This document shows positions 1 to 55,325 of a stretch of DNA of 55,325 nucleotides, one piece after another. Both the position numbers and the translations under genes were made by a program. Each line of letters starts with the position of its first letter. The stretch's first letter is position 1. The notes under the pieces are model-generated. The model made no database searches, was not told the origin of the DNA, and saw only the letters and a program-made list of their open reading frames with translations. Origin of the DNA: a virus; the IMG/VR virus record IMGVR_UViG_3300017755_000007, positions 1 through 55,325 of that record; one strand, given 5' to 3'.

Positions 1-20
1 ACTTCTTTTGGATCAGTCAT
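1..20 (-). CDS. 5' end of a gene running off the window (gp17 position)
   Basis: Only the first seven codons are inside the window, reading MTDPKEV. The start is supported by GAGG 11 bases upstream of the ATG and by a promoter pair just upstream. In T4-type genomes the gene after the small terminase gp16 is normally the large terminase gp17. Here two extra genes separate it from gp16, so gp17 is a positional guess; the seven residues cannot identify it. Confidence 0.5.
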
Positions 21-51
21 TGCTGCAGTATCCTCGTGGTATAATTTTACT

Positions 52-84
52 TATTTATTGTACCATACTGATACAATTTGTCAA
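52..84 (-). promoter_or_regulatory. Overlapping sigma70-type and T4-late-type promoter
   Basis: On the minus strand TTGACA (84-79) is followed after 16 bases by TACAAT (62-57), a good sigma70 promoter. The late box AATAAATA (59-52) overlaps the -10. Both would drive the gene starting at position 20. Late promoters of T4-like cyanophages are known to have the form NATAAATA. The sequence match is direct; use in both phases is inference. Confidence 0.6.
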
Positions 85-88
85 TTGA

Positions 89-1735
89 TTAGCAATTCCA
101 CTTTCTTAGTGACTTCGACAGACGGTCATCTCCAGTGTTATTAGATGCTTTCTGTCTCTTTCTCATACCTTTCATTCTAGCGCAGAAGGATGCCCTGCGG
201 GGATTTCCAACCTTTGTGCTTGGTGCTTTGAGGTCAGATCCTGGATTTTCCTTTTCGTAAGACTTTCGTCCTTTTTCATTAAGTCCTCCTTCGGAGTTCT
301 TTCCTGACTTTTTTGTCCAGGCTGCTCCTTCATTTTGAACTTCCTCTGGAACGCAGTTGGGTACTAGTTTGCCACCTTTCTTTTTCATACCAACTTTCTT
401 ATATCCCTGCCAACACTTCTCTTGAAAGTCTTGAAGTGTCATTCCTTCAGACTTATTACCATAGTTAGCAGCACCTTTCTTACGGCACTGGACTAATCTA
501 CCACTAGCATATGCAGAAGGCCATACCTTTGCACTTGCTTTTACTTTCTTATAACAGGCATCTTTCTCACCCGCCTTTTCTACTACAGTTTCTTCTGTTT
601 TCTTCTTAGCATCTACCTTTTTGAGATACGAATCGAGTTGCTTCTGTTTGATTGCACGAATCATAGAAGAACGCTTACTAAGATATGCGGGTTTCTCACC
701 TTGGGTTTTTCTGATTGCCGTGATAGCAACATCACCCATACCTTCTGTTTTGTAGTCCTTACCAGTTTTAATTTTATCCATCATAGAAGCAGCACCATAC
801 TTATCCTGCTTATGGCGAATCATACGCTTATAACGATCAAACTTATCATTACCTTTCTTGTCACGCATATCCTTTTCTAGGATAGTTTCCTCTTTCTTGA
901 TACCAGCAACACGATCAAGTGCATTACCAATTGCTCTGCCGATCTTGTCGCGCTTGCGCTCTTTGGGTTTTGGAGCAGTAGTAGATTTGGGTTTCTGACG
1001 TTTGGCATAATCATAATAAGACTCACCCTTTTTCAGTTTCTTAGGGTCTGCCTTAGGTTTTGCTGCATCAGCACGATCTTCACGGGCACGGGCATTAGCA
1101 CCAGGACCACCCAACTTACGATCCTTCTCAGGATCTGGATGCCAAGTATCTGCACGCTCGGAAACATTCATTTTCTTAAGGTGTTTTTTGATACGCTCAG
1201 ACTGACCTTTATGCATCTTAGATGCACCGTCAAGTTCTTTAGACATCTTTTTAAGGTCGAGATCTTCTGTCTTCACGTTTTTTGCCTTCCCTTTACGATC
1301 TGGATTTGGATCTTCAGCATTTTTGCGACGGAATGCTGCTTCCTCTTCGCCTTTATTTAGGTTTCTTTTCATCTTACTAGACCCACATTTAGGTTTAGTA
1401 GTCTGACCAGGTTGTTTTGCACAAGGTTTTCCTGCATACTTACCACCAAGTTGTACCCAACCAGGTGTTCCATCAGATGATTTACTCTTACCAAACCAGT
1501 CACGAAGAGAATTATCTCCAGACTTATTTGCTTCTCCGAATACATCTTTATATGTTGGTGGCATTTTAGACATCTCTCCCATAGCCATCTTGTTTGCAGT
1601 CTTATGCATCACCTCTTTGGAGCGACTTCCATAGAGTTTATTCCACCTATTCTTACCCTTCATCATACCTCTAATGTATTTCTTAGCGGTGCCATTAAGG
1701 GCAGGTGGAACATCTGATGCAAAACCTTGTGCCAT
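89..1735 (-). CDS. Lysine-rich basic protein with DUF6321/DUF5872-like segments
   Basis: A 548-residue protein very rich in Lys and Arg, with no signal peptide or membrane segment. Short cysteine-bearing blocks are set in charged linkers. Near residues 79-120 is a block with WFGKSKSSDGTPGWV, then PCAKQPG and PKCGSS. Later come a KDACYKKVKASAKVWPSAYA block, a CWQGYKKVGMKKKGGK block ending PNC, and a C-terminal block with KGRKSYEKENPGSDLK and SFCARMKGM. From memory these resemble DUF5872- and DUF6321-type segments seen in many marine phage proteins of unknown role. The gene begins one base after the 178-aa gene ends and sits between gp16 and the gp17 position, so it is probably co-transcribed late. 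A nucleic-acid-binding or internal virion role would suit its charge but is not shown. Confidence 0.9.
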   Translation of the reverse strand: MAQGFASDVPPALNGTAKKYIRGMMKGKNRWNKLYGSRSKEVMHKTANKMAMGEMSKMPPTYKDVFGEANKSGDNSLRDWFGKSKSSDGTPGWVQLGGKYAGKPCAKQPGQTTKPKCGSSKMKRNLNKGEEEAAFRRKNAEDPNPDRKGKAKNVKTEDLDLKKMSKELDGASKMHKGQSERIKKHLKKMNVSERADTWHPDPEKDRKLGGPGANARAREDRADAAKPKADPKKLKKGESYYDYAKRQKPKSTTAPKPKERKRDKIGRAIGNALDRVAGIKKEETILEKDMRDKKGNDKFDRYKRMIRHKQDKYGAASMMDKIKTGKDYKTEGMGDVAITAIRKTQGEKPAYLSKRSSMIRAIKQKQLDSYLKKVDAKKKTEETVVEKAGEKDACYKKVKASAKVWPSAYASGRLVQCRKKGAANYGNKSEGMTLQDFQEKCWQGYKKVGMKKKGGKLVPNCVPEEVQNEGAAWTKKSGKNSEGGLNEKGRKSYEKENPGSDLKAPSTKVGNPRRASFCARMKGMRKRQKASNNTGDDRLSKSLRKWNC

Positions 1736-1736
1736 A

Positions 1737-2273
1737 TCAACCGCCTACAACTTGAACTTCTTCAACAACAATTGCATTGCCAGTTGCAGCAATACTTACA
1801 CAACGCTTGACGATTGCCTGAGGACCACTGTAAGCATAGGTATAATCTGCAGATGCAGCAGAAGAATCAATATCGGTGCTAATAAAGTTTGGACGTACAG
1901 CAGTGACTTTCTTACCCGCTGTTCCTGCAGACAGGAAAGCAGCATTGATTCCAGGAGATGTACTATCATCTTCTACAGCAATGAAGTCGTCTACTGAGAA
2001 TGGGTGAGTATTAACAGTTTCTCCAAGATTAGTTCCGAGTTGATAATCTGCAGTGGAATCATCGACACCCTTTACAATTCTTGCTTGACCAGGTTTACCA
2101 CCCTTAAGTAGAAGTGCTTGGTCTTGAATAAGAGTGATTGCAGGACCACCATTGAATGCAACTGTGGCATCACCTGCAGTTGCAACTACACGATAATATC
2201 CAGTCTGAACAACTTGATATTCGGTAGCGTCAGCAGCAATTGCATTGGTGCTTAAAACATTTAATACTGTCAT
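1737..2273 (-). CDS. Putative virion protein, beta-rich, 178 aa
   Basis: A small acidic protein rich in Ala, Val, Thr and Asp, with no Cys-rich motif, signal peptide or membrane segment. The alternation of V/I/A with polar residues suggests a mostly beta fold, as in head-decoration or other small virion proteins. I do not recognise the family. It lies between gp16 and the 548-aa basic protein and has its own late box (GATAAATA) about 24 bases upstream, which implies strong late expression and fits a structural role. The decoration-protein idea is inference only. Confidence 0.9.
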   Translation of the reverse strand: MTVLNVLSTNAIAADATEYQVVQTGYYRVVATAGDATVAFNGGPAITLIQDQALLLKGGKPGQARIVKGVDDSTADYQLGTNLGETVNTHPFSVDDFIAVEDDSTSPGINAAFLSAGTAGKKVTAVRPNFISTDIDSSAASADYTYAYSGPQAIVKRCVSIAATGNAIVVEEVQVVGG

Positions 2274-2279
2274 GTCGTG

Positions 2280-2711
2280 TTATTTCGTGTCAATATTATT
2301 TATCTCCTTTTGCTTCTTTAACATTTTTTGGAGATCCGCAGTACTGCCAATAAACATCGTGTTATTAACAGTAGACGGTCCCGACTTTTTATCCTCTGCA
2401 TCTAAATCCTTCATCTTCTTTTGTAAATCAATCAACTTATCAGCAGTATCAGCTACGCTTTTAATTGTTGTTGCAGCAACTTCATAAGCACGAGGATGAT
2501 CTGACGCTCGTGCCACATCAAGTATTCCATCTACTGCCTCCTGCCCTTTCATTACTAACATATGCAATGCAGCACGAGTAGTCTCATAGTCTTGCTTTAC
2601 ATCTTGTGTATCAGATTTTTTAAGTTCGGGTTTCACTTTTTCCACATGCTTTTGGAGTTCAGTAGGTTCTGCTCCAAAAGCATCATTTAGTCCATCAAAA
2701 GGATTGCCCAT
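2280..2711 (-). CDS. gp16: Small terminase / DNA packaging protein gp16
   Basis: A 143-residue, mostly helical protein. The central stretch from about residue 42 (DYETTRAALHMLV, then GQEAVDGILDVA, SDHPRAYEVA and DTADKLIDLQKKMKDL) is the signature of the T4 gp16 family. The small terminase forms a ring that regulates the packaging motor gp17 and recognises DNA for packaging into the prohead. Length is close to T4 gp16 (about 164). The gene follows gp15 as in T4 (13-14-15-16), with two bases between them. The C-terminal tail after residue 110 is polar and less typical. Confidence 0.9.
   Translation of the reverse strand: MGNPFDGLNDAFGAEPTELQKHVEKVKPELKKSDTQDVKQDYETTRAALHMLVMKGQEAVDGILDVARASDHPRAYEVAATTIKSVADTADKLIDLQKKMKDLDAEDKKSGPSTVNNTMFIGSTADLQKMLKKQKEINNIDTK
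2297..2304 (-). promoter_or_regulatory. T4-type late promoter box GATAAATA
   Basis: GATAAATA on the minus strand lies inside the 3' end of the gp16 gene, 23 bases before the ATG at 2273. It matches the NATAAATA form known for T4-like cyanophage late promoters and would give the 178-aa gene extra late transcription. Confidence 0.6.
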
Positions 2712-2713
2712 AA

Positions 2714-3499
2714 TTAAATATCCTCATCAGCCCCACTTATGGGATTACGTTTTTTGTTATCGGTAAAGTCTTCATCAACAATACCAAATCCAAAATCATC
2801 ATCAGCATCTGCTGAGATAGGGTTTGGTTGAATGGTATAACGTACTTCTCTGGGTGCAGAAGAAGTATTTGTATCTGTGTACATATCGGTGATGACCTTT
2901 TTGATGGTCTTGCTTTCTGTAACAGGACCGTATAGGTATGTTTTTACAGTAAACTGTAGAGTATAAATGATTGCTCTACGAGTAACAAAATCTCCCTCAT
3001 AAGTATCGTCATAATCGACACTATTCAAAACTACAGGAACATCCTTTGTCTCATCAACTTCCGAAAGTAACTTAACTGCTAGATTATAATGTGGTTGAAA
3101 AATAGGAAGAATTTGCTCAAGAATCTGAAGACCATCTTCTTGATTCTTAGAAATAATTGCTAATTCAAATGAAAGATTATAGGGAACTGGCATGAAAACA
3201 CTCTTGTTCTCATCAGTATCTTTAGCAAATTTAATTTTTTGGGTTGGTGATACCTTTCTAGAGGAATCGTAAGTAATACCATTAATCTCAAAAGAGATTC
3301 TAGGAACAGTAATCTGAGTTCTTTTGTTTGTAGGGTCAGGATTTTGATCGAGACGTGCTAAAAACTTTTGTTTTGGACCATATGCCAAAGGAACCTTCAT
3401 CACTTCAGTAGAGCGACGAAGTTCAATATTATTAAACATCGTGCCAAACGCCACGATAGTCTTTCTAAAAATTTCGTGATATGAATATGTGCCTAACAT
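2714..3499 (-). CDS. gp15: Tail sheath stabiliser / tail terminator gp15
   Basis: A 261-residue protein. The N-terminus (MLGTYSYHEIFRKTIVAFGTMFNNIELRR) has the layout of T4 gp15, which begins with an aromatic/glycine stretch followed by a helix ending in FxNIxxxR. In T4, gp15 caps the completed tail and connects it to the neck (gp13/gp14). The family core of alternating beta strands runs to about residue 205; the last 50 residues are acidic and Asn-rich and probably flexible. It starts at the same base where gp14 ends, suggesting coupled translation. Confidence 0.88.
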   Translation of the reverse strand: MLGTYSYHEIFRKTIVAFGTMFNNIELRRSTEVMKVPLAYGPKQKFLARLDQNPDPTNKRTQITVPRISFEINGITYDSSRKVSPTQKIKFAKDTDENKSVFMPVPYNLSFELAIISKNQEDGLQILEQILPIFQPHYNLAVKLLSEVDETKDVPVVLNSVDYDDTYEGDFVTRRAIIYTLQFTVKTYLYGPVTESKTIKKVITDMYTDTNTSSAPREVRYTIQPNPISADADDDFGFGIVDEDFTDNKKRNPISGADEDI

Positions 3500-4671
3500 C
3501 AGATTGTAGTATCAGTAATGGACCCAACAGTACCGAAAGGATTGCCTTCGGTGAAATCTATAATATCGTCATCAGCAGTTTCAAAACTATAGTTCTGGTC
3601 AATGCTATCAGCGGTATTAGTATTATTTAGAGTGTTATAGGATTCAGGACTCCAGAGAGCACCTGATGTCAATCCCTTAATTGTTTCTGAAGTATTAAAG
3701 GTTCCTGTTCTATTAATGACTTGGAGTTCTCTTGCAGAACTATTCCAGGACTTGACTTCTGCTCTACTGTCTTTAGGGGAGTAATCAATTGTGACAGTAG
3801 GAACACTAGTATAACCTGTACCGCCAGATGTGATAGTAGCACCAGTGACAATACCAGCACTAGAAATCGTAGCAGTCGCTGTAGCACCACTTCCACCACC
3901 TCCTGTGATTGTAATTGTTGGTGGCAGAGCAGACTTATAGTGCTCACCACCATCTGTAATTGTTATTGCGTTTACTGCCCCCGAATCAATCGTTGCAGTT
4001 GCAGCAGCAAGATATAAGTCACCGACAATTTCTTCACCAACTGTAAAGTCGCCAGATCCACCAGCATCCATTACTAGTTTGATAGAATTGGCGAAGGCAG
4101 TTTCGATAGCATCAATCTCGGCAACACCAGTATCAATTTTTTCGTCACTATACTCAAAGAGTTCGCATTGACATTCCCAAACATAACCTTTACCCAATTG
4201 ATAAAAGGGTTTTTCTGCTTCTACAAACTTAATCTCAAATAAATGTTTTGTTGTTGGAAACCAAATAAGATCTCCCTCATTAGGACGACCCTCTACATTT
4301 AAAGCGGCGTTATCATCTACCTTCTCAGTAAATTTAGTTCGCGAGAAAATAAACGTAGTCTTATCTTCAATACGAACACCAAACTTACTCAGAAGTTCTC
4401 CCTGACCTTCCCATCCTTCCACATTGTTGACATATGCTCTAACAGAAAGTGCTTGTGTAAAGTTACTACTTTCTACTTCTTGAAAGATTGTATCTTTATT
4501 AACATATGTTCTGGGTAGATAATAAATGTCTTGTCCATAGAGTTCAATACTCTCATTAATGAGATTGCCCATAAACATTTGTTCCTGGGAAGAACCATTT
4601 AGATTTAGTCGGCAACTACTTGTATAGTCCGACTGAATACAATTTTCTGGGGGATCGTTTCTATAAGTCAT
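3499..4671 (-). CDS. gp14: Neck protein gp14 with C-terminal beta-repeat extension
   Basis: Residues 1-190 follow T4 gp14: LxxESIELYGQDIYYLPR, NFTQALSVRAYVN, GWEGQGELLSKFGVRIED, EGDLIWFP and EKPFYQLG all have close counterparts in it. gp14 joins gp13 in the neck that seals the DNA-filled head and receives the tail. The protein is 390 residues against about 256 in T4. The extra part is made of two GSGYTSxP-type units (about residues 228-297) and an SWN unit (RAEVKSWNSSARELQVI) followed by a TSGA segment to about residue 346. The same units recur in baseplate and fibre genes of this window. Stop and start codons with gp13 are one base apart. Confidence 0.9.
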   Translation of the reverse strand: MTYRNDPPENCIQSDYTSSCRLNLNGSSQEQMFMGNLINESIELYGQDIYYLPRTYVNKDTIFQEVESSNFTQALSVRAYVNNVEGWEGQGELLSKFGVRIEDKTTFIFSRTKFTEKVDDNAALNVEGRPNEGDLIWFPTTKHLFEIKFVEAEKPFYQLGKGYVWECQCELFEYSDEKIDTGVAEIDAIETAFANSIKLVMDAGGSGDFTVGEEIVGDLYLAAATATIDSGAVNAITITDGGEHYKSALPPTITITGGGGSGATATATISSAGIVTGATITSGGTGYTSVPTVTIDYSPKDSRAEVKSWNSSARELQVINRTGTFNTSETIKGLTSGALWSPESYNTLNNTNTADSIDQNYSFETADDDIIDFTEGNPFGTVGSITDTTI

Positions 4672-4672
4672 T

Positions 4673-5479
4673 TTAACCGATTAAATCCATAGGGGGAATT
4701 TCATAATCCTTACGAACACCTTCTTCGAGATCTTTCTTAAACTGACTCGCATCTTCAAGAATCTGGCGACCATTGAGAGTCACACCACCAAGCATTTGAA
4801 TGCCATCATACTTACTGAGGTTGCGACCCCATTGCTGTTGAAATAATGCCTCAACATAATCCTTCAACCAAGCATCATTGTACATGCCAGTATAAGTATC
4901 AGGATCTTGACGCATGATTGTTTCAACAACAATCTGGTCACCAGATTGAAGATCTTCCCAACCCATATCTAAATAAAGTCTTCCTTGATGCTCATTAAAT
5001 CTAACTCTACGATTTGCTTGAGAGTTGGTGACCCAATCCAAAGTTTCAAGATATTGAGATGTCATAAAGTAATGTAAAATTTGTCCATGAGTCATGGAGT
5101 AAATATCATTCAAAAAGATTTGATATTTAATATTGAACATGTTTCCAGGAACAATACTAGAAGCACCGACAGAAGTATATACGTGATTGACACCTAGTAC
5201 ACCAGGAGGAAGGGAAACAAACTCTTGCCCCTCATACCATGCAGTTGATCCTAGTTGCGATGATGTTCTAGCAGCAGTCTTAATAGCATCAGTAACTTCA
5301 ATTCTAACAAATGCAGTATAACTTCCATTGAAATGAAACTCTTGATAGTAATCAATTGCTTCTTCAATCAGGTCATCTAGTTGCTCATCACACACGTTAA
5401 TGTCGATGGCAGGAAAACCTAATCTACGAAGAGCGTAGTTTTTTAACTCTGTTTTAGTAGCGGGTCTTGTGGCGGACAT
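4673..5479 (-). CDS. gp13: Neck protein gp13
   Basis: A 268-residue protein of the T4 gp13 family. The N-terminal helical segment (TKTELKNYALRRLGFPAIDI, then DEQLDDLIEEAIDYYQEFH) and the later WLKDYVEALFQQQWGRNLSKY segment are typical of gp13 in marine T4-like phages. It builds the neck ring with gp14. T4 gp13 is 309 residues, and no shared repeat module is inserted in this copy. The gene sits between the large fibre gene and gp14, in T4 order, six bases after the fibre stop. Confidence 0.93.
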   Translation of the reverse strand: MSATRPATKTELKNYALRRLGFPAIDINVCDEQLDDLIEEAIDYYQEFHFNGSYTAFVRIEVTDAIKTAARTSSQLGSTAWYEGQEFVSLPPGVLGVNHVYTSVGASSIVPGNMFNIKYQIFLNDIYSMTHGQILHYFMTSQYLETLDWVTNSQANRRVRFNEHQGRLYLDMGWEDLQSGDQIVVETIMRQDPDTYTGMYNDAWLKDYVEALFQQQWGRNLSKYDGIQMLGGVTLNGRQILEDASQFKKDLEEGVRKDYEIPPMDLIG

Positions 5480-5485
5480 TTGTTA

Positions 5486-8400
5486 TCAAGCGAACGATTG
5501 GACAGTTAAAGTAGTAACATCATTTGCACTGACGACTTCTCCAACTTTGAAGAATCCATCAACAGTATCAACGGTAATTGCACTAGCAGCAAGACCAGTG
5601 ATAACACCTGTGGTGCCACTGGTAGCACCTGTCACAGTTGCACCAACTTCCATTGTAGTAACGTCGGTCAGTTGCAGAGTTGCATTAGTGGCAACAGTAG
5701 CAACATCAACTGAACCACCTGCAGCAGGGTTGAGACCGTCCGCTCCAGTGGGTTGAACAATAGTGATTGTCTCACCAGCAACATATCCAGTACCACCGTC
5801 GTTAATAGTAACGTTAGTGATTGCACCAGCAGAGGCAGTGATGTTAACAGTCAGTGAAGCAGAACCAGATCCACCTGTTGTTGCCAGAGCAGTTCCTGTG
5901 ACATAGTTAGAACCGCCTGCAAGAGATGCTAGGTTCAGTGACAACACTTTACCAGCATTAGCGTTGGTGACTGTTACAGTCTCATTGACAAGGAAACCAG
6001 AACCACCTGCATTAACTGCAGCAGCAGTGATTACACCACCAACAACAGTAGTATTAACTGTTAGTGAAGTACCTGTACCACCTGTTGTTGCAACCGCAGT
6101 TCCTGCAGTAAATCCACCACCACCACCATTTGTGACGGAAGTGGTAACAGCAGCACCAGGTGTAGGATCACCAGAGAGGTTCAATGTCAGAGTAGTAGTA
6201 GTTGCAAGATTAGTGAGCATTGCTTGTAGTTGAGCGAATGCATTATCCAGTTTTGTCTGTACTCTTGCCTCGGTATAATATTGATTAGTTCCTTCTGAAA
6301 GATCTGAAGTCGACTTGCTGGAAAGATCTAGATTTGCACCAGTCTGTAGATTTACTCTTGCATCAGCACGAGCACTTGTGTGATAGAGATTGGTAGAACC
6401 TTCACTCAGATCATCAGTGTCTGCTGCAGCAATCCTTGCATCTGCTCTAGCGTCTGTGTAGTAGAGGTTAGTACCTTCTGCCAAATTAGCAGTATTCTTA
6501 CCCGCGAGACTTGCATCAAAGCGTGCCTCAGTGTAGAAGATATTCGTAGAACCTTCAGTTACATTATCGGTATTGATGTCTGCCTGAGTGACACTCAGAG
6601 CGCCTGAACCATCGTGCTCAATACCTGTGCCGTATGTGAAGTGTGTGCGGGTCCTAGCAGCGGTTGTAAAGAGATTTGTGGAACCTTCGGTTACATTGTC
6701 GGTATTAACGTCTGCCTGCGTTACAGAGAGTGTGTAGGTGCCTGCAGTGTCATCATATACCTTAGTAATACCAGTGCTAGCAACAAACAGTGCATCAATT
6801 CTATCATCAACACGCTCGTTAGTGAAGTATAGATTAGATCCTTCGGAGAGATCTCCAGTATCATGATTACTAATATCAGATACTTGACCAGTAACATTAC
6901 CAACTAATGCTGCAGTAATAATTCCAGCGGCAAAGTCACCCGATCCGTCACGAAGGACAAGGTTGTTGGCAGCATTATTAGCAGAAGAGGCAACATTAAT
7001 AGTAGTATTACCAGAAACGCCATCAGCGTTTGTTAGTGTAATACCAGAAGATGCTGTAACAGCAAGCGTGCGTTGTGCATAGGTATTTGCAGCAGTCCTT
7101 ACAACATAACCAGTACCTGACATTGCAGCAAGTGCAGTAATGTCTGGATCATTATAAGTCGTAGTGATTGTTACTGCTGCAGATCCATCGAAAGATACAT
7201 TACCATCAACAACACCGTCAATTGTGATGACTCTTGCTGTTCTCAGTGCATCTGCTGATGTAGCATTACCTTGAATACCTGCAACAGCACCAATACCGTT
7301 ATTAACTGTGATTTGATTCGCAGCAAAGTCCGCATTAGAGTCACGAGCAACAACAGTAGTTGCAGTTGCTGTAGAAGCAGTTGTCATGCTGTCCAGAAGG
7401 TCAGCATTGAGGTTGTTAATCTTAGTCGTGTTGGGAATAACCAGAGCAGCACCAGAAGCAACCTGGGAGATGATTTGACCATCTACAGTCAGAGTGCCGT
7501 CAATGTTGGCGTTAGCATCAACATCGAGTGATGTACCAGAACCAGTAAGATTCAGACTGCCAGCACGAAGTTGTCCATCAGTACCAGAAAGAACTTCTGA
7601 TGAATTAGTCGCGTCTGTTACGAATGCGAATTGGTTGGCGGATCTATCGTATCCGAAGAAACCAATTTTCGCAGAGCCGTCGTAATAACGGAATTCAACA
7701 CCACGATCCTTAGCGTCGTTAGACGTTGGTGCTGTGTCACCACCCACAGTAATAATAGGGTCATCGATAGTTGTGACCGTAGAATTGACAGTAGTGGTCG
7801 TTCCATTGATAGTAAGGTTTCCAGTAACAGTAAGGTTAGACTCAGCAGTTACATCACCACCAATGTCTAGAGTTCCACGAATATCTGTATTGCCGTTATC
7901 GGTATCTACAGTAAACTTGTTCGCAGCAGATGCATTTTGAATAGCAAATGTTTTGTTATCTGCAGTGATAGTAACATCATCATGAGTTACTAAAGCACCA
8001 GAGATGTCTGCACTATTATTAAGATCAAGAGTACCCGTCAGTTCAGTGTTGCCATAGACTCTTGCAGCACCACCAACAGCAAGATTTCTAGCAATGCCAG
8101 CACCACCAGACAATCGGAATGCGCCGTCTGCACCGTAAGTGCCAGTCAGAGTTTGCTCGGTATTTCTAGTAAAGGTTACAACATCAGATACACCCAAGGT
8201 GTCATTAACCTGAGTTGCATCACCAACGGTCAATGTACCGATAATATTTGTGTTGCCATTGTCTGCATCAACACCAAACTTCTCAACAGCAGATCCGTTT
8301 CTGACAGAGAAGACTTCATTAGCAGCATCAACAATCAGTGAATCATTGATAGTTGTTTGACCTTGAACAACCAGTGTGCCGTCAGTTGCAATGTTACCTG

Positions 8401-11400
8401 AAGAAGAGGCAACGGTCATCTTATCTGTGCTACCACTTCTAACAGCGAAGTTAGCATCAACATCAACAGTATTATTAAACTCGGTTGTGCCAGTAACTGT
8501 TAGTTGAGCACCAAGTGTGACATTGTTATCAACATTGAGAGTTGAGTTTAACTCAGTGTGACCATCAACAGTCAGTGTGCCTTCAATGTTTGTATCGCCT
8601 GAGGTAGCAGCAACAAAGAATTTATCCGTTGTGCCGTTTCTGACAGCAAAGTCACCGTCTTGATCAAGAGTGCCATTGAAGTTTACATTATCATTAACCG
8701 TTAGTGTGCCTTCAATTGTTGTATCACCAGTTGCACCAATAACACTAAACTTCTCAGTGTCACCACTGTTTAGTTTACCAACAGAGAATCTTTCATTAGA
8801 TCCAGTAGCACCAACATACAGGGACTTCATAATACCTGCACCACCATGTGCTTTCACGGTAGAGAAGTTATGAGATGCGTAGGAAGGACTTGCCTGATAA
8901 GTGTCACCGAAACGACCTCTATACCTAACTCTCAACCAGTTAAGTCTAGATTCAGTCTCTGTCGCACTATCCTTAACTTCAATAGCACCGTTAACATGGA
9001 GTGTGCCATCGATTAGAGCAGATCCTGCAACATACGCACCACCATCAACTTTCAGAGAACCATAGTCATTAGACTGAATCTCCCACTCACCAGTGCTGCC
9101 ATTCTTAGCAGTGGTAATATCGTTTGTGCTTTCAGAGTGAATGTTACCAGCGATTGCAACATCACCATTAGCATCAATATTATTAGTGAAGGTTGCAACG
9201 TCTGTGACACCCAATGTGCCAGCAATAGTTGTATTGCCAGAAGCAGCAACAACATTAAACTTGTTAGTATTGACATTGAGGTTTCCAGTTACATCTAGAA
9301 TACCAGCAAGAGACCCATTACCAGTTGTGGATTGGAATTCAATCTTAGTTGTACCACTACCATTATTCAGTTGTAAAGTCTTAGAAGCACCTTGGATGAC
9401 CATATTGTCATCGAAGCGAGAGGTGCTATGAACACGTAATGTGCTGTCAACATCTAACAAATCACCAATATTAACTGCACCAGTGATTCCAACACCACCA
9501 GCAACAACCAGATCACCAGTAGTATTAGTTGTAGATGCAGTGCCTGTTGTAAGTTTTAAATTACCCGCAATAATACCAGAATCAGTACCACTAAAGACCT
9601 CAGAAGTATTTGTAGCAGCGTGAAGGAAACGATATCCACCCGCATGAGCAGCTAAATCTGAATAATTAGTATCCCAACCAAAGAAACCTAAGCGTGCTTG
9701 AGTATCATAATAGTTAAATTCAATACCACGATCTAGGTTGTCATCAGTTGTAGGGACAGTATCACCACCAAGTAGAATGGTGACATCATCAACAGTCAGT
9801 TGTGTAGAGTTGACTGTAGTTGTAGTACCATCAATCTGAAGATTGCCATGAATACGAACAAGACCAGTTACTGCACGATCATCACCTGGATCAAGATGCA
9901 TAGTTGCATCAGTAGTACCAAGGTAGTTTGTCTGGAATCTATAATCTTCTACATGAACTTTACCTGCTGCTTCTGACGCACTAATCTGTACAGTATCTTC
10001 AGCAGTAATAATAATGTTGCTAGTTCCAGCACCAGCATTAGTTGTCAGAATATTAAAGTTTCTATTTGTATCTGTATTCTGAGTTAACTGGAAGGTAAGG
10101 TTACCATCGCCAGTTTTATCCAGTGTTTGATTAACATCGCCGTCAAGAGTAATGTCAGGGTCAGAGAAATACGACCGTACATTAATATCAAGTTCGCCAG
10201 CTCCGCTGTCCCCCGTATTATTAGCGCCAATGAGTAGATTACCGCTCGTATCATTAACTTTAATATAGTTAAGATAATTGAATCCTCTGTATCCAGTGGT
10301 TGCAGTAAGTTCTTGATCAAGTTCAAAATCTTCTTTTGTATTTCCATCAGCAAAAGAAACTCTATTATTCTGTAATTGTGTGTTATCGACACCAACAGCA
10401 GCAATAGTTACATGACCGTTGGCATCAACATCAAAATCTTCTTGTGCGAAAGAAGCAAGTCCTTTCTGTTCAACTGTTGCAGCACCGAGATATCTCCAAG
10501 CACCAGCATCTGAAGCATCAGTATGAGTTGGAGCACCTTGTCCTGCAGCAATACTAGCGATTGCTTGATATACTCCAGTGCTTTCTTCAATAATATCATA
10601 TCTTGCATACGTTGTACCTCCTGCATATGCCGCATACTTACTACCCTCGGTAGCAGTAGCAATAGGTACGTTTGTTGCACTTGTTAGTCTACCATATCCA
10701 TCTACTGTAAATTTGACCGCATTTACAGTTTCTGTACCAAATGGTTCTGAGTTAGATCCAGTACCAGAAACTGATGTTAGTGATTCTGTATTATAATTAC
10801 CAAGAACAACAGGAGTAACAATAAGATCGATGGTGGGATTTCCACTAATACCACCACCATCATTAACGGCAATTCTAGTTGCTGTACCAGTAATGGTACG
10901 AGTTGCCATCGTATTAGTAGCAGTTCTACTAATTAATCCACTTGTTGTAAGATTCGCAATTGCCTGTAAGTCATTATCAAATGGTTGAGCACCAGTTCCT
11001 TCAATACTCGTATTTAAACCATAGTCAGCAAGAGTTGTTGGATTAGAAGCATTAGTAATTCTACCTTTAGCATCTACAGTAACCTTAGTATAAGTTGCAC
11101 TAGATGTTGCTGTATTATCATGATGAGGAAGAGTTGAAATTAAATCTAATGTAGATGTAATTTGAATATTTTGTGATCCGTCAAAAATTTGAGATCCAAC
11201 AATATCTCCAGTCAACTGGATTTGTCTAGAAGAAGCAAGTCTAGAAGAGGTAGCAGCGTTACCAATAAGGGTTGCTGTAATCGTACCTGCTGAGAAATTT
11301 CCATCAGCATCTCTTTGAACAAGAGTATTTGCTGTGTTTGATACCGACTCAATCGGTCGTTCATATCTTAAGGTGTTCCAAGCTGTTACACCGTCACCAA

Positions 11401-11512
11401 TTTTAATACGACCAGTATCTAGTTCGACGCCAAATTCGCCTTGAGCAAGGATTGGATTAGCGTTTGCCCACTCTTGAGCTCCACCACGTCTTAATTGAAT
11501 TCTATTTGCCAT
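5486..11512 (-). CDS. Giant tail-fibre protein, 2008 aa
   Basis: The N-terminus (MANRIQLRRGGAQEWANANP, LAQGEFGVELDTGRIKIGDG) matches the N-terminal fibre motif known from major-tropism-determinant-like and many tail-fibre proteins. The body is a long series of 20-25-residue beta units of the form GTLTVxGxTxLNxTLxV, as in trimeric fibre shafts. A segment of about 90-100 residues with TTTTVNST, ILLGGDT, DRGIEFxYYD and FFGxD is present twice (DNA 9545-9850 and 7530-7825). Six copies of LSEGTNLYYTxARADARI follow (6245-6865). The last 235 residues are GSGYxxxE and TSGTTGVI units shared with other proteins here. It starts 37 bases after a late promoter. Function: host-contact fibre, by domain type and size; receptor unknown. 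Confidence 0.92.
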   Translation of the reverse strand: MANRIQLRRGGAQEWANANPILAQGEFGVELDTGRIKIGDGVTAWNTLRYERPIESVSNTANTLVQRDADGNFSAGTITATLIGNAATSSRLASSRQIQLTGDIVGSQIFDGSQNIQITSTLDLISTLPHHDNTATSSATYTKVTVDAKGRITNASNPTTLADYGLNTSIEGTGAQPFDNDLQAIANLTTSGLISRTATNTMATRTITGTATRIAVNDGGGISGNPTIDLIVTPVVLGNYNTESLTSVSGTGSNSEPFGTETVNAVKFTVDGYGRLTSATNVPIATATEGSKYAAYAGGTTYARYDIIEESTGVYQAIASIAAGQGAPTHTDASDAGAWRYLGAATVEQKGLASFAQEDFDVDANGHVTIAAVGVDNTQLQNNRVSFADGNTKEDFELDQELTATTGYRGFNYLNYIKVNDTSGNLLIGANNTGDSGAGELDINVRSYFSDPDITLDGDVNQTLDKTGDGNLTFQLTQNTDTNRNFNILTTNAGAGTSNIIITAEDTVQISASEAAGKVHVEDYRFQTNYLGTTDATMHLDPGDDRAVTGLVRIHGNLQIDGTTTTVNSTQLTVDDVTILLGGDTVPTTDDNLDRGIEFNYYDTQARLGFFGWDTNYSDLAAHAGGYRFLHAATNTSEVFSGTDSGIIAGNLKLTTGTASTTNTTGDLVVAGGVGITGAVNIGDLLDVDSTLRVHSTSRFDDNMVIQGASKTLQLNNGSGTTKIEFQSTTGNGSLAGILDVTGNLNVNTNKFNVVAASGNTTIAGTLGVTDVATFTNNIDANGDVAIAGNIHSESTNDITTAKNGSTGEWEIQSNDYGSLKVDGGAYVAGSALIDGTLHVNGAIEVKDSATETESRLNWLRVRYRGRFGDTYQASPSYASHNFSTVKAHGGAGIMKSLYVGATGSNERFSVGKLNSGDTEKFSVIGATGDTTIEGTLTVNDNVNFNGTLDQDGDFAVRNGTTDKFFVAATSGDTNIEGTLTVDGHTELNSTLNVDNNVTLGAQLTVTGTTEFNNTVDVDANFAVRSGSTDKMTVASSSGNIATDGTLVVQGQTTINDSLIVDAANEVFSVRNGSAVEKFGVDADNGNTNIIGTLTVGDATQVNDTLGVSDVVTFTRNTEQTLTGTYGADGAFRLSGGAGIARNLAVGGAARVYGNTELTGTLDLNNSADISGALVTHDDVTITADNKTFAIQNASAANKFTVDTDNGNTDIRGTLDIGGDVTAESNLTVTGNLTINGTTTTVNSTVTTIDDPIITVGGDTAPTSNDAKDRGVEFRYYDGSAKIGFFGYDRSANQFAFVTDATNSSEVLSGTDGQLRAGSLNLTGSGTSLDVDANANIDGTLTVDGQIISQVASGAALVIPNTTKINNLNADLLDSMTTASTATATTVVARDSNADFAANQITVNNGIGAVAGIQGNATSADALRTARVITIDGVVDGNVSFDGSAAVTITTTYNDPDITALAAMSGTGYVVRTAANTYAQRTLAVTASSGITLTNADGVSGNTTINVASSANNAANNLVLRDGSGDFAAGIITAALVGNVTGQVSDISNHDTGDLSEGSNLYFTNERVDDRIDALFVASTGITKVYDDTAGTYTLSVTQADVNTDNVTEGSTNLFTTAARTRTHFTYGTGIEHDGSGALSVTQADINTDNVTEGSTNIFYTEARFDASLAGKNTANLAEGTNLYYTDARADARIAAADTDDLSEGSTNLYHTSARADARVNLQTGANLDLSSKSTSDLSEGTNQYYTEARVQTKLDNAFAQLQAMLTNLATTTTLTLNLSGDPTPGAAVTTSVTNGGGGGFTAGTAVATTGGTGTSLTVNTTVVGGVITAAAVNAGGSGFLVNETVTVTNANAGKVLSLNLASLAGGSNYVTGTALATTGGSGSASLTVNITASAGAITNVTINDGGTGYVAGETITIVQPTGADGLNPAAGGSVDVATVATNATLQLTDVTTMEVGATVTGATSGTTGVITGLAASAITVDTVDGFFKVGEVVSANDVTTLTVQSFA
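6245..6865 (-). repeat. Six protein-level tandem repeats LSEGTNxYYTxAR in the fibre
   Basis: Six units of roughly 22-45 residues carry the core (D/N)LSEGTNLYYTxARxDARI. The versions read GDLSEGSNLYFTNERVD, DNVTEGSTNLFTTAART, DNVTEGSTNIFYTEARF, ANLAEGTNLYYTDARAD, DDLSEGSTNLYHTSARAD and SDLSEGTNQYYTEARVQ. Such units are common in tail-fibre shafts of marine phages. They are in-frame coding repeats. Confidence 0.85.
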
Positions 11513-11548
11513 TTTTTACGACAACTCTAAGAGATTATGCTTCTGAGT

Positions 11549-11556
11549 TATTTATG
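11549..11556 (-). promoter_or_regulatory. T4-type late promoter box CATAAATA
   Basis: CATAAATA on the minus strand, 36 bases before the fibre ATG at 11512 and just past a terminator. It begins the transcription unit for fibre-gp13-gp14-gp15-gp16. Confidence 0.7.
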
Positions 11557-11561
11557 CCATT

Positions 11562-11586
11562 AAAAAGGGGGACGTTGCCCCCCTTT
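11562..11586 (-). terminator. Rho-independent terminator after the 76-aa gene
   Basis: On the minus strand AAAGGGGG, a 7-base loop (GCAACGT) and CCCCCTTT form a perfect 8-bp stem continuing into TTTTTA. It starts three bases after the stop codon of the 76-aa gene. It separates the gp8/DUF4815 block from the fibre/neck block, and the following late box restarts transcription. Confidence 0.85.
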
Positions 11587-11588
11587 GA

Positions 11589-11819
11589 TTAATCTGTTGT
11601 TCCTACTGCAAGATCCTCATCTTCTTCATCTTCTGGCGGTGCAGACTCAGTTTCTGGATTATAGTATTCCAGTGCTTCAATTGCACCTTGAAGTTTCAGT
11701 GCTGTGGATTCATTAGCACGCATTTGTTCTCCAAGTCTTTTATTCTCTTCAATCAATGCAGCGAAACGTTCTTTGAATTGTTGAAGCATTTCGTCTTGAG
11801 AGACTTTTTCAATCGTCAT
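11589..11819 (-). CDS. Small coiled-coil protein, acidic tail, 76 aa
   Basis: Residues 1-50 are a heptad-like helix (QDEMLQQFKERFAALIEENKRLGEQM); the C-terminus is acidic (PPEDEEDEDLAVG). No catalytic motif. The ATG overlaps the stop codon of the preceding 82-aa gene, so the pair is translationally coupled. Small coiled-coil proteins next to fibre or baseplate genes may be assembly factors or chaperones. That is inference; I do not recognise a named family. Confidence 0.85.
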   Translation of the reverse strand: MTIEKVSQDEMLQQFKERFAALIEENKRLGEQMRANESTALKLQGAIEALEYYNPETESAPPEDEEDEDLAVGTTD

Positions 11820-12064
11820 AATGTTTTACTTTGATTTTGGACTAACGTTAGTAAGAGAGATTTAATATCACTCATATCAGATTTTAGATCAGAAACCTCT
11901 TTTTGTAAAGCTCTCTTCTCCATTTCTTCTTGTTGCCTCTTATTGTAAGATGCCATATATTTATCATATTCATCTTGACTACCTTTTAGGATAGCATTGG
12001 AAGAAGGATCTCTATAGACACCCTCCTTCCCTTCAACTGGAATTAAATCTTCAAAATCGTTCAT
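11816..12064 (-). CDS. Small coiled-coil protein, 82 aa
   Basis: The N-terminal part (DLIPVEGKEGVYRDPSSNAI) is a compact conserved-looking motif. From about residue 40 the chain is a helix with heptads (QQEEMEKRALQKEVSDLKSD, then MSDIKSLLLTLVQNQ). I recall similar short GVYRD...SNAIL proteins in marine T4-like phages without an assigned role. It overlaps the DUF4815 gene by one base and the 76-aa gene by four, placing it in the baseplate operon. A bridging or assembly role is a guess. Confidence 0.87.
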   Translation of the reverse strand: MNDFEDLIPVEGKEGVYRDPSSNAILKGSQDEYDKYMASYNKRQQEEMEKRALQKEVSDLKSDMSDIKSLLLTLVQNQSKTL

Positions 12065-15000
12065 TAGGTTGCAAGTGCGATAGCGCGAAGGTCTGCGATT
12101 AGTGGGATTCTTGCTTGACTGGTAGATTTCATAACAATCTTAAGTTGGAATGCGTTGAAATTCAAACCACTTACTTCATAGTAATAATCTTTCCAAAGAA
12201 TTTCTTCTGAAGGAGAAGCGTCATATTGTAGTGGTAACGGCATCAAAGTCCAACCAAGAGAATTGATATCATCATTTGTACCAGTGCTAAATGCTCTGTA
12301 GTAAATTCTAACCTCTGCTTCTGGTGGTCGTGACATTTGGAAGTCGACTCTCAGAGATCTAGATTCTCTAATCAGTCTAGCAAGTCTTGTAATATATACA
12401 CAATCATTCTGATCACCGAAAGGTAATGTAGAAACATCTTGTGTGCGATCAATCTGACCTTGCTGTCCATAAGGTGATGGACCACCAGGCCAATTATTGA
12501 TTCTATTACTTGTAGTAATTAGTGAGCATCTATCAAGGTCAACAACTGGAGAAAGAGTTGACTTTGTAGTAGAAAGATCAATGGCCATTGTTAATGATTT
12601 TTGACCATCCAGTTTTGCCAATTCATTTACTTCAGAACAAATCAGTTTGGGATTTGGGAAGAAATTTAGATCATTAATAGTAATAGTTTGATAAGAACCA
12701 TCATTAACAAAAGAGTTTTGGTCGCGAGGTGTAGATCCACCTTCACCACCACCATCACCAACAGAGGTTCCTGTTGTAGTATTAATCCTAGAAGTGATAG
12801 TAGTTTCAGGCATATTCATGACAGAAATCGTTGGCGTCAATGTTTCAAACTGAGTATTTTGTGTTGCAAATACTCTATTGCCACCTGCACGAATACCACT
12901 ATTAGCAACACCTGCCATTTGAAGCATATAAGTATCCATCCAAGGACATTCAAGACTTGTATGAGTCTTATTAATATCGATTAGGGGAATACCGTCAAGA
13001 TTATAACACTCAACAACAGCACCAGATGAATGTGTTACATCTGATGTTCCATTAGAACCTCTTCCAGAAGTAGCAACAGTAATTGTTTTACCATCAGAAG
13101 AAATGGCAGAGTATTTAATAATTTCATTATCAACTTTGACATAACCAGGATTGGCATCACTAATTGCTGCACCATTGACAACTTTGTGGAAGGTTGATGA
13201 ATCAGTTACTGACAAACTAGTAGCAGCTGCTGCTAGAGCACTAGTGAGAGATGATGGAGAAACTTCAGAAACTACACCTTCAATCTTCACATTATTTTGT
13301 CTACTATGCATACCATGATTTCTATGGTAGATGAGAATTTCTTGCTCATCATTTGCATAATTAGGTGCTGAAGAAAGATATGCACCAAAGGAATCACCAC
13401 TTTCTAAACAGGATGTAACTGTTCCAGTCCAACCACCAGTCTCACTCACACTTTCAGTATCTGTAAATGCACCAGTGATATAGTGAAGAACCAGATTGGC
13501 AGAACCATCCCAAGTCTTAACAATACCAATAGATCCAGAAGTTGCACCAGTAACAATATCACCAACTTCTAGTGTTCCAGTGGCACTACCTACAACCATA
13601 GTTGCAAGTGCCTCAGAGGATCTTAATAAGAAAGTAGTAGTTGTTCCTTGCAACCAATTACCAGAAACGTCGTTTACAGTAATCTTATCAATTACAGAAC
13701 CTGAAGTAGTAGAACTAACAACAGTTGCTTGTGCATTTGATGTTTGCTGAAGTAAACGAGCACCTTGACTAAAGGTGAATTGATCGGCAGCTAAACCAGC
13801 ACTAAGAACAAGTTTTGGTTTAATAGTTTGAATTGGATTATCAATTAATCTATGAACTCCGTTATTACCCCTACCTTGAGGAGTATTATTGAGAACAACC
13901 GTTCCCTGAGTTTGATTAAAGTTCGCACGATAAATCGTAAACTTCAAATCTTCATACTGGTCAGCAGTCCATGTAGATGCGTTCTGAGACTTAAACAGAA
14001 CACCAGCATATGGTTGCTCAGAGATTGTTCTAGTTCCAGTTACATCAACGTCTCCCATTCTAGAGATCCAAACTTGATATTCGTTTGAGTCCGATAAGAG
14101 AACAAAGCAATATTCAACAGACGCCTTAATATAAACAGGTGCTCTAAATGTGAACCTAGTAGGAACTGCAGCACTTGTAGAAATATCAATTGTATCTGGA
14201 GTAATTGTAACATCAGAGAAGGGTAGAATAGTCTTTGTTGGATAACCATTCTCCATAGTACGAATCTGCATAGAGATTGGAATATTTGTATCTTTAGTAT
14301 TAAAGAATACATCTACACCACTCAAGAACATACCACCTTCTTCTTCAACGATAAATGATTGTGCAAGAGGGTCATACCAACCGATCTGCCTTTCCTCTAC
14401 CCTAGTTGTTTGGACAACTCTATCTTCAGAAACAGTATCTCTAACCAGTTCGGCATTACGAACCGCCAAAACATTTTCCTGGACCGTTTGAAGTGTACCA
14501 GTTGCAGAATAAGTTGTATCTGCAGATGAATCGACCGTACCAGGTGCCTTACTATTTTCGTCTGATGTTGTGAATCTAAAGGTTCTTGTGCCAGTTGCCC
14601 AACGTGGATTTGCATCATTCTTTGGAGAAGGAATGAACAAACAACCTTGAAGATTACCAACGTTATCTGTTAATAAACGACGATCTTGAACGACTGCAAC
14701 TGCACCAGAAGTTTGTCCAGTTAAGAGTTCTCCAACCTGAATATTACCAAAGTAATCTGGAGATACAGTCTCCGAAATTGCAGATATATCATGATTCAGA
14801 TATGCAGTTTGAGAGGAGTATGATGTGGGAAGTACTTCTGTACCTTTACCATAAGGATTAGTCTTAAGACCATCATCAGGAGCAACAACTTTTAATTGAG
14901 CACCAGAATTAGAACCAATAACAGTCTCACCCACAACGAAAGGAGTTTCGTTAGTTCTAGAATCAGTTGTAGAGTTTTTGATAATTTCAATAACTTTAGG

Positions 15001-18000
15001 GGTGATATAAGTAGTTACATCGACTCCATCAAAGAATGCATACATTCTTGTGCGTGGTTTCATACGATCAACATTGAAACCAATATTACGTGAACGAATC
15101 CAAGGAATAGCACTTCTAGAAAGAACAGTATCACCTAAAGATCTACGCTCAATCTTAGGAACAACTCTTGTACGGACACCTTGACGTGCCTGATTGTTAA
15201 CAACACGGAAGGTTGTGCGCTCATGTAGATAGAAAAGTCCTTGTCTACGCTGACCATGACCAGCACGACCTAACTGACGACCAACACCATATGTACCTGA
15301 TTGCGATGTTGCTTGAGATGATGACAATGTAGTTTCACCAGTCCAGTTTGTCTGCCAAGATCCCCACTGAATAGGAGCAAAACCATCTTGATCAACTTGC
15401 ATATCTGCAGATACTGATGAGAAATCCCCTTCAATATTTTCTACCCTAGCTGGCATACGATCAGTATCGATCCAATCATCTGATGCAGGTGTTAAATCAA
15501 TACGACCAATAAATGTAAATACGTTGAATGGGTTTACATTTTCAGTCCTAGAAGCATATGGTTGTGTGACGATTGCTACATCATCGTAAGGAAGCATCAG
15601 GACATTTCCTTCAGTCTTAACGATATTTGTAGAATCTTCTTCATTATATTGAAGAGCAACATTAGTAGTGTAATGTTGAGCGCGTAACTGACCCTCTTTA
15701 AAGTCAAGGGAGCATTTATAATCAGGACTAAAGACAGCACCAGTAGTATGATCAGTAAAGTCATCTACTACATAACCATTCTTAAGTCTATCAAAACCAT
15801 TTTCATCGTAGGTTTTTGTATTTTCTGCTTGCGATTCAAGTAAAGATAGGGATGTATAATATTCTACATGAGTTAGTCTGGTTTCCAGATCACCAATGTC
15901 CTTCATTGTATATCGTCTAATCACTTCAGTAGTGATAAGAACATCCCTTTCTGGATCAAACACATATGGTTTGTATTCAATTGATGCTAAGAGCATCGCA
16001 TTTTCAACTTTTGGAGGGGGAATCAAGAAATATCCCGAAACACCTTTACTTACAATTAGTTTGCCGTCATGAGAGAGATATAATTTATCAATTCTAGGAA
16101 GATACCACGAATAGTCGCACCTGAATGAAGAATCGACTTCCATGATATCAAAGATAGTGGCACCACCACTACCACCTGTTGTATTAAAGACCCTAGAAAC
16201 AAAGTCAAAAGTTGTACAATTTACAAAGAATGGAGCACTAACAGTTCCACTACCATTTCTCAGTTCTTGAACAGCAGGACGGAAATCAATTTGATCTCTA
16301 ATATACTTAATAGAACCATCCAACTTGTAGTTTGGAATTTCTTTATATGAAATGCCACTATATGACTCGGCAGAGAAATAATCACCAGATGCTTCATGAC
16401 TTAGATAGTCAAAAATAACAAGTAGTCTTCTCGTGGGTGCAACTGTAGAGGGGAGACGAACGAGTTTAGAAACATCATAGAAGTTAGTTCTTTGACCAGA
16501 TTCAAGACTGAACTGATCTGTGATAACTTTACTTCCAACAAATGTAGAATCTTCGCCATCATCGATGATACCAGTAACTGCAGTACCAGCAGTATTAAAT
16601 CCATTAACAGTCTCACCAGTAAGGAAAGGAATTTCATTCAATCCAACATAGTATAGTTTTAAATCTGAGTTGGAGAAAGAGATAACTCGTCCTCTTGCAC
16701 CAGATGTTTTACCGATAATGAGAGTACTTGCAGCAAAGAATACAGACTCTGTTAGGACAACGTATGGAGACGATGCGTCATTCTCATTAAATGATTCATA
16801 AATTGCATGAACTTGGTAAACATCATTTACACCAAAAGAAATGTCTTGATCTTGGACTCTAGTTCCATACAAAGAACTATAGAGCAATCCTGTAGGTTGT
16901 TCAACTAAGTCTTCCTCCGATTTGAAGACTTTAAGTGCCTTCATCTTAGATGCGGTTTTAATCTTTTTAGTTACTGTGTTCTTAGAAACAAGTGCCGTCA
17001 GAGTAACAGTTGCAACACTACCAAGACCACCAATAGATAGAGATTGGTTACCAGAACCAAAAGTTACAGTTAAAGCACCAAGGTCAACTTCGGCATCAAG
17101 ATTGACGTTCTGACCATTTGAATACACACCAGAACCACCATTAGCGATAATGGTAAGGATATAGTTGTCACTAGACAACGCACCAAAAGATTCTGTTTCT
17201 GGTAAAGTAAAGGTGATAGCACCAGTTGTTACAGTTTTTGATGCAAAGTTTCTATAAACAAAGAACGATTCGTCATCCAAAGACTTCATTGTGTCTTCTG
17301 GAAGGTCAAAAGAAAGTTCTCCGTTTTGATAATCTTTTTGGAAAATGAATGGACGTAATCTAACCAATTCTCCATACTGACCATCATTAACAGTACCAAC
17401 TTTTAAAGTACTATCAATTCTTGCAATTTGATTTGCAAAATCAAAAATCTCACTACTTGAAGGAACAGTAGATTTTTTATTAAGTGCTGTAGTTGCAATA
17501 GCAGCAGGATCAACTCTCAAAACACGATGGGTGTTTGTTCCTTCAAGGTCAGAAAGTGTCGGAGTAACGACATCACCAGGTCTCAAATCTTTTTCAAATC
17601 TTGTACGGAAACCAGTAATATCGTTATTACCAATAGTAGCAACATCAAAAGTTGCATTACCACCACCACCTGAAATTGTAATAGTTTCGTCAACTGCATA
17701 TCCAGTACCAGCAGCATTGATAGTTACTGCAGTAACAGCACCTGCACTCGCTGTAATATCTACAGTTAGACTAGAACCCCCGCCACCAGTTGTAGCAACA
17801 CCTGTAGCAGTTGTATATCCAGTACCACCAACAATGGTGTCTACAGTAAGAACATCACCTTGAGTCTGGTCAATATTAACTGTGGAGGACTCAATAGGTC
17901 GGGAATCATTTAAAATCCAATTTGCGCCAAATCTAATATTACTAGATCCATCTTTACCAAAGGAAGATTTTGCATCAGTTAATTTATAACTGTGTGCTGC

Positions 18001-19650
18001 TTCCAGAGTACCAACATCTCTACCATTAATATCAAGGATTTCACCATTAGAGAAAACACCAGACACATGCTCAAGATAAATGTAATGTGACCCATTACCA
18101 GTATCCGCAATATATCCTGTAGCACCAGATGTTTTACCAGTAACTCTAGTTCCAGAAACATATGGAGTAACTGCATTAGCGATGTTTAACACCGTAAACA
18201 TCTGAGCATCGAAGAACCAAAGATCATAAACACCATCAGCAATTGACGGTTCAATTCCGAACGGTGATGTTGCTGCTAAAGCAGTGCTAGATTTTTGTAA
18301 TTGAATAACTCTACATCTACCGATTCTATTAGCACCAGTTTTTACTGCATTAGTTACATTTGGTTCCCAATCGTCATACAGATCAAGAATCTGATATGCA
18401 TCACTTACACCATCACCAGAAACTTCTGGCCATCCATATACATCATACACTTTGATAAAGTTGCCAAGATTGAAGTTGACAATACCATTCTGGCGTTTTT
18501 CAAAATCTCTTGGTTTATCTACATCAACATATTGAGGTGAAATAAACTCACTTCTATAACCTCTAATATATGCCTTACCAGGACTAACTTCAATTGCTAA
18601 TTTACTATCAGTTGCTTCAAATCCTTGAGCAGATGTTTGTCCCTGTTGATAAACACCATTATTAAATCCATCATTAAGATGCTCACGCATCGTAACATCA
18701 AATGTGTCAATTACATAATCACCAGACTCCTCGTAAGTACGACGAGCCATAGATTTTTCTAACTCACTATATTCAGTTCTTTCAACAAAACTTTCAACTC
18801 TACTATTATTAATTCTTAGTAATTCAATAAAATTCTTATCTGCTTCATCCGAAATCAGTCTCTTAACAAACTGAGTTTGAATTTTAAATCTATGAGCACC
18901 TGGAGCAGAGTAATTAGAAGTTCCTGCAGCATTATCATTTAGAGATTCGTCATCTTCTGGAGTGACAATAGACTCAAGAATATCGAGACCAACCCTATAA
19001 GAAGGAGTGTTTGTGTACTGATCAAGAATGATATAAGAAGATGGTACATTCACAAAATGACCACGGATATAATATACACCTTCACTAATATAAGCAGTAG
19101 ATCCAATTGCAGTGGCATTAACAGGAAGGAGTTGTGCAAAGGGAGTACCAATTTCAATCAGAGTTGAACCAAAAGTAATCTCACTATCTGTAATTAACTG
19201 TTCATTAATCTGGAACGTCTTTAGACCTGTTTCAGATGTTGTATCTCCAGAATCAATATACTTAACATATAAAGTGATATAACTTCTTTCCGATTCTGTA
19301 GCAGAGATACTGTATAGAACTTTTGCTCTGACACCTGTGGTCAGTCCTTCAATAATAGTTCCTGTTAATTGACTTCTATAAGTCTCAACATCACTACCTA
19401 AAAAAGATTCTTGTAGTAAAACTGCTTGAACATCCAAGTCATAACCCACTTGGCCAGGAATGACCATCGCCCCATCTTTGAACAGATGAGTTCCAACAGA
19501 CTCTACTTGATTTTGCAGAATACTCTGCATTGTGCTAAGTTCTCTCGCCTGAATTGGAAATCCAGGTCGGAATAGCACCCTATAAAAATTATTATCCTTA
19601 TCGAAGTCGTCGTAATAAGGGGTGACGTTTAGATTTGTGTTTTGTGCCAT
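12064..19650 (-). CDS. DUF4815-type baseplate/fibre structural protein, 2528 aa
   Basis: The N-terminus (YYDDFDKDNNFYRVLFRPGF, PIQARELSTMQSILQNQVES, GTHLFKDGAMVIPGQVGYD) is the DUF4815 signature found in large virion proteins of cyanophages and relatives, where it occupies the place of T4 gp9-gp10. DUF4815-like sequence seems to cover roughly the first 480 residues. Around residues 597-670 there are two GTGY units (GGTGYTTATGVATTGGGGSS, AAGTGYAVDETITISGGGG), and TSGA segments recur at several points. Near the C-terminus an EIIKY...TSGRGSNGT unit appears, followed by a jelly-roll-like end (AEVRIYYRAFS, DYYYEVSGLNFNAFQLKIVM). It starts at the base where gp8 ends, so translation is coupled. Probable role: baseplate periphery, linking or carrying fibres. 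Confidence 0.92.
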   Translation of the reverse strand: MAQNTNLNVTPYYDDFDKDNNFYRVLFRPGFPIQARELSTMQSILQNQVESVGTHLFKDGAMVIPGQVGYDLDVQAVLLQESFLGSDVETYRSQLTGTIIEGLTTGVRAKVLYSISATESERSYITLYVKYIDSGDTTSETGLKTFQINEQLITDSEITFGSTLIEIGTPFAQLLPVNATAIGSTAYISEGVYYIRGHFVNVPSSYIILDQYTNTPSYRVGLDILESIVTPEDDESLNDNAAGTSNYSAPGAHRFKIQTQFVKRLISDEADKNFIELLRINNSRVESFVERTEYSELEKSMARRTYEESGDYVIDTFDVTMREHLNDGFNNGVYQQGQTSAQGFEATDSKLAIEVSPGKAYIRGYRSEFISPQYVDVDKPRDFEKRQNGIVNFNLGNFIKVYDVYGWPEVSGDGVSDAYQILDLYDDWEPNVTNAVKTGANRIGRCRVIQLQKSSTALAATSPFGIEPSIADGVYDLWFFDAQMFTVLNIANAVTPYVSGTRVTGKTSGATGYIADTGNGSHYIYLEHVSGVFSNGEILDINGRDVGTLEAAHSYKLTDAKSSFGKDGSSNIRFGANWILNDSRPIESSTVNIDQTQGDVLTVDTIVGGTGYTTATGVATTGGGGSSLTVDITASAGAVTAVTINAAGTGYAVDETITISGGGGNATFDVATIGNNDITGFRTRFEKDLRPGDVVTPTLSDLEGTNTHRVLRVDPAAIATTALNKKSTVPSSSEIFDFANQIARIDSTLKVGTVNDGQYGELVRLRPFIFQKDYQNGELSFDLPEDTMKSLDDESFFVYRNFASKTVTTGAITFTLPETESFGALSSDNYILTIIANGGSGVYSNGQNVNLDAEVDLGALTVTFGSGNQSLSIGGLGSVATVTLTALVSKNTVTKKIKTASKMKALKVFKSEEDLVEQPTGLLYSSLYGTRVQDQDISFGVNDVYQVHAIYESFNENDASSPYVVLTESVFFAASTLIIGKTSGARGRVISFSNSDLKLYYVGLNEIPFLTGETVNGFNTAGTAVTGIIDDGEDSTFVGSKVITDQFSLESGQRTNFYDVSKLVRLPSTVAPTRRLLVIFDYLSHEASGDYFSAESYSGISYKEIPNYKLDGSIKYIRDQIDFRPAVQELRNGSGTVSAPFFVNCTTFDFVSRVFNTTGGSGGATIFDIMEVDSSFRCDYSWYLPRIDKLYLSHDGKLIVSKGVSGYFLIPPPKVENAMLLASIEYKPYVFDPERDVLITTEVIRRYTMKDIGDLETRLTHVEYYTSLSLLESQAENTKTYDENGFDRLKNGYVVDDFTDHTTGAVFSPDYKCSLDFKEGQLRAQHYTTNVALQYNEEDSTNIVKTEGNVLMLPYDDVAIVTQPYASRTENVNPFNVFTFIGRIDLTPASDDWIDTDRMPARVENIEGDFSSVSADMQVDQDGFAPIQWGSWQTNWTGETTLSSSQATSQSGTYGVGRQLGRAGHGQRRQGLFYLHERTTFRVVNNQARQGVRTRVVPKIERRSLGDTVLSRSAIPWIRSRNIGFNVDRMKPRTRMYAFFDGVDVTTYITPKVIEIIKNSTTDSRTNETPFVVGETVIGSNSGAQLKVVAPDDGLKTNPYGKGTEVLPTSYSSQTAYLNHDISAISETVSPDYFGNIQVGELLTGQTSGAVAVVQDRRLLTDNVGNLQGCLFIPSPKNDANPRWATGTRTFRFTTSDENSKAPGTVDSSADTTYSATGTLQTVQENVLAVRNAELVRDTVSEDRVVQTTRVEERQIGWYDPLAQSFIVEEEGGMFLSGVDVFFNTKDTNIPISMQIRTMENGYPTKTILPFSDVTITPDTIDISTSAAVPTRFTFRAPVYIKASVEYCFVLLSDSNEYQVWISRMGDVDVTGTRTISEQPYAGVLFKSQNASTWTADQYEDLKFTIYRANFNQTQGTVVLNNTPQGRGNNGVHRLIDNPIQTIKPKLVLSAGLAADQFTFSQGARLLQQTSNAQATVVSSTTSGSVIDKITVNDVSGNWLQGTTTTFLLRSSEALATMVVGSATGTLEVGDIVTGATSGSIGIVKTWDGSANLVLHYITGAFTDTESVSETGGWTGTVTSCLESGDSFGAYLSSAPNYANDEQEILIYHRNHGMHSRQNNVKIEGVVSEVSPSSLTSALAAAATSLSVTDSSTFHKVVNGAAISDANPGYVKVDNEIIKYSAISSDGKTITVATSGRGSNGTSDVTHSSGAVVECYNLDGIPLIDINKTHTSLECPWMDTYMLQMAGVANSGIRAGGNRVFATQNTQFETLTPTISVMNMPETTITSRINTTTGTSVGDGGGEGGSTPRDQNSFVNDGSYQTITINDLNFFPNPKLICSEVNELAKLDGQKSLTMAIDLSTTKSTLSPVVDLDRCSLITTSNRINNWPGGPSPYGQQGQIDRTQDVSTLPFGDQNDCVYITRLARLIRESRSLRVDFQMSRPPEAEVRIYYRAFSTGTNDDINSLGWTLMPLPLQYDASPSEEILWKDYYYEVSGLNFNAFQLKIVMKSTSQARIPLIADLRAIALAT

Positions 19651-21182
19651 TAGAACTCGATTACGATTTTGATGTCTTCTACTTGGTCGTTTGCACGACT
19701 AATTGCTCTTCTATTATCTATATAAACAACCTGACCACTATTTGGTTCAATCTCGGCTTTTGCAAATCCGTTATTAAATCTCATACCCAAGTCATATTCA
19801 GTGTTGTTAATAGTTCTAGAAGAAGAATTTGGTACTGCGGGAAAGTTTACGTCTGGTTGACCTGATGCACCAGAAGTTGCTCCACTAATTACATTGGAAC
19901 CGTCAAACTCATTTTGTGTGCCTGTAACTTCAGGGAAAATTCCATCAACAGAGTTCTGGTAATATTTTAGAACTTTTGTTATTGCATTCCAAGAAATAAC
20001 ACGACCACGAGCAGTAACGTTTGTTCCACCAACAACTCTAGTTTGAGTAATAATTTCGTCAGGAACATAGTTCCCTTGAAAAATTGGTGAAAAAATAACT
20101 GCTTTAGTTGCAGATACCGTTAGATCTGAGATGAGTTCTGCTGTTCCAAACTTAAGAGGATTTGTTACAAGACCAATACGACGATAGTCATTATCAATAG
20201 GGAAATCACCAGCACCTTCATCATATGATAGTTTAGCGTTGATCATGACACGAAAAGCGCCAATTTCAACAGCAGAATCATTACCGTGTCCATTTGGTGG
20301 AGGAATGATAACATCAACTTCTCCACTAGTTCCTGTTCCAATACCAGTGATAGCACCAATACTGATTTGACCGAATGTATATCCAGTACCACCAGAAGTA
20401 ACTGTGGCTGATGTAATCTTACCACCATCAACAACGATGGAAACACGACCGCCAGCACCATCACCATTAATGGCAACATTATCATAAGTTCCGTTGTTAT
20501 AACCAGAACCAGATGAGTTAATTACAACAGTATCAATTTCACCACCAACAGCATTTGTTTTTACCGCGTCATTGGTAAAGACGGGCATGTAATCGTTGGA
20601 GAAAAACTTAAGAACCGAAGCAACTGGAATAGTGTACATGTACTTCCAACGATATCCATCGCCAGTAGTAATAATACTGGTGGAAGTACCAGTAGGTTCA
20701 ACAGTAGAAGGTTTTCCATTAGGATCAGAAGGAGATGTTCCGTTGTAAATACACTTATATACTTGATATTGTGAATTTACAACATAAAAATCTGCATCAT
20801 ATAGTTTAGTGGCACCAGAGGAGGCAGTCTTACTAGGAGAATAGTCATGACGATACATATCGTAGGTAAAACCTAAACCACCAGTGGTTTGTTCGGGAGA
20901 TACCCAATCAATACGTCGACAAACCTGAATAGTGTCCGCAGCAAGGACTCTCTTCAGGGAAATCATATCGTCATATGAATTAGAAAACTCCGAGAAGGAG
21001 TCAACTGCTTGAGGGGGAGAATTTTCATTATCCCAAGACTGAGGTCTTCCAATGAAAACATAAAGTCTATCACGATTAGATCCTGCTAAAGAATCAGATT
21101 CAGTCGCATTGGGACCTTCAAGTGCCTTGATGAATTTTCTCGCAGAGAAAATTCTAAATTGATCAGTTAGTAGGGCTGCCAT
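19650..21182 (-). CDS. gp8: Baseplate wedge gp8, enlarged
   Basis: The first 200 residues (MAALLTDQFRIFSARKFIKA, DRLYVFIGRPQSWDN, SNSYDDMISLKRVLAADTIQ, GYRWKYMYTIP) are the hallmark of gp8 in marine T4-like phages. gp8 is a dimeric wedge component of the baseplate. This copy has 510 residues against 334 in T4. The extra length is made of GSGY units (about residues 208-298: SGSGYNNGTYDNVAINGDG, TSGGTGYTFGQISIG) and an SWN/TSGA unit (about 372-455: GRVISWNAITKVLKYY, SGATSGASG). A late box lies 30 bases upstream and AGGAA precedes the ATG. Confidence 0.88.
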   Translation of the reverse strand: MAALLTDQFRIFSARKFIKALEGPNATESDSLAGSNRDRLYVFIGRPQSWDNENSPPQAVDSFSEFSNSYDDMISLKRVLAADTIQVCRRIDWVSPEQTTGGLGFTYDMYRHDYSPSKTASSGATKLYDADFYVVNSQYQVYKCIYNGTSPSDPNGKPSTVEPTGTSTSIITTGDGYRWKYMYTIPVASVLKFFSNDYMPVFTNDAVKTNAVGGEIDTVVINSSGSGYNNGTYDNVAINGDGAGGRVSIVVDGGKITSATVTSGGTGYTFGQISIGAITGIGTGTSGEVDVIIPPPNGHGNDSAVEIGAFRVMINAKLSYDEGAGDFPIDNDYRRIGLVTNPLKFGTAELISDLTVSATKAVIFSPIFQGNYVPDEIITQTRVVGGTNVTARGRVISWNAITKVLKYYQNSVDGIFPEVTGTQNEFDGSNVISGATSGASGQPDVNFPAVPNSSSRTINNTEYDLGMRFNNGFAKAEIEPNSGQVVYIDNRRAISRANDQVEDIKIVIEF

Positions 21183-21211
21183 TTCCTAGGGGTACTATTA
21201 TCCTTCTTGTT

Positions 21212-21219
21212 TATTTATG
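21212..21219 (-). promoter_or_regulatory. T4-type late promoter box CATAAATA
   Basis: CATAAATA on the minus strand in the gap between the 1381-aa gene and gp8, 29 bases before the gp8 ATG. It would start the gp8-DUF4815-82aa-76aa unit that ends at the terminator at 11562-11586. Confidence 0.7.
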
Positions 21220-21223
21220 AAGG

Positions 21224-24200
21224 TTACGAACGAGCATTAGATATGTATTCAATGCTCTTAATTCTATAAGATGCTCCACTATTACCAAGGATCTTTTCAC
21301 CACCCATAATTGCATATCCACTAGCACCTGAACCTGTGGTATCTCCGCCAGCATTTGTGAATGTAATTGTTGGGTGTAAGTTATATGTTCCATCAATAGT
21401 TTGTGGAATACCATAACCACCATTAGTTAATGTAATGCTAGATACTTGGTCTCCTGCAGTAGTCATAACTACAGTTCCAACCGCTTGTATATCTCCAGTA
21501 TTCTCGACGGCGATTGTTGGTGGTGCTGTATAGTTTGTTCCAGGATTTTGAATATACACATCAACGATAGTGCTTTTCTCTGAGAATTGATATAAGTAAC
21601 CTGCCTCACCTACAGAAACATTCCCAGTATTAAATGGAATGATAGATTGAACTTGGAGAATATTTGTGTTTGGATTCCAAGAAACAACAGTTCCTTTAAT
21701 ACCAGAGACTTCTCCAGTTACAACTTCATTGACGCTATAGTTTTGTCCATTACCAAATGAAGGGTCTACAGTAATGTTGACTAGAGCAGTATGATCGGTT
21801 CCTTCATTAAGACCACCTGCTGTAGAGATAGCAGCATATCTAAATGGTACATTTGCATCCTTAATAGCATCTCCAACTTGGAATAGTGTTGTATTTGTAC
21901 CACCTTGTGTTTCCTCAATGCCATAAAGTGAATTATAAATTCCACCATCTAGATTGATTTGATTAGCATATTCTGTTGCTGTATTTACCAAATCTGGAAT
22001 GCCATCCCCAGCGCCAGACTGTTCATCATCATCTTCAAATATCTTATCCGTTAGAGTTGTAATTGGTGTGGTCAATAAAGTAATTGTAGATCCTAATTCA
22101 ACTAAAAGCACATGAGGTTCTTGCCCAAACGCGGTACTATTTGAAACTCCTGCATCAAATTGAACTGTTGCATCCTCTGTAGAAGGAATACCACCATCAA
22201 TGAATGCAAGTTCATCAATTTCAAAAACAAGTAATAATTCTCTAGTAGACGAATTCCAATCATATACTTTAGCAATTTTATTTGATGCGCTCTCAACTCT
22301 ACGAATAAGTCTATCACCAACATTAAATTTATAAGTTGAAACACCAAACTGATCATTTTGAGCATCATCTAATATTACTCTTTGGTCATAATTAAAATTA
22401 ACTCCACGAGTAAGACCCGAAAACTTTTCATCAGTTTTTGAAGTATATGCAATAGTCTCATAATCAAGAATGAATTCTCCAGATCCTGGAAAAGCAGTAG
22501 TTGATTTTACATAAATTTCAGAGTCATCTGGAAGAACATCTTTTGACAATCCAGTCAAGAAAATGGTTGAACTATTATTGGATTGACGAGCTCGTGTTCT
22601 ACGTTTTAGATTAACTAGTCGAGTAAAGATAACATTAGGTGAAGATGTATATCCATCACCCTGATCGGTGACAGTGATACCTGTTATTTCACCTTGGTTA
22701 ATTGTGGCAAATGCTTTTGCTCCAATACCACCACCACCAGTCAAGAGAACGAATGGAGGTTCTTGATAGAACTCACCAGGATCTGCAATACTAATTGTTG
22801 TTACTTTACCAGTGATGTCAATCTTGGCAGCACCTTTAGCATCCTGTCCACCACCACCTTCAAAAATTACTGTAGGTGCTGTAGAATAACTTCTTCCAGG
22901 ATTTAAGAGTGTGAGACCAGTTACTGTTTGTACTGTAGGTGTTCCTGTTGCACCAGATCCTTCACCACCCAATATCTTTGCCTTTGCCGATCCAAAGTAG
23001 TTATCACCGTTTCTTGACATCTTGATGTAGGAAACGCCACCAGTATCATCTAAAACAACTTCTCCTGCTGCTCCATCAGGGAATGTGTTTGGGAGCGAAG
23101 GAACAACATCACCTTCAAATATCGGAGTTCCGTAATACTTAGGACCGATAGCATATGGATATACAGGATTTCCACTACCATCTTCAGTCATAAAGTATGC
23201 ATATGTTCCATTTGGATACTCTGGTGTTACAGCAAACTTACCATTAAATGCATCCAGTGTCCCAACACCAGAATCGTAAATATAATCCTGAACAAGATCT
23301 CCTAATACATAACCAGATTGAACAGTTCTAAGACCTAATCCCGAATTACTATATCCGAAAACATAAAGTGTAGGTGGTGCTGTAACAGGAACAGTAATTC
23401 TAGTTTCTCTTGTAGTTGCACCATTAAAAGCACTGACATATTCTGCAAATGTAGAAACTGCAGATCCATCAATATAATATTCGACGCCCAATGTATACAA
23501 GAATGAAGTCTGTCCAATTGCTGGTGGATCACCAACACTGTGCCAACCATCCTCAGTTTCACTAATTAATAAAAATTCTGCATCATTGGAAGAATCATTT
23601 TGATTAAAAATATGTGTTTTACCCCTTTCAAGGGACAAGAAATTTGGTCTAGACCCATCAAATAAAAATTCACCATTAGAAACTGTTATTGCATAAGTAA
23701 CTGATGAAACAGTATTTACTTGAGGTCTAGTACCAGGAAGTTCAGCATTCGTCCTTAAACGAAAAGAAGATACTTCTCTTGCAGCATTACCGCTTGAATT
23801 GTATCCATAAGGTCCATAGATAGGATAACCATCATAAGACATGCCAAGAATTTTAGAATGCCCATCAAGATGACGACTATAATCTAAAGTTGCTCCCGTT
23901 CCGAAATAATTTTCAACATAATAATTATTGATTATAGGTTCAGCACTGGTATCAGTATCGATAGTAATATAACCTTCATCACCATCATAACCAGACATAT
24001 TGGCATGATGTTTACAGAAATAATAAATTCTATTAGTTTCATCAGAATTCATTATAAAGAGTGGAGCATACTCATTTTCATAGTCTACAGATGGTGCTGC
24101 AGATGCTCCTGTACTCTGATAATATAGAACTCCAGGTGAATCATTATGAATTCCGTCAGAAGTTATACTGAACTGTATTGGATGTCCTACACCTTGAATA

Positions 24201-25369
24201 TTAGATGAATCTGATTGATTAAATTTAATTAAAGAATTTTGCTTTACTTTAATATTATCGGGTGCCAAATAATACTGACCAGGAGAAAATGGACCAAACT
24301 TTTCAGCATCAACTCCAAAATCAATATAATAAACATTCAGAGAAATTGGTGGTGAAGTAATTGTGAATGTAAATCCATTAGAACCTAAACATCTATCATT
24401 TTCAGCAAAAACTTCTGCAGTGGAAACTGATCTGAGATAAATTCTAGTAATATTATTTAAATCATCTCTAGCAATTTTTGCAACCTCCCCTCTTGCACCA
24501 CCACCAATTTCATCAACTATTCTACCAATACTAATATTTCCTAATGTTTCATCAACATTAGAAACATCTAGCATAATATTTCCATATTCAACCTTAATAT
24601 TCCAAGTGTATTGTTTTAGTTTACCCCACTCAAATACACCATTTGCTGTAGAAAATTCATCAATGACTTTACTAGATTGATAATATCTTACATTTCCCTC
24701 AGTTACTGTATCATAAACAGTATTAGATTTTATATAGTCATACTTTACAGAATCAATAGCAAAATTAGTCGGTGCATTGCCTGCAGTACCCCATTCAGGA
24801 GTATGGAGTAAACCACCATTTGCAAGAATTCCTAAAACTTTATCCGTCTGTTCCGCTCGGATTCCTGCATCAGGAGCATCTTTACCACCACGGTAAATAA
24901 ATGTCTGATCAAAATTTCTATCTACTAATGGTCCTCCAGATGGAATTGATTCCGTTTGAGTCCAGGTTGGTTTAGGATCATTATCAGAGAAAATACGAAG
25001 TCTATCTGTATCAACAGCAAATGTTCCAATAGTAGGTGAGTTTGGATTAGATTGCCAAATTTTATTTATATTAAAAGATGAAATTACGTTTGGTGTTTCT
25101 TGCTCAGGGAAAAATCTCAATCTTAGAGGATCATACCCTCTTCCCCTTTCTAAAACTCTAACATGCGTAATTCTACCAGATGCACTATCAATAATAGGAT
25201 ACAAAAGTGCTTCTTGGTCTGGAGTTCCACAACCAGTTACAGTTAAACGAGGGGGATCTGATTGTGAATAACCAGATCCACCATCTACTACTCTTATCGC
25301 ACGAACACCGAAAATCTCATCAAAGATTGGTTCGATGGCAGCACCTGATCCAGGAACAGTTCTTGTCAT
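21224..25369 (-). CDS. Cupredoxin and YHYH domain virion protein, 1381 aa
   Basis: A mosaic protein. It opens with GSGYSQSDPP and GRGY units (residues 28-82). A cupredoxin-like domain follows at about 340-470 with the ligand set H396, C452, H455 and M458 (VGHPIQFS; YYFCKHHANMSG). Next is a YHYH domain (about 499-545 and 685-745: GMSYDGYPIYGPYGY; AFNGKFAVTPEYPNG; YPYAIGPKYYG). It is interrupted by a second cupredoxin-like segment (about 560-680) that lacks the ligands (LYVFGYSNSGLG). Then come three GSGY-type units (about 810-915), an ETIAYTSKT...GLTRGV unit, and SWN units up to the C-terminus. It starts six bases after the 406-aa fibre gene and is followed by a late promoter for gp8. Probable role: baseplate or fibre component exposed on the virion. 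Metal binding is predicted from residues only. Confidence 0.9.
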   Translation of the reverse strand: MTRTVPGSGAAIEPIFDEIFGVRAIRVVDGGSGYSQSDPPRLTVTGCGTPDQEALLYPIIDSASGRITHVRVLERGRGYDPLRLRFFPEQETPNVISSFNINKIWQSNPNSPTIGTFAVDTDRLRIFSDNDPKPTWTQTESIPSGGPLVDRNFDQTFIYRGGKDAPDAGIRAEQTDKVLGILANGGLLHTPEWGTAGNAPTNFAIDSVKYDYIKSNTVYDTVTEGNVRYYQSSKVIDEFSTANGVFEWGKLKQYTWNIKVEYGNIMLDVSNVDETLGNISIGRIVDEIGGGARGEVAKIARDDLNNITRIYLRSVSTAEVFAENDRCLGSNGFTFTITSPPISLNVYYIDFGVDAEKFGPFSPGQYYLAPDNIKVKQNSLIKFNQSDSSNIQGVGHPIQFSITSDGIHNDSPGVLYYQSTGASAAPSVDYENEYAPLFIMNSDETNRIYYFCKHHANMSGYDGDEGYITIDTDTSAEPIINNYYVENYFGTGATLDYSRHLDGHSKILGMSYDGYPIYGPYGYNSSGNAAREVSSFRLRTNAELPGTRPQVNTVSSVTYAITVSNGEFLFDGSRPNFLSLERGKTHIFNQNDSSNDAEFLLISETEDGWHSVGDPPAIGQTSFLYTLGVEYYIDGSAVSTFAEYVSAFNGATTRETRITVPVTAPPTLYVFGYSNSGLGLRTVQSGYVLGDLVQDYIYDSGVGTLDAFNGKFAVTPEYPNGTYAYFMTEDGSGNPVYPYAIGPKYYGTPIFEGDVVPSLPNTFPDGAAGEVVLDDTGGVSYIKMSRNGDNYFGSAKAKILGGEGSGATGTPTVQTVTGLTLLNPGRSYSTAPTVIFEGGGGQDAKGAAKIDITGKVTTISIADPGEFYQEPPFVLLTGGGGIGAKAFATINQGEITGITVTDQGDGYTSSPNVIFTRLVNLKRRTRARQSNNSSTIFLTGLSKDVLPDDSEIYVKSTTAFPGSGEFILDYETIAYTSKTDEKFSGLTRGVNFNYDQRVILDDAQNDQFGVSTYKFNVGDRLIRRVESASNKIAKVYDWNSSTRELLLVFEIDELAFIDGGIPSTEDATVQFDAGVSNSTAFGQEPHVLLVELGSTITLLTTPITTLTDKIFEDDDEQSGAGDGIPDLVNTATEYANQINLDGGIYNSLYGIEETQGGTNTTLFQVGDAIKDANVPFRYAAISTAGGLNEGTDHTALVNITVDPSFGNGQNYSVNEVVTGEVSGIKGTVVSWNPNTNILQVQSIIPFNTGNVSVGEAGYLYQFSEKSTIVDVYIQNPGTNYTAPPTIAVENTGDIQAVGTVVMTTAGDQVSSITLTNGGYGIPQTIDGTYNLHPTITFTNAGGDTTGSGASGYAIMGGEKILGNSGASYRIKSIEYISNARS

Positions 25370-25374
25370 TTATA

Positions 25375-26595
25375 TCAAACGATAACGTTAATAGTGCCAT
25401 TCATCTGTGCATGAATGGTGCATTGATAATAAAGAGTGTTTGGAGCATCCATTGGGATTGTAAAGTACAATACCGAAGTTCCACTACCAGTTTGACCTGT
25501 AGTATATGGAGTTCCTGTTAATCCCTGAGTGCTTTGAACTCTAAATGGGTGTTGTCCCCCATTTGTACTATTGTCAAAGGCATATGTCATTCCTCTCATC
25601 ACATAGAGAGTGGGATCACTTGTGACTCCAGAAAATCCAGGACCATTAAATGTAAAGTTATTAGCACCATCAGCACCCAGTTCCCACCAAGTAAGTGGAC
25701 TACGAGTCACAACCCAATCAGTTCCATTCCAATATAAAGAATCGCCTTGAGTGATACCAGTAACATCAGTATCAGTTAATGCAGCAAGAGTTGTAGTAAG
25801 AGTACCATTGAAACTTACTGTTAGTGTATCACCAGTAACTTGTGTGGCAATATTAGTACCACCAGTAATTGTTAATGTATCGGAAGAAGTATTAGCAGTT
25901 GTACTTCCAGTATCCCCCGCAATGGTAGCAAAGATATTCTGTTCTCCTGCACCAGCTACATCATCAGCAGGAACAAAATTAGTTCCATTCCACTTCAGTA
26001 CTTGGTTAGTTGTAGGAGCAACAGTTGTAACATCAACATCAGACAGAGCATCAATCCCAGAATACTCAGTAAGAAGTTTTGCTCTAGTATCACCAACACC
26101 ACCAGAAGTGATGTTCATGTTCACATATGGATTATCATCACCATCAACTGTAAAGAAATAACCAGGTGTAGATGCTGCAGTAGGGGCATTACCTAATGTA
26201 GTATATTCATTTTTATAGGAAATTGTCGATCCTACACTAACACCACCAGTAGCACCATCAAAAATAGTAGTTAAACTTCCAGTGGTAATTCTAACGTCAC
26301 CTGTTCCGTTTGGAGCAAGAGTAATATCACCATCAGATGATGAAATGATAGAATTACCAGAAACGTCTAATGCAGATGTTAATGCATTGAAATTACCAGG
26401 AGAAAATGATGACCCATCATATTTTAAAACTTGACCCACTGCGGGATTTAATACAGAGATGCCCAAAGCAGACCCATTACCAATGGCGGTATATAGTTCA
26501 TTAAAATTATCATTAATTTTGTCACCGCCACTCCTTAGAGTATCACCTGTATTGTCATTGGCAACTGTGCCAATGTTTAGGGATTGTTTAGCCAT
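25375..26595 (-). CDS. Fibre-like protein with C-terminal cupredoxin tip, 406 aa
   Basis: Residues 1-40 (SLNIGTVANDNTGDTLRSGG, DKINDNFNELYTAIG) form an attachment motif I know from marine phage fibre and baseplate proteins. The middle holds shaft-like units ALSDVDVTTVAPTTNQVLKW / NGTNFV and ALTDTDVTGITQGDSLYW / NGTDWV. The last 100 residues form a cupredoxin-like domain with H349 (GGQHPFRV), C392, H395 and M398 (YYQCTIHAQMNG), the type-1 copper ligand pattern. A late box ends 20 bases before the ATG. I infer a short fibre whose tip is a blue-copper-like fold. An alternative is that the fold is kept for receptor binding and no metal is bound. Confidence 0.88.
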   Translation of the reverse strand: MAKQSLNIGTVANDNTGDTLRSGGDKINDNFNELYTAIGNGSALGISVLNPAVGQVLKYDGSSFSPGNFNALTSALDVSGNSIISSSDGDITLAPNGTGDVRITTGSLTTIFDGATGGVSVGSTISYKNEYTTLGNAPTAASTPGYFFTVDGDDNPYVNMNITSGGVGDTRAKLLTEYSGIDALSDVDVTTVAPTTNQVLKWNGTNFVPADDVAGAGEQNIFATIAGDTGSTTANTSSDTLTITGGTNIATQVTGDTLTVSFNGTLTTTLAALTDTDVTGITQGDSLYWNGTDWVVTRSPLTWWELGADGANNFTFNGPGFSGVTSDPTLYVMRGMTYAFDNSTNGGQHPFRVQSTQGLTGTPYTTGQTGSGTSVLYFTIPMDAPNTLYYQCTIHAQMNGTINVIV

Positions 26596-26615
26596 TACTC
26601 GCTACAATTTTTAGT

Positions 26616-26623
26616 TATTTATG
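26616..26623 (-). promoter_or_regulatory. T4-type late promoter box CATAAATA
   Basis: CATAAATA on the minus strand overlaps the TAA stop codon of the 7027-aa gene and lies 20 bases before the ATG of the 406-aa gene, giving the fibre genes their own late start. Confidence 0.7.
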
Positions 26624-29600
26624 AGATTACTTCAGGGTCAATTACCTCTTCCCCATATAAGGAGATATCTGGTGCAGTCCAATCATCAGGAACTGTTGTT
26701 TCAACGTTCACATCTGGATTTTGATATCCAGTTCCAGTGTCTGTAACAGTAACACCAGCAACACCAATCAATGCCCTAACTTGACCTTCAAAACCAGAGA
26801 TAGAGTCAAGTCTTACTGTAGGTCTAGAAGTATATCCAGATCCACCAGCAGTGATTTGTACCTTTTCAATAAATCCTGAAGTGAGATTGGCAGTTGCTTG
26901 TGCGTTCTGACCGAATACAGATCCAAGATAATCAAATGTAATTAAAGAGTTTGAAGACTCAATAACAGCAACCTCACGATCACTAACTTCACCTTGAATA
27001 TCTATGAAGTCACCTGCTTCAACTGGAGGTACAACAACATCAGCATCAACGTCTGCCTCAGAACCAACGTATGAGAATGCAACGAAAGTAGATCCGAATC
27101 TAGGAATCTCCGAGAAGATGATTCTAGAACCAACAATCTCAAAACCAACTCCAGGTTCCTGAAGAACTCCATTGATAGAAACAATAATATTATTTTCAGG
27201 GCGGATAGTTGAAGATTGAACACCATCTGTAAGTGTAAGAGAGTAGAATATCTCATCTCTTCTCAAATTGAAGGATTGGCGTAATGAGTCAAACTCGAAT
27301 GAAATATCATCCAATTGTCTTAACTTACCAATATAGAATCCAGTAAAGGAAGATCCAATATCAGGTGGTTCGGAGAACTGAATCTTATCAGAGAACGCAG
27401 TATATGCAGCACCCGCACCAGGTGGTTGTAGAATGCCATTGATGAAGATTAGCATATGACCTGCAGGATCTGGTAGATACTGAGTGCCCTTCTCAGTGGT
27501 AAGATTGAAGGTAGTTTGAACACCGTCAAATCCACGGAAGAATCTCTTAACTCTTGCTTTCAGAATCTTTCTAGTAAGAACACTTGAACGATAACCTTGT
27601 GGACCTCTTAGACCATCTCTACCAGTAAACGTTCCAATAACATTTGTTAGGTATAATCTCTTACTAAGTCCAACATCACGAACATCTTGCACAAGACCAG
27701 ACGCTGCACCTGCAACAGTAGTTCTATTGGAAACTGTAGCAGTTCCCTGCAGAACAGTTTCACCCAATCCAAAATCACCAATAATATCTGTGATATTGAA
27801 AGAACCCTGTATTGGTGTGACATATATGTAATTATTATCAAGATCAACTTCGGTAATAGTTCCATATACGCTGGTGTCTTGTACACCACCACTAACCATT
27901 CTATAAAGTTTATTACCAACTTGGAATAGATCGAGAGTGGCATCTACAGAAACTGTTAATCTGAGATATCCGATAGAGGCAATTCTATCACCAACACTGA
28001 TATCAAGACCTGCATACTTCTTAACTTCAAGATATTCTCTAGAAGACTCGGGATAAACAACTGATGTAGTTTCAAGAGATCCTAATAAAGTCTCAGTATC
28101 AACAGTTAGAATACCACCAGTATTATTAGTAACAGCAGACTGATTAACTGTATAAGAAATGGGTTGTGCAGACTCGGTGCTAGTATATCCTTTGAATGAA
28201 ATATCTTCTTCAAAAGATCCTCTGACGTTGATAACGTGTAAGCGATTTTCAATGGCACTTACTTGTGCTGTAGTGGTATTGGTGGCACCTTCAATAATAT
28301 CAGTGATTGACCAAGTTCCAGCAGTAACAGCAACATCGAGATACTTATAGTTTTCATCTTCATAGAATCCATAAACAATACCAGTTATGCTGCCATCACC
28401 TTGCTTTTGAACCACTTCATTCATTGTGAAAGGTCCATCAGTAATATTACCATCAATTCGGAATCTCTTATATGCTTTAGCAACCTTAGCTTCATTTATA
28501 GCAATTGTTTGAATCTCTGCATAGGTATCTTTATCAAGGGAATAGAAATAATCAGATCCAATAAGTTCACCACTAATTCCGACAGGAATATCTCTAGTTC
28601 CATAAGATTTAGTTTGAATTGTAATTGAATTTGTTAAATCAACATTAGTGTAATGATTACTAGATTTTAATTGTTCTTCAATGATATCAATATTGCTTCT
28701 GATGAATCCCATGACAGATTTTCCATCATAGTTAGCACCAGCAGTAGAATCGTAGAATTTGTAGAATCCTGAAGTAGGAGATGGACTTATTAGATCATTA
28801 TCCAATGCTCTTCTAAAGAAATCCTGTAAGAGATCTAAAGTAAATTTCTTAATATTATATTCAACATTTGCATAAAATTCTTGACCAGAAACAGCAACAT
28901 ATGTTCCCAAGACTTCATTCGATAACTTAGCGCCCCAAGCAAATACACCTGGTCCACCAGTAATATCTAAAAGATAAATGGATCCTGCATTTGAATTTTG
29001 ATCATCTCCTCCTGAAGCAGCAATATAAAGATTGCCGCTAATAAGTGTTACTGCACTACCAAATAAATCTGCAACGTTGGCATCAAATGCGCTTTCAATA
29101 ATTCCGTTAGTCCCATCTAAATCATACAAGAACACCAAACCTTGAGTAGCAACTCCACCACTAGATAATTGATCGTTAGGGGCACCAACAGCAACTTTAC
29201 CATTATCAATAGTCATTGAATGACCAAACTTGATTCCTGCAGCACCACCACCATCACCACCAGCGACGGGAGTCAACTCTACTTCATTAGTACCATCTAG
29301 ATCAAACACCCATGCTCCACCTCTAGCAGCATTACCACCGACTGTCATATTGGGAGAGAAAACACCAATCTTATTATCACCAATAACTACACCATAACCA
29401 AATTGATCCCCTGTTGAAGAACCCGCATGAGTGAACTTAACTTCATTTGCACCATCAGCAGCATCATAAACATAAACAGCACCTGTGCTACTTGTTTCAC
29501 CAAGAGCACCAACAGCAACTTTACCATTTCCAGCAGCGACTGAGAATCCGAACCTATCACTAGCAGCAGCATCGGATGCTTGAATACTATATTCAAAATT

Positions 29601-32600
29601 ACCACTTAAATCATAAACACATACTGCACCTTGTTGTGCTTGATTGTTTGCTGCACCACTCCAACCGTTAGCACCGATGTAGACTTTATTGTTGAAGATA
29701 GCAACAGATTGTCCAAAGTAATCGTTAGATCTTTGGGTTAGATCAGAAGTACTCATATCAATTTTAACTTCATTACCACCATCTAAATCGTAGATGTAAA
29801 CTCTGCCTGCATTGGCAAGACCATTCATAGTTTCGCCATATGCACCAATAGCAATCTTACTATTTCCAATTGAAGTAGCATTTCCAAAGTAAGCGAAAGA
29901 AGATTTAACACCAGGGAAAAGTTGAACTTGATTTGAACCATCTTGATCATAAACATATACGGTTCCATTACTAGTAAGACCATCTGTAGATGCTAGACCT
30001 GCACCAATGACTACTTTTCCGTTTCCACTAGACATACTCTCAGCAGTTCGACCAATTTGGGAATTGTTAGCGAGTGCAGGAGTAAGTTTGATGTCATTTG
30101 CAGTTCCTGTAAAATCAAGAAGTGCTGTTGTATTACTCAGAATATTGAGTTTATTGACAAGAGTTGCAAATCCAAAACCAAATTCTGTGGTAATGAACAA
30201 TCTGTACCACCCATTACCAAAAGGAATTGCTCCATGCCCAGTAACAGTAAGACCAGAGGTAGTAAAGATACTTCCAATTTGTCCTGTGGTTAAATTGGCA
30301 TTGAAATGTGCGTTCTCAGTGCCAGAATCTAAGAATACTGTAAATCTTACATTGTTATATTCAGATGCTTTTACAAACATAGACGAGGTAAATGTTTGTG
30401 TTGGATTAACCGCACCACTATCAAATTTCAATGAACCACTATCAAATTTAGATCCATCACTATCAAAGGTATCAAATGAAGTTAAACTATAAGATCTTTG
30501 AATATGATGTTGTCCTGTGGTTTCAGTAATTGCAATTTTTTCAGAAGTAATTGTATTATCAGGGGAAGTTCCTGTATTTACAGATACTTCAGTTAATGCT
30601 GTTGTCCAATTAGAATCAAATTGTTCTGGAGTTGTCCAAAGATTAGTAGGAATTATAGAACCTTCAATTAGAGAAGAAATTGCACTAGCAGTTTCGATGG
30701 TTTTGACATTAGAAGTATCATTGTACCATTCATGTACAACGGACACACCATTCTCACCAATCGTTGCCGAGGCACCAGATGGAGCAGTTATAGAATCGTC
30801 ATCTGCAAAAATTGTTCCAACTAAGGAACCAATAATCATGGTGGATCCTGAACTATAAAGAACGGTTGCTGTTGTAGATCCATTAGTAATAGTTTCACCA
30901 GCAATAAATGTCCCGTAGAATGAAGAGAAAGTTAATGTATACGCAACTTGAGTATCTGTAGTGTTACTTGTTATGAAATCATATTCAATATTATTAACAA
31001 TATCTTCAACGAAAGAATTGTATACCCAAGAATCTTGACCAAACTGATTATTTACACTAGCAGCAATTTCTTGCTTGTAATAGTTTTCATTAAATAAGAT
31101 ATTCTTAACTGCACTTCTTGCTTCAATTTTTCCTGGGAATAATGTATTCAGAGCAGTATCAAGAAGTTCTCTCATTCTACAGGAAACTGTATCAATGTCA
31201 GTTGGAGTAATTGAATCTCTATATGCAGTATTATTTGTAAATGCTGCAGCATATTGAGGACTAGTTACATTAGTGCCTCTATCATAGAGAAGATTTTTAA
31301 TTGCTTTTTCACCAAGAGTTCTAATTTGCTCATTGGCAAAGAAGAATGTGTATAGTTCATTATCGATTGTGATAATTTTCAAATCAGTAGTCAAGAACTT
31401 CTGCATCTGAGTGATGGTACTATTATTACCACCAGTTTGAAGATCTGATATCATTGCAACAATAAGATCTTGAATATAACCAGAATAAACAGTTCTTGTA
31501 TAAGTTGCTGCTGTAAATGTTCCGCTATTCAGACTATAACGAAGTTCAGTTCCAAGCAATCCAAGATTAGTTGCAGATGTTCCAACAATTTCTTCTGCGA
31601 TGTATCCTCTGTTGAAGTACAATCTATCTGCAGCAGTATTGTAATCTAATCCAGTTGGTGCAATTAGATCATTGATAGCGTCAATTAAATTATCAATAGC
31701 AGTTTGTACATTTGCACACTGCCCACTATCATTAGTAATACCCCAATCACCAGTAATAATATTGTCTGTATTGGTATAATCAAGATCACCATTGATCGCT
31801 TGCTTCATATAGTAACCAAGTCTCTCATGTGCATATGCAGACTGCCAAACTTGAAGTCTGATATGTTGAATCTCATTAATGGTATTGAGATAGAATTTAG
31901 CAGCAGTGATTGTATTGTCATTACCACCATATTCAATATCATTTGCAATTTCACCAACGATAATAGCAAGGTCAGTCTTACAACGTTCTGTTCCTGCAGT
32001 ACCACCACCAACATTTCTTGGCATAGTAGAAGCAAGATCTGGATATCTAGAAAGCATATCAGCAGATGCTTTATCTACGATAACTGAAGCGTTTGCACGA
32101 ATTAAGTTTGCTGCATCACGGAATCTATAACGATCATCAGCACCAATACTATGTGCATAAACATAATCATTAGTTGCATCGTGATATGAGGATGTGAATG
32201 GAACTTCATAGTAAGCATCCACTGTTCCACCAACGAACTCAACAATAGGATCTACCTTTGTTATAGTGGCAATATGATCAGCATTAGCATCATTTGTTGT
32301 AGTTCCAATTGCCTCACTAATAGTATCCTCTACAATATCCAAGAGATTATTAACTGTGGATACAACGTCGGCACAATCAGATGTTGAATAATTCAAAACA
32401 GTTACTGCATCAGTATCTGCCGAGACGAATGTGTGAGGATATTGCTGTCCTACTGGTGATGCGCCAACATTCACAGTAAATGTGTTTGTTGTAAATGCAT
32501 CAATTTTAATAGTGCTTTCATGTACTGGATCAGTTGCTCTAGGATAAGCATTAACACACACATCCCCATCTGAGGTACAAGTAAACTTCAGAGAACCTGG

Positions 32601-35600
32601 AGCAATTCTAATATAATCACTAGTTGTAAGTGCATGAGGAGTACCAAAGGTAAGTACCATATTTCCATTTTCAGGAGTGTATGAAACTGTACTTGGAGTT
32701 AAAGTTGTAAGTGTTGTATAGGAAGAATCTGTAACAGTTGCATCAGTAAATTGAGTAAGTCCATGACTTCCAGTAATGGTGATAGGAATATAGTTAATAA
32801 TCGAGGACATATGACCTTGAATAGTTTGTAAACCAGTCAACAACTGATTATCATCAACTGTTGAATATCCAACAATACCACTAACAGGAGTTACGGTTCT
32901 ATCAACTAATCCCGCAGAAATATCCCAGATGTGACTATTACTTCCATTACGCATATCCTCAATCAACTCAGTCAAGACTGACTTATATGTCAGAGCAAAA
33001 TTAGTCGTGCTTAGGGACTGTGTATAATTCCAAACAAAAATTTCACCTGCAGATTCAGCATTATTGGGGTCAGCAAATTTACTACCAGCAATAACTCTAT
33101 TATCGCCAACTGCAAGTGCAAAATCATCTCCAAGATAATCATATTGAGATCCTTGTTCTGTGGAGTTTAGAACAAGTTGATTTGTTCCATCAAGATCATA
33201 AGCATAAATTTTACCAGCACTAGGTTGTACAATACCAGAACCATTTGTTATTGATCTAATAGGAGCGCCAACAAATACCTTTCCTTGATTTACAGCAACC
33301 GATGCCCCAAAATTACCACCAGTACCATCAGTACCAGCAGATGAAAGGACAACTTCATTAGTACCATCTAAATCGTAGATGTATGCATTATTGCGATATT
33401 TTGCACCAACTGCAATTTTATTTTCACCGATAGCAACATGCCAACCGAATCTATCATTTTCAGCAGGCGAAGTATGATTAATTTTAACCTGATTCGTTCC
33501 ATCAAGATCAAAAACATATACAGATCCAGTTGCTGAGGCAGTATCATCATCATATGGAGCACCAGTAACAATCTTATTATTTCCAATAGCAACTGAATGA
33601 CCCAACTCGTCACCAGTAGCAGCATCAGAAGCAACAATCTTAAGTTCGTTAGTACCGTCTAAATCAAAGCGATATACAGCACCTTTGGAACTATCATTTC
33701 CATATGCACCAACAACCAAGTAATTACCATCAATAGCAACAGAATGTCCGAAATAATTACTTGCTGCAGCATCACTGGCAGTAACTTTAATTCTATTAGT
33801 ACCATCTGCGTTAAAGATGTAGACTGAACCTGAATTAGTTCCATCATCAGAGTCAGATGGAGCACCAACTGCAACCTTATTATTGTTTACAGCAACTGAA
33901 TAACCAAAAGTATCATTTTGTCCAGCATTTGAAGAACCTGCAGTTATCTTAACCTGACTTCCACCATTTAGATCAAAGATATATGCAGATCCAGAATTCT
34001 CTGCATCATCATCATCTTGATACGCACCAACAACCATTTTATTCGTTGTTCCATCATCTGAAACAGCAACTGAAGATCCAAAGTAATCATATGCAACTGA
34101 ATCGCTAGAACCGTATACTGCAGCAGCAGTACTATAATCAAGTTGATATGGTGATGCTGCAGTAGCAACAGCATCACCCTCTTCAGAGAGAAGATCGATA
34201 TTCTTAAGAACTGCAGTAGCAGCATCATAGTATCTGTGGGTTTTGTTTGCAAATCCTCTAGGAGATGTCCCAACATTTACAGTAACTGTAGTTCCACTTA
34301 CTGCCGTTACATCAAGTGTAACACCGAATGACGGATCAGTAGAACGTGGATATGTATGATTTGTAACATAGTTATCCTTATCACAAGTAAATGTCAGGGA
34401 GTTTGCAGCAATAGTAAGAGTGGATGAAGTTGTATAACTATGAGACCCGATTGTAAGTACAAGAAGACCTGTAGATGAATCATAAGTTGCATCGGTTGGA
34501 GTCTTATTGGCACTATCGATAGTGATAGCGTTTGTTGTAGCACTTACAAACTGGTGTAAACCACCATATTGTCTAGTAGATCCAGTAATTGCATCATTGT
34601 TGAATTCTTCACCATCAGTAAAGGACTCAGTACCAGACCAATCTTGAGTATATGTTTGACCGTTTGTTCCATCAAAGTGAAGGAGGAGTTTGGTGTTTGC
34701 ATCACCGTGGAACATACCTGTGGGAGCAGTAAACGTTGCCGTGTAACGAGCACTGTTAGAGACTCTAAAGTCGTCAAAATATCCAGGAGTAACAGCAGAA
34801 CCTGCATAGTCAGCACCAATTCTAATTGGTTTTGTTGAACCGTAGTTGCTAGCGTCTGAGTATGTACCACCCTCTTGAGTGCCATTTAAGAACAACTTAG
34901 TGTCAGTACCACTTCTAGAAATAGCAACATGATACCAGGTATCAACTACAAGAGTTGTTGCGCCAGTAATAGTTACAGAACCATTATTGTAATACTTAAT
35001 ATTTGCACCATCGACATACAGATAAGGAGCAAGTTCCGTTGCACCAGATCTCATATCAAAAATAGTCTTACCACCAGCAGCAACACTGTTCAGTTTGATC
35101 CAGGTTTCAACAGTAAAGTCTCCAGAAGCAAATCCAAACTCTGTAGAAGTTGGAATAGTTAGATACTCATCAATAGGTACTGGACCAACGTTTACCGTGA
35201 TTGTAGTATCAGTTTCTGCTGTAATCGCGAGAGCAGAACCAGATGCAGGATCGGTAGCACGAGGATACGCATAATTATTAGTATTATTATCCGAACCACA
35301 AGTAAATACAATACCATCATCAACAATTGTTACTGTATTTGATGTTGTAAGAGTATGAGTACCGATAGTAATAACCATATCACCCGTGAATGGGTTATAT
35401 GTTGTTCCTGTAGCAGCAGTAAACGACCCTGTAGCGCCACCGCCAGCAATAATCGCATCATCAACACCACTTACAAAACTATGCGCTGACGTACCCTTAG
35501 AGAGTGCTAGACATGCGCTACCAAACTTAGAGTTTGCTGTATTAAGTTGAGCACCTGCAACAAATGATGCAGTATGATAGTCTTGACCTGTAGATTGAGA

Positions 35601-38600
35601 TCTACCAATTTTACCAAGATAAAGTGTATTTCTTGCTTGACTATATCCAATAATTTCTGCCTTAGTATCTGCTGTTCTGATAATTTGACCACTAGAGAAG
35701 AATCCACCACCAACAAGATCAGTAAAGGTTAGTTTTCTTACTGCCATATTTTCATTGGCACTAAAGTCGCCAGTATTACCGCCATAAAGAACACGGTAGT
35801 TTCTGATAAACTCATCATCAGTAAATTCACCAGTTTCATTATCGTAAATTACAATATTATTACTAATAGATTCATTATTAGGGAAATCTGCATTAAATGC
35901 AGTTACATTATCAGTAAAATCAACGATACTTACTTGTGAATTGGAAATATCATCAATAATCTTATTAGGATAACTAATTGATGTTAATCTGTTGAACAGA
36001 AGACCAAAGAAAGAAGATCCAGATGAAATATTAACCTGTTCAATAAACTCTTGAGTTATAGGATCCTGATATGCGCTAGTAGAAGTGATACGAGCAACAA
36101 CACCAGATTGAGCACCAATAATAACATCATTCAGTTGAATATTAAAGAGACCAGGTGTGGACTGATATGTTCCTGCAGTCTTACTTAAAGTTAAATCATT
36201 GGTAACTTCAATATCAGTAGAATACATTGGAGTGTCTTCCTGATGAGAAGTAGCTGCTGTCCCAAGTTGTCCTCTAGTTACGACAATAGTTGTCGAATCT
36301 GATCCATTGGTTACGGAGGTAACTGTAACAATTTCAGAGGCAATTTGATAATCATCATTCTCCACAAACGTTCCAATAGGAACTGGTGTATCAACACCTG
36401 CTGCTGTAGAAACTACCTCAACATTTGTAGTTGAAGCTCCAATACCATAGCGAAGTTTTGCAATAGGAGTTTCTTGACCCGTTTCAAGGTTAATTGTTTC
36501 TACGACTGCAAGATCTCCATCCAGATTTGTAATTTGTTCGTTAAAAACAAATAATCCATTGCTGTAGATACCACTATCAATAGTTTGAAGAGTTCCAGAG
36601 AATCCAGTAGCACCAACTTGACATTGCTCACCACTAACAAAAGTTCCTTCAGTGACAAATCCACGAATAGTATCACCAATAACATTAGTGACAGTAAGTC
36701 TTGCTCCAGAAGTAATTCCAATTAAAGTATTACCGACATTAGGGAAAATACCGCTCGTGAAAGAGAATTCCAAATCAACAGTTGCAATTTGCTGAATTCC
36801 TACGCTCACATACTTAACACTTGCTGGAGGTGAAGGTGGTTCTGAGAAAATAATTGAATCTCCTTGAACTTCGAAGGAAGCATCTGGAGTTTGTGCAACA
36901 CCATTTAGAACAACAAGAAGTTGATTAGCGTTAGCAATTACATTTTCACCATTAACTGTTAGTGGGAATTGCGTTCTTTCGCCATCAAATAAATTGGACA
37001 TATCATCAAGACGTTGAACAACGGAAGTGAGGATATTCTCAGAAGAGGTCAATCTTCTTTGACGGAATAAAACTTCAGTATTATTGAACTCAGAGTAAAT
37101 TGGTTCCGCCAGAGCAAAGTTTTGAATATTTGGTACAGTTGCTTCTCTAGCGAGTTCAACAGACTTAGTTAATTCAAAATCAATTTCTCTATTTGCGGTA
37201 TACCCATACTCTCCCAAATTAAGTTCACCAAAAACCTTAAATGATGCAGGGTGAACATTTTTAATTAGAATATCTTTCCAATCATCAATAGAAACCGAGG
37301 ACTTAACTGCATATGAGAAATCTTGATAATAGTAAGAGTCTTGAATTTTTTGAATAATCTCAGAAGGTTTTCCAACATCATCAATGAATTGACCCGTTGT
37401 CTTGGTAATAGGTCCAATCTCTAGAACACCTTTAGCAATATTAAGATCGCTAATAACACCAGAGGACTTAGAAATTACACCAGTAACTTTTTGATTTTCT
37501 GAGAAAACTCCCGTGTAGTCAACGACTTTTAAAATTCTAGGTCCAACTTGCCAACCTTGGTTTGTAGAAACAAATCCAGTAGCAGTTGCATTTTCTAAAC
37601 TATCTCCTTGGTAAACCATTTCACCTTCTAAGAAGGTCGAGGTAATAACATTTGCTTCTGCAGCTGCACCAAACGATTCTGTCAATACTTGCTGTCTACC
37701 CGTTCCAGCATTAGCAAATGTAATAGCATCACCCAATTCAGCGTTAGCTGGTGTAATAGCAAGTTTCAGTTGATCTCCATCAAGGGAATTTGCTGTACCA
37801 GTAATTGCATAATAAGTAGTGTTTCCATTAAGTCTACCAACAGCACCAGAAGCGAGTGGGAATTCTATACCATCACCAGTATCAACTACATTAAGAGTAA
37901 CTGCAGAACCATTTACAATTCCATGTGGGAATGCAAATTGGAGTAGTCCCAAATCAAGGTTTACAACATAGTTGAAAGAAGATTTCAAAGATACTGTTGG
38001 TGCAGAAGAATAACCAGCACCAGGATCTTTAATAAGTATTTGCTCAATTCTTCCATTTCTAATACTTGCTTCGGCAATAGCACCAGATCCACCACCACCA
38101 GTAATAATGATAGCAGGTGCTTGCGAGTAACCAGAACCAGGATCAGTAACTGTGATACTATCCAGAATACTAGTAGATGTTAATTGCGCGTTGATTGGGA
38201 AAGTGATTTCAGGGCGCAACGTATAGTCATGTGGATAATCATAACCAAAGTTATTATTCTTAAGTTTTTTAATCTTACCAACATTTGTACCTTTAGTGAA
38301 GATTACTGCACCAGTTCCAAATGGAGGGATAACAACGTTGATTGCAGCACCAGATCCAGTCAGTCCAGCTCCAAGAATTCCATCAATGGATTCAATATCA
38401 ATAAATGCAGTAGTGTATCCCTTACCAGGAGATGTAATTGTTACCTGTTGAATTTGACCAGGAATAGTAACACCTTCATCAGTTTGTCCATTAGCGACTA
38501 CAATTGTTACCAATCCACCTTCACCATCACCACTGATAGGAACACTGTTATATGTCCCAACCTGATATTCAGTACCAGGTTCAGAGATCTCTGCTCTTTC

Positions 38601-41600
38601 AATTTTTCTAGAAGACTCAATACCTGTTACAATAGGCAATCTAGAATAAAATCCACCAGAGTTAACTAATCTAATTTGACCTATACTACCAACACCTTTT
38701 TTCGAACTTGTCATGTAATTGGTGTTCGTAATGGTAGCAACTCCTTCTGGTTCATTAGACAGAGGGAATTTCATAGTTTTTGCACCAACTGTAATTGTTG
38801 CTCCAGTAACCTCACTAATAGTAAATGTTCCAACATATGGAGAATCAACAATATCCAGATAACTAGAGGGGTCTACAGGTGTATCTGCACCCGTTCTAGA
38901 TGGATCAAAGTAGTAAGAGATATTAGTAACAGTATCCTGACCAACTTTAAACTTAACTGTAGGAGTTGGTTGACCTTCTCCAGTGATACCAGGAGTACCA
39001 ATACGTTCAATAGAATTGAATGAATATTCAAGTTTATACAAATTATCTTTAGAGAAAGACAGGTTTGCACCAAGCATCGATGAGTGACTTAGATCAAACA
39101 GATACTGATGACCATAATACATTTTTAAGACAGGAGATTTACTGAAAATGCTAACATTTGCTGCATTTGGTGCTGGATCGGTTTGAGCAGCAGCAGGAAG
39201 TTTGTAAACGAATTCTCTATCGCTTACAACAGTATCAACAGTAAAAGAACCATCATATTCATCGTATACAGTTCCACCAGCAGTTTGAGAAGGATTGCCA
39301 TCAACTAAAATATTATGACCAACATCAAGATAATGTCTAGAAGATGTGATGATGTAAACTTCATCAGTATTAACAACACTTGTTGCTTGCAATACCTTAT
39401 CTAAGGTAGCAACTAAAGTAATTTTAGTGACACCTGTTAAATTAGTAATTTGAGCAGTAGTTTTAGCAGTATTGAAGCTAATATCAGATGCTGTAATACT
39501 TACAACTGATCCAGGAATAAACGAAGTGCTGCCAGAAACTTCTACAATTTGTACACTGTAAATATCAGCACCAAATGGTTTGAATTTTGCAAATGAATCT
39601 AGATTTTGTCCACCACCCGCATTATAACCAGTACCATCTAGATTATAATCATCCAAGTCTATATCAAAAGTACCAGGAGTAGTATTGACTATATCGCCAA
39701 ATACATATCTTTCAATTACATTTACATCACTTGGAGTTGTTCCAATAATACCATAAGTATCTTTCTCATCAAATTGTTCGGTTGACAATAAACCTGTATT
39801 AAGATCATCACTCCAAGAATTATTATTTACAGCAACATAAACTTTATTATTAGTGGTATCAGTTTTAATAACATAACCACTATTAATAAACGATCCTGCA
39901 TCTGTATTCAATACAAGTTTAGATCCTAAAGTAATTTGAAAATCTTGATTAAGTGATAATTCTTGAATATTATCAATTTTAACAGTATCCGTTACTTTCA
40001 TATAGTAACGATCTTTTACAACTGCAGATACTTTAAGTTTTTTAGATCCAGGAGAAGGAACGGTTGCTGTTCTGGAACTCCAGATATCAGAACTGTATGT
40101 TAACGTTTCAGTTCCTTCCTGCATCGTAGTTGTAGCATCTTCAAAATCCAATCCTTGGAATCCAGAAGTTCCAAGAGCAAATCCAGTAGAGGAAACAGTC
40201 ATACTAACTCCAGTTACTGGAGTTATTGCAGTTCTGACTAGTCCAATATTTGTAGTGCTTAGAATTCCTTTGTCGCCAAGTCTATCAGTATCAGAGTCTT
40301 TGTCTACTTTTAATCCCCAACCAATATAATCGATATAATCATAGCGACTTGTGTTAGTAGCAAACCAAGCATCATCTGCCCAATCCAATGCAAGAGCATA
40401 TGCTCCTACAGGAGGGATGGTAGTTACATCAGAAGGAACTGTAGGCGCAACAGCTCTATTTTTAAGTCTGACCGTATCAATATATCCTTGGAACTGCTCG
40501 TTAGAACGGAATTGACCAGTTGTTGTAGATCTACCAGGAATATTACCAAAATGAATATCTTTGTTGGTAAAAATAGTATCTGAGATAGTTCCAGTTAGAA
40601 TTTCGGTACTATTTACATATACCTTAAATACATTACCTTCTTTCTTAATACCAATAAATTGCCAAGAGTTATCAGCATACATTGTTGTCTGAGTAGACTG
40701 TATTGCTCCTCCTGCAGAATTAATTGACGTGGTGTCATTAGTAACAACTAACTCTAGTCTGCCACTACTTTCATCATAATATAACCAGAGACCACCTGTA
40801 GCATCAGTAGCATCACCAATACTAACCAAAGTATATTGTGTTTGACTGAAGGACTGATATTCAGATCCATTTTTATAGATCATGAACTCAAGAGTCCAAT
40901 CATCATTCAGTTTTGTTCCAAGTTCAGATCCAAGAATTTTTACTGTGGCATTTTCCCAACTAGATGGAGATGCAGTTTGATATCCTTGAATGAATGCATA
41001 ATCTGCTAAAAATCTTACAGAATCCCCTGTTTCAACAATTGAAGGTGTGTAGTGACCTGTAATATCAGTTGCTTGTGTTGCACCAGTAGTAAATGGTAAT
41101 ACAAACTCATTTCTATTCCATTGAGTTTGACCAAATGCATAGACATCACCAGAATTATCTACGGTGATGGCATTAACTGTGATACCTTCAATGTTATTTG
41201 CATTAAATTCACTATTAGTATGTTTCTTGAGAATACCATTATATCCAATTTTTGCAGTATCAACAGTTTTTAGTCCACTTGTACTATTAGTACTTGTATA
41301 CGCAATATTAAGATCTCCAAAAATATCAATACTACTTCTAGAAGCAAGTTCAATATTATTTCCTACAGGAGCAATATATCGATAGTTCCAAAGGAGATCT
41401 CCATTAGTATCAAGTTTTCCAATCCAGAAACTATCCTTTATAGTAGTATTGGACTTGAGTGCTAACGTTGAAGTGATATAAAACTCATTAAACTCATCAA
41501 CAATTAAACTAGTATCTCCAAATGAATATGTAACATTATTAATCTCCTTAATCCATTCAACAGTAATTACAGAAGTTCCAATAAGAACTTTACCAAAAGA

Positions 41601-44600
41601 TACTTTAACATCAGAAGATCCCTCAGTGGGAGAAGTCTCCATGACAAAGTATACTGCATCATCCAAAACAATAAGATCGGTAATCTTTTCAGATCCATTA
41701 ACCGATGCAAGTTTTCTCTTTGCAGCAAACGTACCAGATGCATCTACAGATGCAATAAAAGCATCTTGTGGATTAGCAGAGTTTGTATTGGTAAAACCAC
41801 CGATAATATAACGAGAATCTGAATATCTCTTGATAGTAGTGATATTATCAGATCTTGTAGCACCAGAAATACCAGCATATCCTTTCTGGAAGTTTAAGGT
41901 AGCACTTAATCCATCAATTGCTTGTGTATATTTTGCTAAGATAATATCAGGATTATATGCAGCAAGAAGTGAAGAATTTGGTTTATTTTGACCAACTACC
42001 CAAATAAAATCTCCATTAACATCTAGTTTTACAAACTCTGTATATGTTTCTCCATCTTGACTTTCAAGAGTTTTTTCCCATTCTTTAACACCTAGTTCAG
42101 AGAACTTGGAGACAAATGCAACCTCGTTACTATTATTATCAAGAGTTTTACCACAGAAGAAAACCTCTTTATCATCATTAACAAATACATCATTAACTTT
42201 TACATAATTTTCATTTTCAATTACGGAAAGATAATAATTTGCCTTTTTAAAAACTTGAGGGTGAGATAAAATGATACGAGGGTTATTAACATATCCAGAA
42301 CCAGAATTAATAATATTGACAGTATCAATAGATCCAACCGAACTTACAATTGCTTGTAATTCTGCAGAATCGCCGTCACCATCAATAATGATCGTTGGGG
42401 GAATATCAACATCATACCCAGATCCATTTTGTTCAATAATAAGTTCTTCAACACCTTTTAATTGTCTAACAACAAACTGTTTGTTTGTGTTATCCATGAT
42501 CGGTGTATAATCCACATAAACAGTATCTTCAATAACAAGATTATGAGGATTAGTAGTTGTTAGTACACCATAGAATTTGTCTTCAACTACTTCAAAATTA
42601 TAAGAAGATATAGATTCACCCTTAATTCTAGAAACTCTAGCAGATGCACCAATTCCATCAGTATCAGTATTATCAAAAGTTAAAATATCATCAACTTGAT
42701 AATTTTTACCAGCATCTTCAATAATGAATCCAGTTACGGATGCATCTTCAAACTTGGTGGTAGTTTCAACTTCAATATCAACTTTAGAATCAAATCTTAC
42801 CGATGGGAAATAATCAAATAACTGTAAAGGAGATTCCTCAAAGAGTTGATCTGGATCGTCAGTTTCATCTTGACTAATAATACCATCTCTATTCTCATCT
42901 TCTACTTCAAACAGGATAATATCACCACCTTCTGTAGTTAAAGCATTTGTCGATGCATTAGGAGCACGTTCAACATCAATGTCAACATTCTCATAAGGAT
43001 CACGATATCTTACAACTCCTGTTGGGATATTCTGTTGGATTGCATCCTTATTCAAATTCCAAGAGTCTACAATAGAATTAAAACTTGGACCAATAACATA
43101 AGGGAATATTGGATTACCTGCTTCGGTAGTATCAACTGTAGTAAAGTAGCAATATCTACCCTCTGGAAAATCAGGAGTTTTACAGAAACGACCATTGTAT
43201 TGATCTAGATCTCCAAGACCAAATGCATATTCATAGTCTTCAACAAATTTTCCTGCAACTTCTTCGGTAAGCAAAGGACCAGCAGTTCTAACAGGATATG
43301 GATTTGAAACCCCATCATAGACTAGGTTAGTTTTTAATCGATATGAACTATTCAAACGAGTAGTATTCGAAGACTGATCCGTAGGATCTGAGTAACCATA
43401 AGGACCATAAATGGGATTGCCATCAAATGCCCAACCTATAATTGGCGAGTGTTCTAATTGAGTTTCTTGCTCTAAGATAGCACCAGTGATACTTTCAAAT
43501 AGATTATCACCAAGAATATATCTTAATTTTTGAGGGTTGGAAATATGAGCATATTCTCCCCCATATTGATTATTAAAACCAGCAAATACCGAACCTTTAG
43601 ACTCATCAACAGTTGTAGTCTCTTGTAAATTATAAGTCCACTCAAAAATATTTGGACTAAAGGTTGCTCCAGTACCAACTGATGTCAGATTGATAATAGT
43701 TGTTCCTTGAACATAATTGATGCCTCTATTGAGGATTTCAATATTAGTAACCCTACCAGCATTTTCACCATCAGTATCGATAGTAGCACGGGCAACTGAA
43801 CCAAAACCATCACCTTGAATGGTTACTTCTGGTGCTGTAGTATATCCGACACCTGCAGAAATAATTGCAATAGAAATAATTCTACCATTACTTACAATAG
43901 CTTGAGCAACTGCACCAGTTCCAGAACTCAATGTAACTGATGGTTTAGAAGTATATGAAGCACCTCCATCAGTTACTGCAATAGACTGAATTGCACCTCT
44001 AACGGAAGCAGTTGCTGTAGCGCCAGTGCCACCACCACCAACAATAGTAATAGATGGTTGAGAGGTATATCCAGTACCACTAGTATTCATAAGGATACTA
44101 GAAACAACACCTTTAGTAACAATAGCAGTTGCTGCAGCACCAGATCCATTACCACCAACAATAGAGACAAGTGGTGAGGAAGTATATCCAGATCCACCAT
44201 TATCTACAACAATTTCAGTAATAGAACCATTTACAGTTACTGCTGCAGTAGCATCTGTTCCTCCACCACCAGAAATAGTGATAACTGGAGGGAATGCCGC
44301 ATCATATGAAGATCCTGCATCTGTGATATTGATTGAAGTGACTGGTCCAAAAGTTTTTGTGATATCTGACTTATATGACCAAACTGATGTTCCATTAATC
44401 CAAGTTCCAATAGGACCAGGTGAAATAGCATTCTTAATTGAAATTGTAGAGGGTACTAATGGAAATCTATTCAGTTTACGTTGGTTTCCAGGTAAAAGAG
44501 CAGATCCTGGGAAGGGTCCGATCTTATAATTTGGAATACCAGTAGATGCAACATATGCATAATTATCATTGAAAAATGAATTCTGAATATTAGTGGTATA

Positions 44601-47600
44601 AGGACCAATAGAATTAAAAACTGCACTATTATCAGATTTTCCTTTATTAAGGTCAACAGAGACTAATATATTACCCTGAGGTACTACTTCTGCTGGTTGT
44701 GGCAATTGATATTGGAAAACAGATTCAGTATCTCTCGATGTTACTTCAAATGTTCCGTTATAAACAATTGGATTCGCACCGTAAATAGTAACTTGATCCC
44801 CAACCAAAAGACCATGGTTATTAGAACAAGTGACTGTTGCAAATGTGTTATTAATACCACCATAGGTGATAGTATCAACTTGTAATAGTTTCTTAACATT
44901 ATACAACCAGGTTGTTAATTCTGGTTTGTTGGAAGTTCCTCCAAGTTTAGATACCGATAGTTTATCTCCAGAAAGATAGTAAGATCCAGTATCTGTTAAC
45001 GTTGTTTCTTGAGCATCAACAATACCAACTACTTTAAGAACAACTTCAAGAGATGTTCCTTTATTAACGTATACAATAAGATTTGAGTTTACTTCTGTAG
45101 CAGCATCCCAGTCTTCAACAACACCGTTTACAGAACGAGTACACTCAATAAATTGGTTTAGAGACTTCTCTTTATATTGAATTAACTCAGAGTTTCCAAT
45201 TAAAAATTCACCATTTCTTTCTGGCCAACCAATAGTAGAGTCTACAGTAATAATACTATCTGTAGTATTAAGAGGTTCACCAAGTTTCGTCTTATAAGGA
45301 ACTACAAAGTTACCTTGAATAGTTTCTTCAGAAAGAACAAGTTCAAAAAGTTCTACATTAGATGTTTTAATAGAAATGAAATTTTCAATTAGAGCAGTTG
45401 CTACTGAAATATTAGGATCTGCAATATTATTATCTTGTGTTAATAATCCATCTTTAATATTTTCAGGATCTCCACTAACTAATGTAGCGCGAAGAATCGT
45501 ATCAATAGACCAAGTGGCATCAGATGGTTTGATGATTTGATCCTTAGGATAGGAAACAGAAACTTCTTCACCATAAAGAAGTTTAAACAGATAGGATATA
45601 CTGAAAGATGTACCTTTAGTGGAATAAAAATCTTTTACAGACTTAATTGCATTTCTTACATCAATTTTAGTATAATCGAGTGTAGGAACATCGGGAAGGA
45701 ATTGATCAATATATTTGTCAAGTAATCTTTTGACAAATAATGCGTCTAGACATTTTACTTCAGTATCAATTTCTGCAGTTGCTGCAACTGTATTATTAGA
45801 AAATACAGCATTACCAACTTCGGTATAATTAACAATACCACTTGCCGCTCTAGCACATCCTAAAAATTGTGCTTTATCATATCCAGATCCAACTTTAGAA
45901 ATAGAGAAACCAGTAATTTGATTCAATCCAATCTCAACAGATGCTTTAGATTGAGGAGGATCTTGAATAATAATTGTAGGAGGATTTACTGCAGAATATC
46001 CAGAACCAAAATTAGTGATATTGATGTCAGTAATTTGTCCATTAAAGACCGATGCTGTTGCTGTTGCTCCAGTTCCACTGGCATCTGTTCTGTTATCAAC
46101 AATATAAACAGAGGGAACATCTTCATACCCAACACCACCACTTAAAAGTTCAACAGATACAACTCTTCCATCACTGTCAACTAAAGTTTCTAGAACTTGA
46201 GCTCCAGTTGGATTGATTACAGCAATTCTAGGAGTTGTAAGGTATCCTTGACCAGCATTCAAAACATTAACAGATGTAACCACACCATCGGTTAAAACCG
46301 CCTGTAAGACCGCTTTAATACCATTCTCACCCACTGGTTCATCAACATAGATTAGAGGCACTGTGGTGTATCCAGAACCACCTTCAGAAACAGTAACTCC
46401 TCCACTAATACTACCGTTGGACATGGTTACTGGAGCAATCTTTGCCCCGCCAGGTTGTTTGAATGAAACTCGAGGGATAAAAGTATATCCACTTCCAGAA
46501 TTTTCAATTTCAAGACTGGTTATAGAACCATTTTCAACTACTGCTTTAATTTCAGCACTTTGTGAATCTGTGGTAGTTGGTGCTTGAATTACGACTTCTG
46601 GAGGATTAGTATCACTATATCCTCTACCACCATCAAGTAGACTTACAGACTTAATACCATTTACAAGTGCAGATGCTGCAGCACCTCTACCGTTCAAACT
46701 ATTGATTGAAACTTTTGGAGGATACTTATATTGATATCCAGATCCAGTTTGATTAATATTGATTCCAGTAAGAGTACCAGTATCACTAATACGAGCATAT
46801 CCAACTGCACCACTACCAAAATCGGGAATAGGTGCTTCAATTGAATATAAAGAAAGTAATCTGCCGTTTAAAGGTGCTTCATTAAAAATGAAAATATCTC
46901 CATCAATGAAGAAATCTTTTTTTGGTTCAAGAAGTTTATTATCATATACCGCTAGAATATATTCATCTGCAATTGGTTCATAAGATACACCATTCCTAGT
47001 AATTTTAAATTCTGTCTTATTTTCACCAAATGAACCCGAAATATCGTCAGTATCAACAATTGAATTCTCAACAAAACCACTAAGGAATGTAATAAATGTA
47101 TTAACATTATCATCACCTGCAGTTCTTACTCTAGGTGCAGTTGTAAATACAATATTTGTCCCTTCAATAACATAATCCACAGTAGGAATTAAAACTTCTC
47201 CATAAACACTAACAATTAAATGTTGTGCAGATGGACTACTAACAGGAGAAGACTGTGATGTTAGTGGAAAAGAACGAGTTGTTCCATCAAATGAATCGAT
47301 AAGTTGAGCAAGTCCAGTCCACTTTAACCTGACTTGATCATAAGAAATACCAGGACTTAATGCAATATTAGGAGAGGTTGTACTTTTTTCATAGTAGATT
47401 ACCTCATCGCCAATAAGAATTGATCCGTTTGTATCAATAAAACTATCAACACTCTCAACAACAATGGTGTCAGTTGTTTTAGTAATAGGTTCTACAATTT
47501 TTGTAGCACCACCTAAGATACTAATATCCAATTTGTCAATATCAAGATATTGCAAAAAGTTATTAACAATATTTTGACCCAATCCAGTTTTTTCTTGAGA

Positions 47601-47702
47601 TCTATAATAGTACTCAATAAATTTATTAAACAGTGGGTAATCTGTTTTTAGGAACTCAGGAGACTGAGTAGCAATCGACTGGGAGACCTTATTTGTATTC
47701 AT
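26619..47702 (-). CDS. Giant mosaic baseplate/fibre protein, 7027 aa (gp7 position)
   Basis: One uninterrupted 21-kb frame. Rough residue map: N-terminal core 1-115; NGVLQ-type units 128-290; GSGY units 294-607; a helical core with KYIDQFLPDVP and DFYSTKGTSFSISYLFKLLY at 655-740; GSGY units 1117-1337; YHYH domain 1414-1551; propeller-like segment 1821-2217; LamG-like domain 2265-2420; GSGY units 3005-3235; a VHPASFKVFGEL core near 3490; YPRxTDP modules at about 4107, 4412 and 5013; LamG-like 4178-4354; seven FG-GAP repeats 4539-4893; helical region 4900-5563; jelly-roll-like segment 5686-5854; seven more FG-GAP repeats 5881-6248; NGVLQ units 6725-6882; GSGY units 6937-7003. The two helical/core segments resemble those of shorter marine-phage proteins found after gp6, so this is a baseplate protein hugely extended by insertions. 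No strong Shine-Dalgarno is visible; it starts 6 bases after the gp6 stop and may be translationally coupled. No homology to T4 gp7 itself is visible. Confidence 0.93.
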   Translation of the reverse strand: MNTNKVSQSIATQSPEFLKTDYPLFNKFIEYYYRSQEKTGLGQNIVNNFLQYLDIDKLDISILGGATKIVEPITKTTDTIVVESVDSFIDTNGSILIGDEVIYYEKSTTSPNIALSPGISYDQVRLKWTGLAQLIDSFDGTTRSFPLTSQSSPVSSPSAQHLIVSVYGEVLIPTVDYVIEGTNIVFTTAPRVRTAGDDNVNTFITFLSGFVENSIVDTDDISGSFGENKTEFKITRNGVSYEPIADEYILAVYDNKLLEPKKDFFIDGDIFIFNEAPLNGRLLSLYSIEAPIPDFGSGAVGYARISDTGTLTGININQTGSGYQYKYPPKVSINSLNGRGAAASALVNGIKSVSLLDGGRGYSDTNPPEVVIQAPTTTDSQSAEIKAVVENGSITSLEIENSGSGYTFIPRVSFKQPGGAKIAPVTMSNGSISGGVTVSEGGSGYTTVPLIYVDEPVGENGIKAVLQAVLTDGVVTSVNVLNAGQGYLTTPRIAVINPTGAQVLETLVDSDGRVVSVELLSGGVGYEDVPSVYIVDNRTDASGTGATATASVFNGQITDINITNFGSGYSAVNPPTIIIQDPPQSKASVEIGLNQITGFSISKVGSGYDKAQFLGCARAASGIVNYTEVGNAVFSNNTVAATAEIDTEVKCLDALFVKRLLDKYIDQFLPDVPTLDYTKIDVRNAIKSVKDFYSTKGTSFSISYLFKLLYGEEVSVSYPKDQIIKPSDATWSIDTILRATLVSGDPENIKDGLLTQDNNIADPNISVATALIENFISIKTSNVELFELVLSEETIQGNFVVPYKTKLGEPLNTTDSIITVDSTIGWPERNGEFLIGNSELIQYKEKSLNQFIECTRSVNGVVEDWDAATEVNSNLIVYVNKGTSLEVVLKVVGIVDAQETTLTDTGSYYLSGDKLSVSKLGGTSNKPELTTWLYNVKKLLQVDTITYGGINNTFATVTCSNNHGLLVGDQVTIYGANPIVYNGTFEVTSRDTESVFQYQLPQPAEVVPQGNILVSVDLNKGKSDNSAVFNSIGPYTTNIQNSFFNDNYAYVASTGIPNYKIGPFPGSALLPGNQRKLNRFPLVPSTISIKNAISPGPIGTWINGTSVWSYKSDITKTFGPVTSINITDAGSSYDAAFPPVITISGGGGTDATAAVTVNGSITEIVVDNGGSGYTSSPLVSIVGGNGSGAAATAIVTKGVVSSILMNTSGTGYTSQPSITIVGGGGTGATATASVRGAIQSIAVTDGGASYTSKPSVTLSSGTGAVAQAIVSNGRIISIAIISAGVGYTTAPEVTIQGDGFGSVARATIDTDGENAGRVTNIEILNRGINYVQGTTIINLTSVGTGATFSPNIFEWTYNLQETTTVDESKGSVFAGFNNQYGGEYAHISNPQKLRYILGDNLFESITGAILEQETQLEHSPIIGWAFDGNPIYGPYGYSDPTDQSSNTTRLNSSYRLKTNLVYDGVSNPYPVRTAGPLLTEEVAGKFVEDYEYAFGLGDLDQYNGRFCKTPDFPEGRYCYFTTVDTTEAGNPIFPYVIGPSFNSIVDSWNLNKDAIQQNIPTGVVRYRDPYENVDIDVERAPNASTNALTTEGGDIILFEVEDENRDGIISQDETDDPDQLFEESPLQLFDYFPSVRFDSKVDIEVETTTKFEDASVTGFIIEDAGKNYQVDDILTFDNTDTDGIGASARVSRIKGESISSYNFEVVEDKFYGVLTTTNPHNLVIEDTVYVDYTPIMDNTNKQFVVRQLKGVEELIIEQNGSGYDVDIPPTIIIDGDGDSAELQAIVSSVGSIDTVNIINSGSGYVNNPRIILSHPQVFKKANYYLSVIENENYVKVNDVFVNDDKEVFFCGKTLDNNSNEVAFVSKFSELGVKEWEKTLESQDGETYTEFVKLDVNGDFIWVVGQNKPNSSLLAAYNPDIILAKYTQAIDGLSATLNFQKGYAGISGATRSDNITTIKRYSDSRYIIGGFTNTNSANPQDAFIASVDASGTFAAKRKLASVNGSEKITDLIVLDDAVYFVMETSPTEGSSDVKVSFGKVLIGTSVITVEWIKEINNVTYSFGDTSLIVDEFNEFYITSTLALKSNTTIKDSFWIGKLDTNGDLLWNYRYIAPVGNNIELASRSSIDIFGDLNIAYTSTNSTSGLKTVDTAKIGYNGILKKHTNSEFNANNIEGITVNAITVDNSGDVYAFGQTQWNRNEFVLPFTTGATQATDITGHYTPSIVETGDSVRFLADYAFIQGYQTASPSSWENATVKILGSELGTKLNDDWTLEFMIYKNGSEYQSFSQTQYTLVSIGDATDATGGLWLYYDESSGRLELVVTNDTTSINSAGGAIQSTQTTMYADNSWQFIGIKKEGNVFKVYVNSTEILTGTISDTIFTNKDIHFGNIPGRSTTTGQFRSNEQFQGYIDTVRLKNRAVAPTVPSDVTTIPPVGAYALALDWADDAWFATNTSRYDYIDYIGWGLKVDKDSDTDRLGDKGILSTTNIGLVRTAITPVTGVSMTVSSTGFALGTSGFQGLDFEDATTTMQEGTETLTYSSDIWSSRTATVPSPGSKKLKVSAVVKDRYYMKVTDTVKIDNIQELSLNQDFQITLGSKLVLNTDAGSFINSGYVIKTDTTNNKVYVAVNNNSWSDDLNTGLLSTEQFDEKDTYGIIGTTPSDVNVIERYVFGDIVNTTPGTFDIDLDDYNLDGTGYNAGGGQNLDSFAKFKPFGADIYSVQIVEVSGSTSFIPGSVVSITASDISFNTAKTTAQITNLTGVTKITLVATLDKVLQATSVVNTDEVYIITSSRHYLDVGHNILVDGNPSQTAGGTVYDEYDGSFTVDTVVSDREFVYKLPAAAQTDPAPNAANVSIFSKSPVLKMYYGHQYLFDLSHSSMLGANLSFSKDNLYKLEYSFNSIERIGTPGITGEGQPTPTVKFKVGQDTVTNISYYFDPSRTGADTPVDPSSYLDIVDSPYVGTFTISEVTGATITVGAKTMKFPLSNEPEGVATITNTNYMTSSKKGVGSIGQIRLVNSGGFYSRLPIVTGIESSRKIERAEISEPGTEYQVGTYNSVPISGDGEGGLVTIVVANGQTDEGVTIPGQIQQVTITSPGKGYTTAFIDIESIDGILGAGLTGSGAAINVVIPPFGTGAVIFTKGTNVGKIKKLKNNNFGYDYPHDYTLRPEITFPINAQLTSTSILDSITVTDPGSGYSQAPAIIITGGGGSGAIAEASIRNGRIEQILIKDPGAGYSSAPTVSLKSSFNYVVNLDLGLLQFAFPHGIVNGSAVTLNVVDTGDGIEFPLASGAVGRLNGNTTYYAITGTANSLDGDQLKLAITPANAELGDAITFANAGTGRQQVLTESFGAAAEANVITSTFLEGEMVYQGDSLENATATGFVSTNQGWQVGPRILKVVDYTGVFSENQKVTGVISKSSGVISDLNIAKGVLEIGPITKTTGQFIDDVGKPSEIIQKIQDSYYYQDFSYAVKSSVSIDDWKDILIKNVHPASFKVFGELNLGEYGYTANREIDFELTKSVELAREATVPNIQNFALAEPIYSEFNNTEVLFRQRRLTSSENILTSVVQRLDDMSNLFDGERTQFPLTVNGENVIANANQLLVVLNGVAQTPDASFEVQGDSIIFSEPPSPPASVKYVSVGIQQIATVDLEFSFTSGIFPNVGNTLIGITSGARLTVTNVIGDTIRGFVTEGTFVSGEQCQVGATGFSGTLQTIDSGIYSNGLFVFNEQITNLDGDLAVVETINLETGQETPIAKLRYGIGASTTNVEVVSTAAGVDTPVPIGTFVENDDYQIASEIVTVTSVTNGSDSTTIVVTRGQLGTAATSHQEDTPMYSTDIEVTNDLTLSKTAGTYQSTPGLFNIQLNDVIIGAQSGVVARITSTSAYQDPITQEFIEQVNISSGSSFFGLLFNRLTSISYPNKIIDDISNSQVSIVDFTDNVTAFNADFPNNESISNNIVIYDNETGEFTDDEFIRNYRVLYGGNTGDFSANENMAVRKLTFTDLVGGGFFSSGQIIRTADTKAEIIGYSQARNTLYLGKIGRSQSTGQDYHTASFVAGAQLNTANSKFGSACLALSKGTSAHSFVSGVDDAIIAGGGATGSFTAATGTTYNPFTGDMVITIGTHTLTTSNTVTIVDDGIVFTCGSDNNTNNYAYPRATDPASGSALAITAETDTTITVNVGPVPIDEYLTIPTSTEFGFASGDFTVETWIKLNSVAAGGKTIFDMRSGATELAPYLYVDGANIKYYNNGSVTITGATTLVVDTWYHVAISRSGTDTKLFLNGTQEGGTYSDASNYGSTKPIRIGADYAGSAVTPGYFDDFRVSNSARYTATFTAPTGMFHGDANTKLLLHFDGTNGQTYTQDWSGTESFTDGEEFNNDAITGSTRQYGGLHQFVSATTNAITIDSANKTPTDATYDSSTGLLVLTIGSHSYTTSSTLTIAANSLTFTCDKDNYVTNHTYPRSTDPSFGVTLDVTAVSGTTVTVNVGTSPRGFANKTHRYYDAATAVLKNIDLLSEEGDAVATAASPYQLDYSTAAAVYGSSDSVAYDYFGSSVAVSDDGTTNKMVVGAYQDDDDAENSGSAYIFDLNGGSQVKITAGSSNAGQNDTFGYSVAVNNNKVAVGAPSDSDDGTNSGSVYIFNADGTNRIKVTASDAAASNYFGHSVAIDGNYLVVGAYGNDSSKGAVYRFDLDGTNELKIVASDAATGDELGHSVAIGNNKIVTGAPYDDDTASATGSVYVFDLDGTNQVKINHTSPAENDRFGWHVAIGENKIAVGAKYRNNAYIYDLDGTNEVVLSSAGTDGTGGNFGASVAVNQGKVFVGAPIRSITNGSGIVQPSAGKIYAYDLDGTNQLVLNSTEQGSQYDYLGDDFALAVGDNRVIAGSKFADPNNAESAGEIFVWNYTQSLSTTNFALTYKSVLTELIEDMRNGSNSHIWDISAGLVDRTVTPVSGIVGYSTVDDNQLLTGLQTIQGHMSSIINYIPITITGSHGLTQFTDATVTDSSYTTLTTLTPSTVSYTPENGNMVLTFGTPHALTTSDYIRIAPGSLKFTCTSDGDVCVNAYPRATDPVHESTIKIDAFTTNTFTVNVGASPVGQQYPHTFVSADTDAVTVLNYSTSDCADVVSTVNNLLDIVEDTISEAIGTTTNDANADHIATITKVDPIVEFVGGTVDAYYEVPFTSSYHDATNDYVYAHSIGADDRYRFRDAANLIRANASVIVDKASADMLSRYPDLASTMPRNVGGGTAGTERCKTDLAIIVGEIANDIEYGGNDNTITAAKFYLNTINEIQHIRLQVWQSAYAHERLGYYMKQAINGDLDYTNTDNIITGDWGITNDSGQCANVQTAIDNLIDAINDLIAPTGLDYNTAADRLYFNRGYIAEEIVGTSATNLGLLGTELRYSLNSGTFTAATYTRTVYSGYIQDLIVAMISDLQTGGNNSTITQMQKFLTTDLKIITIDNELYTFFFANEQIRTLGEKAIKNLLYDRGTNVTSPQYAAAFTNNTAYRDSITPTDIDTVSCRMRELLDTALNTLFPGKIEARSAVKNILFNENYYKQEIAASVNNQFGQDSWVYNSFVEDIVNNIEYDFITSNTTDTQVAYTLTFSSFYGTFIAGETITNGSTTATVLYSSGSTMIIGSLVGTIFADDDSITAPSGASATIGENGVSVVHEWYNDTSNVKTIETASAISSLIEGSIIPTNLWTTPEQFDSNWTTALTEVSVNTGTSPDNTITSEKIAITETTGQHHIQRSYSLTSFDTFDSDGSKFDSGSLKFDSGAVNPTQTFTSSMFVKASEYNNVRFTVFLDSGTENAHFNANLTTGQIGSIFTTSGLTVTGHGAIPFGNGWYRLFITTEFGFGFATLVNKLNILSNTTALLDFTGTANDIKLTPALANNSQIGRTAESMSSGNGKVVIGAGLASTDGLTSNGTVYVYDQDGSNQVQLFPGVKSSFAYFGNATSIGNSKIAIGAYGETMNGLANAGRVYIYDLDGGNEVKIDMSTSDLTQRSNDYFGQSVAIFNNKVYIGANGWSGAANNQAQQGAVCVYDLSGNFEYSIQASDAAASDRFGFSVAAGNGKVAVGALGETSSTGAVYVYDAADGANEVKFTHAGSSTGDQFGYGVVIGDNKIGVFSPNMTVGGNAARGGAWVFDLDGTNEVELTPVAGGDGGGAAGIKFGHSMTIDNGKVAVGAPNDQLSSGGVATQGLVFLYDLDGTNGIIESAFDANVADLFGSAVTLISGNLYIAASGGDDQNSNAGSIYLLDITGGPGVFAWGAKLSNEVLGTYVAVSGQEFYANVEYNIKKFTLDLLQDFFRRALDNDLISPSPTSGFYKFYDSTAGANYDGKSVMGFIRSNIDIIEEQLKSSNHYTNVDLTNSITIQTKSYGTRDIPVGISGELIGSDYFYSLDKDTYAEIQTIAINEAKVAKAYKRFRIDGNITDGPFTMNEVVQKQGDGSITGIVYGFYEDENYKYLDVAVTAGTWSITDIIEGATNTTTAQVSAIENRLHVINVRGSFEEDISFKGYTSTESAQPISYTVNQSAVTNNTGGILTVDTETLLGSLETTSVVYPESSREYLEVKKYAGLDISVGDRIASIGYLRLTVSVDATLDLFQVGNKLYRMVSGGVQDTSVYGTITEVDLDNNYIYVTPIQGSFNITDIIGDFGLGETVLQGTATVSNRTTVAGAASGLVQDVRDVGLSKRLYLTNVIGTFTGRDGLRGPQGYRSSVLTRKILKARVKRFFRGFDGVQTTFNLTTEKGTQYLPDPAGHMLIFINGILQPPGAGAAYTAFSDKIQFSEPPDIGSSFTGFYIGKLRQLDDISFEFDSLRQSFNLRRDEIFYSLTLTDGVQSSTIRPENNIIVSINGVLQEPGVGFEIVGSRIIFSEIPRFGSTFVAFSYVGSEADVDADVVVPPVEAGDFIDIQGEVSDREVAVIESSNSLITFDYLGSVFGQNAQATANLTSGFIEKVQITAGGSGYTSRPTVRLDSISGFEGQVRALIGVAGVTVTDTGTGYQNPDVNVETTVPDDWTAPDISLYGEEVIDPEVIS
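28960..30062 (-). repeat. Seven FG-GAP (integrin-alpha-like) repeats, second propeller
   Basis: Residues about 5881-6248 of the giant protein. Seven units follow the FG-GAP pattern, for example YFGNATSIGNSKIAIGAYG, YFGQSVAIFNNKVYIGANG, RFGFSVAAGNGKVAVGALG, KFGHSMTIDNGKVAVGAPN and LFGSAVTLISGNLYIAASG, each ending in a strand like GxVYIYDLDG. Seven units is the count for a closed seven-bladed propeller. The usual Ca-binding DxDxDG loops are not obvious. Confidence 0.85.
30140..30646 (-). other. Jelly-roll, carbohydrate-binding-like domain in the giant protein
   Basis: Residues about 5686-5854. The order NLWTTPEQFDSNWT, TGQHHIQRSYSLTS, SMFVKASEYNNVRFTVFLDS, NLTTGQIGSIF and GNGWYRLFITTEF is the pattern of jelly-roll domains found in phage tail proteins and CBM-like modules. 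Glycan binding is a plausible inference; ligand residues cannot be assigned by eye. Confidence 0.6.
31010..33000 (-). other. Helix-rich region with repeated GGNxSTIT units in the giant protein
   Basis: Residues about 4900-5563, between the two FG-GAP propellers. Unlike the beta-rich rest, it is dominated by helices with repeats such as YKSVLTELIEDMRNGSNS, LAIIVGEIANDIEYGGNDNT, YIQDLIVAMISDLQTGGNNS and FVEDIVNNIEYDF, often preceded by a Cys (CADVVSTVNNLLDI, CKTDLAII, CANVQTAIDNLIDA, CRMRELLDTALN). I do not recognise the family. Confidence 0.65.
33023..34088 (-). repeat. Seven FG-GAP (integrin-alpha-like) repeats, first propeller
   Basis: Residues about 4539-4893 of the giant protein. The seven units begin DYFGSSVAVSDDG, DTFGYSVAVNNNKVAVGAP, NYFGHSVAIDGNYLVVGAY, DELGHSVAIGNNKIVTGAP, DRFGWHVAIGENKIAVGAK, GNFGASVAVNQGKVFVGAP and DYLGDDFALAVGDNRVIAG. 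The inner strands read GSVYIFDLDGTN. This is enough for one complete seven-bladed propeller. Confidence 0.87.
34640..35171 (-). other. LamG / concanavalin-like domain in the giant protein (second copy)
   Basis: Residues about 4178-4354: FASGDFTVETWIKLNSV, DTWYHVAISRSGTDTKLFLN, GYFDDFRVSNSARYTATF and KLLLHFDGTNG follow the standard LamG-like jelly-roll pattern, often a carbohydrate- or protein-binding fold. Confidence 0.85.
38000..38690 (-). repeat. GSGYTSxP-type beta repeats, fourth cluster of the giant protein
   Basis: Residues about 3005-3235 with NSGGFYSRLPIV, SEPGTEYQVGTYNSVPISGD, TSPGKGYTTAFIDI, TDPGSGYSQAPAIIITGGGG and KDPGAGYSSAPTVSL. Earlier clusters of the same protein lie at 45880-46830, 43690-44350 and 42250-42470, with a last pair at 26690-26890. 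Confidence 0.85.
40441..40908 (-). other. LamG / concanavalin-like domain in the giant protein (first copy)
   Basis: Residues about 2265-2420: DDWTLEFMIYKNG, TGGLWLYYDESSGRLELVV, NSWQFIGIKKEGNVFKVYVN, KDIHFGNIPG and QGYIDTVRLKNRAV form a LamG-like pattern, divergent from the second copy. Confidence 0.75.
41050..42240 (-). other. Propeller-like segment in the giant protein
   Basis: Residues about 1821-2217 contain repeated GDFIWVVGQNK, SRYIIGGFTN, DAFIASVDASGTF, FWIGKLDTNGDLLWNYRY and GDVYAFGQTQWN units. They resemble SBBP or delta-60 style beta-propeller repeats (strand, DxxGxxxW, VDxxGDIYVxG). Blade number is uncertain. Confidence 0.6.
43050..43462 (-). other. YHYH domain in the giant protein
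   Basis: Residues about 1414-1551: EHSPIIGWAFDGNPIYGPYG, EDYEYAFGLGDLDQYNGRFC, FPEGRYCYFTT and FPYVIGPSFN match the YHYH domain. It lacks the insertion seen in the YHYH domain of the 1381-aa protein. Function of the domain is unknown. Confidence 0.85.
45880..46830 (-). repeat. GSGYTSxP-type beta repeats, first cluster of the giant protein
   Basis: Residues about 294-607. Successive units of about 40-45 residues read TGSGYQYKYPPKVSI, DGGRGYSDTNPPEVVI, NSGSGYTFIPRVSF, EGGSGYTTVPLIYV, NAGQGYLTTPRIAV, SGGVGYEDVPSVYI and NFGSGYSAVNPPTIII, each followed by a Gly/Ala-rich strand pair. Confidence 0.9.
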
Positions 47703-47708
47703 CTAACT

Positions 47709-49802
47709 TTAGAAGCAACTTGTGTCGTTGATTGAACCTTGATTTGATATATTAGGAATGTCAAGCACTGGGGGTTTAACATTGAAGTCCGTTGGCGTCA
47801 AACTATTTAGTGGGACAGTGGCAGGCGTTGGAGTGCCTACAGGAGAAATTGTAATTGGTGGACTTACAATATTAATGATAGTTCCAGGAGAAGCTGACGG
47901 AATTGTAGAATTGTTAGCAGGAATGAATATGATAGGTATTTTAATTCCACCATCAGCAAAACCAGTACCGCCTGCATCACCACCACCGCCTGCTGTTTCT
48001 GCAATTAGAGGGAAGTCAACAACAGTACCAATTCCAGTACTAACATTAGTAATAATAACTGCATCTGGTGGGAAACCGCCACCATCACCAGTCCAAATTA
48101 TATTAACTGGACCAAAACAAACTTCTCCAGTTTCATAATTAACAGTTCCTGCATTTGTATCTGTATAAATTTTACGAGTTCCTGTATTATAGAACATTAG
48201 CAGATTGCCGAATCCATCATCTTCAAATTGTTGATCAACACCAGGTCTATCAGCAGTTCTAAAGGTTCCTGATACTACTACAGGTTCCTTCTTACATTGA
48301 TTATCACCACCTGTAGAAGTATCAAGACTAGGACCACTATTATAGAGTGGAGATCCTGTAGAAATACAATAAGTATTAGATTCGTCTGTTAAAGATGGTT
48401 CGATATACCTTAGAATAGTTGTTTGAAGTGAAACGTCGGTAATACACTTATTGGCAAGTGTAATTGCTTTTTCAAGTGATTGTGCTCTAAAGGTAGAATT
48501 GAAGTTATTAATCTCGGTCTGAGTTGCCCAATTAATTACGGCATCACTAACATCAGATTTGATTTCTGAAGGATTTGATCCACAACCTGTATCATACAAT
48601 GCAAAGATTTTTGGAACGATGTAAATGTCTTCAGGATCAATAATAATTGGATCTATAGATGCCATTGCATATGGTCTTAGAAGACCTGAAATTTCTTTCT
48701 TTGTTGCATCATTCAATAATGAACCTGTTTTTGTTTTTATAACAATATACACCTTTCCATATACTGGAGGATTGAGTGAATCTCCGCCATATGCAACAAC
48801 AGAGTCTGCATTTGCATAAAGATTTTTTGCTAAGATAGCATAATCCTGAGCAGTCACTGCTCTATATTGAGTTGAATAGTACCTAGGAGCATTATACTTA
48901 ATAGATTCAATTGTTTCTGCAGAGTCACCTTCTAAAGATTTTGCTCTAGTAACAACATTAATCATTGCGCTGGCAAAATTCTGACCATTACTGTCTATAA
49001 GTTTTCCAATAAAACCAAACTTACCACATTCATTTGCTTCTTTTCCAGCAGTAACAAGATATTCAAGTTCGATAACCTCACCGTCTTTTACTGCTCTACC
49101 AACACTATCATCACCAAATCTAATCTCATATCTCATATCTTCTGATTCAGATAAGAAATATGCTCGAGTTGTGGGGGTTACAGTAGAAACAGTTGTTGCA
49201 CGAGTGTAAATATCAAATTGAGTAGATGATTCGTTTGGTTTTACCTGAACTGCTAAAGTACTAGTATCAACATCCTCAGAAGGGACCTTATATATTTGTT
49301 TTGCAAACGTGTTAACAATATAAGAAAATTTAACTATAGTTCCCTCATAGATCGGAATATTACAAAAATCTGCTTCTCCTGAAATAGGATCTACGTTAAC
49401 TGTAACTGCAGTTAATGTATTCCAAATATAATTACATCCTGTAGCTACAGGACCCTTCCTTAAAGTTACTGACTGTGGATATGAACCTTCTAACTGTGTA
49501 GTTTTTACTTTAAAACTAACAATTGCTTTTGATGCCCTAATAGATCTAGGGACATAATTCAATAACTTAGCAATATTGACAACATTGTCTCTTACTGTTG
49601 CTGAAGATAGGAAAGATTCATTTAATGCCATATTAGCATTAAATGAAGTGTAGTATGTATTATACGCTAATAGATCAATAAGATACGACAATGATGAACC
49701 ATCAAAGTCGTAGTCAGTAAATTCATCACGAGTCCTTAAATATGACTTAATCGAGGATCTAATGTCATCGAAATCTAATGCTGTTAAATTGTTTGGTTGC
49801 AT
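47709..49802 (-). CDS. gp6: Baseplate wedge gp6
   Basis: The N-terminus (LTALDFDDIRSSIKSYLRTR, DYDFDGSSLSYLIDLLAYNT, YYTSFNANMALNESFLSSAT, AKLLNYVPRSIRASKA) is a clear gp6-family signature. gp6 dimers form the continuous inner ring of the T4 baseplate. The family region, with RAVTAQDYAILAKNLYANAD in the middle, covers about residues 1-480. The last 200 residues are Gly/Pro/Ile-rich with GGGGDAGGTGFADGG and many SP/TP steps, likely a flexible or fibrous tail. Length is 697 against 660 in T4. It starts at the base where gp25 ends. Confidence 0.95.
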   Translation of the reverse strand: MQPNNLTALDFDDIRSSIKSYLRTRDEFTDYDFDGSSLSYLIDLLAYNTYYTSFNANMALNESFLSSATVRDNVVNIAKLLNYVPRSIRASKAIVSFKVKTTQLEGSYPQSVTLRKGPVATGCNYIWNTLTAVTVNVDPISGEADFCNIPIYEGTIVKFSYIVNTFAKQIYKVPSEDVDTSTLAVQVKPNESSTQFDIYTRATTVSTVTPTTRAYFLSESEDMRYEIRFGDDSVGRAVKDGEVIELEYLVTAGKEANECGKFGFIGKLIDSNGQNFASAMINVVTRAKSLEGDSAETIESIKYNAPRYYSTQYRAVTAQDYAILAKNLYANADSVVAYGGDSLNPPVYGKVYIVIKTKTGSLLNDATKKEISGLLRPYAMASIDPIIIDPEDIYIVPKIFALYDTGCGSNPSEIKSDVSDAVINWATQTEINNFNSTFRAQSLEKAITLANKCITDVSLQTTILRYIEPSLTDESNTYCISTGSPLYNSGPSLDTSTGGDNQCKKEPVVVSGTFRTADRPGVDQQFEDDGFGNLLMFYNTGTRKIYTDTNAGTVNYETGEVCFGPVNIIWTGDGGGFPPDAVIITNVSTGIGTVVDFPLIAETAGGGGDAGGTGFADGGIKIPIIFIPANNSTIPSASPGTIINIVSPPITISPVGTPTPATVPLNSLTPTDFNVKPPVLDIPNISNQGSINDTSCF

Positions 49803-50221
49803 TATTCGGGTCTCTGTAAAACAAATTCTATCGTTTCAACAATAGGCAAACCAACGATTTGATATTCAATTGTTACATTTAATCTATTACTATCAAAAAC
49901 TGGATCAACAATCACTTCTGTGAGTGCTACTCTAGGTTCATATTGGTTTATAGTAGTACGAATTTCATCCTCAATTGCATCAGCAGTAAAAGCATCTAAA
50001 GGTTCGAACAAAAGACGATTTACTGCTGATCCCACTAAGGGTTGAAATGGTTTTTCTCCAGGACTAGTTAAAATTAAATTTTTAACTGCCTGTTTGATTG
50101 AGTTATCATTATTTACCACAGAGAGATCATCAGTAAAAGGATTTTTAGAAAAGTTGACTGCAACATCTTTAAAACTTCTAGATTTTTTAAAGGTGTTTCC
50201 ACCTATTGACTTTAACGCCAT
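49802..50221 (-). CDS. gp25: Baseplate wedge gp25
   Basis: A 139-residue member of the gp25/GPW family, matching T4 gp25 in size (132). Visible hallmarks are KNPFTDDLSVVNNDNSIKQA, KNLILTSPGEKPFQP, GSAVNRLLFEPLDAFTADAI and the EPR-type motif NQYEPRVALTEV. In T4, gp25 joins gp6 and gp53 and helps start sheath assembly. A late box lies 26 bases upstream and AGAGAG precedes the ATG. The gene opens the gp25-gp6-giant operon. Confidence 0.96.
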   Translation of the reverse strand: MALKSIGGNTFKKSRSFKDVAVNFSKNPFTDDLSVVNNDNSIKQAVKNLILTSPGEKPFQPLVGSAVNRLLFEPLDAFTADAIEDEIRTTINQYEPRVALTEVIVDPVFDSNRLNVTIEYQIVGLPIVETIEFVLQRPE

Positions 50222-50247
50222 CTCTCTGACAGTACTTCATACTAATA

Positions 50248-50255
50248 TATTTATC
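50248..50255 (-). promoter_or_regulatory. T4-type late promoter box GATAAATA
   Basis: GATAAATA on the minus strand, overlapping the last codon and stop codon of the 48-aa gene (CGA TAA ATA), 26 bases before the gp25 start. It would drive the 23-kb gp25-gp6-giant unit. Confidence 0.7.
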
Positions 50256-50397
50256 GCCCTTGTCCACGATAACGCTTTTTAGCGTTATTTCTACTTGTAG
50301 AGGCATACTTAGTATGCTGCCCAGTACCCTGACGAGTTTTTTTGGGTTGACTCTCGATCATGTTATCGCCAGTGAGCGATCTTCTAACTTTTGCCAT
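50251..50397 (-). CDS. Small basic protein, 48 aa
   Basis: Product begins MAKVRRSLTGDNMIES and ends KKRYRGQGR; the middle is QPKKTRQGTGQHTKYA. About a third of the residues are Lys or Arg and there is no Cys. A strong Shine-Dalgarno (GGAGGA) lies ten bases before the ATG, inside the end of the PAAR-like gene, which supports this short frame. From memory, very similar short basic proteins sit next to gp25 in other marine T4-like phages, without known function. A nucleic-acid- or assembly-related role is possible but unproven. Confidence 0.85.
   Translation of the reverse strand: MAKVRRSLTGDNMIESQPKKTRQGTGQHTKYASTSRNNAKKRYRGQGR
50269..50288 (-). repeat. Perfect 8-bp hairpin inside the 48-aa gene
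   Basis: ATAACGCT, a four-base loop AAAA and AGCGTTAT form a perfect stem-loop on the minus strand, 14 bases upstream of the late box and inside the coding sequence. There is no following T-tract, so it is not a typical terminator. It could be an mRNA end or processing structure. Confidence 0.6.
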
Positions 50398-50400
50398 TAA

Positions 50401-50973
50401 TTAAATTCCTCCAGTTGCCATTCCAATGAATACGTTGATACTTGCCCCAGTTACTACTGAACAACAAGGGAAAGCTGGACTGAAATCCCCTAGAGGATCG
50501 CCAAACACAGATGCTCGTTTCATATTAATGAATACAGACTTTTGAGTTGCAAAGTGCTTTCTAGAGTGTCCTACAGCAGGTTCACGTCCAGCTACCACGC
50601 CTATTGTACACCAAAAAGCAGGATTTGTCACGCAACCTGGGGGACATCCTTTTGGGATACCTGTATAGCACGCTTGATGCGTAGTTGGAGTCGGATGTGG
50701 TGTTAATATATCCTGATCTACGATAGGTATAATTTTATTGATAAACACATTTCTTGCTGCTCCTAAGGGAGTTGCTGGTGCTTGCAGTAAAGGTGGCCAC
50801 AGTGTAGTTGCGTTCATAAGCATCACTGTCTTAGGAACGATTTTTGGGTCTAGAGGTGGCATCGTACAACCAGGTAATACAGATCCACCTAGTCCTGCAT
50901 GGTGTGTAGACCCACTTCCCGTTCCATGACCACTACAAGGTCCCTGATAAAGTCCTGCTGCTCCTGCTGCCAT
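50401..50973 (-). CDS. PAAR-like baseplate spike-tip protein
   Basis: A 190-residue Gly/Pro/Cys-rich protein with repeated NVFIN-type turns: RNVFINKIIPIVDQDIL, KSVFINMKRASVFGDPLGDF and TGASINVFIGMATGGI. Cys and His residues are spread between them (PGCT, HPTPTTHQACYTG, GCPPGCVTNPAFWC, FPCCSVVTG). This is the layout of PAAR proteins, which form a Zn-binding cone on the tip of contractile spikes (T4 gp5.4). It is longer than a single PAAR domain (about 95 residues) and looks like two or more copies. It lies between the 1014-aa structural gene and the gp25 block, the expected place for spike components. Confidence 0.75.
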   Translation of the reverse strand: MAAGAAGLYQGPCSGHGTGSGSTHHAGLGGSVLPGCTMPPLDPKIVPKTVMLMNATTLWPPLLQAPATPLGAARNVFINKIIPIVDQDILTPHPTPTTHQACYTGIPKGCPPGCVTNPAFWCTIGVVAGREPAVGHSRKHFATQKSVFINMKRASVFGDPLGDFSPAFPCCSVVTGASINVFIGMATGGI

Positions 50974-50975
50974 AA

Positions 50976-53900
50976 TTAATCTGCAAATGGATTCCCGTAT
51001 TCTTTAGCAGCTCTGACGACTGTTTGAGCTGCTCTAGTCAAATCGTGCCACATTGTGATCTTTCCTTCTGCAGTCCACTCCTGGCATCCTGGTCCCATAA
51101 GAGGTGACATTGTATAAGTTCTGGTTACAGTAGTACTTTCGGTAGAACCAGTAGCTTCATCTGAAGTCGAAGTAGTTGTACTACTATTTGGAGTAAGAAA
51201 TGGTGGAGGACATGCAAAATGAGCGCAACCAATATCCTGTGGTGTACAACTTAATTTTACAGAAATTTCTGTTACATCAGTTGGATCTGGACGAAATTGT
51301 CTAACGATATATTTAGTAAACTTTGAAGCAACTGGTAAATTAGTAAAACTTCCTGCACAACTCTCTACTTTAGTTTCGTTATCTACACGATAATCGGGAT
51401 ATACTTCTTGCGTAACATCATCGATATTATCACTCACAGTTTTTTGAGTTCTAGGTAAATCATCTCTAATAACACCTTTGATATCAAAGGGCAATGGTGG
51501 AAGCGCAGGATCTATAATATATCCCCCATCCAATTCAACATTGTCAAGATAACCTACGTCATAGTTAGGTGTTATAAGTTGCTTCAAAGGATCTGTAACA
51601 TCTGATGTATATTTTTGCTGTGATTTTTGACGTATACTTTCTCTATCAGGATCCATTTTTATATCAATGACTGGTTCTGCACTAATAATTTCACGTTCTG
51701 ATGGTACTGCATCAAAAGATAAATTAAGACCTTTGAATAAGTCTTCAGTTACGGCTGTATACCCTTCATCTGAAGAATTTTGTCTACTTTCAGGCATTTT
51801 AGAAAAAATGTCTCTAGTCTCTTCGTCGTAATCGTCGCGATAGGAATCATTACCAATTGTCTCTCTTTTGAATTCTGCAAAATTGTTAATAATAATCTCA
51901 GGTCTACTAAGATTAGTATATCCTCTACCAGGATTGGTAATTGTAATGTTTGTTACCTTACCGCCAGCAATAGTTGTTGAAATTTTAGCAGGTTGATTAT
52001 CTCCACCATCAGTTTGATCAATTGGTTGGGCATCTACCTTCCCATCATCTTTAGTTAAAATTTTAAACTTTAATTTTTCTGTTGTTAAGATTAACTTAAA
52101 ATCTGGATTACCATCATCCTCACCTTTCTTTGAAAATGCCGTATTATTATCAGTAGGAGCACCAATTCCTATATCAGGCAATTCCTTCATTAAATTTAAG
52201 TTTTCGCCACCAGATGTAACCTCTGAAATTGCAATTTTTGCCCCACCACCAGAAATTGTAACAATATCTCCGTTTTGATACCCAGATCCTGGAGTATTAA
52301 TACGAACAGCATCAACTATATCAGCAATTTCTGAGGCATTTTCATCAAACACCACTGATGTATCAATATCAACGGTAAGACCACTACCATTTCCGCCACT
52401 AGTAGCAACATTATCACCACTTGAGTAACCACTAAGAGGTTGTCCGTCATTCAGAGAGAAAAAACTACCAGTATCCAGTGAATATGCGCCTGCAGAAATA
52501 TTAATATCGCTAATTCCACCATTTTCATTCACAGTAATGAATGCTCGAGGTGTTTTAATGTCACCAAACACGTCAGATGCGTCTTTATTTACGTCGCCCG
52601 TCAAAAATTGAATAGATTTATCCAAAAATTCATACAATCCTACTAAAATTGCGCGATCTTTGATACCATATCCTGCTACAGCAGTGATAATATGTGCTCT
52701 ATTACTGGTATATTGCGTGTCTTTAACAAAATCAGAACCACTACCGTCCAAATAGATGATATGATACGGAAATTCTCCTATCTCAGTATGAAAAGTGCGC
52801 GTAATTTTATGACCATTGATAGTATCATTGGGTCTTAATAGATCAAAACCAGGTACTTCTTGTTGAGAAGGTATATTTCCAACTGCAGTCACCCTAATAT
52901 TGAGTGTTAAGGTTGTTAAAGTATTATCTGGTAGACGATGCTGAAAGGTAATTGGTATTACATCTCCAATAGACCATCCTGTTCCATTGTTTAGAATCTC
53001 TGTTGGGATCCACCGAGTGCCTGAGAACACTGTGGTCGCGCCAGAATCGTCATATATGGGTTCGATACTAAACTTAACTCTAAAGTCAAAAGCATTTACA
53101 CCATCATTGAGATTATAAACTTCAAAATCACTAAATCCTTCATCACCATCTTCCTCTCCAACAGCAGTTTCTCCTTGCCATGGACTTTGTGATGATGTAT
53201 ATGCTATACCTGCATTGTTTGTGGCATCCCATGCATTTACATAGGTCGTCCCATCAAAACTTACCTCAAAACCTATAATACCATCTGGTACTTGTGTGGA
53301 TAATGAATCGTAAGTAAATGCAATCTTATTTGAATCTGTGCCAAATCCAAACAATGTGGGGTGGGGGCAATCAGGATCGCCTGTTAGATCTTCAGTTGCT
53401 GTATAACTTAAAGATGTATTGGCAGTACTACAATTGAATGCTGCACAGGGAATACACCTTGTACTTGCTGCTGGTGTACTTGCACTTGAAGAAGTTGTTG
53501 AATCAAGTCCTGTAGTAGGATCTGTGGTTGTCGTCGAGGTAGTGGTAGTACTATCTTCATCCATTTCCTCAATATGATAACATGCTGTACCTAAATGACC
53601 TGCATCATCACTAGTATCATACACATATGCAAACCACGTATCGGAATATCCATAATCAAATGATAATTCAGTCGGAGTGTAATCTAAAAATATTTCAGAT
53701 ACATCAAAAGAATCCCCAAATCCACCGAAAATAGTAGTGCAATTGTCAGGTTTTGTTACCTTTCCACAATGTGCAGCACCTGGTCCTTCGGGACCATATG
53801 ACACAGCAGTGAATGGATACATGACAGCATCACTACGACGCTTCGGTAAGTTATAAGCTTCGCCTGATGATCTTATAACTGCTTCGGGATATTCAATAAA

Positions 53901-54020
53901 CTCAACTGAACATCCTCCTGGTGCGGGTGGTGTATAATAATAACAATGCTCCTCATTAATAGCAAAACCACCCCCACATGGTCCTTGGTCCTCTTCCTCG
54001 CTAAATTTACACCCTGCCAT
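50976..54020 (-). CDS. Virion structural protein, 1014 aa, possible spike/hub component
   Basis: The N-terminus is Cys-rich (MAGCKFSEEEDQGPCGGGFA, EEHCYYY, PGGC). A Ser/Thr linker follows at residues 150-184 (EEMDEDSTTTTSTTTTDP). Beta-rich segments come next, with GSGY units at about 523-597 (YSSGDNVATSGGNGSG; TPGSGYQNGDIVTISGGG) and 687-715 (TNPGRGYTNLSRPEIII). The C-terminus is MGPGCQEWTAEG followed by a helix (HDLTRAAQTVVRAAKEY). No lysozyme or OB-fold motif of T4 gp5 is visible. Its place directly before the PAAR-like gene and gp25 makes a baseplate hub or spike role reasonable, but that rests on position. It overlaps the preceding 79-aa gene by 14 bases. Confidence 0.88.
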   Translation of the reverse strand: MAGCKFSEEEDQGPCGGGFAINEEHCYYYTPPAPGGCSVEFIEYPEAVIRSSGEAYNLPKRRSDAVMYPFTAVSYGPEGPGAAHCGKVTKPDNCTTIFGGFGDSFDVSEIFLDYTPTELSFDYGYSDTWFAYVYDTSDDAGHLGTACYHIEEMDEDSTTTTSTTTTDPTTGLDSTTSSSASTPAASTRCIPCAAFNCSTANTSLSYTATEDLTGDPDCPHPTLFGFGTDSNKIAFTYDSLSTQVPDGIIGFEVSFDGTTYVNAWDATNNAGIAYTSSQSPWQGETAVGEEDGDEGFSDFEVYNLNDGVNAFDFRVKFSIEPIYDDSGATTVFSGTRWIPTEILNNGTGWSIGDVIPITFQHRLPDNTLTTLTLNIRVTAVGNIPSQQEVPGFDLLRPNDTINGHKITRTFHTEIGEFPYHIIYLDGSGSDFVKDTQYTSNRAHIITAVAGYGIKDRAILVGLYEFLDKSIQFLTGDVNKDASDVFGDIKTPRAFITVNENGGISDINISAGAYSLDTGSFFSLNDGQPLSGYSSGDNVATSGGNGSGLTVDIDTSVVFDENASEIADIVDAVRINTPGSGYQNGDIVTISGGGAKIAISEVTSGGENLNLMKELPDIGIGAPTDNNTAFSKKGEDDGNPDFKLILTTEKLKFKILTKDDGKVDAQPIDQTDGGDNQPAKISTTIAGGKVTNITITNPGRGYTNLSRPEIIINNFAEFKRETIGNDSYRDDYDEETRDIFSKMPESRQNSSDEGYTAVTEDLFKGLNLSFDAVPSEREIISAEPVIDIKMDPDRESIRQKSQQKYTSDVTDPLKQLITPNYDVGYLDNVELDGGYIIDPALPPLPFDIKGVIRDDLPRTQKTVSDNIDDVTQEVYPDYRVDNETKVESCAGSFTNLPVASKFTKYIVRQFRPDPTDVTEISVKLSCTPQDIGCAHFACPPPFLTPNSSTTTSTSDEATGSTESTTVTRTYTMSPLMGPGCQEWTAEGKITMWHDLTRAAQTVVRAAKEYGNPFAD

Positions 54021-54246
54021 TTTCTAACTCCCCTATTCTTTTATAAACTTCATCAAAGTTCTCTTTTAAATTCATATAATCATCATACCCTTCTGGTTTG
54101 TAGTAAGTCTTGTCTGGTGTGGGTATCTCGCTCACATACTTCTCGACTTCCTCAATACGTTTGATGATTTTACCTAAGCAGTCATTGATTACATTGATAG
54201 CATCTGCAACCTGTTGCTCAGTGATCCCTTGTTGCTCATTCGTCAT
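54007..54246 (-). CDS. Small coiled-coil protein, 79 aa
   Basis: Residues 5-45 form a helix with heptad spacing (TEQQVADAINVINDCLGKII, KRIEEVEKYVSE), a short TPDKTYYKPEGYDDY turn follows, and a second helix ends the chain (DEVYKRIGELENG). No recognised family. The start codon lies inside the end of the AbrB-like gene (11-base overlap) and the end overlaps the 1014-aa gene by 14 bases, so the three are translationally coupled. It may be an assembly factor; this is inferred from context only. Confidence 0.82.
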   Translation of the reverse strand: MTNEQQGITEQQVADAINVINDCLGKIIKRIEEVEKYVSEIPTPDKTYYKPEGYDDYMNLKENFDEVYKRIGELENGRV

Positions 54247-54409
54247 CCTTTGCTTTCCTTAGTGTGAATGCTGTACCATCTTCAGTGATATCATACTCCA
54301 ATTCTGTTCCTACATCCCATCCCAATTCTTCACATGCTTCATATGGTACAGTGAGAATTAAATCACCGAAATCATCTTCTTCTAATCTGGTTGTGAATCT
54401 ATGGGACAT
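54236..54409 (-). CDS. AbrB/SpoVT-type small DNA-binding protein, 57 aa
   Basis: Product begins MSHRFTTRLEEDDFGDLIL. Residues 14-52 follow the swapped-hairpin AbrB/MazE pattern: FGDLILTVPYEACEELGW, then DVGTELEYDITEDG and AFTLRKA, compared with the family form GRVTIPKEVREELGLKPGDELEVE. The first basic strand of MazE-type proteins is modified here. Family members bind DNA as dimers, acting as transition regulators or antitoxins; no toxin gene is next to it. It starts four bases after the 72-aa gene and overlaps the 79-aa gene by 11 bases. A phage transcription regulator is the likeliest reading. Confidence 0.72.
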   Translation of the reverse strand: MSHRFTTRLEEDDFGDLILTVPYEACEELGWDVGTELEYDITEDGTAFTLRKAKDDE

Positions 54410-54412
54410 AAC

Positions 54413-54631
54413 TTACATACGATTAATTACTTGGGGATTATTTGTGGGATTATCTTCTTTCCACTCAACCCATAGTGTATATAGATCATCTAATACATGA
54501 GAAGCATAAGATGATGCATAATAGTCTGCACAACCGTACATACGAGGGTCTAGGAATGCCTCTAACCTTATCAATTGCTCTAATGCCCATACACGAGTAT
54601 CTTGACGTTCTACACGGGTCTTAGCATCCAT
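54413..54631 (-). CDS. Hypothetical helical protein, 72 aa
   Basis: A 72-residue protein with RVWALEQLIRLEAFLDPRMY, then GCADYYASSYASHVLDDLYT and LWVEWKEDN, mainly helical and rich in Tyr and Trp. A good Shine-Dalgarno (GAGGT) lies seven bases before the ATG, and the AbrB-like gene follows at once. No family recognised. It is the first gene after the sigma70 promoter at 54821-54850, so it probably belongs to an early-expressed cluster. Confidence 0.82.
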   Translation of the reverse strand: MDAKTRVERQDTRVWALEQLIRLEAFLDPRMYGCADYYASSYASHVLDDLYTLWVEWKEDNPTNNPQVINRM

Positions 54632-54820
54632 TTTTTACCTCAGAAATTTTTTTAGATCCTATGAAATTAATCTTTGAAATAATATAGAACTCGCTCTGGG
54701 GAACCTTTGTAGGTTAGGGTAGTGGCTTGTTTTATATTTACGGGGGCCAATATAACTGCCTAAATGACATTTAACAACTGCCGCTAAGTGTTACTCAAAG
54801 GACCTCCGATTACCTCTGCT
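54632..54820. other. Gap of about 190 bases between the 67-aa and 72-aa genes
   Basis: No open frame of note on either strand. It carries the leader from the sigma70 promoter to the 72-aa gene. A weak 5-bp inverted repeat (AACCT...AGGTT) is present near 54700; no terminator or tRNA is seen. Confidence 0.5.
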
Positions 54821-54850
54821 ATTATACACCAACCTCTGCTGATTTGTCAA
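54821..54850 (-). promoter_or_regulatory. Consensus sigma70 promoter
   Basis: TTGACA (54850-54845), an 18-base spacer and TATAAT (54826-54821) on the minus strand, located in the 3' end of the 67-aa gene and directed at the 72-aa gene. T4-like cyanophages use host-type sigma70 promoters for early genes. Confidence 0.85.
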
Positions 54851-55025
54851 CTACCTCCCAGAACCATCCGATAGACTTGATGTAATCAAAGGTGGACATT
54901 CTCGGAGTATTTGGGTAGTTATCTCCCCGAGAGTTTCTGATGCCATCGATAAACTTCTCAAGGTCGTAGACACTTACGAATGATGCTCTGAGTGTGTCTG
55001 TGTTGTCGTAGATAATGTATTGCAT
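54822..55025 (-). CDS. Hypothetical protein, 67 aa
   Basis: Product begins MQYIIYDNTDTLRASFVS and ends WFWEVVDKSAEVGV, with DYIKSIGWF in the last third. Compact and mixed alpha/beta in appearance, without known motifs. A consensus sigma70 promoter stands 45-75 bases upstream and no overlapping alternative frame competes. The -10 of the next promoter overlaps its stop codon, so promoter and coding sequence share DNA. Likely an early phage gene of unknown role. Confidence 0.75.
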   Translation of the reverse strand: MQYIIYDNTDTLRASFVSVYDLEKFIDGIRNSRGDNYPNTPRMSTFDYIKSIGWFWEVVDKSAEVGV

Positions 55026-55069
55026 AAGTGGGAAAGATACAAGGTCTGTTTCTGAACCTCTACAAGGTA

Positions 55070-55098
55070 ATTATAACATGATTCTGATAGTTTGTCAA
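55070..55098 (-). promoter_or_regulatory. Consensus sigma70 promoter
   Basis: TTGACA (55098-55093), a 17-base spacer and TATAAT (55075-55070) on the minus strand, an exact match at both hexamers and ideal spacing. It drives the 67-aa gene starting at 55025. Confidence 0.9.
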
Positions 55099-55325
55099 GT
55101 GCCTCTGTATGATCCTCAGAGGGGAATGATTAGCAATGGTGATGAGAGTATCTCCGAGGTGATTAGAGGGGGTTGACAACTGTTAGGAAGCGTGCTAAGA
55201 CTACAATTAGTGGAGACATTTAGAGAGGGATTAAACACACATAGTAGTTTATTTAATGTTTTCCACAATTTCCGCATTATCTGTGGAAAAGGTGTTAACA
55301 ACCTGTGGAGGGACTAAATGTATCT
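55099..55325. other. Intergenic region with repeated TTTTCCACA-type boxes
   Basis: No convincing gene on either strand; the minus strand is stop-rich and the one 61-codon frame has no phage-like features. TTTTCCACA occurs at 55259-55267 and inverted at 55282-55290, with another TGTGGA at 55304-55309. The boxes differ by one base from the DnaA box TTATCCACA. A 6-bp hairpin (CCTCTG...CAGAGG) lies at 55102-55122. Confidence 0.5.

Follow-up and report, generated by a model that had tools for sequence, protein, structure and literature searches.

Does the particle of a marine T4-like phage hold a copper site? The question is raised by a gene on the minus strand of the window, which is the whole stretch of viral DNA that was analysed (55,325 nucleotides). 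An earlier note had read four residues of the encoded 1381-aa virion protein as a complete type-1 copper ligand set, and all four were found at the bases that it gave: H396 (24182..24184), C452 (24014..24016), H455 (24005..24007) and the axial ligand M458 (23996..23998), all on the minus strand and all conserved in homologues. They map to a cupredoxin domain, here named domain 1 (aa 345-478; 23936..24337, minus strand), which was recognized with a held-out profile and by hhalign alignment to a domain of the neighbouring protein. C452 has no disulphide partner in its own domain, because the only other cysteines of the protein are C47 and C327.

The window belongs to the virion gene cluster of a T4-like cyanophage, in which gp25 and gp6 are followed by a 7027-aa protein, a gp9-like protein, the 1381-aa protein and gp8; neck proteins and a protein of 2528 aa are also encoded. 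Its relatives are cyanophages, and the 387 matching phage records belong nearly throughout to Synechococcus or Prochlorococcus phages. The 1381-aa gene (21224..25369, minus strand) encodes a baseplate wedge protein in the T4 gp7 position, as judged by a full-length PHROG match (phrog_708, E 0) and gene order. It is flanked by genes for a 406-aa gp9-like baseplate wedge/tail-fibre connector (25375..26595, minus strand; T4_gp9_10_N, E 2.1e-11; phrog_677, E 2e-187), which passes the cut-off of the T4 gp9/gp10 N-terminal family PF07880 (44.7 bits vs 25), and for the gp8 baseplate wedge protein (19650..21182, minus strand; Pfam Phage-Gp8, E 1e-16). The name gp7 follows the PHROG name and gene order; T4 gp7 itself is described as absent from these phages (PMC7029224). 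The 2528-aa protein (12064-19650, minus strand), downstream of gp8, occupies the place named VrlC in S-ShM2, a name that is used inconsistently, with VrlC substituting for gp7 in PMC7029224 and lying downstream of gp8 in S-ShM2. Membership of these protein families shows that the two sites described below belong to predicted baseplate components of the virion. The tail-tip setting of which the earlier note spoke was rejected, since the sites belong to wedge and fibre-connector proteins and the PAAR-like protein is encoded by a separate gene (50401-50973).

The spacing C-x2-H-x2-M was seen twice in the main proteins of the window (17,688 aa), where 0.007 occurrences are expected by composition. 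One copy is in the 1381-aa protein and the other in the adjoining gp9-like gene. The ligand set first described is complete, and a second intact one had been overlooked. The second set, H349/C392/H395/M398, is found in the C-terminal cupredoxin domain of the gp9-like protein (aa 298-406; 25378..25704, minus strand; AF2, Foldseek and VIA), with H349 at 25549..25551 and the C392-x2-H395-x2-M398 loop at 25402..25422, both on the minus strand and located from the sequence. The ligand order in both domains is His, Cys, His, Met, as in type-1 sites.

The fold of the gp9-like domain was modelled with AF2 from 34 aligned sequences (pLDDT 93.8). In this model the cysteine ends a strand and the second histidine and methionine lie in the loop preceding the last strand, as in cupredoxins. 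Cupredoxins dominate the list of Foldseek matches in the PDB (2dv6, E 3.4e-5), which includes copper nitrite reductase (CuNiR), rusticyanin, pseudoazurin, amicyanin and laccases. The best fold matches are the N-terminal cupredoxin of the three-domain CuNiR of Hyphomicrobium (VIA-align Z 10.6, rmsd 2.2 over 93 residues) and rusticyanin (Z 7.9-9.5); unlike these, the phage domain comes without enzyme domains, a type-2 copper site or a known redox partner. Among predicted viral proteins the model matched structural proteins from marine phages, fibre connectors and proximal tail fibres among them. Other matches in BFVD were 'beta-sandwich proteins' of Pithovirus and marseilleviruses (A0A481Z6J5, A0A481YWX9 and others; E ~6e-7). 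Matches of the gp9 profile to TPR-type light-chain repeats (E 0.003) were rejected, as no single stretch was significant.

For domain 1 of the gp7-type protein the model was moderate, with block means mostly of 62-86 and one loop of 36 (pLDDT), and the structure comparison of this protein took in domain 2 only; the fold assignment of domain 1 therefore rests on sequence. With gp7 domain 1 left out, a profile of 15 other phage copies found it (aa 371-460) at E 5.9e-10 with the ligands aligned, against 0 of 2000 shuffled sequences, and hhalign paired it with the gp9 domain at E 1.2e-4, again with all four ligands aligned. Similarity of a profile of gp7 domain 1 alone to antibody chains (E 0.01-1) was taken as a chance resemblance among beta-sandwiches.

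The link to copper proteins emerges only after diverse copies are aligned. Neither a single-sequence PDB search nor a Pfam scan with all 1381 aa found a cupredoxin, and PF00127 and PF13473 gave weak matches among the phage copies and none from the two copies of the window; the S-CAM1 copy missed the PF00127 cut-off (20.4 bits vs 21.2). Sixteen diverse copies, from myoviruses, a podovirus and pelagiphage-type fibres, were 25-51% identical to the first, and their sole invariant columns were H, Y, C, H and M. As they had been picked by C-x2-H-x2-M, the independent evidence in these columns is the first H and the Y only. At E<=1 the 16-copy profile had 82 matches in the PDB, and of the 60 listed almost every one is a cupredoxin: CuNiR (4.7e-7), plastocyanin (1.6e-5), amicyanin (1e-4), rusticyanin (1e-3) and also auracyanin. 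Among the 16 copies, the NCBIfam model for amicyanin (TIGR02657) matched four (best 3.6e-5), that for plastocyanin two and that for rusticyanin one, with halocyanin also matching. The phage copies thus resemble the amicyanin/plastocyanin family (PF00127; TIGR02657) in their H ... C-x2-H-x2-M order, amicyanin loop spacing and profile similarity, but they are domains of large virion proteins and not free periplasmic electron carriers, the insert that separates H from C is longer in the gp7 copies, and most copies have proline after the first histidine. Cupredoxin homology with a conserved site in both baseplate proteins is nearly certain, in agreement with the cupredoxin-like site first proposed: profiles place the domains in the type-1 copper superfamily, and the predicted fold does so for the gp9 sister domain. 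That the motif arose by chance, with no cupredoxin whatever, has a negligible probability: the absence of a Pfam match above the threshold is all that speaks for it, and the profiles and the fold have already refuted it.

The cupredoxin site would be doubtful if homologues lost its ligands freely, which they do not. Among 71 gp7 homologues, H was present in 70 with one gap, and C, H and M in 71/71. FCKHHANM was among the search patterns for this set, which was therefore partly found by motif, and the survey was repeated with motif-free queries. With the C-terminal 578 aa of gp7 as query, the first H and the C were conserved in 64/64 each, and H and M in 65/65 where the region was present. With the N-terminal 290 aa only of the gp9-like protein, the ligand set was found in 116/116 (115 by regex, the exception having HPY for HPF and all its ligands). 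A loop-length variant found by similarity and not by motif, in S-SKS1 (L244, ORF at 188, aa 1281-1377), has a longer C-x4-H-x2-M loop and retains C, H and M.

The 1381-aa protein has further parts that had gone unseen when its copper site was first reported: a YHYH domain and a degenerate second cupredoxin domain. The YHYH domain (PF14240, 60.8 bits vs a cut-off of 25; E 2.3e-16 in two stretches) is split into a first half at aa ~490-545 (23735..23902, minus strand), with the sequence DGHSKILGMSYDGYPIYGP and an invariant H504, and a second half at aa ~686-745 (23135..23314, minus strand; PF14240 stretch 686-730). Between the halves lies cupredoxin domain 2 (aa 553-688; 23306..23713, minus strand), whose ligands are lost in the phage of the window. 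Domain 2 is the best-modelled part of the protein (pLDDT mostly >90), resembles rusticyanin and auracyanin (VIA-align Z ~8) and was found by the held-out profile at E 1.7e-7. Compared with PF14240 elsewhere, the gp7 YHYH domain is thus interrupted by one cupredoxin domain and has another ahead of it; compared with T4-like wedge proteins at the gp7 position, the gene order is shared, while two cupredoxins and a YHYH domain are present here. YHYH domains are predicted metal-dependent hydrolases with a His/Asp Zn site (PMC7824862). The 7027-aa virion protein (26619-47702, minus strand) also carries a YHYH signature, HSPIIGWAFDGNPIYGPYGY, at aa ~1430, and had no cupredoxin match. In six gp7 homologues of 1531-1547 aa (L274, L290, L304, L305, L203 and L314), an additional domain of ~160 aa separates cupredoxin 1 from YHYH.

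In a survey of 196 gp7-type proteins (56 clusters at 80% identity), scored by a regex for the C-H-M loop and the upstream His, 49 clusters had the set in domain 1 only, with domain 2 degenerate, and five (S-ShM2 type) lacked domain 1 and had the set in domain 2, where the phage of the window has lost it. Both domains were intact in one cluster, and one had H-C-H-S in domain 1. Twelve proteins in which an insertion displaces the site have it intact and are not losses. Exactly one intact set per protein was thus found in 54/56 clusters, and the domain that bears it differs by lineage, a pattern that folding needs alone explain poorly. Selection that preserves the site, one intact set per gp7-type protein, is well supported by these comparisons.

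The ligand pattern is conserved across hundreds of marine phages, and both myoviruses and podoviruses have cupredoxin copies, which are part of fibre connectors, tail spikes or tail fibres. Five matches were counted in P-HM2 (NC_015284.1) and four in P-SSM2 (NC_006883.2), fibre-like proteins included. The phage records examined name these proteins structural, fibre, wedge or hypothetical; some of the viral proteins may carry automatic superfamily tags in other databases. The open-access literature searched yielded no text that links cupredoxins to a phage baseplate, a tail fibre or a cyanophage virion. To look for a host origin, a bacterial genome collection was searched with the gp9 domain, which gave a sole match, in a contig of a 'Rhodopirellula' MAG (L170, NZVD01000020.1). 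This contig also has gp7 of this phage kind, so that phage DNA, a baseplate contig of cyanophage type, was probably binned with the planctomycete as likely contamination.

Since two baseplate proteins have all four ligands, conserved across phages, the virus particles may carry copper. Structural metals occur in phage tails, with iron in the T4 long fibre tip and Zn or Fe in PAAR tips. A metal site in the virion is quite likely here and copper is probably that metal, with each domain most likely binding one copper ion per subunit. Our main reading, to which we give a probability of about 60% as the whole explanation, is that the gp7-type and gp9-like proteins contain genuine type-1 cupredoxin domains that serve as a copper-locked structural module. 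The gp7-position wedge protein and the gp9-like connector each have an intact type-1 set with a loop of amicyanin length, and copper would lock the ligand loop and the strand of the first histidine into a rigid beta-sandwich. The rigid module would be placed where the fibres join the wedge, adjoining the YHYH domain in gp7, and the outcome would be a stable, outward-facing attachment or host-contact module. The C-terminal part of T4 gp9 holds the long fibre, and the gp9-like site is therefore probably, by analogy, at the fibre joint; the gp9-like protein shares the N-terminal domain (PF07880) and gene order of T4 gp9 but has a cupredoxin as its C-terminal domain. Copper binding and a mainly structural job are both what we infer from these features, and that structure or attachment is the main function has a little less than an even chance.

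The amicyanin-type loop and the electron-transfer relatives of the domain also fit a type-1 centre that truly accepts electrons. If it were reduced at the cell surface, or through electron flow that light drives in the host, the wedge/fibre joint would change and adsorption or contraction would be licensed. Some cyanophages fail to adsorb in the dark (PMC7238727), and such a switch could contribute to their light-dependent adsorption. Dark adsorption of P-HM2 has been modelled as effectively zero and P-SSP7 is not light dependent (PMC7112961); the gp7-type baseplate protein of P-HM2 has an intact site, and a search of P-SSP7 for cupredoxin copies found none. However, these are two phages from different families and give no correlation, the domain also occurs in phages whose hosts lie outside the oxygenic phototrophs (SAR11, Methylophilales and a member of the Actinomycetia), and no redox partner is known. 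The link to light is therefore a lead only, and a redox or light-linked switch is speculative and unlikely as the explanation of the site.

It is also improbable that the domain is cupredoxin-derived but not a copper protein, and that its site is clamped, for structural reasons only, by Zn(II) or some other divalent ion. Phage tails do use iron and Zn structurally, and in one homologue (L140, gp7-type ORF at 4336) the axial Met is replaced by Ser (YYCKNHAYSAGF) with H, C and H kept, the sole such gp7 homologue found. The proline after the first histidine likewise deviates from classical blue copper sites. In cupredoxins a hydrogen bond from the backbone amide at this position to the cysteine sulphur is usual, and with proline it could not form there, a point against the main reading as well. 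Against this reading, Met is retained in every other cluster, a Cys-His2-Met set is characteristic of copper, and the profile matches are copper proteins.

Metal-free cupredoxin folds exist, and the ligand-less domain 2 is one candidate: its ligands are lost in most lineages, so the fold works without metal in the gp7-type protein. The conserved site could by the same token belong to a metal-free adhesin, with its four residues kept for packing or receptor binding. This is decidedly unlikely, as the ligands of domain 2 are gone when domain 1 has a set and retained when domain 1 is absent, and the histidine is invariant across diverse copies while the surrounding residues are not.

For a domain without a name of its own in the phage records examined, the analysis also supplies a fold. 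It is a long shot that particles of marine T4-like phages are loaded with copper in a ring of type-1 centres at the wedge/fibre joint of the baseplate, and that these centres sense redox conditions at the host surface and make adsorption or contraction depend on them. Such a sensor could help to account for the light-dependent adsorption of cyanophages. If a type-1 copper site is indeed conserved in the baseplate and fibre proteins of many ocean phages, it would bring a new metal chemistry to virions, make the particles dependent on trace copper and provide a concrete molecular candidate for redox- or light-gated adsorption.
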